A stretch of DNA of 42,527 nt from a virus, in IMG/VR virus record IMGVR_UViG_3300030102_006951, positions 1 to 42,527 of that record. One strand, written 5' to 3'. This document shows, piece by piece, positions 1-42,527 of the stretch; the stretch's first letter is position 1; each line of letters opens with the position of its first letter. Made by a program: the position numbers and the translations under genes. The notes below the pieces were generated by a model, which was not told where the DNA came from, searched no databases, and saw only the letters and a program-made list of their open reading frames with translations.

Positions 1-237
1 GAAATTGAAAAGAAAAAATATTTTAAAGAAATATATGATAAGTTATCTGAACTTGAGGTTAATATGGGTGGCACTAACTGGATTGTTACCTATAAGAACA
101 ATCAACCATTTAAATTTGATGACTTAGAATCAATATGGATTAAGTATGATAGCAAGAAACTTATTAGTAAAATTTATGATGAGTGGCTTATGATTCAGGT
201 TGAAGCTATTTCTCAAAAAATTATGGGTATTAATTAG
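1..237 (+). CDS. C-terminal end of an unrecognised protein (partial)
   Basis: Frame 1 is open from the window edge to the TAG at 235-237, giving 78 residues; the start lies outside the window. The fragment is rich in Lys, Ile, Tyr and Trp (GTNWIVTYKNNQP, then WIKYDSKKLISKIYDEW) and ends in a helical segment. No family recognised. The next promoter starts 49 nt after the stop. Confidence 0.7.
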   Translation, partial: EIEKKKYFKEIYDKLSELEVNMGGTNWIVTYKNNQPFKFDDLESIWIKYDSKKLISKIYDEWLMIQVEAISQKIMGIN

Positions 238-285
238 TGAATTAGGTGCATCAAAATAGAAGATTAAAATTTTTTATATAAAATG

Positions 286-317
286 TTTGGAAATTAGAAA
301 ATTAATTTTTACATTTG
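286..317 (+). promoter_or_regulatory. promoter of the smpB-sigma operon
   Basis: -33 TTTGG at 286-290, 19-nt spacer, -7 TACATTTG at 310-317. The ATG of smpB lies 4 nt after the -7 box, so the mRNA is probably leaderless. Confidence 0.85.
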
Positions 318-321
318 TCAC

Positions 322-765
322 ATGAAATTGATAAACAAGAATAAAAAAGCTTATTATGAATATCAAATTAATGAAAAATATATTGCTGGTATACAACTGA
401 CTGGTTCTGAAATAAAACCAGTTAGAAACCATGAGGTTAGTATATCCGAATCTTATTGCTATGTAAAAGACGGTGAGGTTTTCGTAAAGAACATGTACAT
501 TAAACCAAATGAGAGGTCTAATAATCACGATAACCACGAACCATATAGAGAAAGAAGATTATTATTAAATAAAAAAGAAATTATTAAATTAGAATCTAGT
601 GTAACGTCTAAAGGTATGACTTTAATAGTTTTAGATATACATGAAACTGGAACTGGATTAATAAAATTGACGTTGGGATTGTGTAAGGGTAAAAAGTTGC
701 ACGATAAACGAAATACAATAAAAGAAAGAGACCTGGATAGGGATTTAAAACGAAAATATAAATAA
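322..765 (+). CDS. smpB: SsrA-binding protein SmpB
   Basis: SmpB binds the tRNA-like domain of tmRNA and brings it to stalled ribosomes for trans-translation. The 147 residues are close to the usual bacterial length (about 150-160). The family landmarks occur in order: GIQLTGSEIK near residue 23, the DSY-equivalent ESYCYVKDGE, the IKP segment, RERRLLLNKKEI, SKGMTLIVL, the GLCKGKKLHDKR motif, and a basic tail (KERDLDRDLKRKYK) like the one that enters the mRNA channel in cellular SmpB. The protein therefore appears intact. It starts just after the -7 box (leaderless) and is followed after 17 nt by the sigma gene, with no promoter between. No tmRNA with a CCA end and T-loop was found in this window, so the partner must come from the host or elsewhere in the phage. 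SmpB is unusual in a phage. Confidence 0.93.
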   Translation: MKLINKNKKAYYEYQINEKYIAGIQLTGSEIKPVRNHEVSISESYCYVKDGEVFVKNMYIKPNERSNNHDNHEPYRERRLLLNKKEIIKLESSVTSKGMTLIVLDIHETGTGLIKLTLGLCKGKKLHDKRNTIKERDLDRDLKRKYK

Positions 766-782
766 CAATAAAATAACAAAAC

Positions 783-1664
783 ATGAAAAGAGGAATCAAA
801 ATTACAGAACGATTTACAGTTGGTGAAACAGAATCATTTAAAAAATATCTTTCAGATGTATCAAACATAAAAACATTTGAAACCACTGAAGAGGAAGTCA
901 CATGTGCTAAAAAAGCAGCTAATGGCGATAAAAAGGCCATGGACGAATTAATAAGTAGAAACTTGCGTTTTGTTATTAGTGTTGCAAAACAATATCAAAG
1001 AGAAGGTGTTCAACTAGAAGACCTGGTAAATGAGGGGAACTTTGGTTTAGTACACGCTAGTAAAAAGTATGATGTTAATTCTGGGAATAAATTTATATCT
1101 TACGCTGTTTGGTGGATTAGAAGTTACATACAAACATTCATTAGTAATCATTCTAAAACTATTAGAATTCCAGTTAATAAAAATACTGAACTGATTCGTT
1201 TTAAAAATAAAATTAATGATATAACCCAAAAACTGGGTAGAGAAGTTCACATTGAAGATTTATTAGACAACATAGAAGACATGTCTGAAAAAGAAATCAT
1301 AAATATGGTTAAAGTTGGTTCACTTTCAATATCTTCCATGAATAAAAAATTAAATTCTGGTGATGATACTAGCGGAACCATAGAGGACCTACTTGTTTCA
1401 GACTTTTTTGAACCAACTGATGACATTGTTAATAAAAATGATTCTAAAGCGCAGTTAAGTAGATTATTAAAATACTTAAAAGTAAGAGACAGAATGGTAT
1501 TAAAACTTTATTTTGGTGTAGATTCGCCTTGTCCGATGAACTTACATGAAATAGCTACCGAACTGGGTATAACTAGAGAAGGTGTTAGACAGATAAGGGA
1601 TAAGAGTCTAAGAAAACTAAGAGTGTTGGCCAAACAACACAATGTTGATATGAATATGTTCTAA
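783..1664 (+). CDS. RNA polymerase sigma factor, RpoD/sigma-70 group, Bacteroidota type
   Basis: Directs RNA polymerase to promoters. The protein has 293 residues and no region 1.1, like the short primary sigma of Bacteroidota (about 286 residues). Its N-terminus (KITERFTVGETESFKKYL) also resembles that of the host factor. Region 1.2/2 spans about 37-130, with LRFVISVAKQYQREG, LEDLVNEGNFGL and the -10-reading FISYAVWWIRSYIQ at 104-117. Region 3 is about 135-205. Region 4 is about 222-283, with the helix-turn-helix HEIATELGITREGVRQIRDK. Region 3 is more divergent than region 2. It is co-transcribed with smpB. Capture of a host rpoD is the simplest origin (inference); it may read the many TTTGG-N19-TAnnTTTR promoters of this window. 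Confidence 0.95.
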   Translation: MKRGIKITERFTVGETESFKKYLSDVSNIKTFETTEEEVTCAKKAANGDKKAMDELISRNLRFVISVAKQYQREGVQLEDLVNEGNFGLVHASKKYDVNSGNKFISYAVWWIRSYIQTFISNHSKTIRIPVNKNTELIRFKNKINDITQKLGREVHIEDLLDNIEDMSEKEIINMVKVGSLSISSMNKKLNSGDDTSGTIEDLLVSDFFEPTDDIVNKNDSKAQLSRLLKYLKVRDRMVLKLYFGVDSPCPMNLHEIATELGITREGVRQIRDKSLRKLRVLAKQHNVDMNMF

Positions 1665-1670
1665 TCATAT

Positions 1671-1690
1671 ATGTACACATTTGTGTACAT
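1671..1690 (+). repeat. 20-bp palindrome, copy 1 (operator-like)
   Basis: ATGTACACATTTGTGTACAT: 9-bp arms around TT, 7 nt after the sigma stop codon. The same 20 bp recurs at 15518 and variants occur at 15943, 31319 and 41309. Confidence 0.7.
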
Positions 1691-1749
1691 GGAACAATTT
1701 TTTTAATCGTTTCAACATATTTATATACAAGGATAATAAAAAAATTATT

Positions 1750-2094
1750 ATGGACAAAGATTTAATTAAAAATATGATTAGAGAATCTCTTTTATCTGAA
1801 AAAAAGGTGGAAAGTAAAAGTAAGGAGAAGGAAGACTCTAAAGATAAAGAAGAAGATGAACAAAGGTCTAAATGGTATACAGATGTGCAAAACGCATTAG
1901 ATAAAGACAAAAACCCAACTGCCCCATCACAGGTTGGTGTCATGAAGTCTATGGGAATTCCAGATGACAAAAAAGGTGTTAATAGGTCTTTATGGGGTAA
2001 AAAATTACATAGAGATAAAAATGATGAAGGCGGGGTTTACGAATTCTCATTTGATGAATTGGCTCAGATTAGAGCAATATTAGGTATGAGATAA
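1750..2094 (+). CDS. small charged phage protein, unknown function
   Basis: 114 residues from the ATG at 1750, chosen because the upstream TTG extension runs through the palindrome at 1671-1690 and has no gene-like composition. The N-terminal helix (LIKNMIRESLLSE) is followed by a Lys/Glu/Asp low-complexity linker (about 18-40). A conserved-looking C-terminal half follows, with QVGVMKSMGIP, RSLWGKKLHRDKNDEGGVY and FDELAQIRAIL, which resembles small proteins of T4-like phages from memory. No standard TTTGG promoter precedes it, so it may use a different promoter class. A terminator follows at 2120. Confidence 0.75.
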   Translation: MDKDLIKNMIRESLLSEKKVESKSKEKEDSKDKEEDEQRSKWYTDVQNALDKDKNPTAPSQVGVMKSMGIPDDKKGVNRSLWGKKLHRDKNDEGGVYEFSFDELAQIRAILGMR

Positions 2095-2119
2095 TCTTAT
2101 ATATTATATTATATATTCA

Positions 2120-2147
2120 AAGCCATGCAGAAATGCGTGGCTTTTTT
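2120..2147 (+). terminator. rho-independent terminator
   Basis: Stem AAGCCATGC/GCGTGGCTT (2120-2128 with 2135-2143, one G-U pair), loop AGAAAT, then T6. The TGCAGAAATG apex recurs in the terminators at 42065 and 42479. Confidence 0.85.
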
Positions 2148-2171
2148 ATTATAGAAAAATTTAATTTTTTA

Positions 2172-2203
2172 TTTGGATATGTGAAATGTTATTTGTAATA
2201 TTG
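2172..2203 (+). promoter_or_regulatory. promoter of the gene at 2230
   Basis: -33 TTTGG 2172-2176, 19-nt spacer, -7 TAATATTG 2196-2203. Confidence 0.8.
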
Positions 2204-2229
2204 TAACGTAAAATTAAAAAAAACGAATT

Positions 2230-2574
2230 ATGTCTAAATTAAACGGAAAAGAATTAGCAAACGAATTAACTAACTTTGTGAACAATTATAATTGTGACCA
2301 TGAAGAATTTATTAACGCATTTTGCAGAGAACATAGAACACTACAACAATCATCTTTTAGATTATTCCTTATGTTATTAGATAGAATAGCATCAGATGAA
2401 TATAGCACAGATTTAAGAAATGAATCATCACATAAAATTGCTAAAAAAATGATTAATGGTTTTAAAAAAGTAATCATTGAGGAACAAATTGCTAGGGGTA
2501 GTAGTAAAGAATCCGCAAATCAATATGCGGAGAGTGATTATGCTAAACCACATAAATTTTTAGGGCATATATAA
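2230..2574 (+). CDS. conserved-looking helical phage protein, unknown function
   Basis: 114 residues, predicted mostly helical. The centre carries FCREHRTLQQ (31-40) followed by a hydrophobic run (FRLFLMLLDRIA) and NESSHKIAKKMI. Cys22 and Cys32 are too far apart for an obvious zinc site. It has its own promoter 27 nt upstream and an A-rich leader without a Shine-Dalgarno sequence. No named family could be assigned with confidence. Confidence 0.85.
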   Translation: MSKLNGKELANELTNFVNNYNCDHEEFINAFCREHRTLQQSSFRLFLMLLDRIASDEYSTDLRNESSHKIAKKMINGFKKVIIEEQIARGSSKESANQYAESDYAKPHKFLGHI

Positions 2575-2590
2575 AATAATACATGTTTTA

Positions 2591-2622
2591 TTTGGATAAT
2601 TAAAATATTATCCTTACATTTA
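2591..2622 (+). promoter_or_regulatory. promoter of the gene at 2653
   Basis: -33 TTTGG 2591-2595, 19-nt spacer, -7 TACATTTA 2615-2622. Confidence 0.85.
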
Positions 2623-2652
2623 CCAAAAATTAATCATTAAAAAAATATAACC

Positions 2653-3204
2653 ATGAGTAAAGTAGCCAAGTTAGTTTATTATTCATTTGCTACAAGAGTA
2701 GTAGTAGATGAGTCTTCAACGGAAGATGATATAATAAGAGAATCTAAAAGAAAAATTTTAGAAAAAGCACAAACGGAATTGGGCGAGAATCTTGAAGAAA
2801 TCATTGATGATGAAGAATGCCCAGTAGGTACGTTTGAAACAGACCTACCAAGTATTGATAGAGTCATTCTTAACACATCTGAGAAACAATACGTGTTAAT
2901 AGGTAAAGGAATACCAACACAAGTTATAAAGTTCGATAATTATACCGATTGGGATTCAGTTGAAAATCTTGATGGTGTACCTGTGTTTGATGTTCAAATT
3001 GATAATGACAATCAGACAATAGATGGAAAATTAGTTGGTAACGCAAAGCACCCATATACATTTCAATATGTAAATCTTATTTGGAGGGAAGACCAAGATA
3101 ATTGGGAAGTAGGTTTAGATTATGAAGGCGTTGATGTTGAAGTGGTCACAGAACCAATAGTAGATATTCTCACAAAAATGTTACGAGAAAATTTGGTAAA
3201 GTAA
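2653..3204 (+). CDS. acidic protein, unknown function
   Basis: 183 residues with strong acidic bias, no signal peptide or membrane segment. A helical acidic segment (STEDDIIRESKRKILEKA) precedes a beta-rich middle (QYVLIGKGIP, VENLDGVPVFDVQIDN) and the aromatic NLIWREDQDNWEVGLDY. The last codons encode NLVK and contain the -33 box of the next promoter. Not recognised. Confidence 0.88.
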   Translation: MSKVAKLVYYSFATRVVVDESSTEDDIIRESKRKILEKAQTELGENLEEIIDDEECPVGTFETDLPSIDRVILNTSEKQYVLIGKGIPTQVIKFDNYTDWDSVENLDGVPVFDVQIDNDNQTIDGKLVGNAKHPYTFQYVNLIWREDQDNWEVGLDYEGVDVEVVTEPIVDILTKMLRENLVK

Positions 3205-3223
3205 AATATTATTCGTAATATTG
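3192..3223 (+). promoter_or_regulatory. promoter of the gene at 3248
   Basis: -33 TTTGG 3192-3196 inside the end of the preceding CDS, 19-nt spacer, -7 TAATATTG 3216-3223. Confidence 0.82.
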
Positions 3224-3247
3224 TAAACAACATTAAAATTAATCATT

Positions 3248-3655
3248 ATGAAATTATTTAAAGAAGGTAAAATTTTCGATTTAGAAACATCAACTTTAGT
3301 GGGCATGAGTACATGGTTTACTCACTACGATACCAAGAGATACAAGTATTACCAATCAACAAAGGGAACATTCTTTTCAATTGAAGAACGTGCCGAAACA
3401 TTTAATGACACACATTGTTGGGTTATTAATAAAGATGGTACTAAAAGCACTTTAGGTAGTCTTCAAGAAACACTTAGCGATAAAGTTAAAATAAAACAAG
3501 TTATACCTTTAGGTGTTATGGAAGACAAAAGACTTATGAAGCTATACGATATAGCAAATGACACTAATAGAGTTAGCATGATGGGTACTGACACTAAATA
3601 TAGTCTAACATTTTTTCGTGACTATGAAGTATTATTTGACTTAGAAGAAGTATAA
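3248..3655 (+). CDS. unknown phage protein
   Basis: 135 residues, rich in Lys, Thr and aromatic residues, soluble. Notable segments are STWFTHYDTKRYKYYQS, a CWVINKDGTKSTLG turn and a C-terminal FFRDYEVLFDLEEV. It has its own promoter 25 nt upstream. No family recognised. Confidence 0.87.
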   Translation: MKLFKEGKIFDLETSTLVGMSTWFTHYDTKRYKYYQSTKGTFFSIEERAETFNDTHCWVINKDGTKSTLGSLQETLSDKVKIKQVIPLGVMEDKRLMKLYDIANDTNRVSMMGTDTKYSLTFFRDYEVLFDLEEV

Positions 3656-3677
3656 GTAAAAAAAAACCTACGAATAA

Positions 3678-3709
3678 TTTGGTAAATTAATTTATTATTC
3701 GTAATATTG
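3678..3709 (+). promoter_or_regulatory. promoter of the 3735-4652 gene group
   Basis: -33 TTTGG 3678-3682, 19-nt spacer, -7 TAATATTG 3702-3709. Confidence 0.83.
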
Positions 3710-3734
3710 TATAAATCATTTAAAATTATAATCA

Positions 3735-4061
3735 ATGGGAATGTACGGAGAAGTGGAAATCATAGCCACATACGAAAAAACAGAACAAGCCGAGAAAGAG
3801 TTTGACAACTTACAAGATAACGCAACTGAGTTCATAAAGAAACAAATGTCAGACCAACCATTTGACTTTTATTTAACAAATTGTGATTTGGAAGGCACAT
3901 GTATAATAATCAAAATTTGTAGTGATAGAGTTCAAAATGCTGAATGGCAGAGCGAAAAATTATTTGAGTTTATGAAAACCACAGAAGGACTCTATGAATT
4001 TACTGCCGAAGTAATGACACCAGAAAATATTATATTCTGGAACAAAGATGATGAAGAATAA
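3735..4061 (+). CDS. acidic protein starting MGMYGE, unknown function
   Basis: 108 residues, acidic. The start MGMYGEVEIIATYEK is beta-like, then a helical segment (AEKEFDNLQDNATEFIKKQM) and a second beta/helix half (CIIIKICSDRVQN, SEKLFEFMKTTEG). First gene of a run with the genes at 4081 and 4305, which have no promoter of their own. Not recognised. Confidence 0.86.
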   Translation: MGMYGEVEIIATYEKTEQAEKEFDNLQDNATEFIKKQMSDQPFDFYLTNCDLEGTCIIIKICSDRVQNAEWQSEKLFEFMKTTEGLYEFTAEVMTPENIIFWNKDDEE

Positions 4062-4080
4062 TATATAAAATAATATAATC

Positions 4081-4302
4081 ATGGAAGAATATAGAATAAA
4101 TTTAATCGAAGAAGATGATATAGTAAATTTTGAAAGGTATGACCAATTATCATATCAAGACAAAGGGGTAGTCGTTGAACTATTTGTCAATGATTTTTAT
4201 GTGGGAGATATGGAAGTTTGGGGTGATTCAGAAGTTGGGGGTAGAGAATATGTTTGTATCAATCATGAAATAATTTATTTAGATGAATTAAAAACCAAAT
4301 AA
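4081..4302 (+). CDS. small acidic protein, unknown function
   Basis: 73 residues, very acidic, beta-rich (GVVVELFVNDFYVGDMEVWG). The leader ATATATAAAATAATATAAT is shared with the gene at 5472. It lies 19 nt after the preceding stop and 2 nt before the next start, so probable operon. Confidence 0.83.
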   Translation: MEEYRINLIEEDDIVNFERYDQLSYQDKGVVVELFVNDFYVGDMEVWGDSEVGGREYVCINHEIIYLDELKTK

Positions 4303-4304
4303 TC

Positions 4305-4652
4305 ATGGAAAGTGTGAGAAAAGAAATACAAAACTGGTTAGAGTTAGTTGCTAGAACAGTTAAGAATATACCATTTGATAAGGAAGTTGATTGGTTTGAT
4401 GTAGAAGATGTATATACTGGTTCTCATAGCGATGCAGAAACACCAACGTATATAGCATATAATGGTGAAAAATTATCATATGAAACTGTATATTGTGATG
4501 CGATAGCCATTGACCATATGTGTCAAGAGGTTTTAAATGGTGACTTTGAACAAGCCATGAGAATCATAGAAAGATACAGAGGTGTAAAACTAACCGAAGA
4601 TGAGTATGGTTTTAAGAAGGAATTAAGAAAAAACTCACTAATAAGAAATTAA
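4305..4652 (+). CDS. unknown phage protein
   Basis: 115 residues, acidic N-terminal half (EIQNWLELVARTVKNIPF, DWFDVEDVYTGSHSD) and a basic tail (FKKELRKNSLIRN). The start overlaps the preceding unit closely (2-nt gap), indicating coupled translation. No family recognised. Confidence 0.84.
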   Translation: MESVRKEIQNWLELVARTVKNIPFDKEVDWFDVEDVYTGSHSDAETPTYIAYNGEKLSYETVYCDAIAIDHMCQEVLNGDFEQAMRIIERYRGVKLTEDEYGFKKELRKNSLIRN

Positions 4653-4667
4653 ATAATTCAACAAAAG

Positions 4668-4699
4668 TTTGGATAATTAAAATATTATTTATACATTTA
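4668..4699 (+). promoter_or_regulatory. promoter of the zinc-ribbon gene at 4704
   Basis: -33 TTTGG 4668-4672, 19-nt spacer, -7 TACATTTA 4692-4699; the ATG is 4 nt downstream, so a leaderless mRNA is likely. Confidence 0.85.
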
Positions 4700-4703
4700 C
4701 AAC

Positions 4704-4898
4704 ATGAATCTTGAAGAAGAAATAGAAGTAGTTATACTATGTGAAAATTGTGGACACAATAGAGGAACTTTCGTTTGCCTAGAAGAACCACTATATGGTC
4801 TTGCGGAATGTAATAAATGTTCTAGTGGTGTAGAAATTCATTTATTAGAAAAATACACATTAAATAATATTAAATTAGAAATAGATTTGGATAATTAA
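4704..4898 (+). CDS. small zinc-ribbon-like protein
   Basis: 64 residues. Cys13-x2-Cys16 (CENC) and Cys36-x2-Cys39 (CNKC), with an extra Cys25, suggest one zinc ribbon; such folds often bind nucleic acid or protein, but no partner is indicated. The mRNA is probably leaderless. The last four codons (LDN and stop) contain the TTTGG box of the next promoter. Confidence 0.85.
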   Translation: MNLEEEIEVVILCENCGHNRGTFVCLEEPLYGLAECNKCSSGVEIHLLEKYTLNNIKLEIDLDN

Positions 4899-4917
4899 AA
4901 TATTATCCTTACATTTA
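4886..4917 (+). promoter_or_regulatory. promoter of the gene at 4948
   Basis: -33 TTTGG 4886-4890 inside the preceding CDS, 19-nt spacer, -7 TACATTTA 4910-4917. Confidence 0.84.
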
Positions 4918-4947
4918 CAAAAACATTAATCAAATATATAACCAATT

Positions 4948-5319
4948 ATGCGACAAGAAATTAAAAAAGCAATCATGGATTTAATCTACACTGGTGATGC
5001 AAAACCAAGAACTATATTTACTGATGGTAGTCCTATAAAAGATAAGTTAGAACTTATTGAACAAGCAGTTGATGAAGTATTAAAAGTAATCAATGAGCCA
5101 CAAAGAAAATTATATTGTGGTTGGATGATTTCTGATGTTGAACATATGTTTAGACAAATGCAAGTTGATGATGGTAAGTTTACCAATATAGAATATACGG
5201 ATGAACTAGGTGAAGATGTTATGAATTTAGTTGAACGTAGATTTGATGCTGAATACGGAGTTGCTTGGTACAATATTGAATCAGCTATCGAAGAAATCAT
5301 GGAAGATTACGAGAGTTAA
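4948..5319 (+). CDS. acidic phage protein, unknown function
   Basis: 123 residues. The N-terminal helix (IKKAIMDLIYTG) leads to a central RKLYCGWMISDVEHMFRQMQ and a C-terminal VERRFDAEYGVAWYNIESAI. Predicted soluble and largely helical. Followed by a structured RNA at 5326-5447. Not recognised. Confidence 0.85.
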   Translation: MRQEIKKAIMDLIYTGDAKPRTIFTDGSPIKDKLELIEQAVDEVLKVINEPQRKLYCGWMISDVEHMFRQMQVDDGKFTNIEYTDELGEDVMNLVERRFDAEYGVAWYNIESAIEEIMEDYES

Positions 5320-5325
5320 TAATAT

Positions 5326-5447
5326 AGTGGGTAGCCTGTGTTTGCTCAGAGTAACCACTTAAAATAAGAACGGAAAATCTGCCGTTGTCTTTAGTTGAAA
5401 TGACCGTAAAAATTAAACAACCAAAGGGTGAGATGCCCTTTGTTTTT
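5326..5447 (+). ncRNA. three-hairpin intergenic RNA ending in a terminator
   Basis: The spacer between two genes folds into three hairpins: AGTGG/CCACT (5326-5330 with 5355-5359), AACGG/CCGTT (5369-5373 with 5382-5386) and CAAAGGG/CCCTTTG (5422-5428 with 5436-5442) followed by T5. There is no promoter between the upstream gene and this RNA, so it is either a structured 3' UTR, a processed small RNA or an attenuator controlling the gene at 5472. No known family recognised. Confidence 0.55.
5422..5447 (+). terminator. rho-independent terminator
   Basis: Stem CAAAGGG/CCCTTTG, loop TGAGATG, followed by T5. Confidence 0.85.
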
Positions 5448-5471
5448 AACTATATATAAAATAATATAATT

Positions 5472-5873
5472 ATGAATTACGAAGTAAAAGAAGTTTTGAA
5501 GTCAATTGAAGTAATTGAATCAAGTAAAGAACTGACTAGCGAATTGAGAAAAACATTCGCAACAGATTTCCCAATGATTAAAGCATGTGTTAAAGAGAAT
5601 CTAATTAAAGATGAAGCCATATCTTTAATTCAAAGGATAGCACCAGTTTGTTTTAAGATAAATGGAACAGTATTTTTAAAGGGTGAAACCAAAGGTGAAC
5701 ATGACCTTGTCGGTGATGAAATGGCTTACCAACCACTAACTGAATTGTTTGATATGACACAAGAAATAGCCACTGGTGATAGTTACTCTTTCTATGTGTC
5801 TAATACAGATTACTTTCCCTTAGCAAGTGTTGATGAAATATTGGAAGTTAAAGAGTTTTTAAATTCATTATAA
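5472..5873 (+). CDS. unknown phage protein
   Basis: 133 residues, acidic, soluble. Helical N-terminal half (KEVLKSIEVIESSKELTSE) and a beta-like middle (CFKINGTVFLKGE). No standard promoter is visible between the terminator at 5422 and its start, so expression may depend on read-through. It shares the leader ATATATAAAATAATATAAT with the gene at 4081. Not recognised. Confidence 0.85.
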   Translation: MNYEVKEVLKSIEVIESSKELTSELRKTFATDFPMIKACVKENLIKDEAISLIQRIAPVCFKINGTVFLKGETKGEHDLVGDEMAYQPLTELFDMTQEIATGDSYSFYVSNTDYFPLASVDEILEVKEFLNSL

Positions 5874-5886
5874 AATACTATAAATT

Positions 5887-6156
5887 ATGAAAGTTAACGC
5901 ACCAGAAAAAGCAGAAATAATAGAGTTATTTTTATCAAAGGATAAAACACCTATTGCATACCAAAAAAAGGTCGAAGAACTAATTAGAAGTGGTCTTAGC
6001 GAGGAGGAAGCAGAAAATTTTGTTTCAACAACACCATTCGAAATGGAATTTTATTATTCAGATAACTTAGGATTATTCCTAGTGGAATGTGAAGCAGTTG
6101 ACAATGCTATATTGGTTGACCCATATAGTGGTGAACCCCTTGAATATTTTGATTAA
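5887..6156 (+). CDS. small acidic protein, unknown function
   Basis: 89 residues. Helical start (KVNAPEKAEIIELFLSKD), a SEEEAENFVSTTPFEMEF segment and an acidic end (VDPYSGEPLEYFD). 13 nt after the preceding gene, no own promoter; likely operon. Not recognised. Confidence 0.82.
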   Translation: MKVNAPEKAEIIELFLSKDKTPIAYQKKVEELIRSGLSEEEAENFVSTTPFEMEFYYSDNLGLFLVECEAVDNAILVDPYSGEPLEYFD

Positions 6157-6167
6157 AAATAAATAAT

Positions 6168-6356
6168 ATGTTAAATTTAAGAGAACAATTTGATTACGTT
6201 AATAAAGTTGTAAATAGTTGTAAAACTGAAAAACAAAAAAAACACGTTTATGGATGGGCAGAAAATTGGGCAAAACGTATGAAGCGTATTTACCCCAATA
6301 AAATACATTCTCATACAGATTTATTTTTAGATGTAATATCAAAAAATTATAATTAA
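6168..6356 (+). CDS. small basic protein, unknown function
   Basis: 62 residues, basic and helical. The core CKTEKQKKHVYGWAENWAKR, followed by MKRIYPNK, resembles small Trp-containing proteins seen in other phages (from memory). It sits 11 nt after the preceding stop; its end lies at the TTTGT box of the next promoter. Confidence 0.78.
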   Translation: MLNLREQFDYVNKVVNSCKTEKQKKHVYGWAENWAKRMKRIYPNKIHSHTDLFLDVISKNYN

Positions 6357-6388
6357 TTTGTTTTATTAAAATATTATTTGTACATTTA
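6357..6388 (+). promoter_or_regulatory. promoter of the gene at 6417
   Basis: -33 TTTGT 6357-6361, 19-nt spacer, -7 TACATTTA 6381-6388. Confidence 0.75.
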
Positions 6389-6416
6389 CATAAATCAATT
6401 AAAAAATGTAATAATC

Positions 6417-6797
6417 ATGGAAGAAGTAAACATACATAACCTAGAATTAGAAATAAAAGGTCACGTTGATAGAAACATAGTTGATATTGGTTCTTTAACC
6501 TTATCAGTAGATGATAGAGAATATATATTAGATGTGACACAATCATATTCATATGAAACGGAAAACTTTTCTGGTGAACCAATACTAAGAATTACTTGTG
6601 ATTTGGAGGTAGATAAAGATACGTTTCAAGATTGTCCTTACGACATAACAAAACATGATTTGTTAGATTCAGACCACAACGATTTAAACGCAGAACTATA
6701 CGTTGGTGGTGAAGAAGATTTTGAAGTAGAACAAATATTATTACACTTTGATATTGATGGTCAAGATTATCAAATAAAAGTTAAAGAAGAAATATAA
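6417..6797 (+). CDS. acidic beta-rich protein, unknown function
   Basis: 126 residues from the ATG at 6417. The frame is open further upstream, but that extension starts inside the -7 box and is untranslated leader. Very acidic, beta-strand pattern (LTLSVDDREYILDV, ILLHFDIDGQDYQIKV). The gene at 6802 starts 4 nt after its stop. Not recognised. Confidence 0.83.
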   Translation: MEEVNIHNLELEIKGHVDRNIVDIGSLTLSVDDREYILDVTQSYSYETENFSGEPILRITCDLEVDKDTFQDCPYDITKHDLLDSDHNDLNAELYVGGEEDFEVEQILLHFDIDGQDYQIKVKEEI

Positions 6798-6801
6798 AAT
6801 T

Positions 6802-7011
6802 ATGAGTGAAAAAGAAAATTTAGAAAGCCAATTGGATTATTTAAAAAGCCAATTAGAGTGGTACAATCTTTTTGTGGATTACACACAAAGTGTGGATATA
6901 AACCTATATAATGAAGCATGTGAATATTCCGATAGAGAACATAGTCTGAATGAAAACAATGACTTAACGTGTTCGGAATGTGCATCAGATGTAGATTTGT
7001 GTGAATGCTAA
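6802..7011 (+). CDS. small coiled-coil protein with a Cys-rich tail
   Basis: 69 residues. The first 25 (ENLESQLDYLKSQLEWYNLF) form a heptad-like helix; the tail LTCSECASDVDLCEC holds two Cys pairs that could bind one metal ion. Translationally coupled to the gene at 6417. Not recognised. Confidence 0.78.
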   Translation: MSEKENLESQLDYLKSQLEWYNLFVDYTQSVDINLYNEACEYSDREHSLNENNDLTCSECASDVDLCEC

Positions 7012-7049
7012 TAAAATAATATTTACAAAATATATAAAAAAAAAACGAC

Positions 7050-7379
7050 ATGTCAGATACAAATAAAGATTTGTTAGATTATAATAGAGATTATAATAAA
7101 GTAAAAGAAATCGTGAGAGAATACCTAGACATTAATGGGTGGAACTACATACCAAATTTTGGTGAGTTCAATAGTGAACAATATTCACATGTTTTAAGTA
7201 TAGGAACTGAGATTATGTTAAACCATTGGGGGATGAATAAATATGATTCTGGTGGGTTCATATCAAGTTTCATTAATAATGACTTAGAAGGTACATACGC
7301 ACAAGCAGACAGTATAAACCAAGAATGTGTTAGGTTTTATCTGATGTTAAAACATAATGTGTCATTAGTTTTAGTATAA
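7050..7379 (+). CDS. conserved small phage protein, unknown function
   Basis: 109 residues, helical. The segment GGFISSFINNDLEGTYAQAD followed by CVRFYLMLKHNV resembles a recurrent small phage protein (NNDL...AD...N..CV.FY pattern, from memory). No standard promoter directly upstream; an A-rich leader (A8) precedes the ATG. Confidence 0.83.
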   Translation: MSDTNKDLLDYNRDYNKVKEIVREYLDINGWNYIPNFGEFNSEQYSHVLSIGTEIMLNHWGMNKYDSGGFISSFINNDLEGTYAQADSINQECVRFYLMLKHNVSLVLV

Positions 7380-7433
7380 ATACTTACTTAATTAATTATT
7401 TTTTATTAAATTTGTATTATAAAATCAATTAAA

Positions 7434-7634
7434 ATGGAGAAATTAAGAGAGTTTTTAAAAGAATTTGGTACTGAATCAAATCTAAACGAAAGTAAGGAAA
7501 AAATAGAATATAATCTTAGAGAAAACCATCTAGTCACTTTTGAGAATAAATCATATTATATACCAAAAGAAAACTATTTTTATGGTGATGAAGAAGAATC
7601 TATTATTAATACTTTAAAAGAAAATTCAAAATAA
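7434..7634 (+). CDS. small acidic protein, unknown function
   Basis: 66 residues, charged and helical (EKLREFLKEFGTESN) with a YYIPKENYFYGDEEE turn. A possible -7 box TAAATTTG (7407-7414) lacks a good -33 partner, so transcription is uncertain. Not recognised. Confidence 0.75.
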   Translation: MEKLREFLKEFGTESNLNESKEKIEYNLRENHLVTFENKSYYIPKENYFYGDEEESIINTLKENSK

Positions 7635-7635
7635 A

Positions 7636-7667
7636 TTTGGAAATCTAAAAATATATTTGTAATATTG
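7636..7667 (+). promoter_or_regulatory. promoter of the hairpin RNA at 7672
   Basis: -33 TTTGG 7636-7640, 19-nt spacer, -7 TAATATTG 7660-7667. Confidence 0.83.
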
Positions 7668-7671
7668 TATT

Positions 7672-7746
7672 GAAAATAAAACGTGGGTGTGGTCGAGAAG
7701 GCACTCCAAACAGAATCCATTATAAAAAGCAGTCCACGTTTTTTTA
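7672..7746 (+). ncRNA. small RNA or leader attenuator with its own promoter
   Basis: Directly after a full promoter the transcript folds into a closing stem AAACGTGG/CCACGTTT (7679-7686 with 7734-7741) ending in T7, with an internal GGGTG/CACTC hairpin. Either a ~70-nt small RNA or an attenuator: the next CDS (7770) has no promoter of its own, so it is expressed only if this terminator is read through. Confidence 0.65.
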
Positions 7747-7769
7747 ACAACAAAATAAAAACATAAATC

Positions 7770-8060
7770 ATGAAAAGTAAACTAAAAATTAAAAGTGAAG
7801 ATTTTATTAACTGGTTTTTCAAAAGTGGTGCAGACCAAGACCAAGAAAGTGAAGCATTACGATTAGGGCATAGTGTAATAGAAGAATTATTAGGTGGTAA
7901 AGTAACCATAACACCACAAGATATATTAGATAGGTGCGAACCAGTTGTAATTCCAATAAGTATTATTGAAGGGTTTGAAGATGACGATAGTTTTTCTGAA
8001 ATTGATGATGCAATAGCAGAAGGTAAAATCAGTAATGATTTCGAAATTAAACTCATATAA
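7770..8060 (+). CDS. small acidic protein, unknown function
   Basis: 96 residues. KSEDFINWFFKSGADQDQES is followed by a helix (ALRLGHSVIEELLGG) and an acidic tail (GFEDDDSFSEIDDAIAEG). Lies downstream of the hairpin RNA at 7672 and may be controlled by it. Not recognised. Confidence 0.83.
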   Translation: MKSKLKIKSEDFINWFFKSGADQDQESEALRLGHSVIEELLGGKVTITPQDILDRCEPVVIPISIIEGFEDDDSFSEIDDAIAEGKISNDFEIKLI

Positions 8061-8066
8061 TATACC

Positions 8067-8252
8067 ATGAAACCAAATGTTATAATAACCGATAGTAGTG
8101 TGACAATCACGCATAACAACGAGGAAATACTGCACTGGATATCGGATGAATGGGAAGAAGACCCATCAATAGTTCCTAGCATAACAAACGCAATAAAATT
8201 AGCATATACCGATGTGCTACAATTAAGAGAATTAGTGGGTAAACCACTATAA
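8067..8252 (+). CDS. small conserved phage-type protein
   Basis: 61 residues. The beta-hairpin VIITDSSVTITHNNEEILHW leads to DEWEEDPSIV, a motif (W..DEWEEDPSVV) seen in small proteins of many phages (from memory), then a helix. Six nucleotides after the preceding gene, so operon with it. A terminator follows at 8292. Confidence 0.82.
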   Translation: MKPNVIITDSSVTITHNNEEILHWISDEWEEDPSIVPSITNAIKLAYTDVLQLRELVGKPL

Positions 8253-8291
8253 AAGTATAATCTATCATGATTATGTTTTAATGTTGAGGAG

Positions 8292-8325
8292 AAGTGGTTA
8301 TGAATAAAGTAGTAACCACTTTTTT
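8292..8325 (+). terminator. rho-independent terminator
   Basis: Stem AAGTGGTTA/TAACCACTT (8292-8300 with 8313-8321), then T6. Confidence 0.88.
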
Positions 8326-8333
8326 ATATTATG

Positions 8334-8365
8334 TTTGGATATATAAATATTTATTTGTATATTAG
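8334..8365 (+). promoter_or_regulatory. promoter of the 8390-8868 gene pair
   Basis: -33 TTTGG 8334-8338, 19-nt spacer, -7 TATATTAG 8358-8365. Confidence 0.8.
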
Positions 8366-8389
8366 CATAACAATATTAAAATAAAGATT

Positions 8390-8662
8390 ATGGAAATGTC
8401 AGTATTCGATGCGAATGTTTTAAAACATTATAACTACTCTGAATTATTAGTTTTCAGAAATAGACTAATACAAGCAAAAAAAATTAGCACTGAGGGTAAA
8501 GAGTTAGCCAGAGTTTCTGGAGAACTGATGTCGGCAGTAGAGTTTGAAAAACAATTAATTGTCGCAAATAAAAACTTATTCACCATTGATATCGTTATGA
8601 CAATCAAGGAATCTGAGGTTTTTGACCTCACAGGTAAATATGATATCATAGGATTAAATTAA
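8390..8662 (+). CDS. unknown phage protein
   Basis: 90 residues, helical first half (LKHYNYSELLVFRNRLIQAK) and a beta-like end (FTIDIVMTIKESEVFDLTG). Own promoter; the next gene starts 6 nt later. Not recognised. Confidence 0.82.
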   Translation: MEMSVFDANVLKHYNYSELLVFRNRLIQAKKISTEGKELARVSGELMSAVEFEKQLIVANKNLFTIDIVMTIKESEVFDLTGKYDIIGLN

Positions 8663-8667
8663 AAATA

Positions 8668-8868
8668 ATGAAAAAGTATATGACAAGAGAACAAGTTGTA
8701 GCCGATTTTAATTATAATTTTTCTGATTTATTAAAAAATCTTACATTAGAAGATATTGAACATTTTTGGTATTTAAACTTAGATTTATTGACTCAAAATA
8801 AAAAAATAAGTCAAAAACAGAGAAATATTTGGGTTTTCAATAAAAAAGATTTGGAATTCTCATTTTAA
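8668..8868 (+). CDS. small phage protein, possible winged-helix fragment
   Basis: 66 residues. A helical N-terminus (MTREQVVADFNYNFSDLLK) is followed by IEHFWYLNLDLLTQNKKISQ and WVFNKKDLEF. The start resembles DNA-binding helices but no family is assigned. Its last codons (DLEFSF) contain the next TTTGG box. Confidence 0.78.
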   Translation: MKKYMTREQVVADFNYNFSDLLKNLTLEDIEHFWYLNLDLLTQNKKISQKQRNIWVFNKKDLEFSF

Positions 8869-8881
8869 TTTTGTAATATTG
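8850..8881 (+). promoter_or_regulatory. promoter of the gene at 8905
   Basis: -33 TTTGG 8850-8854 inside the preceding CDS, 19-nt spacer, -7 TAATATTG 8874-8881. Confidence 0.82.
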
Positions 8882-8904
8882 TATTGTAATTAAAAAAAAA
8901 GTTT

Positions 8905-9210
8905 ATGAAACAGATAACAGAAGAACAATTCTACAACCAATACGAACTTATTGAAAATCATATTGATGATAACTCATCATTCAATGGAAACATGTTTGAA
9001 ACATTTGGTGATGAATTAACATTTGTTAAAAATATGAGTAAAGAAAATAGAGTAATCACAATAATTGAAGGTGATGAAGATTTCGAAAACGAATTTGGTG
9101 AACCAACATTAAATATGTTCTATGTATCTGGTATGCACTTGGTAAATCGTATAGGGTATTTAGTAACCAAAGAGCCAATTACTGAAGAATTTGAAGTTAA
9201 ATTAGAATAA
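8905..9210 (+). CDS. conserved phage-type protein, unknown function
   Basis: 101 residues, acidic. The pattern NHIDDNSSFNGNMFETFG and VITIIEGDED, followed by FYVSGMHLVNRIGYLVT, matches a small protein family common in phage genomes (…HLD.NASWNG.MFETYG…, from memory), function unknown. Confidence 0.86.
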   Translation: MKQITEEQFYNQYELIENHIDDNSSFNGNMFETFGDELTFVKNMSKENRVITIIEGDEDFENEFGEPTLNMFYVSGMHLVNRIGYLVTKEPITEEFEVKLE

Positions 9211-9212
9211 CT

Positions 9213-9244
9213 TTTGGATGAGTGAAAACTTATGCCTATATTTA
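9213..9244 (+). promoter_or_regulatory. promoter of the genes at 9275/9318
   Basis: -33 TTTGG 9213-9217, 19-nt spacer, -7 TATATTTA 9237-9244. Confidence 0.82.
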
Positions 9245-9274
9245 CAACAACATTAAAAATAAACCAATATAATC

Positions 9275-9337
9275 ATGCGATTAACAAATACAATTATTAA
9301 CAATAAAATCGCGAACAATGGTAAAATCAAGATTTAA
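9275..9337 (+). CDS. possible 20-residue upstream peptide
   Basis: The ATG at 9275 has the leader (ATAATC before ATG) typical of genes here and is the first start on the transcript. It encodes MRLTNTIINNKIANNGKIKI and overlaps the start of the next gene by 20 nt in another frame. It may regulate or couple translation of the 9318 gene, or be fortuitous. Confidence 0.35.
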   Translation: MRLTNTIINNKIANNGKIKI

Positions 9338-9536
9338 TAACAGAACACTAGAAAAAAGTTTAGAAGAAATTTTAAAATACAACACATCTGCTGAGAAAGG
9401 CACTATAAGTGGTAACTCAATAGAAGTTATGGAAGGAAATGCACATACCTCTTTCATATATTATGATGATGAAGAATCGTGCAACGAAGATTTAAAAATA
9501 TTAAAAAATATTTTAAAAGAAAATTTGGATAATTAA
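9318..9536 (+). CDS. small phage protein, unknown function
   Basis: 72 residues. VKSRFNNRTLEKSLEEILKY is helical; the middle is beta-like (TISGNSIEVMEGNAHTSFIY). The start overlaps the short ORF at 9275. The last codons (NLDN, stop) contain the next TTTGG. Not recognised. Confidence 0.8.
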   Translation: MVKSRFNNRTLEKSLEEILKYNTSAEKGTISGNSIEVMEGNAHTSFIYYDDEESCNEDLKILKNILKENLDN

Positions 9537-9555
9537 AATATTATTCGTACATTTA
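9524..9555 (+). promoter_or_regulatory. promoter of the gene at 9593
   Basis: -33 TTTGG 9524-9528 inside the preceding CDS, 19-nt spacer, -7 TACATTTA 9548-9555. Confidence 0.86.
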
Positions 9556-9592
9556 CACCAACATTAAATATTAACAATTAAAAATTATAATT

Positions 9593-10060
9593 ATGGGATT
9601 AGATATGACATTATCAAAAAAAACTTACGTTCAGAATTGGGATTTTCACAAAGAAAAAGAAAAGCACACCATTTCAATTAAGAAAGGTGGTAAAGTACGC
9701 AAGGACATTAAATCAAAAAGAATTTCTTATATAGTAGAAGAAGTAATGTATTGGAGAAAAGCAAACGCAATACATTCTTGGTTCGTTGAGAATTGTCAAA
9801 ATGGCGTTGATGAATGTCAAGAATCATACGTAAGTGTGGAACAACTTGAAGAACTTGCAAGTTTATGTGAGGAAGTTGTACAAACAAAAAACACATCATT
9901 ACTTGAAACACAAAGTGGTTTCTTCTTTGGTAGCACAGACTACGATGAGTACTACTTTCAAGAATGTGAAGAAACTGCAAAAGTTATAAGAGAATTATTA
10001 TCAGAAGAAACACCAGAAGGTTGTAATAAAGGTTCTTTCTATTACCAAGCATCGTGGTAG
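9593..10060 (+). CDS. conserved phage protein of the MGLDM...YWRKANAIH type
   Basis: 155 residues. Starts MGLDMTLSKKTYV; the middle has YWRKANAIHSWFVENCQNGV, then a Cys-containing helix, SGFFFGSTDYDEYYFQEC and the C-terminal GSFYYQASW. This order is that of a phage family found in very different phages (from memory), whose function is unknown. The length fits the family. Own promoter 38 nt upstream. Confidence 0.9.
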   Translation: MGLDMTLSKKTYVQNWDFHKEKEKHTISIKKGGKVRKDIKSKRISYIVEEVMYWRKANAIHSWFVENCQNGVDECQESYVSVEQLEELASLCEEVVQTKNTSLLETQSGFFFGSTDYDEYYFQECEETAKVIRELLSEETPEGCNKGSFYYQASW

Positions 10061-10102
10061 AATATATAAGATACTATATCATTAACATTTAAAATATATA
10101 AT

Positions 10103-10387
10103 ATGAATTCAAAAACGGATAGCATGGGTGAAAGACTATTAAAAGGAATAATCAATTATTACGAGGATGAAGAATTCTTAAAAGCCGATGGGTTTGATGA
10201 TGCAGTCATTGGTGTAGATGAATCAACACTTAGATTGATATACTCAACAACAAAGTGCGTTGAAATATTAATAGAAAGAGATGATATGGAGTTTGATGAA
10301 GCATTAGAATACTTTGACTTTAATGTTAGGGGTGCTTATATGGGTGAGAAAACACCAATATGGTGTGAAGATATGCTTTATGAATAA
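10103..10387 (+). CDS. conserved phage protein, unknown function
   Basis: 94 residues, acidic. The block DGFDDAVIGVDESTLRLIYS, CVEILIERDDMEFDEALEYF and NVRGAYMGEKTPIWCEDM is a recurrent phage sequence (from memory). No promoter of the usual type between it and the preceding gene. A terminator/promoter hairpin follows. Confidence 0.86.
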   Translation: MNSKTDSMGERLLKGIINYYEDEEFLKADGFDDAVIGVDESTLRLIYSTTKCVEILIERDDMEFDEALEYFDFNVRGAYMGEKTPIWCEDMLYE

Positions 10388-10409
10388 CATATAATATAAG
10401 TTAAAAAAA

Positions 10410-10447
10410 AAATTGGGAAATAATTTGGTTGTTTCCCATTTTTTTTG
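10410..10447 (+). terminator. terminator whose loop carries the next -33 box
   Basis: Stem TGGGAAA/TTTCCCA (10414-10420 with 10432-10438), extended by A/T pairs, then T8. The 11-nt loop TAATTTGGTTG contains the TTTGG of the promoter at 10424. Confidence 0.85.
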
Positions 10448-10455
10448 TAGTTTTA
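10424..10455 (+). promoter_or_regulatory. promoter of the 10483-11460 genes, embedded in a terminator
   Basis: -33 TTTGG 10424-10428 in the terminator loop, 19-nt spacer through the descending stem and T-run, -7 TAGTTTTA 10448-10455. Confidence 0.82.
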
Positions 10456-10482
10456 CATTATTAACATTAAAAAAATAAAATT

Positions 10483-10968
10483 ATGGGATGGTGGAGTACA
10501 GATATTTTAGGTGGTGATAGTGCTTTAGATTGGAAATCAGAATTATACAATAAGATTGATGTTCAATACAAAGACAACTTTGGTTATAGAACTTTAAAAC
10601 CAAATGATATGCCCAGTAAGACTCAGAATAATCTAATACAATATGTTTTAGATTCAACTCAAAAATCATTTGATGATTGGGGCGAATGCGATAGTAGAAG
10701 TATTGGTATGCAAATTATAGCACTTATGATTATAGAATCTGGTGCTAAAATCACTAATAAAAATAAGAAGGAACTAATCAAGTGGATAAAAAAAGATGAA
10801 TGGGCAGAAGAAAACGATGAACGAAAAGACAACATTAATGACCTATTATCTGCTATCAAAAAATACGATAGTATACCAATGATTTATCAAGGTGAAGGAT
10901 TATTTCAAAAATTAGCAGAAAGAATCTATGGAACTGAAATACAACCTAGTGGTTTTAAAAATATATAA
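10483..10968 (+). CDS. DUF4259-like protein
   Basis: 161 residues. The N-terminus MGWWSTDILGGDSALDW fits the MG.W....F..D.ALDW start of DUF4259 proteins (from memory). The rest is helical and charged (KKELIKWIKKDEWAEENDER). Unknown function. Own promoter; the next gene starts 6 nt after its stop. Confidence 0.85.
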   Translation: MGWWSTDILGGDSALDWKSELYNKIDVQYKDNFGYRTLKPNDMPSKTQNNLIQYVLDSTQKSFDDWGECDSRSIGMQIIALMIIESGAKITNKNKKELIKWIKKDEWAEENDERKDNINDLLSAIKKYDSIPMIYQGEGLFQKLAERIYGTEIQPSGFKNI

Positions 10969-10974
10969 GATAGT

Positions 10975-11460
10975 ATGAACATATTTGTATTAGACCAAGA
11001 CCCAAGAGTATGTGCAAGATATCACAATGATAAACATGTTGTTAAAATGATTCTAGAAACTGCACAATTATTGTGCGGTGTACACCATGTTACAGAATCA
11101 AATTTAGATGTACCATATGGGTTATCACATAAAAATCATCCATGTTCTATATGGGCAAGAAAATGCCTAGAAAATTATATATGGCTTTGTGAACTAGGAA
11201 TGGAACTATCTACAGAATACACACACAGATACGGTAGAAGACACAAATCGCAAGATATTATAGAATGGTGTTTAATTAACTTACCTAACTTACCAGAATT
11301 TGGTAGAATAACAGAACAACCAAAAGCAATGCCCGATGAATGTAAAACTGATGATGTGGTAGAATCATATAGAAGATACTATATTATGGAAAAAAGGGGG
11401 TTCTGTAATTGGAAAAATAGAGAAATACCAAATTGGTATAAAATAAATTTGGATAATTAA
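10975..11460 (+). CDS. conserved phage protein of the LD.DP...HxxKH type
   Basis: 161 residues. Starts MNIFVLDQDPRVCARYHNDK with H17 and H21 followed by VVKMILETAQLL; then SHKNHPCSIWARKCLENYIW, EYTHRYGRRHKS, AMPDECK and YRRYYIMEKRGFCNWKNREI. This arrangement is a family widespread in T4-like and other myoviruses (from memory). The several invariant His, Asp and Arg suggest an enzyme, possibly a nuclease, but this is inference. The end (NLDN, stop) contains the next TTTGG. Confidence 0.9.
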   Translation: MNIFVLDQDPRVCARYHNDKHVVKMILETAQLLCGVHHVTESNLDVPYGLSHKNHPCSIWARKCLENYIWLCELGMELSTEYTHRYGRRHKSQDIIEWCLINLPNLPEFGRITEQPKAMPDECKTDDVVESYRRYYIMEKRGFCNWKNREIPNWYKINLDN

Positions 11461-11479
11461 AATATTATTCGTACATTTA
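11448..11479 (+). promoter_or_regulatory. promoter of the gene at 11506
   Basis: -33 TTTGG 11448-11452 inside the preceding CDS, 19-nt spacer, -7 TACATTTA 11472-11479. Confidence 0.86.
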
Positions 11480-11505
11480 CAATATAAACATTAAAAAAAT
11501 ATACT

Positions 11506-12294
11506 ATGAGCAGAAGAATTGATGAAATAGATTTACAATTAGGTTTAATAAGAAAAGAACTTGATACTGAATACGAATCACTTAATAAAGAACTAATAAC
11601 CATTAATGAGAATATTAGATTATTCATATCACAATACTTTGATTTCCCAATAGAGATTATTAATCTAGTTTGTGTGTCAGATTATAGCACAAAGATTGAA
11701 GTTAAATGTGATGATGGTTCAAGGAAATTTGGTTCAGATATTACAATATATCATGATAGGAGATTTAATGATAAACGTGAGTATTCAATAGGTTATTTCT
11801 CAACTGGTGTTAATGAATCATCAACACAAGACCTATACTACTTAGAATTATTAGGTAAAATATCAAAAGATTTTAGAACTAAAAAAACTTTTATTAAAGA
11901 GTTAGCTAAAGCACTAAAAACTATTAGAGGATTTACTAAAAAAACTGATGGTTTACATAGTATAGAAAGAAAATTAAAACATGAGAAATCAGAGTTAATT
12001 CAAAAAGATATAGTAAATAAGATATTATCTGATAAGGGCATTAAACTAAAAGCAAGTGTTAGAGAGTTTATTAGAGATACAGACTCTAGACAATCTTACG
12101 TTAGAGAATTAAAGATTCTTAAAAAAACTGATAACACAATCACAATACAATACCTATGTAATGATGGTTACGAAATAGATACTTACAGACAAAATATTTA
12201 TGATGCTGAACGCACACTTGTCACTTATTTTCGTAGATACGAAAACCAATGCAAAGTTAATGAAGAAGATTTAGCAAAAAGATTAGTAAGATAA
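11506..12294 (+). CDS. 262-residue coiled-coil protein, unknown function
   Basis: An N-terminal coiled-coil (about 1-45; RRIDEIDLQLGLIRKELDTE) precedes a beta-rich part (KIEVKCDDGSRKFGSDITIY). A basic helical C-terminal half follows (KTFIKELAKALKTIRGFTKK; SIERKLKHEKSEL; SVREFIRDTDSRQSYVREL). The overall charge is basic, unlike its acidic neighbours. Could bind nucleic acid, but no family is recognised. Own promoter; terminator follows. Confidence 0.86.
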   Translation: MSRRIDEIDLQLGLIRKELDTEYESLNKELITINENIRLFISQYFDFPIEIINLVCVSDYSTKIEVKCDDGSRKFGSDITIYHDRRFNDKREYSIGYFSTGVNESSTQDLYYLELLGKISKDFRTKKTFIKELAKALKTIRGFTKKTDGLHSIERKLKHEKSELIQKDIVNKILSDKGIKLKASVREFIRDTDSRQSYVRELKILKKTDNTITIQYLCNDGYEIDTYRQNIYDAERTLVTYFRRYENQCKVNEEDLAKRLVR

Positions 12295-12315
12295 AGTTGT
12301 ATTTTTTTAAAAAAA

Positions 12316-12350
12316 TTTGGGGAATAATTTGGTTGTTTCCCATTTTTTTT
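12316..12350 (+). terminator. terminator whose loop carries the next -33 box
   Basis: Stem TGGGGAA/TTTCCCA (12318-12324 with 12336-12342, one G-U), loop TAATTTGGTTG identical to the hairpin at 10410, then T8. Confidence 0.85.
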
Positions 12351-12359
12351 GTAGTTTTA
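12328..12359 (+). promoter_or_regulatory. promoter of the gene at 12385, embedded in a terminator
   Basis: -33 TTTGG 12328-12332 in the loop, 19-nt spacer, -7 TAGTTTTA 12352-12359. Confidence 0.82.
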
Positions 12360-12384
12360 CATCATAACATTAAAACAATATATC

Positions 12385-12741
12385 ATGTCACTTTTAGAAA
12401 GTATTAAATTAGAAGATATTATCAACGATTCCAATAAGAAAATCGAAAACTTAAGTAAAGTCATAATCAGATGGGCAAAAGAAAGACACTTACTAGATAA
12501 GATAGGATTTGAAAAGTATAGGGAAGAATATAGAAAAAATAATCTTATATTCTGGGTAAGCGATATAAGTCTTTATAGAGAAGGTGTAAGTAAAGCATAT
12601 AATAAATTATATGGTAAAGAAATATCAGTAACTTTTAATGAGTTAAACAATATTGTAAATTATACCAATGATGAAATAGGTAGAACGTTATTCATCGTGA
12701 AATCAAATACCTTTGGTGTACCATCAATAAGATTAAAATAA
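12385..12741 (+). CDS. helical protein, unknown function
   Basis: 118 residues, mostly helical and charged (LEDIINDSNKKIENLSKVII; RWAKERHLLDKIGFEKYREE). No cysteines or membrane segments. Not recognised. Confidence 0.84.
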   Translation: MSLLESIKLEDIINDSNKKIENLSKVIIRWAKERHLLDKIGFEKYREEYRKNNLIFWVSDISLYREGVSKAYNKLYGKEISVTFNELNNIVNYTNDEIGRTLFIVKSNTFGVPSIRLK

Positions 12742-12742
12742 A

Positions 12743-12774
12743 TTTGGATAATTAAAATATTATTCGTACATTTA
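12743..12774 (+). promoter_or_regulatory. promoter of the 12812-13456 genes
   Basis: -33 TTTGG 12743-12747, 2 nt after the preceding stop; 19-nt spacer, -7 TACATTTA 12767-12774. Confidence 0.86.
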
Positions 12775-12811
12775 CAACAACATTAAATATTAACAATTAA
12801 AAATAAAAATC

Positions 12812-13210
12812 ATGGGATGCTTTAGTTTTATATGCAAGGAGTCTGATAAGCCAGTATCAAGCGATAGTTTTAATGGTGACTCAGTTAGAATGTACCTACT
12901 AGAAAATGGTAAGGTAATTGAAGAAATGAGGGGTGAATACGATTCTTATGGTCGTTGCTTTGACTCCAATGGTAAATCAATGGAATGGAATAGAAGTTGG
13001 TCAGAAGTATGTGACCTTATGTTCTCAAAAAATGATGGTGATGGTATTGCGGTAATACTAGAAGAACACTTTAATGGTAAAATACCAACAACAAAAAGCG
13101 AAGATGACCCAGAACAAGGTTGGTCATCAACTGATTTTTCCATCAACCCATACCTAAAATCAACACATATTATATACGATAAGAATGAGCCATTATATAA
13201 GGTAAACTAA
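12812..13210 (+). CDS. conserved phage protein of the MGCFSF.CKE type
   Basis: 132 residues. MGCFSFICKESDKPVSSDSF is followed by VRMYLLENGKVIEEMRGEYD and SYGRCFD, then the Trp-rich WNRSWSEVCDLMF and DGDGIAVILEEHF. This order recurs in a phage family of unknown function (from memory). The Cys residues near the start suggest metal binding in relatives, but only Cys3 and Cys8 are visible here. Confidence 0.88.
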   Translation: MGCFSFICKESDKPVSSDSFNGDSVRMYLLENGKVIEEMRGEYDSYGRCFDSNGKSMEWNRSWSEVCDLMFSKNDGDGIAVILEEHFNGKIPTTKSEDDPEQGWSSTDFSINPYLKSTHIIYDKNEPLYKVN

Positions 13211-13222
13211 AAACTTATAATT

Positions 13223-13456
13223 ATGAAACTTATATTAATAGCATCTGTTAAAGATGGAGATAGGCAAGAATTAGAATCAATAGAAAACCAAAAGTTTAAC
13301 TCAGTTAATCAAATAAGAGATTCGTTAGGCTTTCCAGTAGACATATATAGCCTAACTAAATTTATGGATGCGTGTAATGATACCGATGATGATTCAGAAA
13401 AATCTGAAAGGATTAATATAGATGAGTCTTGGCTTGGTTATGTGGAATTAGAATAA
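13223..13456 (+). CDS. small acidic protein, unknown function
   Basis: 77 residues. Beta-strand start (KLILIASVKDGDRQE) then VNQIRDSLGFPVDIYSLTKF and an acidic tail. 12 nt after the preceding gene; operon member. Similar small proteins occur in phages, but no family name can be given. Confidence 0.82.
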   Translation: MKLILIASVKDGDRQELESIENQKFNSVNQIRDSLGFPVDIYSLTKFMDACNDTDDDSEKSERINIDESWLGYVELE

Positions 13457-13517
13457 AAACACATATTTTGCTTTCTTATGTGAAAAAAATGATATATATT
13501 AGTATAAAAAATATATT

Positions 13518-13805
13518 ATGAGCAAAGCACCAAAAAATTATATCACTTGGGTTTTCACCGACCACTACTTTAAAAATGGGGTGGGAAGACTTAAATTTGT
13601 AGCAACATTATTCGCAATATCCATGCCTTTTTATGCAATACCACCTGTGTTGCAAGAATATAACGAAGGGTGGATTCCACTATTACCAGTCATAGGAACT
13701 TTTATAGCAGTATTTGGATTCTTAATAGGTATAACCCTACAACCATACGGAATATATAAAAGACTGAAAAGAATGAATTGGTGGGATAGAGAAAAAAAGT
13801 TCTAA
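13518..13805 (+). CDS. two-helix membrane protein
   Basis: 95 residues. A basic start precedes two hydrophobic segments, about 26-45 (KFVATLFAISMPFYAIPPVL) and 54-75 (LLPVIGTFIAVFGFLIGITL), joined by a short acidic turn; a basic tail (YKRLKRMNWWDREKKF) should be cytoplasmic. Possibly acts at the host inner membrane. A TTTGC box (13467) and TATATTAG (13495) upstream have a 23-nt spacing, so its promoter is atypical. Confidence 0.84.
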   Translation: MSKAPKNYITWVFTDHYFKNGVGRLKFVATLFAISMPFYAIPPVLQEYNEGWIPLLPVIGTFIAVFGFLIGITLQPYGIYKRLKRMNWWDREKKF

Positions 13806-13809
13806 AATA

Positions 13810-13841
13810 TTTGGTTATATCAAAAGTAATTCCTATATTTA
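13810..13841 (+). promoter_or_regulatory. promoter of the gene at 13872
   Basis: -33 TTTGG 13810-13814, 19-nt spacer, -7 TATATTTA 13834-13841. Confidence 0.84.
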
Positions 13842-13871
13842 CAATATCAATAATTAAAACAATTAAAAATT

Positions 13872-14255
13872 ATGGGAATTTACATAAACATTACTGACAG
13901 AAGACTTACTAAAAAGAACGTAGAACTAAATGGCGAGAAAGTTAGCGTTGATTTCGCACCATTCAGCCATAAGCCATCTATCAACTATGACAATCCACCA
14001 GAGATTGAAAAAAAGATGGAACGTGCTTGGAACATGCCTGAAGATAAACAAGCAGACTATATTGTATTTGCTAAACCAAGTGATGAATACTTAGATAGCT
14101 ACCATGTATATAAAAACAACAAGAAAGGAGTCTGGTCTGATGGTTCTGGTTTCTGGTCTGGATTACATTGGGAAAATGACCTCGTAGGTACACTAAAAAA
14201 TAATGGTAGAAAATGGTTCATAGAACCAAAAGAATTACCAATCGAATTAAGATAA
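13872..14255 (+). CDS. unknown phage protein
   Basis: 127 residues. Starts MGIYINITDRRLTKKNVELN; a Trp/Gly-rich segment (KGVWSDGSGFWSGLHWENDL) lies near the end. Three small genes follow closely (14268, 14420, 14510), so it heads an operon. Not recognised. Confidence 0.86.
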   Translation: MGIYINITDRRLTKKNVELNGEKVSVDFAPFSHKPSINYDNPPEIEKKMERAWNMPEDKQADYIVFAKPSDEYLDSYHVYKNNKKGVWSDGSGFWSGLHWENDLVGTLKNNGRKWFIEPKELPIELR

Positions 14256-14267
14256 AAATAATTCAAA

Positions 14268-14414
14268 ATGAATCAAGATAAAGAAAAAATAATACTATCA
14301 AAAATAATTGTGGGTATTGCAGTAGTAATTGGCGTTATAACCTTTCCACCAATAATATTTATAGGAATCTTAGCATATGCTATATACACCCTATACCAAA
14401 AATACGGAAAGTAA
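14268..14414 (+). CDS. 48-residue single-span membrane protein
   Basis: Charged start (MNQDKEKIILSK) then a long hydrophobic run (VGIAVVIGVITFPPIIFIGI) with a PP break, ending LYQKYGK. 12 nt after the preceding stop. Tight spacing and composition support a real small membrane protein; no family. Confidence 0.72.
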   Translation: MNQDKEKIILSKIIVGIAVVIGVITFPPIIFIGILAYAIYTLYQKYGK

Positions 14415-14419
14415 TTATA

Positions 14420-14503
14420 ATGAAAAAAATTATACGCAAAATTTATTTATGGTTTGAACTAATTAAGAAAAAACCAAAACGCAAATCAATTTGGGATTTA
14501 TAA
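14420..14503 (+). CDS. 27-residue basic peptide
   Basis: ATG at 14420 lies 5 nt after the preceding stop and the next gene starts 6 nt after its own. The peptide is strongly basic and aromatic (MKKIIRKIYLWFELIKKKPK). It is too short for homology; the spacing is the main support. Confidence 0.5.
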   Translation: MKKIIRKIYLWFELIKKKPKRKSIWDL

Positions 14504-14509
14504 ATTAAA

Positions 14510-14827
14510 ATGAAACTGGAAGAACAATTAACTCAAGAAGAATTGGTGAAATCATTTGAAATAGTAAATGATGCCTTTCAAGAATATGCAAAAGTAAATA
14601 TAGATGATAAAAAACCATATAGGGAAATATCATTTATTCTATTAGATTTACCAGATACCAAATATGGTGAATACTTAACCAAAGTTTATAGAAGATATGT
14701 CGCATTCGAAGAAGATAATAATATAAGTTTACTACTATCCAGTTCTTGTATCCATTTAACAAATGAAATGGGTGAAAGATACTATAAACAATACAAACAA
14801 TCCATTTTAGCACCAGAACCAATTTAA
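14510..14827 (+). CDS. unknown phage protein
   Basis: 105 residues, helical and acidic (KLEEQLTQEELVKSFEIVND; PDTKYGEYLTKVYRRYVAFE). Last gene of the 13872 operon. Not recognised. Confidence 0.8.
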   Translation: MKLEEQLTQEELVKSFEIVNDAFQEYAKVNIDDKKPYREISFILLDLPDTKYGEYLTKVYRRYVAFEEDNNISLLLSSSCIHLTNEMGERYYKQYKQSILAPEPI

Positions 14828-14865
14828 CCCACTTTTTGGGGGCGAAAATATAAATACTATACACT

Positions 14866-15195
14866 ATGGAAACAAATCACATATACAAAGACATTAACAA
14901 TAGACAAGTATATCCAAAGTTTAAACTAAACGGATTCACTAATAACATACTAACTTGTACTCTATATGTAAAGAGAAATATACCAACATGGATTCCATTT
15001 AAAAAGTCAAAAATATACTATAAAGAAATAGCAACTAGCATAGCCACTGATAACTTAGAAACTATAGTGGAATGGACATATGATGATTACCATAATCTGG
15101 TACTAAAAACACTACAAGATTATAACAATAGTAGTGGTATAAAAAATGCTATAAATAATAAAATAAATACACTAAATAATTTGGTCGTTTCATAA
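14866..15195 (+). CDS. unknown phage protein
   Basis: 109 residues. Beta-like middle (FTNNILTCTLYVKRNIPTWI) and helical end. The upstream TTTTTGGGGG and TATACACT at 14858 form a poor promoter; the ATG follows TATACACT directly. The last codons (NNLVVS, stop) carry the next TTTGG. Not recognised. Confidence 0.8.
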   Translation: METNHIYKDINNRQVYPKFKLNGFTNNILTCTLYVKRNIPTWIPFKKSKIYYKEIATSIATDNLETIVEWTYDDYHNLVLKTLQDYNNSSGIKNAINNKINTLNNLVVS

Positions 15196-15211
15196 ACTTT
15201 TATTACATTTA
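15180..15211 (+). promoter_or_regulatory. promoter of the gene at 15216
   Basis: -33 TTTGG 15180-15184 inside the preceding CDS, 19-nt spacer, -7 TACATTTA 15204-15211; ATG 4 nt later (leaderless). Confidence 0.84.
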
Positions 15212-15215
15212 TATC

Positions 15216-15488
15216 ATGAAAGAATTTAATAACATTTTACATAGAAGAACTTACACTAACAATAACAAAAAAACCATGACACTAATAATGGATGGTGAAC
15301 ATAATTTATGGTTTCATCATAGTGGTATTAATAATGATTTTGATAATGTAACTGAACAACTTTTAGATGAACAAAATACTACGTGTGAAATACCATACAA
15401 GTTGTCAGCAGTAGAGAAATCTTTACTTAAGATTTTTACTAAAGACTCTATGGAAATTATAACTAATTCACATGTGCAAAATAGTTAA
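15216..15488 (+). CDS. unknown phage protein
   Basis: 90 residues. Beta-like middle (TMTLIMDGEHNLWFHHSG) and helical end (LSAVEKSLLKIFTKDSMEII). Probably leaderless. Last gene before the non-coding island. Not recognised. Confidence 0.8.
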   Translation: MKEFNNILHRRTYTNNNKKTMTLIMDGEHNLWFHHSGINNDFDNVTEQLLDEQNTTCEIPYKLSAVEKSLLKIFTKDSMEIITNSHVQNS

Positions 15489-15517
15489 CAATACTACTTG
15501 TTTTCATCGTGTTGTAA

Positions 15518-15537
15518 ATGTACACATTTGTGTACAT
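15518..15537 (+). repeat. 20-bp palindrome, copy 2
   Basis: ATGTACACATTTGTGTACAT, identical to the copy at 1671, 29 nt after the last gene of the left block. Confidence 0.7.
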
Positions 15538-15942
15538 GGAAAGCCATTTTAATGGCTTCTAAGACACTATCTTTTTGTCTTTGTCATTGTACCAGTTATA
15601 TGTACTTTTTGTACCTATACGCACACGTTATGACTATTTTAGGGTTTGTGGGTAATCGTGGTAAATGGTGGGATAGAGTGGGTTTTTGTGTAAAACGCTT
15701 AAAATGGAACTTATGAATATATACTAATACCACATAATAAGTTAAAGACTTAAAGATATCCTGTATATTTTTCTGTCATTTTTTTTAGGACAATCCCTTC
15801 CTAGCCTCTAAAAAACGCATTTTTTAAAGTTTGCACATATAGGATTATATGTACCTATTTAGTAATCTATTGTACCGCCCCTTAAATACCAGACCGCCCC
15901 ACAATTTACCACCAGATAATTCTGGTTCATGCGCATCCTAAA

Positions 15943-15962
15943 ATATACACAATTGTGTACAT
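15943..15962 (+). repeat. palindrome variant, copy 3
   Basis: ATATACACAATTGTGTACAT: perfect TACACAATTGTGTA core, one arm mismatch relative to copies 1 and 2. Confidence 0.6.
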
Positions 15963-16059
15963 GTGCGCGAGGGCTTTACGCTGAGCTTATGAACCATGTG
16001 AAAATATATAAGATTATATATAATGTGATAGGTATAAACCACAAAGCCCCAGAGCAAAT

Positions 16060-16104
16060 GAATGCTTTGGGTGCGTGAAATCTAGTCCACTATTTGTGGG
16101 TAGA
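16060..16104 (-). ncRNA. putative minus-strand small RNA, divergent member of the GAGTAGACTCC family
   Basis: Downstream of the minus promoter at 16110-16141 the transcript has a CCAC/GTGG hairpin followed by ACTAGATTTCACGCAC, which parallels the hairpin-GAGTAGACTCC-nnCACGC order of the other members; the plus-strand 9-mer GTGCGTGAA is shared with the copy at 16325. A hairpin with an 8-bp stem (16049-16070) lies at the 3' side, without a clear U-tract. 3' end uncertain. Confidence 0.4.
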
Positions 16105-16109
16105 TGGGT

Positions 16110-16141
16110 GCAATATACGAAATATATTTTAGGTAACCAAA
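16110..16141 (-). promoter_or_regulatory. minus-strand promoter in the non-coding island
   Basis: Read on the minus strand: -33 TTTGG (complement of 16137-16141), 19-nt spacer, -7 TATATTGC (complement of 16110-16117). Confidence 0.72.
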
Positions 16142-16167
16142 TATAAATTAAAAAACTTTAATTTCAG

Positions 16168-16230
16168 GCTAAAAAAATACCCTATAAAATATAGGGCAAT
16201 AGTATTCCGCTGGGCGTTCTAAGAACACCA
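16168..16230 (-). ncRNA. minus-strand small RNA with two hairpins
   Basis: A full minus promoter (16234-16265) is followed by hairpin GGTGTTC/GAACGCC (complement of 16213-16229, loop TTA, one G-U) and then the terminator CCCTATA/TATAGGG with T7. No ORF. A compact ~60-nt small RNA; target unknown. Confidence 0.72.
16171..16196 (-). terminator. terminator of the minus-strand small RNA
   Basis: Stem CCCTATA/TATAGGG (16180-16186 with 16190-16196), minus-strand T7 at 16177-16171. Confidence 0.82.
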
Positions 16231-16233
16231 ATA

Positions 16234-16265
16234 CAAAGGTACAAAAAGACATTTAGAATTCCAAA
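16234..16265 (-). promoter_or_regulatory. minus-strand promoter of the small RNA at 16168-16230
   Basis: Minus strand: -33 TTTGG (16265-16261), 19-nt spacer, -7 TACCTTTG (16241-16234). Confidence 0.8.
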
Positions 16266-16311
16266 TAAAATGGTATATAAATCATGATAAAAATTCAGGC
16301 TTAATTTAGGG

Positions 16312-16380
16312 GTAAAAAAGTAAGTGCGTGAAGGAGTCTACTCTCTCGGTTTTATTTCAGAACCAGACCTGTATTAACTA
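16312..16380 (-). ncRNA. small RNA of the GAGTAGACTCC family, copy A
   Basis: Minus transcript from the promoter at 16386-16417: a GGTT/AACC hairpin, then GAGTAGACTCC (complement of 16333-16343), TTCACGCAC and a T6 tract (16319-16314). No ORF. Same layout as the copies at 17.7, 31.7 and 42.2 kb. Confidence 0.62.
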
Positions 16381-16385
16381 CACTA

Positions 16386-16417
16386 CTAATATCGGAATAA
16401 TAAATGACAATACCAAA
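16386..16417 (-). promoter_or_regulatory. minus-strand promoter of small RNA copy A
   Basis: Minus strand: -33 TTTGG (16417-16413), 19-nt spacer, -7 GATATTAG (16393-16386). Confidence 0.75.
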
Positions 16418-16548
16418 TATATAAGACTATATTTTAAAAAAAGATTTTATAGTATATTATATAGATAAATTTTTATGACTGTATATACTGATTTTACAGA
16501 TGGTTCAGGATTTAATATAAAAAAAAATGAAAAATATATTGTATTATA

Positions 16549-16580
16549 TTTGGATATATGGATTTAATTGCTTTACTTTG
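16549..16580 (+). promoter_or_regulatory. promoter of the DUF932-like gene
   Basis: -33 TTTGG 16549-16553, 19-nt spacer, -7 TTACTTTG 16573-16580 (T instead of A at position 2). Confidence 0.7.
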
Positions 16581-16636
16581 TACCGTTCGATTTAAGAACA
16601 GATTTTTATTGTCAAACCATTTAAATGATTATTATG

Positions 16637-17560
16637 GAAAATTTAGATTTAAAAGTTAAAGAGATTCTAGAAGGTAACGGCTTGGATTTCGAAATTAAGA
16701 AAGTTCCTTTAGTAGGGAAGCAACTAGTAACTACCATCAGCGAAGGCGGTGACCTAGTTGATGACGTCAACTTGATTCACAGTCCTTATTATGGATTGTT
16801 GAATACTAAAAGCGGTAACTTCATTAACACAGTTAAGGAGGGTTATACTGTATCTCAGAATTCAGAGATAGTTGAACTAGTACTTAGAGGGATGCAAGGT
16901 TTCGGTGAGTTGAGCGTTTCGAATGCGGGTTCTATCAATGATGGTAGAAAGGTATACATTCAATTGGCTATTGAAGGGATGAGTAAAGTGGGCAATGACT
17001 CTATTAAGCGGTTTGTCACTGTTATTGATTCTAATGATGGTTCTACGGGATTAGGTGTTGGTATTGGTGACTTGACTATGTCATGTCAGAATCAGTTTTT
17101 CAGTTTCTATAGGAGCGGTCAAGCAAAGATGCGCCACACGGCTAGTCTAGAAACTAGACTTAAGGAGATTCCTAGTCTTATTCACTTAGCGTTGGATAAT
17201 TCGCTTAAGCAGATTGACATGTATAACGAATTTGTCAAGGTTGGGGTTTCGGATAGAAATATCCACGACATGGTTAAGATGCAAGTGGGGATTTCTAAGT
17301 TGTCATCTGTAGGTGATATCTCAGATGCTTCCACCAAGGTAACCAATGCAATGAACACACTGTACGATATGATTCGTGTAGAGGTTGCGCAGAAGGGTAA
17401 GAACGTTTGGGGATTACACAGTGGGGTAACTAGATGGACTACTCATGAGAAGTCAGCACCACGTAGAGAGAATGGTAGAATTGAGAGCGCGATGCTTTCG
17501 ACTAACTACAAGACCAATCAGAAGTCACTTGACTTTGCTAGAGAATTGGCTTTAGTATAA
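16637..17560 (+). CDS. DUF932-family phage/plasmid protein
   Basis: 307 residues from the ATG at 16637; the ATG at 16625 is less likely because the closer one follows the ATTATT leader usual here. The body matches the DUF932 (phage/plasmid-like) pattern: SPYYGLLNTKSGNFINTVKE, a GFGELSVSNAG strand, KVYIQLAIEG, RFVTVIDSNDGSTGLGVGIG, then CQNQFFSFYR and a helical half. The tail has WGLHSGVTRWTTHE. Family members occur in phages and plasmids and have no proven role. The G+C content is visibly higher than in the neighbours, suggesting recent acquisition. Terminator follows at 17575. Confidence 0.85.
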   Translation, partial: ENLDLKVKEILEGNGLDFEIKKVPLVGKQLVTTISEGGDLVDDVNLIHSPYYGLLNTKSGNFINTVKEGYTVSQNSEIVELVLRGMQGFGELSVSNAGSINDGRKVYIQLAIEGMSKVGNDSIKRFVTVIDSNDGSTGLGVGIGDLTMSCQNQFFSFYRSGQAKMRHTASLETRLKEIPSLIHLALDNSLKQIDMYNEFVKVGVSDRNIHDMVKMQVGISKLSSVGDISDASTKVTNAMNTLYDMIRVEVAQKGKNVWGLHSGVTRWTTHEKSAPRRENGRIESAMLSTNYKTNQKSLDFARELALV

Positions 17561-17574
17561 TTCCTAAGGTATGC

Positions 17575-17609
17575 AAGGAATGTGGGTACAAGTTATCCAC
17601 ATTCTTTTG
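17575..17609 (+). terminator. terminator of the DUF932-like gene
   Basis: Stem GAATGTGG/CCACATTC (17578-17585 with 17597-17604), extended by A/T and G-U pairs, then TTTTG. Confidence 0.8.
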
Positions 17610-17621
17610 TTAATAACTAAA

Positions 17622-17653
17622 TTTGCAATTGTCGATTTTATTTCGTACTTTTG
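17622..17653 (+). promoter_or_regulatory. orphan + strand promoter facing small RNA copy B
   Basis: -33 TTTGC 17622-17626, 19-nt spacer, -7 TACTTTTG 17646-17653, the closest match here to the cellular Bacteroidota consensus. It would transcribe into the minus-strand small RNA, giving an antisense transcript. Confidence 0.68.
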
Positions 17654-17676
17654 CAAATTTTTTATTTTTGGGGTAT

Positions 17677-17748
17677 AAAAAAAATAGGGGTAGGTTGGAG
17701 TCTACTCTTTCACTATTTTAGTAGCGACCCGTTTCTCTTTCGAACTAA
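17677..17748 (-). ncRNA. small RNA of the GAGTAGACTCC family, copy B
   Basis: Minus transcript: AACGGG, hairpin TCGCTA/TAGTGA (loop CTAAAA), then GAGTAGACTCC (complement of 17697-17707), ACCTACCCC and a T8 tract (17684-17677). No ORF. The hairpin differs in sequence from the other copies but occupies the same place. Confidence 0.65.
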
Positions 17749-17753
17749 CAATA

Positions 17754-17785
17754 CAAATATCGGAATAATAATCGAGACTACCAAA
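17754..17785 (-). promoter_or_regulatory. minus-strand promoter of small RNA copy B
   Basis: Minus strand: -33 TTTGG (17785-17781), 19-nt spacer, -7 GATATTTG (17761-17754). Confidence 0.8.
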
Positions 17786-17826
17786 CTTTAAGGGAAAAAA
17801 AATAAAAAAAAATATATTGTATTATA

Positions 17827-17858
17827 TTAGGATATATTAAATATTATTTGTAATATTG
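17827..17858 (+). promoter_or_regulatory. promoter of the SprT-like gene
   Basis: -33 TTAGG 17827-17831, 19-nt spacer, -7 TAATATTG 17851-17858. Confidence 0.75.
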
Positions 17859-17887
17859 TACCATCGTTAAACAATTAAATAATTACT

Positions 17888-18418
17888 ATGAAAAATTTTG
17901 AATCAGTATCGGAGGTTGAGGCGTATGCTAAGAAGTTAATGGATGTAGAGTATGACATTAATATAGATGGCCTTATGCACCATGTTAACCCTAGAGATAT
18001 AGGTTATAGATTTGAATGGGATAATGCTAAGAATAGATTTGGTATTTGTAGGTACTCAAGAAGGGTTATTGGATTATCTTTACCATTGGTTGAGGGTAAC
18101 CTAGATAATTTCACTCAGATTAATGACACTATATTACATGAGATTGCCCATGCTATATCATATGAGATACATGGTAGAAAGGGTATGGGTCATGGTGAGT
18201 TTTGGAAACATGTTGCTAGGTCAATCGGTTGTAATGCCAAGAGGTGTTATAATATTAATAGCGTGAATACACCTCAGTATAAATACACTCTTACATGTGA
18301 TAGTTGTGGTAAAGTTAGTCATGCAAGGAGAATGGGCAGTAGTCAGTATTCATGTGGTACTTGTTCACCAAGAAAATTCAATGAAGATTTTATTTTAAAA
18401 GTTGTAAAGAATTATTAG
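17888..18418 (+). CDS. SprT-like zinc metallopeptidase
   Basis: 176 residues. The catalytic motif HEIAH (H84, E85, H88) is followed by GHGEFW with the third ligand H102, as in SprT/Spartan-like proteases. A C-terminal zinc ribbon has C137-x2-C140 and C156-x2-C159. Cellular relatives act on protein-DNA crosslinks; many phages carry SprT-like proteins of unproven role. All metal ligands are present, so it should be active. Own promoter; the next gene has one too, overlapping the end of this region. Confidence 0.92.
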   Translation: MKNFESVSEVEAYAKKLMDVEYDINIDGLMHHVNPRDIGYRFEWDNAKNRFGICRYSRRVIGLSLPLVEGNLDNFTQINDTILHEIAHAISYEIHGRKGMGHGEFWKHVARSIGCNAKRCYNINSVNTPQYKYTLTCDSCGKVSHARRMGSSQYSCGTCSPRKFNEDFILKVVKNY

Positions 18419-18446
18419 GATATATTAAATATTATTTGTAATATTG
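18415..18446 (+). promoter_or_regulatory. promoter of the gene at 18476
   Basis: -33 TTAGG 18415-18419 overlapping the preceding stop codon, 19-nt spacer, -7 TAATATTG 18439-18446; nearly identical to the promoter at 17827. Confidence 0.76.
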
Positions 18447-18475
18447 TATTGTCGTTAAATTAAAACAAAAAAATT

Positions 18476-19096
18476 ATGAAAACTAAAGAGCGTATTGAGG
18501 AGCAAAAAAGAAATGATGTTGAGTTTATCATTTCGGCAGTAACATGCGAATTGGATAGTATGGTATATTTAGAGTATTTCTCAACCTATGAAAATAATGG
18601 TGGTATGGCATGGTTCTTTGATGAGTGTGTAGATATCACTCACAAGATTATGTTTACAGAGGGTTCGGCTTATTTAAAGTGGCTTGACCATTGGATAGAC
18701 ACAGATGACGTTAAGAGGTGTAAATCTTTTTCTGAGGTTACAAATGAAACTTGCTTTGATTGGTATCATATGAATGAAGCCAAAAAAGAATTTCAGTCAA
18801 GATATAATAAGGATGAGAATATTGATGAGCAAGTATCTGAACGTATAGGTGGTCTTCTTAACTTATTTGAAACTGAAGAACATAGGGATAAGATAATATT
18901 AGATGCAGTTGCTTATTCTAAAATTCAAAGGAATAGAAAGAAGATGAAGGAATGGACAAACAGAGTAAAACCAATTATAGATAAATTGAAAGAAATTAAT
19001 GTGGATGGTGAGGAGATGCAATACATATTGGAGGAAGTTGGTATGGATGAGCAAATGTATAAGCAGTTAGATAAATTTTTTAATCGAGAATTTTAA
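18476..19096 (+). CDS. helical protein, unknown function
   Basis: 206 residues, almost all helical and charged. Segments include MAWFFDECVDITHKIMFTEG, YLKWLDHWIDTDDVKRCKSF and CFDWYHMNEAKKEFQSRYNK. Soluble; no motif recognised. The small gene at 19102 starts 5 nt after the stop. Confidence 0.87.
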   Translation: MKTKERIEEQKRNDVEFIISAVTCELDSMVYLEYFSTYENNGGMAWFFDECVDITHKIMFTEGSAYLKWLDHWIDTDDVKRCKSFSEVTNETCFDWYHMNEAKKEFQSRYNKDENIDEQVSERIGGLLNLFETEEHRDKIILDAVAYSKIQRNRKKMKEWTNRVKPIIDKLKEINVDGEEMQYILEEVGMDEQMYKQLDKFFNREF

Positions 19097-19101
19097 AAAC
19101 T

Positions 19102-19287
19102 ATGAAGACATTTGAAATTAAGCAAGGTAGGTGGTATATTAACAAAAGGAGTGGAAAAAGTTGGCAACTAAATTGGTTAGATACTGAATTTAACGAAGCA
19201 GTAATGGTCAAAGGTAGTGGGAAGCCATTGACTAAGAGAATAAAATTAAATAATTTTCATAGAAATTGGATTGAGTTTTATTATTAA
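19102..19287 (+). CDS. small basic protein, unknown function
   Basis: 61 residues, basic, beta-like with many Trp (GRWYINKRSGKSWQLNWLDT). SH3-like small barrels have this look, but no family is assigned. Coupled to the gene at 18476. Confidence 0.78.
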   Translation: MKTFEIKQGRWYINKRSGKSWQLNWLDTEFNEAVMVKGSGKPLTKRIKLNNFHRNWIEFYY

Positions 19288-19290
19288 TTA

Positions 19291-19322
19291 TTTGGTAGTG
19301 TAGGATATTTTTTGTATATTGC
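19291..19322 (+). promoter_or_regulatory. promoter of the gene at 19352
   Basis: -33 TTTGG 19291-19295, 19-nt spacer, -7 TATATTGC 19315-19322. Confidence 0.8.
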
Positions 19323-19351
19323 ACTATCGTTAAACATTAAAACAAATAATT

Positions 19352-19798
19352 ATGAGAAATTCTAAAGATGAAATTAATGCAATACTAGAGAACTTTATTA
19401 TTTATGCTTGTGGCAGTAATGATAAAGAGAGGGATATATTAGAGGATACGTTAAATGATTACCAAGAGGTAATGTCTAATGAGGGTTGTGGATTGGAAGA
19501 TTGTCCATTTCTGAATGATGATGATGATAATAACAATAATGAGGATAGTGAAGCAATAGATTGTAAAGTCATAGTTGGTAATATTACATTCTTAGACCCA
19601 CAAATAGATGGTGAACATAAAGCCATTATTAATGAGGTTGGTGGTATATACCATATTGTTGGTGAGGATAAAGCCAATAAGGTTGGTGAAGATATGTTAA
19701 AGTATTTTGACTCTTATATGGTGTTACCTAGTTATAAAGGTGAGATAATAATTGACGATGAGCATAATTATCAAATGATATATAACGAAATTTTTTAA
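19352..19798 (+). CDS. acidic protein with an Asp/Asn-rich linker
   Basis: 148 residues. The N-terminal helical part has Cys residues (NEGCGLEDCPF), then an Asp/Asn stretch (about 51-65), then a beta-rich domain (CKVIVGNITFLDPQIDGEHK; GGIYHIVGEDKANKVGEDML). Two-domain acidic protein; not recognised. Confidence 0.85.
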   Translation: MRNSKDEINAILENFIIYACGSNDKERDILEDTLNDYQEVMSNEGCGLEDCPFLNDDDDNNNNEDSEAIDCKVIVGNITFLDPQIDGEHKAIINEVGGIYHIVGEDKANKVGEDMLKYFDSYMVLPSYKGEIIIDDEHNYQMIYNEIF

Positions 19799-19815
19799 AA
19801 ATATATGCTATAATA

Positions 19816-19847
19816 TTTGGTAGTTTAAAAAACTATTTGTATATTTA
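19816..19847 (+). promoter_or_regulatory. promoter of the GP88-like gene
   Basis: -33 TTTGG 19816-19820, 19-nt spacer, -7 TATATTTA 19840-19847. Confidence 0.85.
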
Positions 19848-19876
19848 CAACGTCAAACATTAAAAGTATATATATC

Positions 19877-20710
19877 ATGAATTATTATATTCCAAACAAT
19901 TTATTATCAACAGAGAATGCTAAAACTAGTAAAGGTGAAAAGTTAGGTGTTACTACTTATATATCTTATTTGTCACCACATAAACAAAATAGTAAGGGTA
20001 TTAATTTATGCCCACATGCAAGTGAGGGTTGTGCTAAGGCTTGTTTATTTAAGTCTGGCAGTGCTAGATTTGACGCAGTCCAAGAGGGTAAAATGAATAA
20101 AACTGAATTCTTTTTAGCAGATAGAAAAGCTTATATGGATAAACTATATAACGAATTAAAGAGGGCTGAAAGGTTACACGGAGCAATAGAGGGTGAAAAG
20201 CAATATAAAAAGAACGGTGTTGATGTATTAAGATATAAAAAGTTTGCAGTACGTTTAAATGGAACAACGGACATTGCTTTTGAGAAGTTAAAGGTAAAGG
20301 ATAATAAAAACATTATGGAATTATTTCCTAACATAACTTTTTATGACTATACTAAGAATCATAAAAGAATGTATAAATATTTAAATGGTGGGTTACCTGG
20401 TAATTATCATTTGACTTTTTCTAGAAGTGAAACTAATGACGATATATGCATGGATATACTTTCTAAAGGTGGCAATGTAGCAATGGTCTTTGGTGTTAAA
20501 AACGTTAATGACTTTCCAAGTACTTATAAGGGGTTTAAAGTTATTAATGGTGATGAAACAGATTTACGTTTTATGGATGAGAGCAATGTTATTGTAGGTC
20601 TTAAATATAAGTTAGTCACAGGTAAAGGTACTAAAGGGCAAAACAAAGATAACATTGAAAATAATGATTTCTTAATCGATGTCACCAAATTGGAAACTGA
20701 ATCAGTTTAA
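19877..20710 (+). CDS. GP88-like phage protein with a conserved Cys cluster
   Basis: 277 residues. After NNLLSTENAKTSKGEKLGVT comes the cluster CPHASEGCAKACLFKSG (C45, C52, C56), then KFAVRLNGTTDIAFE, ITFYDYTKNHKRM and SRSETND. The pattern (start LS..N.K..K, C-P...GC...C, R.N...D, YDYTK) is that of the phage GP88/DUF7227-type family (from memory). The clustered Cys could hold a metal or iron-sulfur centre. Function unknown. Own promoter. Confidence 0.83.
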   Translation: MNYYIPNNLLSTENAKTSKGEKLGVTTYISYLSPHKQNSKGINLCPHASEGCAKACLFKSGSARFDAVQEGKMNKTEFFLADRKAYMDKLYNELKRAERLHGAIEGEKQYKKNGVDVLRYKKFAVRLNGTTDIAFEKLKVKDNKNIMELFPNITFYDYTKNHKRMYKYLNGGLPGNYHLTFSRSETNDDICMDILSKGGNVAMVFGVKNVNDFPSTYKGFKVINGDETDLRFMDESNVIVGLKYKLVTGKGTKGQNKDNIENNDFLIDVTKLETESV

Positions 20711-20727
20711 AAATATATGTCATAATA

Positions 20728-20759
20728 TTTGGTATATTGAAATAAAGTTTGTATATTTA
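20728..20759 (+). promoter_or_regulatory. promoter of the gene at 20788
   Basis: -33 TTTGG 20728-20732, 19-nt spacer, -7 TATATTTA 20752-20759. Confidence 0.85.
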
Positions 20760-20787
20760 CAAAGTCAAACATTAAAAAATATAAAAC

Positions 20788-21120
20788 ATGGGAGCAACAA
20801 CATTTTATAACAGAGGTAAAGGAACAAGTCCAAGAGAGATATTCAAACAAGAGGTTGAAGAGGCACAATGGGAATATGGGCATGGTGGTTATAGTGGTAC
20901 AATTGCAGAGAAGAGTGGTTTTTCTATGTCAAGAAAACCAAGTGACATTGATGCAGATGAGTGGATTGAAATGGTTGAAGAATTCGATTCAGAAGATAGA
21001 GACCAAGAGCATTATTATGATTTGAAGAGGGACTTTAATATCTATGATGACAAGTGGGGGGACGCACTATGTGTACCAACAGATGACGGCTTTATCTTTT
21101 GTGGTTGGGCTAGTTGTTAA
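20788..21120 (+). CDS. conserved phage protein of the EYGHGGY.GTIAEK type
   Basis: 110 residues. MGATTFYNRGKGTSPREIFK, then EAQWEYGHGGYSGTIAEKSG, is a block recurrent in phage genomes (from memory); the C-terminus DGFIFCGWASC is also typical. Function unknown. Acidic. Terminator follows. Confidence 0.9.
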   Translation: MGATTFYNRGKGTSPREIFKQEVEEAQWEYGHGGYSGTIAEKSGFSMSRKPSDIDADEWIEMVEEFDSEDRDQEHYYDLKRDFNIYDDKWGDALCVPTDDGFIFCGWASC

Positions 21121-21135
21121 CTAGTTGTAAGTATT

Positions 21136-21167
21136 GGGGGTATATATAATATGTACCCCTTTTTTTA
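21136..21167 (+). terminator. rho-independent terminator
   Basis: Stem GGGGTA/TACCCC (21137-21142 with 21154-21159), then T8. Confidence 0.85.
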
Positions 21168-21195
21168 CATCTAATAAAAAATATATACTATTATA

Positions 21196-21227
21196 TTTGG
21201 ATAATTAAAAAACTATTTGTATATTTA
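21196..21227 (+). promoter_or_regulatory. promoter of the gene at 21252
   Basis: -33 TTTGG 21196-21200, 19-nt spacer, -7 TATATTTA 21220-21227; preceded by the A/T block AAAAAATATATACTATTATA shared with other promoters. Confidence 0.86.
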
Positions 21228-21251
21228 CACTATCGTTAAACAAAACATACT

Positions 21252-21629
21252 ATGGCAAAGAACAAATTTCAAGTAAGATTTAATTTAGGTAGAGGTGAGA
21301 ACTTTATGAAGTGGAAAGTATCTTCACCAAGTGGTGAGGCCACATATCATTCACCTGATGAGGTATTAATCATTATGACTGGTTGTAAGTTGGTAAACCA
21401 AAAGGGTACGGCAAAGAAAATCCATGATGGGGCAAACAAGACCGTTTGTGCATGGGTTGAGTGCGATAATGTTAAGATTATCAACAAGGTCGTTGGGCAG
21501 TCAGAGGCTAAACAAGTTTTTTATAACCCAAGAGTTACCCCACACTGGGTACTAGACGATGAGGTTGTAGACAAGTTTGAGTTTGAGGAATTATTTACGG
21601 TTGGTAAGAGTGTTAGGGTGACTGAATAA
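21252..21629 (+). CDS. conserved phage-type beta protein
   Basis: 125 residues, basic and beta-rich: KFQVRFNLGRGENFMKWKVS, GCKLVNQKGTAKKIHDGANK, TVCAWVECDNV, NPRVTPHWV. It resembles a small protein found in several phages (from memory), function unknown. Codons are G+C richer than the neighbours. A hairpin GGTGACT/AGTCACC (21617-21635) spans its stop codon. Confidence 0.86.
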   Translation: MAKNKFQVRFNLGRGENFMKWKVSSPSGEATYHSPDEVLIIMTGCKLVNQKGTAKKIHDGANKTVCAWVECDNVKIINKVVGQSEAKQVFYNPRVTPHWVLDDEVVDKFEFEELFTVGKSVRVTE

Positions 21630-21635
21630 GTCACC
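21617..21635 (+). other. hairpin spanning a stop codon
   Basis: Perfect 7-bp stem GGTGACT/AGTCACC with loop GAATA; the TAA stop (21627-21629) lies in the loop and descending arm. No U-tract, so termination or mRNA protection is uncertain. Confidence 0.5.
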
Positions 21636-21641
21636 TTAATA

Positions 21642-21673
21642 TTTGGATAATTAAAAAACTATTTGTATATTTA
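21642..21673 (+). promoter_or_regulatory. promoter of the 21678 and 21850 genes
   Basis: -33 TTTGG 21642-21646, 19-nt spacer, -7 TATATTTA 21666-21673; ATG 4 nt later (leaderless). Confidence 0.85.
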
Positions 21674-21677
21674 CACT

Positions 21678-21842
21678 ATGGAAAAAATTAGTAAGCACAC
21701 AACAACAAATGATAGACTTGAGTTAGTTACTAGTGCAATCAAAAATAAAATCAAAAAGGGTGAGTGGTTCTTTTTGGATAAAAAACTTTCAGAAGAAATT
21801 TTCTTTGATGATTTATTGAATTTCATAAAAGAGTATAAATAA
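21678..21842 (+). CDS. 54-residue helical protein, unknown function
   Basis: Leaderless ATG at 21678. The sequence (NDRLELVTSAIKNKIKKGEW; LSEEIFFDDLLNFIKEY) is charged and helical. Next gene 7 nt downstream. Not recognised. Confidence 0.75.
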   Translation: MEKISKHTTTNDRLELVTSAIKNKIKKGEWFFLDKKLSEEIFFDDLLNFIKEYK

Positions 21843-21849
21843 AAAAATC

Positions 21850-22080
21850 ATGTTTGTAAAAAAATCTAGATTTAATAATAGAGAGATTATTATAGACCTA
21901 ACTGGTCCAGATGGAAATGCATTTCATTTACTTGGGGTTGCAAAAAGATTGGGGATGAAGTGTGGGTATGATGAAGTACAAATATCAGATTTAAGAAATG
22001 AAATGATGTCAGGTGATTATGAAAATCTTTTAAGGGTATTCGATAAACATTTTGGTGATTTTGTAATCTTAGAAAGATAA
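21850..22080 (+). CDS. conserved phage protein of the LTGPDGNAF type
   Basis: 76 residues. IIIDLTGPDGNAFHLLGVAK, then EMMSGDYENLLRVFDKHFGD, is a well-known recurrent phage/bacterial sequence (from memory) without known function. Full family length. Cotranscribed with the gene at 21678. Confidence 0.9.
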   Translation: MFVKKSRFNNREIIIDLTGPDGNAFHLLGVAKRLGMKCGYDEVQISDLRNEMMSGDYENLLRVFDKHFGDFVILER

Positions 22081-22098
22081 AAAATATATAGTATTATA

Positions 22099-22130
22099 TT
22101 TGGATAATTAAAATAAAGTTTGTATATTTA
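22099..22130 (+). promoter_or_regulatory. promoter of the DnaJ-type Cys-rich gene
   Basis: -33 TTTGG 22099-22103, 19-nt spacer, -7 TATATTTA 22123-22130; ATG 4 nt later (leaderless). Confidence 0.86.
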
Positions 22131-22134
22131 CACT

Positions 22135-22758
22135 ATGGAAAAATTAACTACAGAATCTGGAAAATCGTATTGGGATAATAATGGTGCATATCAGGAGCAG
22201 TACGACAAATTGTATGAAAGTCTTGTACCTTCAAGAGGTGAATCGGACACAGTACATGGTGAGATGCTTAGAGCAGTATCAAGATTATTCTATGACTACT
22301 GTAACAATGGTAACTGTAACATAAGAAATATAGAACAAGAGTGTTGTTCTGAATGTGGTGGTAGTGGATATGAAGACCCCGATAGTTGTTACCCTTGTGG
22401 TGGTACTGGTGAGGTTGAGGATATGGATAATGAAGATGAGTTTGTAACTTGCGACAGTTGTGATGGTAGTGGTGAGGAAGAACCAAGTGATTGTTATTGG
22501 TGTGGTGGTGATTGTTATGTAGATGGTGAGGTTAAGATTGATAGTTATTATGAATCTATGTTGACTGTATTACATAATAATATGATAGAGCATACACTTG
22601 TTGATGAGGTTGAGGATTTTATAACGAGAAGTGATTTAGGTTATGGTGATTATACTTTTGATGATAGTGAAATGAAAGTATATAATAACTTGGTTGATGC
22701 AGTAATGTATCAGATATTAACAACAAAAAATGAAAAAAGAGATAGAACTGATTTGTAA
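22135..22758 (+). CDS. protein with a DnaJ-type CxxCxGxG zinc domain
   Basis: 207 residues from the ATG at 22135; the longer frame begins inside the -7 box and cannot be translated. The centre has four CxxC modules: C71-SE-C74-GGSG, C85-YP-C88-GGTG, C106-DS-C109-DGSG and C120-YW-C123-GGDC, the arrangement of the DnaJ cysteine-rich domain, which binds two zinc ions and unfolded protein. There is no J domain (no HPD) and no DnaJ C-terminal domain. The flanks are acidic. Possibly modulates host chaperones (inference). Confidence 0.88.
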   Translation: MEKLTTESGKSYWDNNGAYQEQYDKLYESLVPSRGESDTVHGEMLRAVSRLFYDYCNNGNCNIRNIEQECCSECGGSGYEDPDSCYPCGGTGEVEDMDNEDEFVTCDSCDGSGEEEPSDCYWCGGDCYVDGEVKIDSYYESMLTVLHNNMIEHTLVDEVEDFITRSDLGYGDYTFDDSEMKVYNNLVDAVMYQILTTKNEKRDRTDL

Positions 22759-22783
22759 TTAACATAATTAATCCGTATATTTG
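22752..22783 (+). promoter_or_regulatory. promoter of the gene at 22810
   Basis: -33 TTTGT 22752-22756 overlapping the preceding stop, 19-nt spacer, -7 TATATTTG 22776-22783. Confidence 0.78.
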
Positions 22784-22809
22784 TTTTAACATTAATCAAA
22801 AAAGTAACC

Positions 22810-23238
22810 ATGAATAACAAAATTAATTTAACTATTGAGGGTGTCGCTGATTCTATACAAGGGAGTGAAGATGTAATTGGTAGAATTGACTACTTAAAAG
22901 AGATACTTGAAGAGAGAAGAAAGTATCTTGAAGATGAGTATATGGGTTGTGAGGAAGAGTATGCTATTGGTGATGTAATGAATTTACTAGACCATATTAG
23001 TGATAAATTTCAAGAGCAATTTTCTGAAAAGATTTGGACATTTCTTCATGGAGATATAGAAGATGTTAGCGAATTTATTTCGGAGCATAGAGAATTATTA
23101 GGTAGGCATGTGAGTATTGATTTCAGAGAAGCCAAAAGCCATGAGACAGATTCTGAAAATGCGTGGCTTATAAAGGCTTATGTATCTAATGATGAGATAA
23201 AGGAATTTAATTTGAGTGAGGGTTGGTTTGTTGATTAA
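22810..23238 (+). CDS. acidic helical protein, unknown function
   Basis: 142 residues, very acidic. GRIDYLKEILEERRKYLEDE is helical; the end (SVDFREAKSH-like SIDFREAKSHETDSENAWLI) is mixed. No motif recognised. Own promoter. Confidence 0.85.
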   Translation: MNNKINLTIEGVADSIQGSEDVIGRIDYLKEILEERRKYLEDEYMGCEEEYAIGDVMNLLDHISDKFQEQFSEKIWTFLHGDIEDVSEFISEHRELLGRHVSIDFREAKSHETDSENAWLIKAYVSNDEIKEFNLSEGWFVD

Positions 23239-23265
23239 CTCTAATAAAAAAAATATGCTATAATA

Positions 23266-23297
23266 TTTGGTATTATAAAATATTATCATTACATTTA
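23266..23297 (+). promoter_or_regulatory. promoter of the 23326-23781 gene pair
   Basis: -33 TTTGG 23266-23270, 19-nt spacer, -7 TACATTTA 23290-23297. Confidence 0.85.
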
Positions 23298-23325
23298 CAA
23301 AGTCAAATAAATAAAAATAAAAACT

Positions 23326-23577
23326 ATGTCAAAGCAGAAAGAAGAAACAGTAGACCAATTTTGGAATAAACAAGCAAAAAACTTAAAAGGTAAAGTCATT
23401 AAAGAAGCAAGGTATATGACACATGAAGAAGCCGAAAAGTTTGGTTGGTACAGTAGACCTGTAGTAATTTATTTTACTGATGGAACTTATATGTACCCAA
23501 TGAAAGACGATGAGGGTAATGATGGTGGCAGTATTGAGGGCAGTACTGATGATTTAGTCTTTCCCGTATTAAGATAA
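23326..23577 (+). CDS. conserved phage protein of the EEAE..GWY.RP type
   Basis: 83 residues. KVIKEARYMTHEEAEKFGWY, then SRPVVIYFTDGTYMYPMKDD and EGNDGG, is a recurrent sequence in phages and some bacteria (from memory), function unknown. Beta-rich core. Next gene 6 nt downstream. Confidence 0.9.
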   Translation: MSKQKEETVDQFWNKQAKNLKGKVIKEARYMTHEEAEKFGWYSRPVVIYFTDGTYMYPMKDDEGNDGGSIEGSTDDLVFPVLR

Positions 23578-23583
23578 TATATT

Positions 23584-23781
23584 ATGGAAAAATTTGCACA
23601 CGAAAAATTATATGGACTTTGGAGAGAGGTTCTTGAGCAAGGTAATTGTAAAGATTATGTTAATGAGATGGCCAATCAATTAGAGTTATTAGGTACTGAA
23701 ACAAATACTCTAACAAAACAAATGGTTAAAGATAAATTGGAGCAAGTTTTATTAAAAGTAAAGAAAAGTTTGGAACCCTGA
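23584..23781 (+). CDS. small helical protein, unknown function
   Basis: 65 residues, helical (KLYGLWREVLEQGNCKDYVN; TLTKQMVKDKLEQVLLKVKK). The last codons (SLEP, stop) contain the next TTTGG. Operon with 23326. Not recognised. Confidence 0.8.
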   Translation: MEKFAHEKLYGLWREVLEQGNCKDYVNEMANQLELLGTETNTLTKQMVKDKLEQVLLKVKKSLEP

Positions 23782-23800
23782 ATTATTATTCTTATATTTA
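23769..23800 (+). promoter_or_regulatory. promoter of the 23831-24313 gene pair
   Basis: -33 TTTGG 23769-23773 inside the preceding CDS, 19-nt spacer, -7 TATATTTA 23793-23800. Confidence 0.84.
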
Positions 23801-23830
23801 CGTATTGTTAAACATTAAAAATAAATAACT

Positions 23831-24106
23831 ATGGAAAACACAACAAGGTTCGACAGATATGAAAACATGGATTCAGAAACTAGAGAGGAAATCATGGACT
23901 TAATCATTAAATTTAAATTATCAAAATTTGGGGATTTCGATTTAGTTAATTCTCTTTATGGATTATTTGATGGTTACTTTTATAGAGATACACTAAATAA
24001 GTACCAAAAGGTAATTGAATCTGAAGATGTTACACTTGGTATAAGATTAGCAAATGTAATTAAAGAAATTGAAACTTATCCTGAAGGTATTACAGAAATA
24101 TTTTAA
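23831..24106 (+). CDS. helical protein, unknown function
   Basis: 91 residues, acidic and helical (SETREEIMDLIIKFKLSKFG; YQKVIESEDVTLGIRLANVI). Next gene 6 nt downstream. Not recognised. Confidence 0.84.
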   Translation: MENTTRFDRYENMDSETREEIMDLIIKFKLSKFGDFDLVNSLYGLFDGYFYRDTLNKYQKVIESEDVTLGIRLANVIKEIETYPEGITEIF

Positions 24107-24112
24107 AATGAT

Positions 24113-24313
24113 ATGGAAAGAATAATTAAAACAAAAAAATACGGTGAAGTAACAGTCAAAAACTGTATGTTAGAAAATAACGACAATACTACATTAGTTG
24201 ATGGTATTGAGATTAAGGTTGATGGAGAGAATTTAATAGAAATACCACAACATTATTATGTTGATGATTTAGATGAGCATTCAATTTCAATACTTATTGA
24301 AGATAACATTTAA
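24113..24313 (+). CDS. small acidic beta protein, unknown function
   Basis: 66 residues, beta pattern (TKKYGEVTVKNCMLENNDNT; GIEIKVDGENLIEIP). Operon with 23831; terminator follows. Not recognised. Confidence 0.82.
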   Translation: MERIIKTKKYGEVTVKNCMLENNDNTTLVDGIEIKVDGENLIEIPQHYYVDDLDEHSISILIEDNI

Positions 24314-24336
24314 TCTTATATTGTTTTAAAAGTATT

Positions 24337-24362
24337 AAGGGGTTTTATAACCCCTTTTTTTA
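24337..24362 (+). terminator. rho-independent terminator
   Basis: Stem AAGGGGTT/AACCCCTT (24337-24344 with 24349-24356), loop TTAT, T8. Confidence 0.88.
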
Positions 24363-24390
24363 TGTTTAATAAAAAATATATACTATTATA

Positions 24391-24422
24391 TTTGGTAGTT
24401 TAAAATAAAGTTTGTATATTTA
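24391..24422 (+). promoter_or_regulatory. promoter of the DUF6915-like gene
   Basis: -33 TTTGG 24391-24395, 19-nt spacer, -7 TATATTTA 24415-24422. Confidence 0.86.
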
Positions 24423-24451
24423 CACTATCGTTAATCAAAAAAAATAAAATT

Positions 24452-24871
24452 ATGAACCCAGAAATACATTCAAAAAGTTCAGTAAAAAGGTGGGGTGGTA
24501 AAATAGAAGATTATATCGCTATCCACGAATTAATTGATAGTCCAAAGGCGACTATGAATAACAATACAAGTAGGGCATTAACACACAATACTTGGTTTGC
24601 ATATACTATTATACCAAAAATATTTGGCTATAATATTATTAATTCAAATGGTAGAAGTATAGATACTATTGATATTGCTATGTTACATATAGCAGAGGAT
24701 TTTAGAATGAAGTTTGTACCAACACCACAAGATTACTTAAAAAATATGAAAGTGGAAGCGTGGATGTGTAATGGAGTTAAAGATGTTAATAATCCCGAAG
24801 CAACACTAACTGCAAGAGAACTAAAAGAAAGATTGCCTAAAATAAAAAGTGGATTAAATTTGGAAAAGTAA
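24452..24871 (+). CDS. DUF6915-like protein
   Basis: 139 residues. The order SSVKRWGGKIEDYIAIHELI, DSPKA, RALTHNTWF, FGYNIINSNGRSID, IAEDF and TPQDYL matches DUF6915 proteins (HA.SSAK.WGG..EDY..IH....SK, ...RAL.H, NSDGR, PTP.DWL; from memory), found in bacteria and phages, function unknown. The histidines are conserved in relatives. The end (NLEK, stop) contains the next TTTGG. Confidence 0.82.
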   Translation: MNPEIHSKSSVKRWGGKIEDYIAIHELIDSPKATMNNNTSRALTHNTWFAYTIIPKIFGYNIINSNGRSIDTIDIAMLHIAEDFRMKFVPTPQDYLKNMKVEAWMCNGVKDVNNPEATLTARELKERLPKIKSGLNLEK

Positions 24872-24890
24872 ATATAATAGTGTATATTTA
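24859..24890 (+). promoter_or_regulatory. promoter of the gene at 24920
   Basis: -33 TTTGG 24859-24863 inside the preceding CDS, 19-nt spacer, -7 TATATTTA 24883-24890. Confidence 0.85.
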
Positions 24891-24919
24891 CACAATCATT
24901 AATTAATAAAAATAAAACT

Positions 24920-25624
24920 ATGAGTAAAATAACAAATTATAATAATTTAACAACAGAAGAAAAAAAGAAGTTAGAGAAAGAGGAAGCAATTAAGGTTTGG
25001 AAAGATTTAAACTTAAAGGAAGCCGATTTTGATTTTTATTGTGGTGGTGATAGTATGGGTGATACCGATATTAAATTTACAAATAAAGACAATAAAAATT
25101 GTGAGGTAGCACACAGCAAACTTTTCACTTATATTGAAGATTTAGTATATGATAGAGTTGAATTTTACGAAGCATCTGACGGACATTATATGGGTGAGGC
25201 TGGGCACGTTTACGTTGAACTAAACGAAAATGGAGATGATTTTGAATGTTCAAAAACCTCTGAAAGTGAGTGGAACGAAACTTTTAGTAGTATTATTGAA
25301 ATACCATTAACAGATGATGAAAGAGAATTTGTCGAAAAAAATGTTAGTAGTATTGTTGGTGGGTTTGATGATAGTCCTATGATAAATTATAGTAGAGATT
25401 TAATTATTACTGATAAAACCGAAAAAATAATTGAAGATTTATTACAAAAAGTTGATGAAGAAACACAAGAATTTGTACCCGAATTTGAAGATGAATTTGG
25501 AAATGGCGAATTGCAAGAGTGGTACACATACGATTCATCTGATAATAACGATATTATCAATGAAAATGGCGAGTTATCAATACGATTAGATAATCAAATA
25601 TGTGTTTTTAGGGAAGGAGAATAA
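24920..25624 (+). CDS. large acidic protein, unknown function
   Basis: 234 residues, strongly acidic. A Lys/Glu helix (TTEEKKKLEKEEAIKVWKDL) precedes FDFYCGGDSMGDTDIKFTNK; the middle has SDGHYMGEAGHVYVELNENG and the end is Asp/Glu-rich. DNA-mimic proteins are similarly acidic, but there is no direct evidence here. Terminator hairpin follows immediately. Confidence 0.87.
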   Translation: MSKITNYNNLTTEEKKKLEKEEAIKVWKDLNLKEADFDFYCGGDSMGDTDIKFTNKDNKNCEVAHSKLFTYIEDLVYDRVEFYEASDGHYMGEAGHVYVELNENGDDFECSKTSESEWNETFSSIIEIPLTDDEREFVEKNVSSIVGGFDDSPMINYSRDLIITDKTEKIIEDLLQKVDEETQEFVPEFEDEFGNGELQEWYTYDSSDNNDIINENGELSIRLDNQICVFREGE

Positions 25625-25630
25625 TATTAT

Positions 25631-25656
25631 ATGGGGGGAAAATACCCCCCCATTTA
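25631..25656 (+). terminator. G6/C7 terminator abutting the next promoter
   Basis: Stem ATGGGGGG/CCCCCCAT (25631-25638 with 25646-25653), loop AAAATA; the -33 box of the next promoter begins at 25657. Confidence 0.78.
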
Positions 25657-25688
25657 TTTGGAAAAGTAAATATAATAGTGTATATTTA
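25657..25688 (+). promoter_or_regulatory. promoter of the gene at 25718
   Basis: -33 TTTGG 25657-25661 directly after the hairpin, 19-nt spacer, -7 TATATTTA 25681-25688. Confidence 0.85.
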
Positions 25689-25717
25689 CATAATCATTAA
25701 TTAATAAAAATAAAACT

Positions 25718-26398
25718 ATGAGTAAAATTATAATTAGTAATGTACCTTTTCCTTTTGATTTAGGTTGTAAGGTGCTAAAGTTAAAAGAAAATGAGTGTCC
25801 TTTTGACGAACTTTCTGATTTTTGGGAAGACATTAAACCTTTAACATTTAAAGAAATTGCTATGTTGGAGAATTTAGAACAACGTAGAATTGGTATTGAG
25901 CATTTGGGTATTGATAAAATAGTTAGTGAAGTTAATCCAACACTTTTAGATAAGACAACACTTAAAAAGACAACGACTTGGATTAATGAGTTAGGAGTTG
26001 AGGAAACAATAAATTTTGATGATACCTACGAATTATATAAGGTATCAAATAATGTATTATTAAGTCAAGAACCGAGTAGTTGGCGAAGGGAGACATTTTC
26101 TTATTATGTTAAATTTAAAGATACCTCAACGGATAGGGAATATCTTATATGGGTTGATTTAAGAAGTGTATATAATAACAATTATGAGGGTTGGAAAAAT
26201 GAGGAAGAAATGGAGAAAATTGTTACTGCCATTGATTGTATCGCTTGGACAATTACTACTAATGTTGCAAAGGGTAATATAAAGAGAATATTAAGACAAG
26301 GTGATTGCGTTTTAATAGAGCCAAAAGAAAGAAGTTTTGGTGGAGTTAGACATATAACTAAAAAAGAATATAATACACTTTTAGAAGTAGAAAGTTAG
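25718..26398 (+). CDS. conserved phage-type protein, unknown function
   Basis: 226 residues. FKEIAMLENLEQRRIGIEHL and ETINFDDTYELYKV, then YYVKFKDTSTDREYLIWVDL and the C-terminal AIDCIAWTITTNVAKGNIKR with QGDCVLIEPK, look like a phage/bacterial family in which this block order recurs (from memory). No enzymatic motif. The stop codon TAG is part of the next -33 box. Confidence 0.87.
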   Translation: MSKIIISNVPFPFDLGCKVLKLKENECPFDELSDFWEDIKPLTFKEIAMLENLEQRRIGIEHLGIDKIVSEVNPTLLDKTTLKKTTTWINELGVEETINFDDTYELYKVSNNVLLSQEPSSWRRETFSYYVKFKDTSTDREYLIWVDLRSVYNNNYEGWKNEEEMEKIVTAIDCIAWTITTNVAKGNIKRILRQGDCVLIEPKERSFGGVRHITKKEYNTLLEVES

Positions 26399-26426
26399 GA
26401 TAATTAAATATTATATTGTATATTAG
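26395..26426 (+). promoter_or_regulatory. promoter of the gene at 26450
   Basis: -33 TTAGG 26395-26399 overlapping the preceding stop, 19-nt spacer, -7 TATATTAG 26419-26426. Confidence 0.75.
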
Positions 26427-26449
26427 CATAAACATTAAAATTTAAAATT

Positions 26450-26710
26450 ATGATAAACAAAAAGAAGCATACGTTATTATTGGGTGAGGGTATTCACCAA
26501 CACACACTTTATGGGGATTTTGATATTCATACCTCAATGGAAGATTATACAGAATTTGAAGTAAATAAGAATAGTTTATTAAAACACGAATTACCTAATG
26601 GCAAATTTGGTGAACATAAAACACTAAAAGTAGATATAGGTAGTTGGGTAATGGGCAAACAAGTTGAGTATAACCCATTTAGTCAAATAGTACAAAGAGT
26701 TTGGGATTGA
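26450..26710 (+). CDS. small phage protein, unknown function
   Basis: 86 residues. HTLLLGEGIHQHTLYGDFDI and SLLKHELPNGKFGEHKTLKV, then GSWVMGKQVEYNPF and VQRVWD. Several His. Comparable small proteins sit near the 25718-type gene in other phages (from memory). Terminator/promoter hairpin follows. Confidence 0.84.
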   Translation: MINKKKHTLLLGEGIHQHTLYGDFDIHTSMEDYTEFEVNKNSLLKHELPNGKFGEHKTLKVDIGSWVMGKQVEYNPFSQIVQRVWD

Positions 26711-26719
26711 TTATTTTTA

Positions 26720-26760
26720 AAGAAATTGGTACTATAATTTGGTAGTACCATTTCTTTTTT
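26720..26760 (+). terminator. terminator whose loop carries the next -33 box
   Basis: 14-bp stem with one bulged T: AAGAAAT-GGTACTA (26720-26734) with TAGTACC-ATTTCTT (26743-26756), loop TAATTTGG, then T6. Confidence 0.88.
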
Positions 26761-26769
26761 GTATCTTTA
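26738..26769 (+). promoter_or_regulatory. promoter of the gene at 26800, embedded in a terminator
   Basis: -33 TTTGG 26738-26742 in the hairpin loop, 19-nt spacer, -7 TATCTTTA 26762-26769. Confidence 0.85.
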
Positions 26770-26799
26770 CATTAAGTCAAACAAACAAAACATAAAACT

Positions 26800-27165
26800 A
26801 TGACAAAGAAAGAATTTTTTGAAGAAAACTATTTGAGTTTACTTAACCAAGCCAAAGATGAGTTGGGCAGTATTATTTATGCTATCATTAACAAGATTAA
26901 TGAAGTTACTACAACTGAGGAAGCACATATTAATTTATTCGATTTTGGTATATCTCAGCCGATATATAGAGAGGATTTACATAATGACGAAATGACTGAA
27001 ACTATTAATTCAGCGTTTATTGATGATAATGGACAGGTTGGATTTGAAGTGACCACATTTGATAGTGGTTATGAAATATCGATTGATGATTTAAATATGG
27101 ATATGATTTTATATTTAATTGGCGTATTAGATGATATTGATGTTGAAAATTTGGAATTATCATAA
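26800..27165 (+). CDS. acidic protein, unknown function
   Basis: 121 residues, acidic. Helical start (SLLNQAKDELGSIIYAIINK), beta middle (GQVGFEVTTFDSGYEISIDD), and an end (ENLELS, stop) that contains the next TTTGG. Not recognised. Confidence 0.85.
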   Translation: MTKKEFFEENYLSLLNQAKDELGSIIYAIINKINEVTTTEEAHINLFDFGISQPIYREDLHNDEMTETINSAFIDDNGQVGFEVTTFDSGYEISIDDLNMDMILYLIGVLDDIDVENLELS

Positions 27166-27181
27166 TTAATTATTATCTTTA
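27150..27181 (+). promoter_or_regulatory. promoter of the gene at 27212
   Basis: -33 TTTGG 27150-27154 inside the preceding CDS, 19-nt spacer, -7 TATCTTTA 27174-27181. Confidence 0.84.
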
Positions 27182-27211
27182 CATTAAGTTAAACAAATAA
27201 AATATAAAATT

Positions 27212-27793
27212 ATGGATGAATATAAATTACCAAACAACAGGGTACTAAAAGTAGAACAGGATACCTTTCCTTTGAATCCAAGAGAAGACTGGGATAATTT
27301 AGGGAATATGATTTGTTTTCACAACAATTATACTTTGGGAGATTATGAATTATCTAAAGAATATAAGCCAGAAGACTATTATAAACTTAAGAAAAGAAAA
27401 GATGTTGTTATATTACCATTATACCTTTATGACCATGGTGGAATAACAATGAATACAACAGGATTTAGTTGTCCATGGGATAGTGGACAGGTTGGATTTA
27501 TTTATGTAACACATGAAACAATACGCAAAGAATTTGGGGTAAAGAGGGTGAGTAAAGAATTAAGAGAAAAAGTTAAGGGATACCTAAAAGGTGAGGTTAA
27601 CGTTTACGACCAGTACATTACTGGAGATGTTTATTCTTTCTTTATTTACCAGAAAGAAACCTGTAATTTGGGATGTGAACACGAGGAATTTGAAGATAGT
27701 TGTGGAGGATTTTTTGGGTATGATATTAAAAAGAATGGAATATTAGACCATATAAGTGTTGATGACGTGAAAGCAGTACTGGAGCAGTTATAA
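27212..27793 (+). CDS. conserved phage protein of the SCPWDSGQVGF type
   Basis: 193 residues. PREDWDNLGNMICFHNNYTL, LPLYLYDHGGITMNTTGFSC, PWDSGQVGFIYVTHE and VYDQYITGDVYSFFIY are the hallmarks of a large family found in many unrelated phages (from memory). A Cys cluster follows (C-x3-C...C). Function unknown; the invariant His and Cys suggest metal binding. Followed by a pseudoknotted RNA at 27796. Confidence 0.92.
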   Translation: MDEYKLPNNRVLKVEQDTFPLNPREDWDNLGNMICFHNNYTLGDYELSKEYKPEDYYKLKKRKDVVILPLYLYDHGGITMNTTGFSCPWDSGQVGFIYVTHETIRKEFGVKRVSKELREKVKGYLKGEVNVYDQYITGDVYSFFIYQKETCNLGCEHEEFEDSCGGFFGYDIKKNGILDHISVDDVKAVLEQL

Positions 27794-27795
27794 AA

Positions 27796-27885
27796 TACAG
27801 GGTAGGCAAACATAGTTTTATAGTTTGACGACAAAAGTTTGAGGACGGTGAATTTCTTAAAGACCTACCTTACCGTCCTCGACTT
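27796..27885 (+). ncRNA. pseudoknotted intergenic RNA
   Basis: Three helices: a perfect 9-bp hairpin GAGGACGGT/ACCGTCCTC (27841-27849 with 27872-27880); AGGGTAGG (27799-27806) pairing with CCTACCTT (27864-27871) inside its loop, i.e. an H-type pseudoknot; and CAAACATA/TATaGTTTG (27807-27827) nested after the first strand. No ORF and no promoter immediately upstream, so it is a 3' UTR structure, a processed RNA, or a leader element of the gene at 27935. No known family recognised. Confidence 0.65.
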
Positions 27886-27934
27886 TATTTATAATGTCAC
27901 AATAAAACTAGTATATTCAAATTAAAATATAAAA

Positions 27935-28117
27935 ATGGAAGAATTACTTATAAAAAGAGTTGAAGCAGATATCAGAGGATTAAGAATGGGAACAAAGACG
28001 CCTGAACAAATTAAAATAATGTATTTCCTGGATAAACTAAAGAAGCTTAATGACGGCTTGTATGATGACTATCTAGAAAAATATATGAAAGTGCGTAAAA
28101 TGTATGATAAAAAATAA
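27935..28117 (+). CDS. small basic helical protein, unknown function
   Basis: 60 residues, helical, basic (LLIKRVEADIRGLRMGTKTP; KLNDGLYDDYLEKYMKVRKM). No good promoter; it lies downstream of the pseudoknot RNA. Not recognised. Confidence 0.78.
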   Translation: MEELLIKRVEADIRGLRMGTKTPEQIKIMYFLDKLKKLNDGLYDDYLEKYMKVRKMYDKK

Positions 28118-28126
28118 TAAAAATAA

Positions 28127-28158
28127 TTTGGAAAAGTAAATATAATATTGTATATTTG
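28127..28158 (+). promoter_or_regulatory. promoter of the gene at 28199
   Basis: -33 TTTGG 28127-28131, 19-nt spacer, -7 TATATTTG 28151-28158. Confidence 0.86.
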
Positions 28159-28198
28159 TTATATAATTAAAAAGTCAAACTAAATAAAAAATAAAATT

Positions 28199-28657
28199 AT
28201 GGGAACGAGAAGCTTAACAACATTCATTGAAACTTACAAAAATGACAGTGGGAAAAAAAAGAAAAACGAAATTGTTACAATGTATAGACAATATGATGGA
28301 TATCCAACAGGACACGGCTTAGATTTAGCAGAGTTTTTATCACAGGGTAAATTAGTTAATGGTATAGGATTTTTAGATGACACTATCGTATTTAATGGTA
28401 TGGGTTGCTTATCGGCACAGGTAATTGCCGAATTTAAAAACGGTGCTGGTGGAATTTATTTACAACGAGAGAATAAAAATAGCGGTGAGGAATATAGATA
28501 CGAAGTTATAGGAGATTTTGACACCAAAGAATTAACTATAAAGATATTAGAAGTTGGTTATATGAAAGGTGATAGATACATTAATAGAACGAGAACTTTA
28601 TTTGAAGGCACACCTCAAAAAATGTTAGAGTTTTGTAGTGAAAAACAGGAAGCATAA
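28199..28657 (+). CDS. conserved phage protein of the MGTRSLT...DGYP.GHG type
   Basis: 152 residues. MGTRSLTTFIET, MYRQYDGYPTGHGLDLAEFL (29-48), GCLSAQVIAEFKNGAGGIYL and EYRYEVIGDF form a family found across phages of many hosts (from memory), function unknown. Length normal. Hairpin follows at 28663. Confidence 0.92.
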   Translation: MGTRSLTTFIETYKNDSGKKKKNEIVTMYRQYDGYPTGHGLDLAEFLSQGKLVNGIGFLDDTIVFNGMGCLSAQVIAEFKNGAGGIYLQRENKNSGEEYRYEVIGDFDTKELTIKILEVGYMKGDRYINRTRTLFEGTPQKMLEFCSEKQEA

Positions 28658-28662
28658 ATAAC

Positions 28663-28688
28663 AGGGAGGAATGTAAAACTTTCTCCCT
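28663..28688 (+). terminator. probable terminator hairpin
   Basis: Stem AGGGAG/CTCCCT (28663-28668 with 28683-28688), then AAAAATTTT; weak U-tract. Confidence 0.6.
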
Positions 28689-28694
28689 AAAAAT

Positions 28695-28726
28695 TTTGGA
28701 ATCATTAATATTAATTCGTATATTTG
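28695..28726 (+). promoter_or_regulatory. promoter of the gene at 28744
   Basis: -33 TTTGG 28695-28699, 19-nt spacer, -7 TATATTTG 28719-28726. Confidence 0.85.
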
Positions 28727-28743
28727 TATAAACATTAAAAATT

Positions 28744-28965
28744 ATGCCTAAAGAAACATTGAAGACCCCAACACGCATATATATAAAATATCCGACTTGG
28801 GAGAAAGAAATCTGTGAAGAAATCAGAAATATAGAACCACATTATAGCAATAAAGATGATGCCTATATATATAACTATTGTGGGGCAGTACACTTAATAG
28901 AGGAATTAATTTGTAACAAGGGTTATTCAACAAAAGATGCAGTTAAAAAAATATTTGAAAAATAA
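28744..28965 (+). CDS. small phage protein, unknown function
   Basis: 73 residues. After TPTRIYIKYPTWEKEICEEI comes DDAYIYNYCGAVHLIEELIC and a helical end. Bases 28768-28791 (codons for TPTRIYIKY) are repeated exactly at 42187-42210, outside any gene. Confidence 0.82.
   Translation: MPKETLKTPTRIYIKYPTWEKEICEEIRNIEPHYSNKDDAYIYNYCGAVHLIEELICNKGYSTKDAVKKIFEK
28768..28791 (+). repeat. 24-nt direct repeat, copy 1 (in CDS)
   Basis: Starts CCAACACGCATATATATAAA; identical 24 nt at 42187-42210. Confidence 0.75.
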
Positions 28966-28997
28966 TTTGGAAAATTAAAATAATAATTATATCTTTA
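28966..28997 (+). promoter_or_regulatory. promoter of the 29002-29477 gene pair
   Basis: -33 TTTGG 28966-28970 directly after the preceding stop, 19-nt spacer, -7 TATCTTTA 28990-28997; ATG 4 nt later (leaderless). Confidence 0.85.
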
Positions 28998-29001
28998 CAC
29001 T

Positions 29002-29190
29002 ATGCAAGATTTATTTGAAACATATGAAACGCTTCCAAAGGAAGTACAAGAAATTATCAACGACTTTAGTGAGGCTGATAAAAACTACAATAATTGTCAA
29101 GACTTAGTTGAGGCACTAGAACAGGTAGGTTATACCTGTGAATATGGACTAGACGCAACACCATACGACTTGAAAAAACTTAAAAAATAA
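29002..29190 (+). CDS. small acidic helical protein, unknown function
   Basis: 62 residues. LPKEVQEIINDFSEADKNYN and CQDLVEALEQVGYTCEYGLD are helical; the latter (LE..GYTC.YGLD..P..L) resembles short phage proteins (from memory). Leaderless. Its TAA overlaps the next ATG by one base. Confidence 0.82.
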   Translation: MQDLFETYETLPKEVQEIINDFSEADKNYNNCQDLVEALEQVGYTCEYGLDATPYDLKKLKK

Positions 29191-29477
29191 TGTCAAAAGA
29201 TTTAGAGACATACCACGTAGAAGTTAACATTAGAAATGAGTATGGATATATACCAAAAGATGAATTTGGCAATCCAGTACCATCAATAAAGTTTGAGAAA
29301 ACAGTGAACCCACTATTCTTAGATACAATGCTAAAAAGACTTTACAAAGACTTTAAGGCAATCGTACCCAAAGAACATGATATTAATATAGAAGTTTACC
29401 TATCTAATACTGTCAGTGGTACATGGATGAACATGGCTTCATATTATGGTAGTGAAGAAAGATTTGTTAAACATTAA
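29190..29477 (+). CDS. unknown phage protein
   Basis: 95 residues, beta-rich start (ETYHVEVNIRNEYGYIPKDE). Coupled to the preceding gene through TAATG. Not recognised. Confidence 0.83.
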   Translation: MSKDLETYHVEVNIRNEYGYIPKDEFGNPVPSIKFEKTVNPLFLDTMLKRLYKDFKAIVPKEHDINIEVYLSNTVSGTWMNMASYYGSEERFVKH

Positions 29478-29483
29478 AATAAA

Positions 29484-29515
29484 TTTGGAAATTTAAAATA
29501 TTATTTCTATATTTA
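29484..29515 (+). promoter_or_regulatory. promoter of the gene at 29520
   Basis: -33 TTTGG 29484-29488, 19-nt spacer, -7 TATATTTA 29508-29515; ATG 4 nt later (leaderless). Confidence 0.85.
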
Positions 29516-29519
29516 CATT

Positions 29520-29726
29520 ATGAAATTTACTATTGAAATAAAGGGTCTCGGAACACTTAAAGATATATTAGATAATATGGATGAGATTAAATCATTCATA
29601 GAGAATAAGATTGAAGAGGGTGAAGAGGGGATTTTAGATGAGGCCAAAGAAATTGGATTTCCTATAGGGGGACATCCACTTCAACAAACGCTTTTCTTAA
29701 CAACAAGTTTAGGAAAAAAAGTTTAA
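29520..29726 (+). CDS. small acidic protein, unknown function
   Basis: 68 residues. KFTIEIKGLGTLKDILDNMD is beta-helix, then EEGEEGILDEAKEIGF and a Gly/Pro turn. Leaderless. Not recognised. Confidence 0.8.
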   Translation: MKFTIEIKGLGTLKDILDNMDEIKSFIENKIEEGEEGILDEAKEIGFPIGGHPLQQTLFLTTSLGKKV

Positions 29727-29732
29727 AAAGAT

Positions 29733-29764
29733 TTGGTAAATTAAAAAAGATTTCGTATCTTTAT
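29733..29764 (+). promoter_or_regulatory. promoter of the gene at 29781
   Basis: -33 TTTGG 29733-29737, 19-nt spacer, -7 TATCTTAT 29757-29764 (imperfect). Confidence 0.75.
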
Positions 29765-29780
29765 ACCATAACATTGAGAC

Positions 29781-29885
29781 ATGAAAAAGATTAAAGAAAT
29801 TATAGAAAACATTCAGGTAACAGTTTTCTTGTTTATAGCAAGAGTAAGTGGAATGTTTGACGCTGATGACGAAATAAACAGCTAA
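29781..29885 (+). CDS. 34-residue membrane-like peptide
   Basis: MKKIKEIIENIQ is basic-amphipathic, followed by VTVFLFIARVSGMF and an acidic end (DADDEINS). Own promoter 17 nt upstream. Short, but the position between promoter and stop supports it. Confidence 0.6.
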   Translation: MKKIKEIIENIQVTVFLFIARVSGMFDADDEINS

Positions 29886-29902
29886 AAAAAGTTTCGAAAA
29901 GA

Positions 29903-29934
29903 TTTGGTAATTAAAATTAAATTACTTATCTTTA
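29903..29934 (+). promoter_or_regulatory. promoter of the large structured RNA
   Basis: -33 TTTGG 29903-29907, 19-nt spacer, -7 TATCTTTA 29927-29934. Confidence 0.86.
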
Positions 29935-29939
29935 CAAGA

Positions 29940-30550
29940 GTTATTTGAAATATGCATAAGATGAGTTTGCCTATAAGGTTTATAGGACACCTCTAAACAT
30001 CGATTGCCTCTGGACGAGCTACTAGTAGTAATGCGTAACCTACTTGTAACCAACTGTATTAAGGGTACCCTTGGCACAGTACTACTCTCGAGTAGAAAAA
30101 GTTACAACCGCAAAGCCTCTTCACACTATCTAACGGTGCAAGCTACATAATCTGATGTTAACGTTAACCTATAAATACGGTAAACTTATCTAGCTCGGGT
30201 CCGAGAGTAAAAATAGAGCGGCTATGTACAAGCTGCGGGACCAAAGGAACGTATCAAGAGTTCTAGCTGTGGACGAAGCCGAAGAGGCCATTAATTTCGC
30301 TACAGCAGCGCAATAGAGCTCTTGGTCTTCTCTTTTAGAATTTATTCTATAATGCATATTTAGTACTAATTTAAATTAATACTAATGAAAAACTAAAATA
30401 TAGTTGGAGAGACCACATTGCCATTAGCGCTTGCTCCATAAGAGACGGGCCACCTGAAGCCCATAAATTCAGGTCATGATTATAAGTTGGGGAGTGGTTA
30501 CCCCGTGATTGATGAGGGAAGGCTTCGCTGTTGCAGCGGGGCCTTTTTTT
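29940..30550 (+). ncRNA. large (~610 nt) structured non-coding RNA
   Basis: Bounded by its own promoter and a strong terminator, with no credible ORF and raised G+C. Helices read directly: CCTATAA/TTATAGG (29970-29986); TTGTAAC/GTTACAA (30044-30050 with 30101-30107), enclosing CTACT/AGTAG (30082-30095); CTCG/CGAG (30194-30205); GCGGCT/AGCTGC (30218-30236). A long arm 30239-30327 is built from GACCAA/TTGGTC, AGAGTTCT/AGAGCTCT, GCTGT/ACAGC, CGAA/TTCG and GCC/GGC. Further helices are TAGAA/TTCTA (30336-30349), ACCTGAA/TTCAGGT (30452-30474) and GGGG/CCCC (30489-30504). TATGCAT/ATGCATA (29951-29957 with 30352-30358) could close the domain, and AGAGGC in the arm loop can pair with GCCTCT at 30006 or 30115 (pseudoknot). 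Size and phage context recall the ornate large RNAs GOLLD and ROOL, but no specific motif of either, of RNase P RNA, of tmRNA or of group I/II introns was recognised. Confidence 0.78.
30521..30550 (+). terminator. terminator of the large RNA
   Basis: 10-bp stem GGCTTCGCTG/CAGCGGGGCC (30521-30530 with 30534-30543, two G-U), loop TTG, T7. Confidence 0.92.
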
Positions 30551-30581
30551 GTGTCCCACTTTAAAATGCTAACTATAGTAT

Positions 30582-30613
30582 GTTGTATGATTAAATGTAA
30601 TACCGTATATTTG
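30582..30613 (+). promoter_or_regulatory. weak promoter of the gene at 30639
   Basis: -7 TATATTTG 30606-30613 with GTTGT at the -33 position (30582-30586) and the usual 19-nt spacer. Confidence 0.55.
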
Positions 30614-30638
30614 TACTGTAACATTAAAACAATATATT

Positions 30639-30920
30639 ATGAAATGCACAAGTAAGAATTTAGAAAGAGTATTTAACTTCATTATTAATAACCACGTAGA
30701 TAATAATGGTGGTGGGGCTGATTTTGCAATGTTTGATGATGAAAGTGAATTAGTTGGGGCTGTACAATATAGTCTAGAACAATTAGATGAATGTTTATTT
30801 ATTTGCAACAGTTGTCATGAACATTTTCCTAGAGAAGAAATGGACTTTGACGTTGACAATGACCAAGACTTATGCAAGAATTGTAACTACCAAAGTTATA
30901 ATGAGGGACCATACGGGTAA
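30639..30920 (+). CDS. small protein with a C-terminal zinc ribbon
   Basis: 93 residues. N-terminal part ERVFNFIINNHVDNNGGGAD then DDESELVGAVQYSLEQLDEC; the C-terminal half has CNSCHEHFPREEM and CKNC, i.e. two CxxC pairs typical of a zinc ribbon. Function unknown. Confidence 0.84.
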   Translation: MKCTSKNLERVFNFIINNHVDNNGGGADFAMFDDESELVGAVQYSLEQLDECLFICNSCHEHFPREEMDFDVDNDQDLCKNCNYQSYNEGPYG

Positions 30921-30936
30921 AATAACCTGTAAATAA

Positions 30937-30968
30937 TTAGGAAATGTAAATATAATACTGTATATTTG
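30937..30968 (+). promoter_or_regulatory. promoter of the gene at 30993
   Basis: -33 TTAGG 30937-30941, 19-nt spacer, -7 TATATTTG 30961-30968. Confidence 0.78.
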
Positions 30969-30992
30969 TACTGTAACATTAAAACAAATAAT

Positions 30993-31277
30993 ATGGCACA
31001 GCACATACCAATAGGTCAAAGCGGATTTGACAATGTAATAGGTAAGATTATTAAAAGGGAAGATATACTTAAATTGGAAGATTTCAAACGGGTATATAAT
31101 GATGAATTATCCTGTTATATGCAGAAATTACCAACAAGTGAGTATCAAATGAACGAAGAGCACGGTAAGAAAGATGACCTTGTAGTTTATTTCTATAAAT
31201 TAGATGTTGATGATTATTCTTATGAAGTTCATATAGATAAAGATACAAAAGTTAATCAAGTTTATTTGGTATTGTAA
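30993..31277 (+). CDS. unknown phage protein
   Basis: 94 residues from the ATG at 30993; the longer frame begins inside the -7 box. AQHIPIGQSGFDNVIGKIIK is followed by a charged helix and a beta end. The last codons (YLVL, stop) contain the next TTTGG. Not recognised. Confidence 0.82.
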   Translation: MAQHIPIGQSGFDNVIGKIIKREDILKLEDFKRVYNDELSCYMQKLPTSEYQMNEEHGKKDDLVVYFYKLDVDDYSYEVHIDKDTKVNQVYLVL

Positions 31278-31296
31278 ATATAATATTGTATATTGC
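31265..31296 (+). promoter_or_regulatory. promoter of the gene at 31351
   Basis: -33 TTTGG 31265-31269 inside the preceding CDS, 19-nt spacer, -7 TATATTGC 31289-31296. Confidence 0.82.
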
Positions 31297-31318
31297 ACTA
31301 TCGTTAATTAATAATTAT

Positions 31319-31338
31319 ATATACACATTTGTGTACAC
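31319..31338 (+). repeat. palindrome variant, copy 4, in a 5' leader
   Basis: ATATACACATTTGTGTACAC, between the promoter at 31265 and the ATG at 31351, a position suited to an operator or a leader hairpin. Confidence 0.62.
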
Positions 31339-31350
31339 ACGCGAGAAGTT

Positions 31351-31665
31351 ATGGCAAAGAAAACAAAAACATGGAAAATTGGTGAATATGCTAAAGGAGG
31401 CGTAATTACCGTTGAAATACAGGGTGAAATAATTACTGTAATTGGTAAGGATTGGGATATGTCCCAAGGAACTAGAAGGAGTAGTAACCAAAGTAATGCT
31501 AAAGAGTTTACAAGGGGAACAGTATTATCTAGTCAAGATAATTGTAGAAGACTTTTAAGTAATTTTCTTAATGATTTAACAACTTCATACTATTCAGATA
31601 AAATAATTGAATGGATTGAAAGTAAGGTTGAACTTGAAAAACATGGGTATTTCCCAAACTGGTAA
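31351..31665 (+). CDS. conserved phage-type protein of the KTWKIGEYA.GG type
   Basis: 104 residues, basic. KTWKIGEYAKGGVITVEIQG and EIITVIGKDWD resemble a short beta protein found in phages (from memory); the helical end is LLSNFLNDLTTSYYSDKIIE. Its 5' leader is the only one here to contain the 20-bp palindrome. Confidence 0.85.
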   Translation: MAKKTKTWKIGEYAKGGVITVEIQGEIITVIGKDWDMSQGTRRSSNQSNAKEFTRGTVLSSQDNCRRLLSNFLNDLTTSYYSDKIIEWIESKVELEKHGYFPNW

Positions 31666-31724
31666 GCTACAAAGGTAAGAAATGTTTTTGGTAATTCCAA
31701 AACTTTTCTTATTTTTTTTATTAT

Positions 31725-31780
31725 AGAAACATGTGGGCGTGACGGAGTCTACTCTTCTGATTACTCAGCCCGTCTTAAGA
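31725..31780 (-). ncRNA. small RNA of the GAGTAGACTCC family, copy C
   Basis: Minus transcript: outer stem GACGG/CCGTC (complement of 31770-31774 and 31741-31745), inner hairpin CTGA-GTAA-TCAG, then GAGTAGACTCC (complement of 31744-31754), GTCACGCCCAC. 29 nt (31744-31772) match the copy at 42160-42188 on the opposite strand with one difference. No clear U-tract. Confidence 0.65.
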
Positions 31781-31785
31781 CAATA

Positions 31786-31817
31786 CAAATATCGTAATAA
31801 TATTTTAAATACCCAAA
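31786..31817 (-). promoter_or_regulatory. minus-strand promoter of small RNA copy C
   Basis: Minus strand: -33 TTTGG (31817-31813), 19-nt spacer, -7 GATATTTG (31793-31786). Confidence 0.8.
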
Positions 31818-31848
31818 TAAACAGGGAAAAAAAATATACTGTATTATA

Positions 31849-31880
31849 TTTGGTAGTTTAAAATAAAGTTTGTATCTTTA
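31849..31880 (+). promoter_or_regulatory. promoter of the gene at 31909
   Basis: -33 TTTGG 31849-31853, 19-nt spacer, -7 TATCTTTA 31873-31880. Confidence 0.86.
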
Positions 31881-31908
31881 CACCATCGTTAAATTAAAAC
31901 TAAAAACT

Positions 31909-32376
31909 ATGAGTAAAGAAAGAAATTTAGAATTATTAGAAAAGCAAATATTAAATGATGCCAATAACGGTGACACCACAGTACTTGCAGAGATACTTGA
32001 ATCATTAGATGAGGAATATATATTTAATTCATTAAGTGATGTTAACCAAGAGAGAACTAACTTCCAACAGTTAAAGGGTGGTGAACACATCGTTGCTTTG
32101 GTTAATACTAATGGAGTTTCTAATTCCTATAACACACCTGAAGATATAGATATTGAAAAGGGTACTATATTAAAATGTCCAAATACTGGGACTCGAATGG
32201 GTGATGTTTTTACTACTTTAGTTAGTGGTAATGCAGTTAAACATTGTAGAGGTTATAATAAGGGTGAAAAACAAGCACAAAAGCATGGTGATATTATTGG
32301 TTTAAGTGGTGGTTATAACTCTGCACCTTATTCATTGGGTTGTATTGATTTAAGAGTTTGGAAAATAATAGATTAA
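31909..32376 (+). CDS. two-part phage protein, unknown function
   Basis: 155 residues from the ATG at 31909 (the upstream extension begins in the -7 box). The first ~45 residues, LEKQILNDANNGDTTVLAEI and DEEYIFNSLSD, resemble a phage module usually found as a separate small protein (from memory). The C-terminal ~100 residues are Gly/Thr-rich with two Cys (KCPNTGTRMGDVFTTLVSGN; GGY..APYSLGCIDLRVWKI). It may be a fusion. Confidence 0.84.
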   Translation: MSKERNLELLEKQILNDANNGDTTVLAEILESLDEEYIFNSLSDVNQERTNFQQLKGGEHIVALVNTNGVSNSYNTPEDIDIEKGTILKCPNTGTRMGDVFTTLVSGNAVKHCRGYNKGEKQAQKHGDIIGLSGGYNSAPYSLGCIDLRVWKIID

Positions 32377-32392
32377 AATATATACTATTATA

Positions 32393-32424
32393 TTTGGTAG
32401 TTTAAAATAAAGTTTGTATATTTA
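32393..32424 (+). promoter_or_regulatory. promoter of the 32454-32944 gene pair
   Basis: -33 TTTGG 32393-32397, 19-nt spacer, -7 TATATTTA 32417-32424. Confidence 0.86.
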
Positions 32425-32453
32425 CACTATCGTTAATCAAAAAATATAAAACT

Positions 32454-32675
32454 ATGAGTAAATTAAGAATTGGGGACGTTGTGAGTTGGAAAGGTGGTTT
32501 CGGTTTAGATGCACCAAAGAATGCAGTTGTTGAGAGTATTGAAATTACCAATGGTTATAAGTATGGTGAAGAAGTTGATGAGGTTCCGTGGAAAGAAGTA
32601 TATGGAAGAAATGTTGTTGTAAATCTTAATAATGACCATTGGGCATATGGTTCACAAATATCTAAAAAGAAGTAA
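32454..32675 (+). CDS. small SH3-like phage protein
   Basis: 73 residues, beta-rich. LRIGDVVSWKGGFGLDAPKN, then AVVESIEITNGYKYG and DEVPWKEV, matches a recurrent small phage/bacterial protein (IGD.V.W.G.WG..AP..A.V..IE, from memory), likely a small barrel. Next gene starts 2 nt after the stop. Confidence 0.87.
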   Translation: MSKLRIGDVVSWKGGFGLDAPKNAVVESIEITNGYKYGEEVDEVPWKEVYGRNVVVNLNNDHWAYGSQISKKK

Positions 32676-32677
32676 AC

Positions 32678-32944
32678 ATGAAATTATTAACTAAAGAAAG
32701 AATGAGGGGAATAATTGAGCAATTTATAAATAATTGTGAAAATAATGATGTTACTAGATTCGGGTTTGATGAATCTTTTTGGGAAACAACAAGTTGGTGT
32801 GAAGAACATTGGGAAGACAATGATTCGGAAGAAATGAAAAGAAGTTTACTTGATAACTATTTAATGCAATTTGGTTACCATGTTTTAGAAGAAGGGGGTG
32901 CTTTGAGTAAAGAGGAATTAATAGAAAATTATTTGCAAAAGTAA
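32678..32944 (+). CDS. acidic helical protein, unknown function
   Basis: 88 residues, acidic; many Trp and Glu (FWETTSWCEEHWEDNDSEEM). Ends YLQK, stop, with the codons containing the TTTGC box of the next, weak promoter. Not recognised. Confidence 0.83.
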   Translation: MKLLTKERMRGIIEQFINNCENNDVTRFGFDESFWETTSWCEEHWEDNDSEEMKRSLLDNYLMQFGYHVLEEGGALSKEELIENYLQK

Positions 32945-32963
32945 ATATAATATTGTATAAATA
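32932..32963 (+). promoter_or_regulatory. weak promoter of the gene at 32970
   Basis: -33 TTTGC 32932-32936, 19-nt spacer, degenerate -7 TATAAATA 32956-32963; looks like a decayed copy of the usual cassette. Confidence 0.5.
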
Positions 32964-32969
32964 AAAACT

Positions 32970-33119
32970 ATGAAAGAATTAATTATAGATGAACAAGAAT
33001 TAGATTATATAACTATGCTAATAGAACAGAACTTAGAGGATAATCCAGAAGAATATGGAGAACTCCATAAACAAATGTTAGAGGACTTATATAGTAAACT
33101 AATAATCTTAAACAAATAG
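32970..33119 (+). CDS. 49-residue acidic helical protein
   Basis: KELIIDEQELDYITMLIEQN and PEEYGELHKQMLEDLYSKLI are charged helices, probably a coiled hairpin. Next gene starts 8 nt after the stop. Not recognised. Confidence 0.72.
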   Translation: MKELIIDEQELDYITMLIEQNLEDNPEEYGELHKQMLEDLYSKLIILNK

Positions 33120-33127
33120 AAAGTGTT

Positions 33128-33346
33128 ATGGACACAAAGAAAGCAAGAGAAATACTATCAAATTCAGGATATCAGGTAGATAACTTATGGCACATAGAGG
33201 ATGTTAAACATAAATATAAATGTACTGATGATGAAGCTATGAAAGTATTAATACAGGCATTGGACAATGAAGCCACTATGGAACAAATATGGTTTGCAAT
33301 CGACTTTCATGCAGAAGATAATGGACTAAAAAAAATTAACCATTAA
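33128..33346 (+). CDS. conserved phage protein of the GYQVDNLWHI type
   Basis: 72 residues. REILSNSGYQVDNLWHIEDV, then CTDDEAMKVLIQALDNEATM and EQIWFAIDFHAED, is a strongly conserved short phage protein (from memory), function unknown, full length here. Predicted all-helical. Confidence 0.92.
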   Translation: MDTKKAREILSNSGYQVDNLWHIEDVKHKYKCTDDEAMKVLIQALDNEATMEQIWFAIDFHAEDNGLKKINH

Positions 33347-33361
33347 GTTAATAGAAAATTA

Positions 33362-33393
33362 TTTGGATAAGTAAATATAATATTGTATATTTG
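33362..33393 (+). promoter_or_regulatory. promoter of the 33433-33936 gene pair
   Basis: -33 TTTGG 33362-33366, 19-nt spacer, -7 TATATTTG 33386-33393. Confidence 0.86.
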
Positions 33394-33432
33394 TATTGTT
33401 AAATTGCATCTATAAAATAAAAAACAAATATC

Positions 33433-33729
33433 ATGAGCAAAGAATTAACAGCACTTAGAATGGACTTTAAGGAGAAGTGTCCTAATATAAAAGTAAAGTC
33501 GTTAGAGGAAAGGCATTTACCTGATTGGAAGCGTTTAGTTTTTCTTAATGGTCTGAATTGTGAAGAAATGTTTTTGGTGGCATTGTATATTAAAGACACT
33601 TTTTCGGTTGAGGGTAAGTATAGCCATAAACTTCCTAAATTACACGAATACAAAGGCGACTTGGTATTAACTATAGATGAAGGTCAAATTAAACAAGCCA
33701 TACTTTCAGAAAAGGTTGATTCTTTTTGA
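33433..33729 (+). CDS. unknown phage protein
   Basis: 98 residues. LTALRMDFKEKCPNIKVKSL, LPDWKRLVFLNGLNCEEMFL and GKYSHKLPKLHEYKGDLVLT; mixed alpha/beta. Not recognised. Confidence 0.84.
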   Translation: MSKELTALRMDFKEKCPNIKVKSLEERHLPDWKRLVFLNGLNCEEMFLVALYIKDTFSVEGKYSHKLPKLHEYKGDLVLTIDEGQIKQAILSEKVDSF

Positions 33730-33747
33730 TTACACAAAAACAAAAAA

Positions 33748-33936
33748 ATGACCACAACTGAAATTAATGAAACTATTCAAGAGTTAGAAATATTCATTGA
33801 ATCGATAGAGTTAGACCATAAACAAAACGCTATTAGTCAACCTAAAGATGTTAAGAGTGATATGGAAGCCATTAAGTCTGCAAAAGAACAAATAGAAGAA
33901 TTAAAAAAATTATTACCCAATAATTTGGTAGATTAA
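33748..33936 (+). CDS. small coiled-coil protein
   Basis: 62 residues, almost entirely heptad-like helix (TTEINETIQELEIFIESIEL; DMEAIKSAKEQIEELKKLLP). Ends NNLVD, stop, with the codons containing the next TTTGG. Possibly an oligomerising adaptor. Confidence 0.82.
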   Translation: MTTTEINETIQELEIFIESIELDHKQNAISQPKDVKSDMEAIKSAKEQIEELKKLLPNNLVD

Positions 33937-33955
33937 ATATAATATTGTATATTTG
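33924..33955 (+). promoter_or_regulatory. promoter of the gene at 33985
   Basis: -33 TTTGG 33924-33928 inside the preceding CDS, 19-nt spacer, -7 TATATTTG 33948-33955. Confidence 0.85.
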
Positions 33956-33984
33956 TATCAGTTAAACAATTAAAACAAATTATT

Positions 33985-34275
33985 ATGTCAATTATTTCAA
34001 CAGTAGTAGCAACAGAATTAATCAACAAATCAAAAGGTAAAATCTTTACTGCAACATTTTTAAAGAAGAATGGGGAGTTAAGAAAAATGAATTGTAGGTT
34101 AGGAGTTAGCAAAGGTGTTAATGGTAAAGGTATGAGTTACAATCCAACACTTAAAGCGTTAAAGCCTGTATTTGATATGCAAATCAAACAATGGAGAACA
34201 ATTAACCTTGAGAACATTAAGGAGTTGAGTATTAACAAAGAAAAATATATCGTTAGGGAATTAAGCAAACATTAA
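33985..34275 (+). CDS. conserved SH3-like phage protein (KGKIFTATFLKK...)
   Basis: 96 residues, basic, beta-rich. GKIFTATFLKKNGELRKMNC, RLGVSKGV, VFDMQIKQWRTINLENI form a small phage family (GK.F.V.F.K.DG..R..N.R.GV...VYD....YR.IN, from memory), probably a small barrel that may bind nucleic acid. Followed by a structured RNA. Confidence 0.88.
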   Translation: MSIISTVVATELINKSKGKIFTATFLKKNGELRKMNCRLGVSKGVNGKGMSYNPTLKALKPVFDMQIKQWRTINLENIKELSINKEKYIVRELSKH

Positions 34276-34282
34276 TTCTCTA

Positions 34283-34412
34283 GGGGGCATACAACGGACA
34301 AGGCTAAGGCAAATGAGTTGTATCTTGTTAGGGGTAGGAGTTGAAAAACGTTTGGACTAACGACAAGGACAATAACAAGTTGGTGGGATGCGAGTGGTTG
34401 ACCAATGCCCCT
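34283..34412 (+). ncRNA. multibranched structured RNA (four-way-junction-like)
   Basis: A closing helix GGGGCAT/ATGCCCC (34284-34290 with 34405-34411) encloses three arms in order: ACAAC/GTTGT (34291-34295 with 34317-34321); CTTGTTAG with CTAA-cg-ACAAG (34324-34331 with 34357-34367); and TTGGT/ACCAA (34380-34384 with 34401-34405). No ORF, no terminator T-run. It lies between a gene stop and a small CDS, so probably a 3' UTR or processed RNA. No known family recognised. Confidence 0.66.
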
Positions 34413-34431
34413 CAATTAAAACCACATAAAA

Positions 34432-34569
34432 ATGGAATACACTTATTTAAATGATTTAGATATGGTCATTCAAGCCATCGAGAATGGTGATATAAATGAT
34501 GCTTTAAATTTATTAAAAGAAATGAAAGAAGAATATGAATTTTATAAAAGATTAGGATTATTTGGATAA
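34432..34569 (+). CDS. 45-residue acidic helical protein
   Basis: MEYTYLNDLDMVIQAIENGD and ALNLLKEMKEEYEFYKRLGL. Typical short phage helix pair. The last codons (LFG, stop) are the TTTGG of the next promoter. Starts 20 nt after the structured RNA, so its expression may depend on that RNA. Confidence 0.7.
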   Translation: MEYTYLNDLDMVIQAIENGDINDALNLLKEMKEEYEFYKRLGLFG

Positions 34570-34592
34570 GTAAATATTATATTGTATATTTG
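34561..34592 (+). promoter_or_regulatory. promoter of the 34621-35450 gene pair
   Basis: -33 TTTGG 34561-34565 inside the preceding CDS, 19-nt spacer, -7 TATATTTG 34585-34592. Confidence 0.86.
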
Positions 34593-34620
34593 TATTGTTA
34601 AATTATTAAAACAAAAAAAT

Positions 34621-35100
34621 ATGAGTGAAGGGAGGTTTGTTTTGTATCGGTTTTATGATGGTAATAGTAAATTAAAATATGCCGTACTAGAAAAAAAAGA
34701 ATTTGATTTATTAAAGTTGGTTGATAGGGATTTATGTTGTAGAACTATTTCAGTTGGTACTGATGAAAAGTCTTTAGAGTGTGCCAGCATAGAACTTAAC
34801 AAACTAGGTCGAGAACTTGAAGAAGAGTGGGAAAATCAATGGAATAAAATGGATAATGGTGGGTTAATCGAAGCCACATCAGAATATACTTTCAATGAGT
34901 TAAGAAAAATGCCTTATGAAAAATTGGAAAAGTATTTTATGAAATTTTATGGATATGATGGGAGGGAAGAATTTGAAGAAATGTATGAAAATCAATTTGA
35001 AGGTAAAAACGAAAAACAAAAAAAAGAAATACTCATAGATAATTTCAAAGATTACAATTATTCAGGAAAATTCGATTCAGGTAGAGAAATAAATAATTAA
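34621..35100 (+). CDS. charged helical protein, unknown function
   Basis: 159 residues from the ATG at 34621 (the longer frame starts in the -7 box). GRFVLYRFYDGNSKLKYAVL is beta-like, then a strongly charged helical half (KLGRELEEEWENQWNKMDNG; YEKLEKYFMKFYGYDGREEF). Next gene 11 nt downstream. Not recognised. Confidence 0.84.
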   Translation: MSEGRFVLYRFYDGNSKLKYAVLEKKEFDLLKLVDRDLCCRTISVGTDEKSLECASIELNKLGRELEEEWENQWNKMDNGGLIEATSEYTFNELRKMPYEKLEKYFMKFYGYDGREEFEEMYENQFEGKNEKQKKEILIDNFKDYNYSGKFDSGREINN

Positions 35101-35111
35101 AATTAAAAATT

Positions 35112-35450
35112 ATGTCAGCAGAAATTTATAGCGCACCAAGTACTTTAGAAGTCCCAAATTGTTTTGAGAATTGGGGAGAGGGATATGAAGAATTAGAAAC
35201 TAAATATATCAATGATTTAAAAAGGTATGTTAAAGACATGGGTTATAAGGGTAAAAATGTGGGGGAGATAATTAAATTTCAAGTGGCCGATGGTTATGCT
35301 GAATATATGGTACTATCAATGAGACCACTAAAATTAATTCATATACCACTAATGGATTCATATCACTTCCCACAAGTTCATTTAATGACTGCAAAAGAAG
35401 TTAATATAATGCTAGATAATGAAAAAAAATTAAGGGAAATATTTGGATAA
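35112..35450 (+). CDS. unknown phage protein
   Basis: 112 residues. EIYSAPSTLEVPNCFENWGE, then GEIIKFQVADGYAEYMVLSM and HIPLMDSYHFPQVHLMTAKE; the block (PLKLIHIP..D.Y.FP..HLMT) looks like a small phage family (from memory). Ends IFG, stop, containing the next TTTGG. Confidence 0.85.
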   Translation: MSAEIYSAPSTLEVPNCFENWGEGYEELETKYINDLKRYVKDMGYKGKNVGEIIKFQVADGYAEYMVLSMRPLKLIHIPLMDSYHFPQVHLMTAKEVNIMLDNEKKLREIFG

Positions 35451-35473
35451 TTAAATATTATATTATATATTTG
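35442..35473 (+). promoter_or_regulatory. promoter of the gene at 35505
   Basis: -33 TTTGG 35442-35446 inside the preceding CDS, 19-nt spacer, -7 TATATTTG 35466-35473. Confidence 0.86.
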
Positions 35474-35504
35474 TACTGTTAAACAATTAATAATAAATAA
35501 TACT

Positions 35505-35831
35505 ATGACAAAAGAAGAATTTTTAAAAGCATTTGACTCTAAAGACAGAGATTTTGAAATGTTCAGTAAGGCTGGAAATAAGAAAGCACAAACAATTACA
35601 AGACAACTTATCAAAAAGGTGTTTGGTAGTAAAAGAATTACTAAAGAAGAATTACTAGACCTTGCTGGTCAGAAGTTAGCCAAAGCATATAAAGACGAAA
35701 GATATTCTGAAATACTAGATACAGAACCGCCATACCACATTAAACATTATGTAAAAAAGGCATTAGGGTTTGTCGGTTATGATTTTGGAGATATAGACAT
35801 TGAGAGTAGAGTTTGGGACTATACCAAATAA
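35505..35831 (+). CDS. unknown phage protein
   Basis: 108 residues, helical and charged (TKEEFLKAFDSKDRDFEMFS; ITRQLIKKVFGSKRITKEEL), ending with an acidic GDIDIESRVWDY. Followed by a structured RNA. Not recognised. Confidence 0.84.
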   Translation: MTKEEFLKAFDSKDRDFEMFSKAGNKKAQTITRQLIKKVFGSKRITKEELLDLAGQKLAKAYKDERYSEILDTEPPYHIKHYVKKALGFVGYDFGDIDIESRVWDYTK

Positions 35832-35839
35832 TACTAAAG

Positions 35840-36070
35840 ATACGTGCCTTTTAATCAAAGGCTAGTTCAGTCCATAGAATGATGAGAAATGGTGTGATAG
35901 CCATATGGAAATACCCTGACAGTAATTAAATTTACAAAAGGTGTATGAGGATAAACGTGAGACTTTGAGGCTGTGTCGCTAGGTGCAGATTAGTCGTCCT
36001 TGAGATAGCGTTCTCCTTGTCGGGATTAATATTTAATAAGGGAAAATGTAAAAGTTTTCCCTTTTTTTTT
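35840..36070 (+). ncRNA. structured intergenic RNA ending in a terminator
   Basis: Helices: GCCTTT/AAAGGC (35846-35862), CCATA/TATGG (35872-35908), a long-range CCC-GACA/TGTC-GGG pairing with one bulge (35914-35921 with 36018-36024) that encloses CGCTA/TAGCG (35977-35981 with 36006-36010), and finally the terminator. No ORF and no separate promoter; likely the 3' part of the 35505 transcript or a processed RNA. No known family recognised. Confidence 0.6.
36038..36070 (+). terminator. rho-independent terminator
   Basis: Stem AAGGGAAAA/TTTTCCCTT (36038-36046 with 36055-36063), T9. Confidence 0.9.
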
Positions 36071-36079
36071 GCTCAATAA

Positions 36080-36111
36080 TTTGGAAATGTAAATATAATA
36101 CTGTATATTTG
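36080..36111 (+). promoter_or_regulatory. promoter of the gene at 36140
   Basis: -33 TTTGG 36080-36084, 19-nt spacer, -7 TATATTTG 36104-36111. Confidence 0.87.
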
Positions 36112-36139
36112 TACTGTTAAACAATTAAAACAAATTACT

Positions 36140-36439
36140 ATGCCAAGAAAAATCACACAAGAATCAGTCGAAGCTTTTATGAGTGCCAAAGTATTTAATA
36201 AAAGCAATACTAAAGTAACTGTAGAACCAAATGTAACTATATTGAGTTTATTCGGAAATGAAATAGCATATAGATACAATGACCCAAAAAATACATTATC
36301 CATAACAAATTGTGGTTGGAAAACTAATACTACTAAAGAAAGGTTGGGGGGTATACCAAATGTTAACATTTGTCAGAAAAATGGTGATTGGTTTTTAAAT
36401 GGTAAAATTTGGGATGGAAAATTAATCGATATAAATTAG
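36140..36439 (+). CDS. conserved phage protein of the TNCGW.TNTTKERL type
   Basis: 99 residues. KITQESVEAFMSAKVFNKSN is followed by a beta core and SITNCGWKTNTTKERLGGIP, then NVNICQKNGDWFLNGKIWDG. This matches a short, common phage family (from memory), function unknown; full length. Confidence 0.91.
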   Translation: MPRKITQESVEAFMSAKVFNKSNTKVTVEPNVTILSLFGNEIAYRYNDPKNTLSITNCGWKTNTTKERLGGIPNVNICQKNGDWFLNGKIWDGKLIDIN

Positions 36440-36467
36440 GAAATCTAAATAATATATTGTATATTCG
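36436..36467 (+). promoter_or_regulatory. promoter of the gene at 36498
   Basis: -33 TTAGG 36436-36440 overlapping the preceding stop, 19-nt spacer, -7 TATATTCG 36460-36467. Confidence 0.72.
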
Positions 36468-36497
36468 CACAAGTTAAACTAAATAAAAAATAAAATT

Positions 36498-37148
36498 ATG
36501 GGACAATATTACAAACCAATATTCTTGAATGAAAATAATAAACCAATTAGTTATGCTTATAGCCATGACTTTGGAAGTGGACTTAAACTAATGGAGCACT
36601 CTTGGATGTTAAACCCTTTTGTTAGGTTCATTGAAAATCAATTAATGCTACAAGCACAAAAATTAGTTTGGGCTGGGGATTATGCAGATAATGAAAACCC
36701 TAAAACAATAACTAGTAAAGAAATAAAGGCTTTAAGTCGTGAAAATAGCGAATATTGGAACGCTGAAATATTAAAAAAAGAGGGTATTAATTTATATAGT
36801 CTTTCTGAATTAGTTGGTAAAATTAGCCACGATGAAACAATACCAAAAAATAAAAATAAATACGATTATAAGTATAAAAAGATAGCACCAACAAGCGCTA
36901 AGTATTTAATAAACTATGATAAAAAAGAGTTTGTTAATAAAACTAAAGTGCCAAAAGATAATGATGGTTGGAAAATACATCCTTTACCATTATTAACTTG
37001 TGAGGGTAACGGCAGAGGTGGTGGAGATTTCAGAGGGGATAAGGTTAAATTAGTTGGGCGTTGGTCTAGAGATAAAATAGGGGTTGTAACTAAAAAAACA
37101 GAAATACCAAAGGACTTTAAAGAAATAATATTTGATTTAACAGAATAA
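36498..37148 (+). CDS. conserved phage protein of the MGQYYKP...GNGRGGGD type
   Basis: 216 residues. MGQYYKPIFLNENNKPISYA, HDFGSGLKLMEHSW, LVWAGDYAD and near the end HPLPLLTCEGNGRGGGDF followed by VGRWSRDKIGVV are diagnostic of a phage family of unknown function (from memory). Length and motif order are normal, so it appears intact. A tiny membrane gene follows 2 nt later. Confidence 0.92.
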   Translation: MGQYYKPIFLNENNKPISYAYSHDFGSGLKLMEHSWMLNPFVRFIENQLMLQAQKLVWAGDYADNENPKTITSKEIKALSRENSEYWNAEILKKEGINLYSLSELVGKISHDETIPKNKNKYDYKYKKIAPTSAKYLINYDKKEFVNKTKVPKDNDGWKIHPLPLLTCEGNGRGGGDFRGDKVKLVGRWSRDKIGVVTKKTEIPKDFKEIIFDLTE

Positions 37149-37150
37149 GT

Positions 37151-37243
37151 ATGTTTGAATTATACGAGATAAGTTGGGCGATTGCATTAGTTGTAATCGC
37201 CTATGTTATTACAAAAAAAATAAGTGTAAATAAAAGAAAATAA
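37151..37243 (+). CDS. 30-residue single-span membrane peptide
   Basis: MFELYEISWAIALVVIAYVI forms a membrane helix, followed by a basic tail (TKKISVNKRK) expected in the cytoplasm. It starts 2 nt after the preceding stop, indicating translational coupling. Confidence 0.65.
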   Translation: MFELYEISWAIALVVIAYVITKKISVNKRK

Positions 37244-37244
37244 A

Positions 37245-37276
37245 TTTGGATAATTAAATATAATATTGTATATTTG
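37245..37276 (+). promoter_or_regulatory. promoter of the gene at 37305
   Basis: -33 TTTGG 37245-37249, 19-nt spacer, -7 TATATTTG 37269-37276. Confidence 0.86.
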
Positions 37277-37304
37277 TACTGTTAAACAATTAAGCAATAT
37301 TACT

Positions 37305-37469
37305 ATGAAAATCGGAACTTATACTAGAGAGCAACAAAGAATTAATGATAGAAAAATATCTAGAGAGTTGGAATTAGAAAACAAAACGGGTTGGACTGCG
37401 GTACATAAAACCCACAAATCTAAAAAGAATTATTCTAGAAAAAAGAAGCATAAAAGTTTTGAATATTAA
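37305..37469 (+). CDS. small highly basic protein
   Basis: 54 residues from the ATG at 37305. TGWTAVHKTHKSKKNYSRKK near the C-terminus is strongly basic and resembles a short phage protein with GW.AVHK.HKSKK (from memory). Could bind nucleic acid (inference). Confidence 0.78.
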   Translation: MKIGTYTREQQRINDRKISRELELENKTGWTAVHKTHKSKKNYSRKKKHKSFEY

Positions 37470-37488
37470 AAAATTATTTGTACATTTA
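37457..37488 (+). promoter_or_regulatory. promoter of the peptide-RNA unit at 37524
   Basis: -33 TTTTG 37457-37461 within the preceding CDS, 19-nt spacer, -7 TACATTTA 37481-37488. Confidence 0.66.
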
Positions 37489-37523
37489 CACTAACATTAA
37501 AACAATCACTTAAAACATCAAAC

Positions 37524-37625
37524 ATGAGAAGAAACTTAGACATCAAATTCGCGTTAACATCAGTAACATTATTTATGGGGTTTATTATTTATAATATTAT
37601 AATACACGGAATCCCAAATATTTAA
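37524..37625 (+). CDS. 33-residue membrane peptide, GFI.YNII family
   Basis: Basic start (MRRNLDIKFAL), then the membrane segment TSVTLFMGFIIYNIIIHGIP. The core GFIIYNIIIHGI aligns with GFIAYNIITYGV of the minus-strand peptide at 41622-41732, so the two are homologues. Each has its own promoter and is followed directly by a structured RNA. Small hydrophobic peptides of toxin-antitoxin or lysis-control systems look like this, but the role is unknown. Confidence 0.72.
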   Translation: MRRNLDIKFALTSVTLFMGFIIYNIIIHGIPNI

Positions 37626-37640
37626 CAACAACAAAGAAAC
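37622..37640 (+). repeat. partial copy of the TTTAACAACAACAA element
   Basis: TTAACAACAACAAAGAAAC at the stop codon of the peptide gene, directly before the structured RNA; see the full copies at 37785, 39138 and 41243. Confidence 0.5.
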
Positions 37641-37756
37641 GGGTACCTTAATTGCTAATGTAAGCCATTAGAGGGATTGAGGAGGGGGTTAACTCTATAC
37701 AGTTGCAAATGTTATAGAGGGGTTGGAGCCTAATTAACTCCAACCTTTCTGCCCGT
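37639..37756 (+). ncRNA. multibranched RNA downstream of the membrane peptide
   Basis: A closing helix ACGGG/CCCGT (37639-37643 with 37752-37756) encloses three perfect hairpins: CTAATG/CATTAG (37655-37671), CTCTATA/TATAGAG (37693-37719) and GGTTGGAG/CTCCAACC (37721-37745). Transcribed with the 33-residue peptide; no ORF. No known family recognised. Confidence 0.68.
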
Positions 37757-37784
37757 ACGATTACATAAACTTAAAATATCTAAA

Positions 37785-37820
37785 TCATAGTAAGTTTAGG
37801 TTTAACAACAACAACGAAAC
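37785..37820 (+). repeat. 3' UTR element, copy 1
   Basis: TCATAGTAAGTT, then GTTTAACAACAACAACGAAA, immediately before a terminator. The TCATAG is in frame with a short gene-end remnant without a start (fossil stop). Confidence 0.68.
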
Positions 37821-37848
37821 ACTCTAATTATTTAGGGTGTTTTTTTTT
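37819..37848 (+). terminator. rho-independent terminator
   Basis: Stem ACACTCTAA/TTAGGGTGT (37819-37827 with 37832-37840), loop TTAT, T8. Confidence 0.88.
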
Positions 37849-37857
37849 ATCTAAAAA

Positions 37858-37889
37858 TTTGGAAATGTAAATATAATACTGTATATTTG
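37858..37889 (+). promoter_or_regulatory. promoter of the gene at 37918
   Basis: -33 TTTGG 37858-37862, 19-nt spacer, -7 TATATTTG 37882-37889. Confidence 0.87.
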
Positions 37890-37917
37890 TACTGTTAAAT
37901 TATTAAAACAAATTATT

Positions 37918-38196
37918 ATGGCTAGAACAAAATATTATTACATTTGGATTGAGGGTTTTTCACCTAGAAATGGTGAACTACTAAAAAAACTAACCGATTA
38001 TGGTTATGACGTTACAAATAAAATAACCGAAGCATTAAGGGTTAAAGAAGATGACTTAAATTATATTAAAGATTATCTATCTCGACATGGTGTTGCTGAT
38101 TGGGTATTGGAAAATCCAGAAAGTTATGTTAGAACTAATTATGCACCTAGTGGAACTATTCTAAATACAAGGGGTAATTTTCTTAAATCTTATTAA
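37918..38196 (+). CDS. unknown phage protein
   Basis: 92 residues. KYYYIWIEGFSPRNGELLKK, LTDYGYDVTNKITEALRVKE and DDLNYIKDYLSRHGVADWVL; alpha/beta. A small ferredoxin-like fold is conceivable. Not recognised. Confidence 0.84.
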   Translation: MARTKYYYIWIEGFSPRNGELLKKLTDYGYDVTNKITEALRVKEDDLNYIKDYLSRHGVADWVLENPESYVRTNYAPSGTILNTRGNFLKSY

Positions 38197-38202
38197 AAAT
38201 TA

Positions 38203-38234
38203 TTTGCATAATTAAATTATTTTATTTATCTTTA
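38203..38234 (+). promoter_or_regulatory. promoter of the 38263-38824 genes
   Basis: -33 TTTGC 38203-38207, 19-nt spacer, -7 TATCTTTA 38227-38234. Confidence 0.78.
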
Positions 38235-38262
38235 TGCTATGGTTAAACAAAACAACAATACT

Positions 38263-38442
38263 ATGTTACAAATTTCAGAAGAACAATTAAAACAAGCAAT
38301 TAAGAACGCAAAAGTTTCTATCTCATTTGAAGATGAGGAATTTCAGAAACAGTATTTTAGAGGCGTTAGGGATACACTAGAACAGTTGTTTTATAAAACT
38401 TCAACAAACGAAAAAGAAAAAGAAAAAATTAATAAAATCTAG
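38263..38442 (+). CDS. small helical protein, unknown function
   Basis: 59 residues from the ATG at 38263. The in-frame ATG at 38239 lies in CTATGGTTAAACAAAA, a one-base variant of the CTATCGTTAAACAAAA leader found elsewhere, so it is probably untranslated leader. Helical (QISEEQLKQAIKNAK; VRDTLEQLFYKTSTNEKEKE). Next gene 2 nt downstream. Confidence 0.75.
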   Translation: MLQISEEQLKQAIKNAKVSISFEDEEFQKQYFRGVRDTLEQLFYKTSTNEKEKEKINKI

Positions 38443-38444
38443 AT

Positions 38445-38639
38445 ATGAAGAATTTTAACTACATTGAGGTAACCTATATACACGAAGACAAAAGATTTAA
38501 AAAAAGGGTGCAAAACCTTGTAGTTGCAGAAACTAGATTAATATCTCAAATATTAGACTTTCACGATGTAGATTTCGTTGAGGTTAGGAAAAAAGAATTT
38601 AGGGGTAGTAGAGAAGAATTTGAAAACATTTTAAATTAA
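38445..38639 (+). CDS. small basic protein, unknown function
   Basis: 64 residues, basic. NYIEVTYIHEDKRFKKRVQN is beta-like, then a helix (VAETRLISQILDF) and DFVEVRKKEFRGSREEF. Coupled to the preceding gene. Not recognised. Confidence 0.8.
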   Translation: MKNFNYIEVTYIHEDKRFKKRVQNLVVAETRLISQILDFHDVDFVEVRKKEFRGSREEFENILN

Positions 38640-38644
38640 ATATT

Positions 38645-38824
38645 ATGCCATACAAAGATAAAGAAAAACGTAAGGAAAAACAAAAAGAATATAGTCGTAA
38701 AAATTATTTAAATAATAGAGAAGAAGTAATTAAACGTACTGCCGAATGGAAAAAAAATAATCCCGAAGCAAATAGGGAACATTCAAAAAATGCTTATTAT
38801 AAAAATAAAAATAAATTAGGTTAA
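38645..38824 (+). CDS. 59-residue basic protein like the N-terminus of HNH endonucleases
   Basis: MPYKDKEKRKEKQKEYSRKN is like the start of phage HNH homing endonucleases (MPYKD..K.....YY.KN), and TAEWKKNNPEANREHSKNAY continues that helix-rich region (from memory). No HNH motif follows: the frame stops at 38824 in the next promoter. Either a truncated endonuclease remnant or an independent small DNA-binding protein. Confidence 0.68.
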   Translation: MPYKDKEKRKEKQKEYSRKNYLNNREEVIKRTAEWKKNNPEANREHSKNAYYKNKNKLG

Positions 38825-38847
38825 TTAAAATATTATCTTTATCTTTA
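38816..38847 (+). promoter_or_regulatory. promoter of the gene at 38877
   Basis: -33 TTAGG 38816-38820 inside the preceding CDS, 19-nt spacer, -7 TATCTTTA 38840-38847. Confidence 0.77.
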
Positions 38848-38876
38848 CACTATCGTTAAACAAAAAATAAATTAAT

Positions 38877-39143
38877 ATGAAAATATTTGAAGACTTAGAA
38901 TTCAAAAAACACTCTGCATTCCCACATTTTAAATCACAAGCATTAATGGAGTTTGACAACAAGTATGGCATATCAGTTGTTAATGGTCAAGGTGCATATT
39001 GTAGTGAGGGGACTTATGAAGTTGCTGTCCTATTTGAAGGCAATTTAACTTATGATACTCATATAACAGATGATGTATTAGGTCATTTATCACCTAAAGA
39101 AATTACAGATATAATGAAAGATATTCAAGAACTAACGTCATAG
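38877..39143 (+). CDS. conserved phage protein of the ITDDVLG.L type
   Basis: 88 residues. FEDLEFKKHSAFPHFKSQAL, NKYGISVVNGQGAYCSEGTY, EVAVLFEGNLTYDTHITDDV match a recurrent short phage protein (from memory), function unknown. The stop codon begins the 3' UTR element at 39138. Confidence 0.9.
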   Translation: MKIFEDLEFKKHSAFPHFKSQALMEFDNKYGISVVNGQGAYCSEGTYEVAVLFEGNLTYDTHITDDVLGHLSPKEITDIMKDIQELTS

Positions 39144-39175
39144 TAAGTTAGTAGTTTAACAACAACAAGGAAAGG
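39138..39175 (+). repeat. 3' UTR element, copy 2
   Basis: TCATAGTAAGTTAGTAG then TTTAACAACAACAAGGAAAG; contains the TAG stop of the gene at 38877 and leads into a terminator. Confidence 0.7.
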
Positions 39176-39200
39176 CACTCATCTAATGGGTGCTTTTTTT
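39173..39200 (+). terminator. rho-independent terminator
   Basis: Stem GCACTCAT/ATGGGTGC (39175-39182 with 39186-39193, one T-G), T8 or more. Confidence 0.87.
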
Positions 39201-39211
39201 TTATCTAAAAA

Positions 39212-39243
39212 TTTGGAAAAGTAAATATAATACTATATATTTG
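39212..39243 (+). promoter_or_regulatory. promoter of the gene at 39271
   Basis: -33 TTTGG 39212-39216, 19-nt spacer, -7 TATATTTG 39236-39243. Confidence 0.87.
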
Positions 39244-39270
39244 TATTGTTAAATTATTAAACTATATACT

Positions 39271-39498
39271 ATGAGAACTTTCGAGAATAAAATAACAGAA
39301 GAAAAATTTACTAATGAGTTTGGGGAAACCATGTATATGGTTTTAAATATAGATTATAAAGTATATATTCATCATACTGATTGTACAGAAGATTTTGTTG
39401 AATTATCCAAATTCAATTTTTATCTAAATAAATCAGAAACAGAAGCATTAAATAATTTTTTAATGAATTATTTATCTTTAACTGAAATGAAATATTAA
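39271..39498 (+). CDS. unknown phage protein
   Basis: 75 residues, acidic, with beta (MYMVLNIDYKVYIHHTD) and helical (LNKSETEALNNFLMNYLSLT) parts. Not recognised. Confidence 0.82.
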   Translation: MRTFENKITEEKFTNEFGETMYMVLNIDYKVYIHHTDCTEDFVELSKFNFYLNKSETEALNNFLMNYLSLTEMKY

Positions 39499-39507
39499 TC
39501 AAATTAA

Positions 39508-39531
39508 TTTGGAAAAGTAAATATAATATTA
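39508..39531 (+). promoter_or_regulatory. truncated promoter cassette fused to a start codon
   Basis: TTTGGAAAAGTAAATATAAT followed by ATT is the standard cassette up to the -7 box, where it is replaced by the ATG at 39531. No -7 is left; probably inactive. Confidence 0.6.
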
Positions 39532-39830
39532 TGGAAAAGCAAGAAGTAATATCGTTTTTAGAGGGATTGGTTGGCCAAAGGTTTAATATGCAATCACTTA
39601 ATGATAAATTAGAAAAAGTATTTAACCAAAAAGTTGAATTACAAAATACATCGTTATTAAGAGAACAAGAAAATGATGATGATGACCTGTCGGACTATAA
39701 CCTAATGTTTAATATAGAAGATGGTAGCGAACAATCTGGGTTTTTTGATATCTATATGTTACCGATGAGAAGAAAGGGTTTTGATGGTGCAGACATGTAC
39801 ATCACAGAAGTTGGTTATGAATTTGGATAA
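39531..39830 (+). CDS. acidic protein, unknown function
   Basis: 99 residues, acidic. KQEVISFLEGLVGQRFNMQS is helical; the rest is Asp/Glu-rich with a beta end (GSEQSGFFDIYMLPMRRKGF). Its promoter seems truncated, so it may be read from 39212. Ends YEFG, stop, containing the next TTTGG. Not recognised. Confidence 0.83.
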   Translation: MEKQEVISFLEGLVGQRFNMQSLNDKLEKVFNQKVELQNTSLLREQENDDDDLSDYNLMFNIEDGSEQSGFFDIYMLPMRRKGFDGADMYITEVGYEFG

Positions 39831-39853
39831 TTAAAATATTATTCTTATCTTTA
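39822..39853 (+). promoter_or_regulatory. promoter of the gene at 39883
   Basis: -33 TTTGG 39822-39826 inside the preceding CDS, 19-nt spacer, -7 TATCTTTA 39846-39853. Confidence 0.86.
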
Positions 39854-39882
39854 TACTATCGTTAAACAAAACAATATTTACT

Positions 39883-40182
39883 ATGCAATTAATGGAATTT
39901 TTAAGACAAGAGCAAATCGCTTATGAGATAGCAAAAGAATTAAACAAACCTCAAATTAAACACATTATATCTGAAGCAAATAGATTCTTAGAATTTGCAA
40001 CACACATTAAAAATAATTTTCTTTATTATGATTATGATGTAACACCCGAAACAATCGATAAAGATATTAAATGTTTGAATTGGAATATAAAGGAATTTAA
40101 AAAAGCACTAATCTCAAAAAGTGATGAGCCAATCCAATACATCACATTAAATAAAGTTGCTACCAAAATTTATTTAAACTAA
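39883..40182 (+). CDS. helical protein, unknown function
   Basis: 99 residues, helical (LMEFLRQEQIAYEIAKELNK; SEANRFLEFATHIKNNFLYY). Not recognised. Own promoter. Confidence 0.83.
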   Translation: MQLMEFLRQEQIAYEIAKELNKPQIKHIISEANRFLEFATHIKNNFLYYDYDVTPETIDKDIKCLNWNIKEFKKALISKSDEPIQYITLNKVATKIYLN

Positions 40183-40184
40183 AA

Positions 40185-40216
40185 TTAGGAAAAGTAAATA
40201 ATATATTGTATATTTA
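40185..40216 (+). promoter_or_regulatory. promoter of the 40248-41248 gene run
   Basis: -33 TTAGG 40185-40189, 19-nt spacer, -7 TATATTTA 40209-40216. Confidence 0.78.
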
Positions 40217-40247
40217 CACTATCGTTAAACAATTAAAATAAATTACT

Positions 40248-40457
40248 ATGTCAAAATATATGGTCTTCAATTACACAGACAATCTTTACGCTACACAAAG
40301 TCAGTTTAAAACTAAAAAAGATGCAAATGAATTTATAAAAAAGTTCAGAAAAAGTTTTGAAAAACAAGGGTATTATAGAGATAACCGAAGAAATAAAATA
40401 TCCCCAAAACATATTGACTTGGAAGTAATATCAAAAAACTTTACACCTTATAGATAA
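40248..40457 (+). CDS. small basic protein, unknown function
   Basis: 69 residues, basic. KYMVFNYTDNLYATQSQFKT, then KKDANEFIKKFRKSFEKQGY and a DLEVISKNF end; resembles small phage proteins of the type (Y..Q....FKTKK.A..F...FRK) from memory. Its TAA overlaps the next ATG by one base. Confidence 0.84.
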   Translation: MSKYMVFNYTDNLYATQSQFKTKKDANEFIKKFRKSFEKQGYYRDNRRNKISPKHIDLEVISKNFTPYR

Positions 40458-40717
40458 TGGAAAAAACTAAAGAAGAAAAAAAGGGATTTAAAATGGGTGT
40501 GTTTACCACTGCTATAATATCAATAGGGTATAGTCTTTTTGGTATGGGTGTTATACTATCCGCAATAGGAGTAATTCTAATGATATTTGGACTTGTAAAT
40601 ATTATAGAATATAGTAGAGTTACAAATGAAGAACTTTATAATGAAGCAAAAGATAGAGTTGAGAAAAAATACTCAGGAGTAAAACCTTTACCAACTTGGA
40701 AAGAATTAAATAAATAA
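40457..40717 (+). CDS. small membrane protein
   Basis: 86 residues. Charged start (MEKTKEEKKGFK), two adjoining hydrophobic segments (GVFTTAIISIGYSLFGMGVI and LSAIGVILMIFGLVNII, about 14-50), then a charged cytoplasmic-type tail. Translationally coupled via TAATG to the preceding gene. Confidence 0.83.
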   Translation: MEKTKEEKKGFKMGVFTTAIISIGYSLFGMGVILSAIGVILMIFGLVNIIEYSRVTNEELYNEAKDRVEKKYSGVKPLPTWKELNK

Positions 40718-40731
40718 ATAAATCAAATAAC

Positions 40732-41013
40732 ATGAAAACGACAAATGCAATAGAAAATGCTTTAAAAAATAAAGCATCAAACGAAATAAGTGATATAGTA
40801 GACAATTTCATCAATGACATAAAGAATAAGGTTGTAGATAAATACAAATCAAACGCATACTCTTATGACTTGGGAAACGATACAAAAGATATACATATAC
40901 AATCTAATCATTTGAAAGGAGTGCTAGTACGAATGTTAAGTGAAAAACACCTTAATAGAATGGTAGAATGTAAGTCTGCTGAGTTAATAAAGAAATTAGA
41001 TTTAGAGTTATAA
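40732..41013 (+). CDS. helical protein, unknown function
   Basis: 93 residues. KTTNAIENALKNKASNEISD, IVDNFINDIKNKVVDKYKSN and HLNRMVECKSAELIKKL; mostly helical. 14 nt after the preceding gene. Not recognised. Confidence 0.82.
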   Translation: MKTTNAIENALKNKASNEISDIVDNFINDIKNKVVDKYKSNAYSYDLGNDTKDIHIQSNHLKGVLVRMLSEKHLNRMVECKSAELIKKLDLEL

Positions 41014-41040
41014 TATAAAAACAAAACAAAGATAACTAAT

Positions 41041-41115
41041 ATGGAAAAGGATAGGTATAAATATTTTAGTTTAATATTGAGTTATATGATTAAAAACCAA
41101 AACGAAGATGAGTAA
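41041..41115 (+). CDS. 24-residue peptide
   Basis: MEKDRYKYFSLILSYMIKNQ with an acidic end (NEDE). Its end overlaps the start of the next gene (ATGAGTAA), which favours translation coupling; otherwise weak support. Confidence 0.45.
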   Translation: MEKDRYKYFSLILSYMIKNQNEDE

Positions 41116-41248
41116 AGAAAATACAAAAACATTTGAATGTATAGAGCATGGAGAAAAGTTTCTTATTAATGCTAAAGATATTAATGAAGCACAAGAAGTC
41201 GCCCAAATGTATGGTGGTAGTGTAATAAAAGAAGTTAAGAGTTCATAG
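41108..41248 (+). CDS. 46-residue protein, unknown function
   Basis: MSKENTKTFECIEHGEKFLI followed by NAKDINEAQEVAQMYGGSVI; a beta-beta-alpha pattern typical of small phage proteins. The end TCATAG begins the 3' UTR element at 41243. Confidence 0.7.
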   Translation: MSKENTKTFECIEHGEKFLINAKDINEAQEVAQMYGGSVIKEVKSS

Positions 41249-41277
41249 TAAGTTGGTGGTTTAACAACAACGAAAGG
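41243..41277 (+). repeat. 3' UTR element, copy 3
   Basis: TCATAGTAAGTTGGTGG then TTTAACAACAACGAAAGG; contains the TAG stop of the gene at 41108 and leads into a terminator. Confidence 0.7.
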
Positions 41278-41305
41278 TATTCCAGATTATTGGAATACCT
41301 TTTTT
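41273..41305 (+). terminator. rho-independent terminator
   Basis: Stem AAGGTATTCC/GGAATACCTT (41274-41283 with 41292-41301), T6. Confidence 0.9.
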
Positions 41306-41308
41306 AGT

Positions 41309-41328
41309 ATATACACTTTTGTGTATAT
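41309..41328 (+). repeat. palindrome variant, copy 5
   Basis: ATATACACTTTTGTGTATAT, between the converging + and - terminators. Confidence 0.58.
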
Positions 41329-41343
41329 TTGGTTATATAGTAA

Positions 41344-41376
41344 ATAAAAAAAAGGACACCAATGTTGATGTCCTTC
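41344..41376 (-). terminator. minus-strand terminator
   Basis: Stem AAGGACA/TGTCCTT (41353-41359 with 41370-41376), with the minus-strand T8 at 41354-41347. Ends the minus transcript from 41792. Confidence 0.85.
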
Positions 41377-41386
41377 TTAATTTAAT

Positions 41387-41494
41387 TTGAGGCATAAATT
41401 TTACCAATTATTGATGCAAAATCTAATTTAAGTTTTGGCTTCCTACTTAACTAGTATTTTATAGGGTTTATTATACACCTTTCAGCACCTCAAA
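41387..41494 (-). ncRNA. second structured domain of the minus-strand RNA
   Basis: Helix TTTGAGG/CCTCAAA (41387-41393 with 41488-41494) closes a ~110-nt A/T-rich domain between the pseudoknot domain and the terminator. Internal structure unclear; no ORF. Confidence 0.5.
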
Positions 41495-41503
41495 AATATA
41501 AAA

Positions 41504-41613
41504 AAGGAAGTGTGATTGGTATCTCTCATACGCTATTTAGGTATTTCTTTCAATACCCACCGTGATACCTGATAGTTTGTAGTGCGTATCCCTTAAAGTT
41601 TACACACTTCCTT
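41504..41613 (-). ncRNA. minus-strand pseudoknotted RNA downstream of the membrane peptide
   Basis: An 11-bp perfect closing helix AAGGAAGTGTG/CACACTTCCTT (41504-41514 with 41603-41613) encloses two crossing helices: GGTATC/GATACC (41518-41523 with 41564-41569) and ATACGC/GCGTAT (41528-41533 with 41584-41589), a pseudoknot, plus the nested hairpin GGTATT/AATACC (41540-41557). No ORF. It follows the 36-residue peptide by about 10 nt on the same transcript. No known riboswitch or ribozyme family recognised. Confidence 0.7.
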
Positions 41614-41621
41614 ATTTAACC

Positions 41622-41732
41622 TTAAACTCCGTAAGTTATTATATTATAAGCTATAAAGCCAATAAAAGCCAAAACACTTAATAATAAACTAACTACTCTA
41701 AAGTTAATGTGGTATTTTAAAATAAATCTCAT
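41622..41732 (-). CDS. 36-residue membrane peptide, GFI.YNII family
   Basis: The only well-supported minus-strand gene. MRFILKYHINFRVV is basic, then LLLSVLAFIGFIAYNIITYG spans the membrane. The GFIAYNIITYGV end aligns with the + strand peptide at 37524-37625. It has a consensus promoter (41761-41792) and an A/T-rich leader, and is followed by structured RNA. Confidence 0.72.
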   Translation of the reverse strand: MRFILKYHINFRVVSLLLSVLAFIGFIAYNIITYGV

Positions 41733-41760
41733 AGTATATAATTTTAATAATTTAACAATA

Positions 41761-41792
41761 CAAATATACAATATAATATTTAATTATCCAAA
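41761..41792 (-). promoter_or_regulatory. minus-strand promoter of the peptide-RNA unit
   Basis: Minus strand: -33 TTTGG (41792-41788), 19-nt spacer, -7 TATATTTG (41768-41761). Confidence 0.86.
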
Positions 41793-41845
41793 CATTTATA
41801 TATAAATATTTTTATAAAAAAAAATTAAAAAAAAACTAAAAAAAA

Positions 41846-41877
41846 TTTGGTAGTTTAAATTATTATCCGTAATATTG
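41846..41877 (+). promoter_or_regulatory. promoter of the gene at 41911
   Basis: -33 TTTGG 41846-41850, 19-nt spacer, -7 TAATATTG 41870-41877. Divergent from the minus promoter at 41761. Confidence 0.85.
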
Positions 41878-41910
41878 TACCAAGTTAAACAATTAAAAAA
41901 ATATATAACT

Positions 41911-42045
41911 ATGAAAAGAGCGACAAAAAGAAGATTAGAAAACACAGTTTGTGGAATTTTTAAATCAGTAATGGTATTACAAGCAACTATGTTAATTTGG
42001 GCAGTTGGTTTTATGTTAGTGAAATTATTTGAAACAACTTTCTAA
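41911..42045 (+). CDS. 44-residue membrane peptide
   Basis: A basic start (MKRATKRRLENTVCGIFK) precedes one membrane span (VLQATMLIWAVGFMLVKLF). Own promoter and terminator. Not related in sequence to the GFI.YNII peptides. Confidence 0.74.
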   Translation: MKRATKRRLENTVCGIFKSVMVLQATMLIWAVGFMLVKLFETTF

Positions 42046-42064
42046 AATCAATTAAATTAAATTT

Positions 42065-42095
42065 AAGGGGTGCAGAAATGTATCCCTTTTTTTTT
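42065..42095 (+). terminator. terminator with GAAA tetraloop
   Basis: 10-bp stem AAGGGGTGCA/TGTATCCCTT (42065-42074 with 42079-42088, two G-U), loop GAAA, T9; identical in core to the one at 42479. Confidence 0.9.
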
Positions 42096-42104
42096 GCCTA
42101 AAAA

Positions 42105-42136
42105 TTTGGTAGTTTAAATTATTATCCCGATATTTG
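42105..42136 (+). promoter_or_regulatory. promoter of small RNA copy D
   Basis: -33 TTTGG 42105-42109, 19-nt spacer, -7 GATATTTG 42129-42136. Confidence 0.78.
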
Positions 42137-42141
42137 TATCG

Positions 42142-42210
42142 TTGATGAGTTAATCGAAACGGGCTGAGTAATCAGGAGAGTAGACTCCAACACGCATATA
42201 TATAAAATAT
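42142..42210 (+). ncRNA. RNA of the GAGTAGACTCC family, copy D (+ strand)
   Basis: After the promoter at 42105: AAACGGG, hairpin CTGA-GTAA-TCAG (42164-42175), GAGTAGACTCC (42178-42188), AACACGC. It shares 29 nt with copy C and then the 24-nt repeat with the gene at 28744. No terminator before the next promoter (42224), so it may be the distal leader of the gene at 42284 or a processed RNA. Confidence 0.6.
42187..42210 (+). repeat. 24-nt direct repeat, copy 2 (non-coding)
   Basis: Same 24 nt as 28768-28791; here the reading frame used in the gene is closed by TAG on the left and TAA on the right. Confidence 0.75.
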
Positions 42211-42223
42211 TCATAAAAATAAA

Positions 42224-42255
42224 TTTGGTAGTTTAAATATTATATTGTATATTTG
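42224..42255 (+). promoter_or_regulatory. promoter of the gene at 42284
   Basis: -33 TTTGG 42224-42228, 19-nt spacer, -7 TATATTTG 42248-42255. Confidence 0.87.
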
Positions 42256-42283
42256 TATCGTTGTTAAATTAAATATTATTACT

Positions 42284-42457
42284 ATGACAAGAGAAGAAAA
42301 TGTTACTGCGGTTCAAATGGCAATGATTAAACAAAATAATCAGGCTGTAGGGTTAACCATGTATGGGAGTCAAATAATAACCTTTACTGAAAGGGAAATA
42401 GACTATGTGAGGGAATGGTCTAATGATAAGTTAATAGAATGGCTATCCAAGTGGTAG
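42284..42457 (+). CDS. small phage protein, unknown function
   Basis: 57 residues from the ATG at 42284 (the longer frame begins in the -7 box). EENVTAVQMAMIKQNNQAVG is helical, then TMYGSQIITFTEREIDYVRE and WSNDKLIEWLSKW. Not recognised. Terminator follows. Confidence 0.8.
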   Translation: MTREENVTAVQMAMIKQNNQAVGLTMYGSQIITFTEREIDYVREWSNDKLIEWLSKW

Positions 42458-42478
42458 AATAGATTATCTAAACGAATA

Positions 42479-42507
42479 AAGGGGTGCAGAAATGTATCCC
42501 TTTTTTT
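42479..42507 (+). terminator. terminator with GAAA tetraloop
   Basis: Same stem and loop as at 42065 (AAGGGGTGCA-GAAA-TGTATCCCTT), followed by T7. Confidence 0.9.
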
Positions 42508-42517
42508 ATTTATAATA

Positions 42518-42527
42518 TTTGGTAGTT
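42518..42527 (+). promoter_or_regulatory. -33 box of a promoter cut by the window end
   Basis: TTTGGTAGTT, the start of the usual cassette. Confidence 0.6.

Follow-up and report, generated by a model that had tools for sequence, protein, structure and literature searches.

A probable stand-alone gene for a large structured RNA with a boxA-like leader in a phage genome, and its relation to an undescribed RNA family

What kind of gene occupies the interval between the genes at 29520-29726 and 30639-30920 of the window, the 42,527-nt stretch analyzed here, which is the opening 42.5 kb of a virus record 158 kb long (IMGVR_UViG_3300030102_006951)? An earlier note, written from the letters alone, had proposed a large, structured non-coding RNA that stands alone, with a promoter and a terminator of its own, and this proposal is well supported by the sequence and the predicted fold. 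We consider it likely that 29935-30552 is a stand-alone gene for a structured non-coding RNA of ~615 nt, which belongs to an undescribed family in large phages of inferred Bacteroidota hosts, is made with the help of boxA antitermination and acts in trans. Gene anatomy, family and leader are supported at the level of sequence, and transcription, antitermination, trans action and function are what we infer from there.

Anatomy and coding capacity of the locus

By sequence, positions 29903-30556 make up a self-contained RNA gene that consists of a promoter, a body without a credible ORF and a terminator:

29903-29934, + strand: Bacteroidota-type promoter (TTTGGTA...TTATCTTTA) with -33 element TTTG(GTA), 20-nt spacer and -7 element TAtcTTTa
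30518-30552, + strand: intrinsic terminator, identified from sequence and fold, with a stem of at least 12 bp, loop TTG and a run of 7 T

The pattern TTTG-N18-22-TANNTTTG occurs at 20 sites in the window, as compared to 2.8 expected (0/100 shuffles), and the promoter at 29903-29934, already recognized in the earlier note, departs from it in the last base only. As the window promoters follow this Bacteroidota pattern, the phage probably has a Bacteroidota host. The promoter type of the RNA (TTTGGTA...TA.CTTT) also precedes the RNAs of relatives described below. A distinct, near-identical promoter, TTTGGAaatgTAAATATAATAytGTATATTTG, is present in ~10 copies between 28127 and 42255 of the window, and the two types perhaps represent two temporal classes. 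The terminator is present as the earlier note had stated, the stem being longer than the 10 bp given there.

The + strand contains no ORF of at least 60 aa between 29726 and 30639, in agreement with the earlier reading of ~610 nt without a credible ORF. The longest sense ORFs in the RNA region have 48 and 39 aa (starting at 30004 and 30031, both ending at 30150) and 30 aa (30224-30316). As these frames start with ATG, one of them might be translated, making the locus a small-protein gene, which we regard as extremely improbable: the 30-aa ORF has neither a tblastn homologue in any locus nor a PHROG assignment and falls within the strongest hairpin of the RNA, and relatives share nucleotide motifs instead. 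The G+C content, described as raised in the earlier note, is 0.41 over 30001-30500 vs ~0.29 for the genome, and the RNA region is the sole ORF-free stretch of at least 380 nt with raised G+C in the window.

Other parts of the window are also poor in ORFs. Two long regions of this kind lie at 15716-16624, which contains the perfect palindrome TACACAATTGTGTAC (ACACAAATGTGTA-like sites are found elsewhere in these phages), and at 41013-42244. Possibly a second small RNA is encoded at 37500-37850, an ORF-free structured stretch (z = -4.7) in which TTTAACAACAACAAmGAAAC is directly repeated (~37622 and ~37800) and which has a terminator near 37840.

Predicted fold

The 611-nt RNA has a minimum free energy of -178.6 kcal/mol, corresponding to z = -3.5 (z = -3.8 in a second estimate). 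Values from -2 to -5 proved common when 63 gaps without ORFs were surveyed in related phages, and we therefore did not use the folding energy as main evidence. Base-pair probabilities identify near-certain long-range helices of 9, 13 and 9 bp, and the following elements (all + strand, mean pair probabilities in brackets) are predicted:

29949-30360: RNA core with closing helix 29949-29957/30352-30360 (AATATGCAT/ATGCATATT; 0.93)
29959-30191: domain I with 13-bp closing helix 29959-29971/30179-30191 (0.99), containing the family motif described below
29978-29986/30168-30176 (0.98) and 29996-30004/30150-30159 (0.81): inner helices of domain I
30244-30334: long arm of domain II, 30244-30265/30314-30334 (0.88) and 30266-30277/30296-30306 (0.99)
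30406-30504: domain III, 30406-30423/30488-30504 (0.90), with hairpins 30429-30450 (0.99) and 30452-30474 (0.97)
29939-30510: possible end-to-end helix, boxA leader 29939-29944 with pre-terminator 30505-30510 (0.59-0.70)

The end-to-end closing helix that the earlier note had placed at 29951/30352 was thus recovered as the helix closing the core, its 90-nt composite arm reappeared as the arm of domain II, and the strong structure built of multiple helices claimed there is borne out by four helices with mean probabilities of 0.93-0.99. A pairing equivalent to that of leader and pre-terminator is predicted in the relatives L004 (0.32) and L102 (0.55), and the plan of domain I, i.e. leader, short linker, long closing helix and motifs inside, recurs in both. 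The folding z of the relatives' RNAs is modest (L004 -1.1, L102 -0.6). Some ORF-free gaps in other phage contigs have far lower folding energies, with z = -5.8 to -11.2 (L056:13265-13736, L016:442-765 and 9883-10249, L046:1870-2294 and 11329-11648).

The structure might also be a by-product of raised G+C in a decaying, functionless remnant of an old tRNA cluster or a dead gene. Relatives do have tRNA genes at this place and the window phage has none, and many gaps have a comparable fold z, but intact promoter, leader and terminator would be unexpected in decaying DNA of an A+T-rich phage, as would hierarchical helices at probabilities >0.9, so that we regard a remnant as quite improbable and keep to the reading as a stand-alone RNA gene.

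Relation to RNAs of related phages

Related contigs were reached via protein neighbours, and three phage contigs carry mutually homologous RNAs:

L004 (IMGVR 3300016474_000543): RNA of ~450 nt with own promoter and terminator
L102 (IMGVR 3300032288_004603): RNA of ~450 nt with own promoter and terminator
L120/L121 (3300028557_000060, 3300028581_000022): third homologous RNA

Homology of the L004 and L102 RNAs is indicated by nhmmer (E 1.8e-11) and by alignment, and the L120 RNA is homologous to both (0/400 shuffles vs either). All three have ACAGCCTCT repeats and GCGnAACTCT...GACGAG units in common, and in L004 and L102 the RNA sits between tRNA-Arg(tct) and tRNA-Leu(taa). The 3' block AACGCTTTGTTCAGCGGAAAATAAAG is identical in L004 and L102 and absent from the window and L120, and is thus not a block of the whole family. 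In the 11-bp helix that closes the domain in L004 and L102 11/11 pairs are kept; one has a compensatory change (A-U to C-G) and four have changes on one side only. When the partner was slid by one column, pairing fell to 59%, and no slid control exceeded 59%. With two sequences, for which a column-shuffle control has no power, this covariation is suggestive and not proof. The corresponding helix of L120 is ambiguous. Homologues and a covarying closing helix, for which the earlier note had proposed to look, do exist, the helix in a comparison of L004 and L102; the usable homologous sequences number only three, and the window RNA is too divergent to be aligned with them.

We next consider if the window RNA belongs to this family. 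It is flanked by 29190-29477 (upstream) and 31870-32376, homologues of which flank the L004 RNA (L096 6881 and 8977). Like the family, it has a promoter followed by a boxA-like leader, a long closing helix and an intrinsic terminator. Moreover, it contains a sequence motif of the family:

30131-30154, + strand: family motif TAACGGTGCAAGCTACAtaaTCTG, matching L004 in 16/17 nt and matching the motif profile

Specifically, TAACGGTGCAAGCTACA of the window matches TAACGGTGCAAGATACA of L004 in 16/17 nt (0/1000 shuffles). The repeat motif of the family, roughly TAACnnnGmnrAGATACAGCCTCTG, was converted into a profile of 24 columns from the L004, L102 and L120 repeats, excluding the window, and run over ~135 loci; its best match outside the training set was position 30131 of the window (21.2 bits, with the AGCC part lost), in a test that was not blind as the motif had been noticed in the window before the profile was built. 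The next best match, at L139 13199 (20.8 bits), is coding and was rejected; that chance matches come so close to the window score speaks against membership. At 13282-14166 the same contig encodes alanine-rich repeat proteins (GCTGCTGCT tracts) in paralogous genes arranged in tandem.

Similarity between the window RNA and L004 is limited to promoter, leader and the one 24-nt motif, the remaining body not being alignable. The window RNA may therefore be a real structured RNA, but an orphan that arose independently at a similar place and is unrelated to L004, L102 and L120. This is in line with the lack of significant similarity past the leader and the one motif, with direct comparisons to L102, L120 and L030, which gave similarity at chance level as judged by shuffles, and with the opposite order of two motifs shared with L004 (ATGCGTAAC and TAACGG..., a shared 9-mer among them). 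However, the flanking genes are the same as those of L004, the boxA leader is otherwise almost restricted to the RNA/tRNA cluster, and the best non-training motif match of ~135 loci falls inside the window RNA. On balance, we consider an orphan RNA unlikely and regard the window RNA as probably a divergent member of the L004/L102/L120 family.

The gene environment also bears on whether the RNA is a cis-acting leader, i.e. a riboswitch or attenuator, of the downstream gene at 30639. Its position upstream of this gene and its end in an intrinsic terminator would fit such a role, but the interval that separates terminator and gene (30600-30639) contains a TATATTTG promoter core with a leader as on other window genes, L004 lacks the downstream gene at that place, 600 nt is very long for an attenuator, and no Rfam riboswitch matches. 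A cis-acting leader is thus highly improbable.

Exact scans of viral contigs yielded few further candidates. GTGATTGATGAGGGAAGGC gave no match and GCTTTGTTCAGCGGAAAA two; of 22 stretches with TAACGGTGCAAGNYACA L004 alone is real, the rest appearing to be coding, and among 7 matches to GACGAGATACAGCCTCT L004 and L102 alone are real. A scan of genome contigs with GCTTTGTTCAGCGGAAAATA gave 3 matches, and the two inspected (L110, L111) were due to chance. DNA searches of isolate phages revealed nothing past promoter-like similarity, and the family motif was not found in the inspected gaps of L133/L137, L118, L126, L135 and L145. Position 7190-7692 of the related phage L030 holds an ORF-free RNA candidate of ~500 nt from promoter to terminator (z = -2.2), which has no sequence similarity to the family. 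In L102:17158-17222 and L120:14550-14620 we observed a second conserved structured element of ~60 nt (AAAYCATAAAGTGCCACGACTTGCCG...TCGGTATGRTTT), whose columns are 91% identical on average and whose stem shows a compensatory change (C-G/U-A); it is joined to the large RNA in L102 and forms a separate boxA-led transcript in L120.

The boxA-like leader and comparison with known RNA classes

At the 5' end of the predicted transcript is GTTATTTGAAATAT, which nearly copies the boxA found in rRNA operons of the host and occurs once in the 158-kb genome:

29940-29954, + strand: boxA-like leader GTTATTTGAAATATG (compare GTTC[AT]TTGA[AC]ATATTG of Bacteroidota rRNA operons)

As compared to GTTCwTTGAmATATTG it has one substitution (GTTA for GTTC) and a shorter 3' end. 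GTTNNTTGAAATAT is found once in the window vs 0.04 expected, and the wider pattern GTTNNTTGA[AC]ATAT once in 158 kb. Downstream of the L004 promoter at 5325 the identical 15 nt are present, and GTTCTTTGA/GTTCTTTAA follow promoters at L004 5495, L102 16892 and 17095, and L120 14712. On the bacterial side, an rRNA operon of Maribacter contains GTTCATTGAAATATTG, 195 nt upstream of 16S, as well as GTTCATTGACATATTGG, and one further genome has 14 copies, many of them lying ~80 nt from the end of a contig, where collapsed rRNA operons would be expected to place them; we take these elements to be rRNA boxA. The reversed control pattern gave no matches. The exact pattern was present in only 5/30 genomes of that class, and the consensus is therefore looser than the pattern searched.

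Promoter-like sites number 538 in the related loci; a boxA-like element lies within 50 nt of 10 of them, 8 of which are located at the RNA/tRNA cluster (L135 being counted by its shared GGCATATGGTGTAGTGG tRNA-like stretch), indicating that the leader marks these untranslated transcripts. The earlier note had missed both the rRNA-like leader and the association with tRNA clusters that relatives show. Long non-coding DNA with raised G+C also harbours atypical tRNA-like genes (L122:10560-10852, L133:12614-13286, L137:12589-13118), in which halves such as AGTCAGG...CAGGTTCGAATCCTGTCCTGACTAC enclose inserts or long arms; ARAGORN assigned no clear anticodon to those of L122 and L133.

In rRNA antitermination boxA binds NusB/NusE. 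Host-type RNA polymerase would start at the promoter at 29903, and the rRNA-type boxA at the 5' end of the transcript may recruit the host Nus antitermination complex, allowing the untranslated structured transcript to be finished without Rho termination until the intrinsic terminator ends transcription at 30552. The product would then adopt a fold of nested domains, each closed by long-range helices, and might act in trans during infection as a stable RNA or RNP. The rRNA-like boxA predicts NusB/NusE dependence and rRNA-like abundance.

When all Rfam 15 models were run on the window, as the earlier note had suggested, none reached its gathering score, and GOLLD, ROOL, OLE, tmRNA and RNase P did not match the window RNA even at E 10. 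The best sub-threshold hit, to rli56 (E 0.059; 26 bits vs a cut-off of 47 bits), was dismissed as chance. Neither ARAGORN nor Rfam detected a tmRNA or tRNA in the window RNA, and the record contains no tRNA genes. The rest of the 158-kb record has no Rfam match, the three matches from the joint search being tRNAs of the relative L096. The RNA regions of L004 and L102 match nothing in Rfam except tRNA, and L004 gave no ROOL or GOLLD match at E 5. The earlier suggestion of "a new member of, or a new class beside" the large phage RNAs is thus supported in its second part, and membership in GOLLD or ROOL is not. The best reading of the sequence data is a new RNA family within a known kind, comparable to GOLLD and ROOL but outside them.

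Two other roles were considered and dropped, a CsrA sponge (ANGGA loops) and ToxI-like repeats, as the respective motifs are not kept in L102. Short motif units in tandem precede a terminator in L004 and L102, which recalls the RNA repeats of type III toxin-antitoxin systems (e.g. the ToxI mimic of phage PhiTE, PMC3475682), but a tandem array is absent from the window, no toxin gene was recognized, and the domains are closed by long-range helices. The leaders of rRNA operons likewise place a boxA at the 5' end of an untranslated structured transcript, with GTTNNTTGAAATAT in both, but here a phage gene with a single RNA product is concerned, and the boxA core has one mismatch. The window RNA also does not match the OLE covariance model.

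The closest functional analogues are GOLLD and ROOL, phage RNAs that are often found near tRNA islands and form RNA-only cages; for GOLLD, ribosome binding in pull-downs has been reported (PMC12286853). ROOL is likewise a large, highly structured, stand-alone phage RNA (PMC12286853), but its covariance models do not match the window RNA, and it is characterized by a homo-octameric nanocage. GOLLD is likewise phage-encoded, tRNA-island-linked and multi-domain (PMC12286853), but many of its members exceed 800 nt, as compared to ~615 nt, and its model with a universally conserved 3' region is not matched. The setting near a tRNA island applies to L004 and L102, and the window genome has no tRNA genes. 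In view of the tRNA islands in relatives and the rRNA-like leader, and as GOLLD and ROOL form cages and GOLLD may bind ribosomes, a translation-related role or a self-assembling scaffold similar to GOLLD/ROOL appears most likely by analogy. Few classes of large ornate RNAs are known, and the present locus adds a new family, tied to tRNA clusters, in a group of large phages. More speculatively, and rather doubtfully, these giant phage RNAs might form a class that is widespread and evolves fast, borrowing host rRNA boxA antitermination and accumulating like rRNA during infection, and serving as scaffolds or ribosome-directed factors, with GOLLD and ROOL as other branches. If the GOLLD and ROOL genes also carry a boxA, this would suggest that giant phage RNAs are synthesized in a common way.
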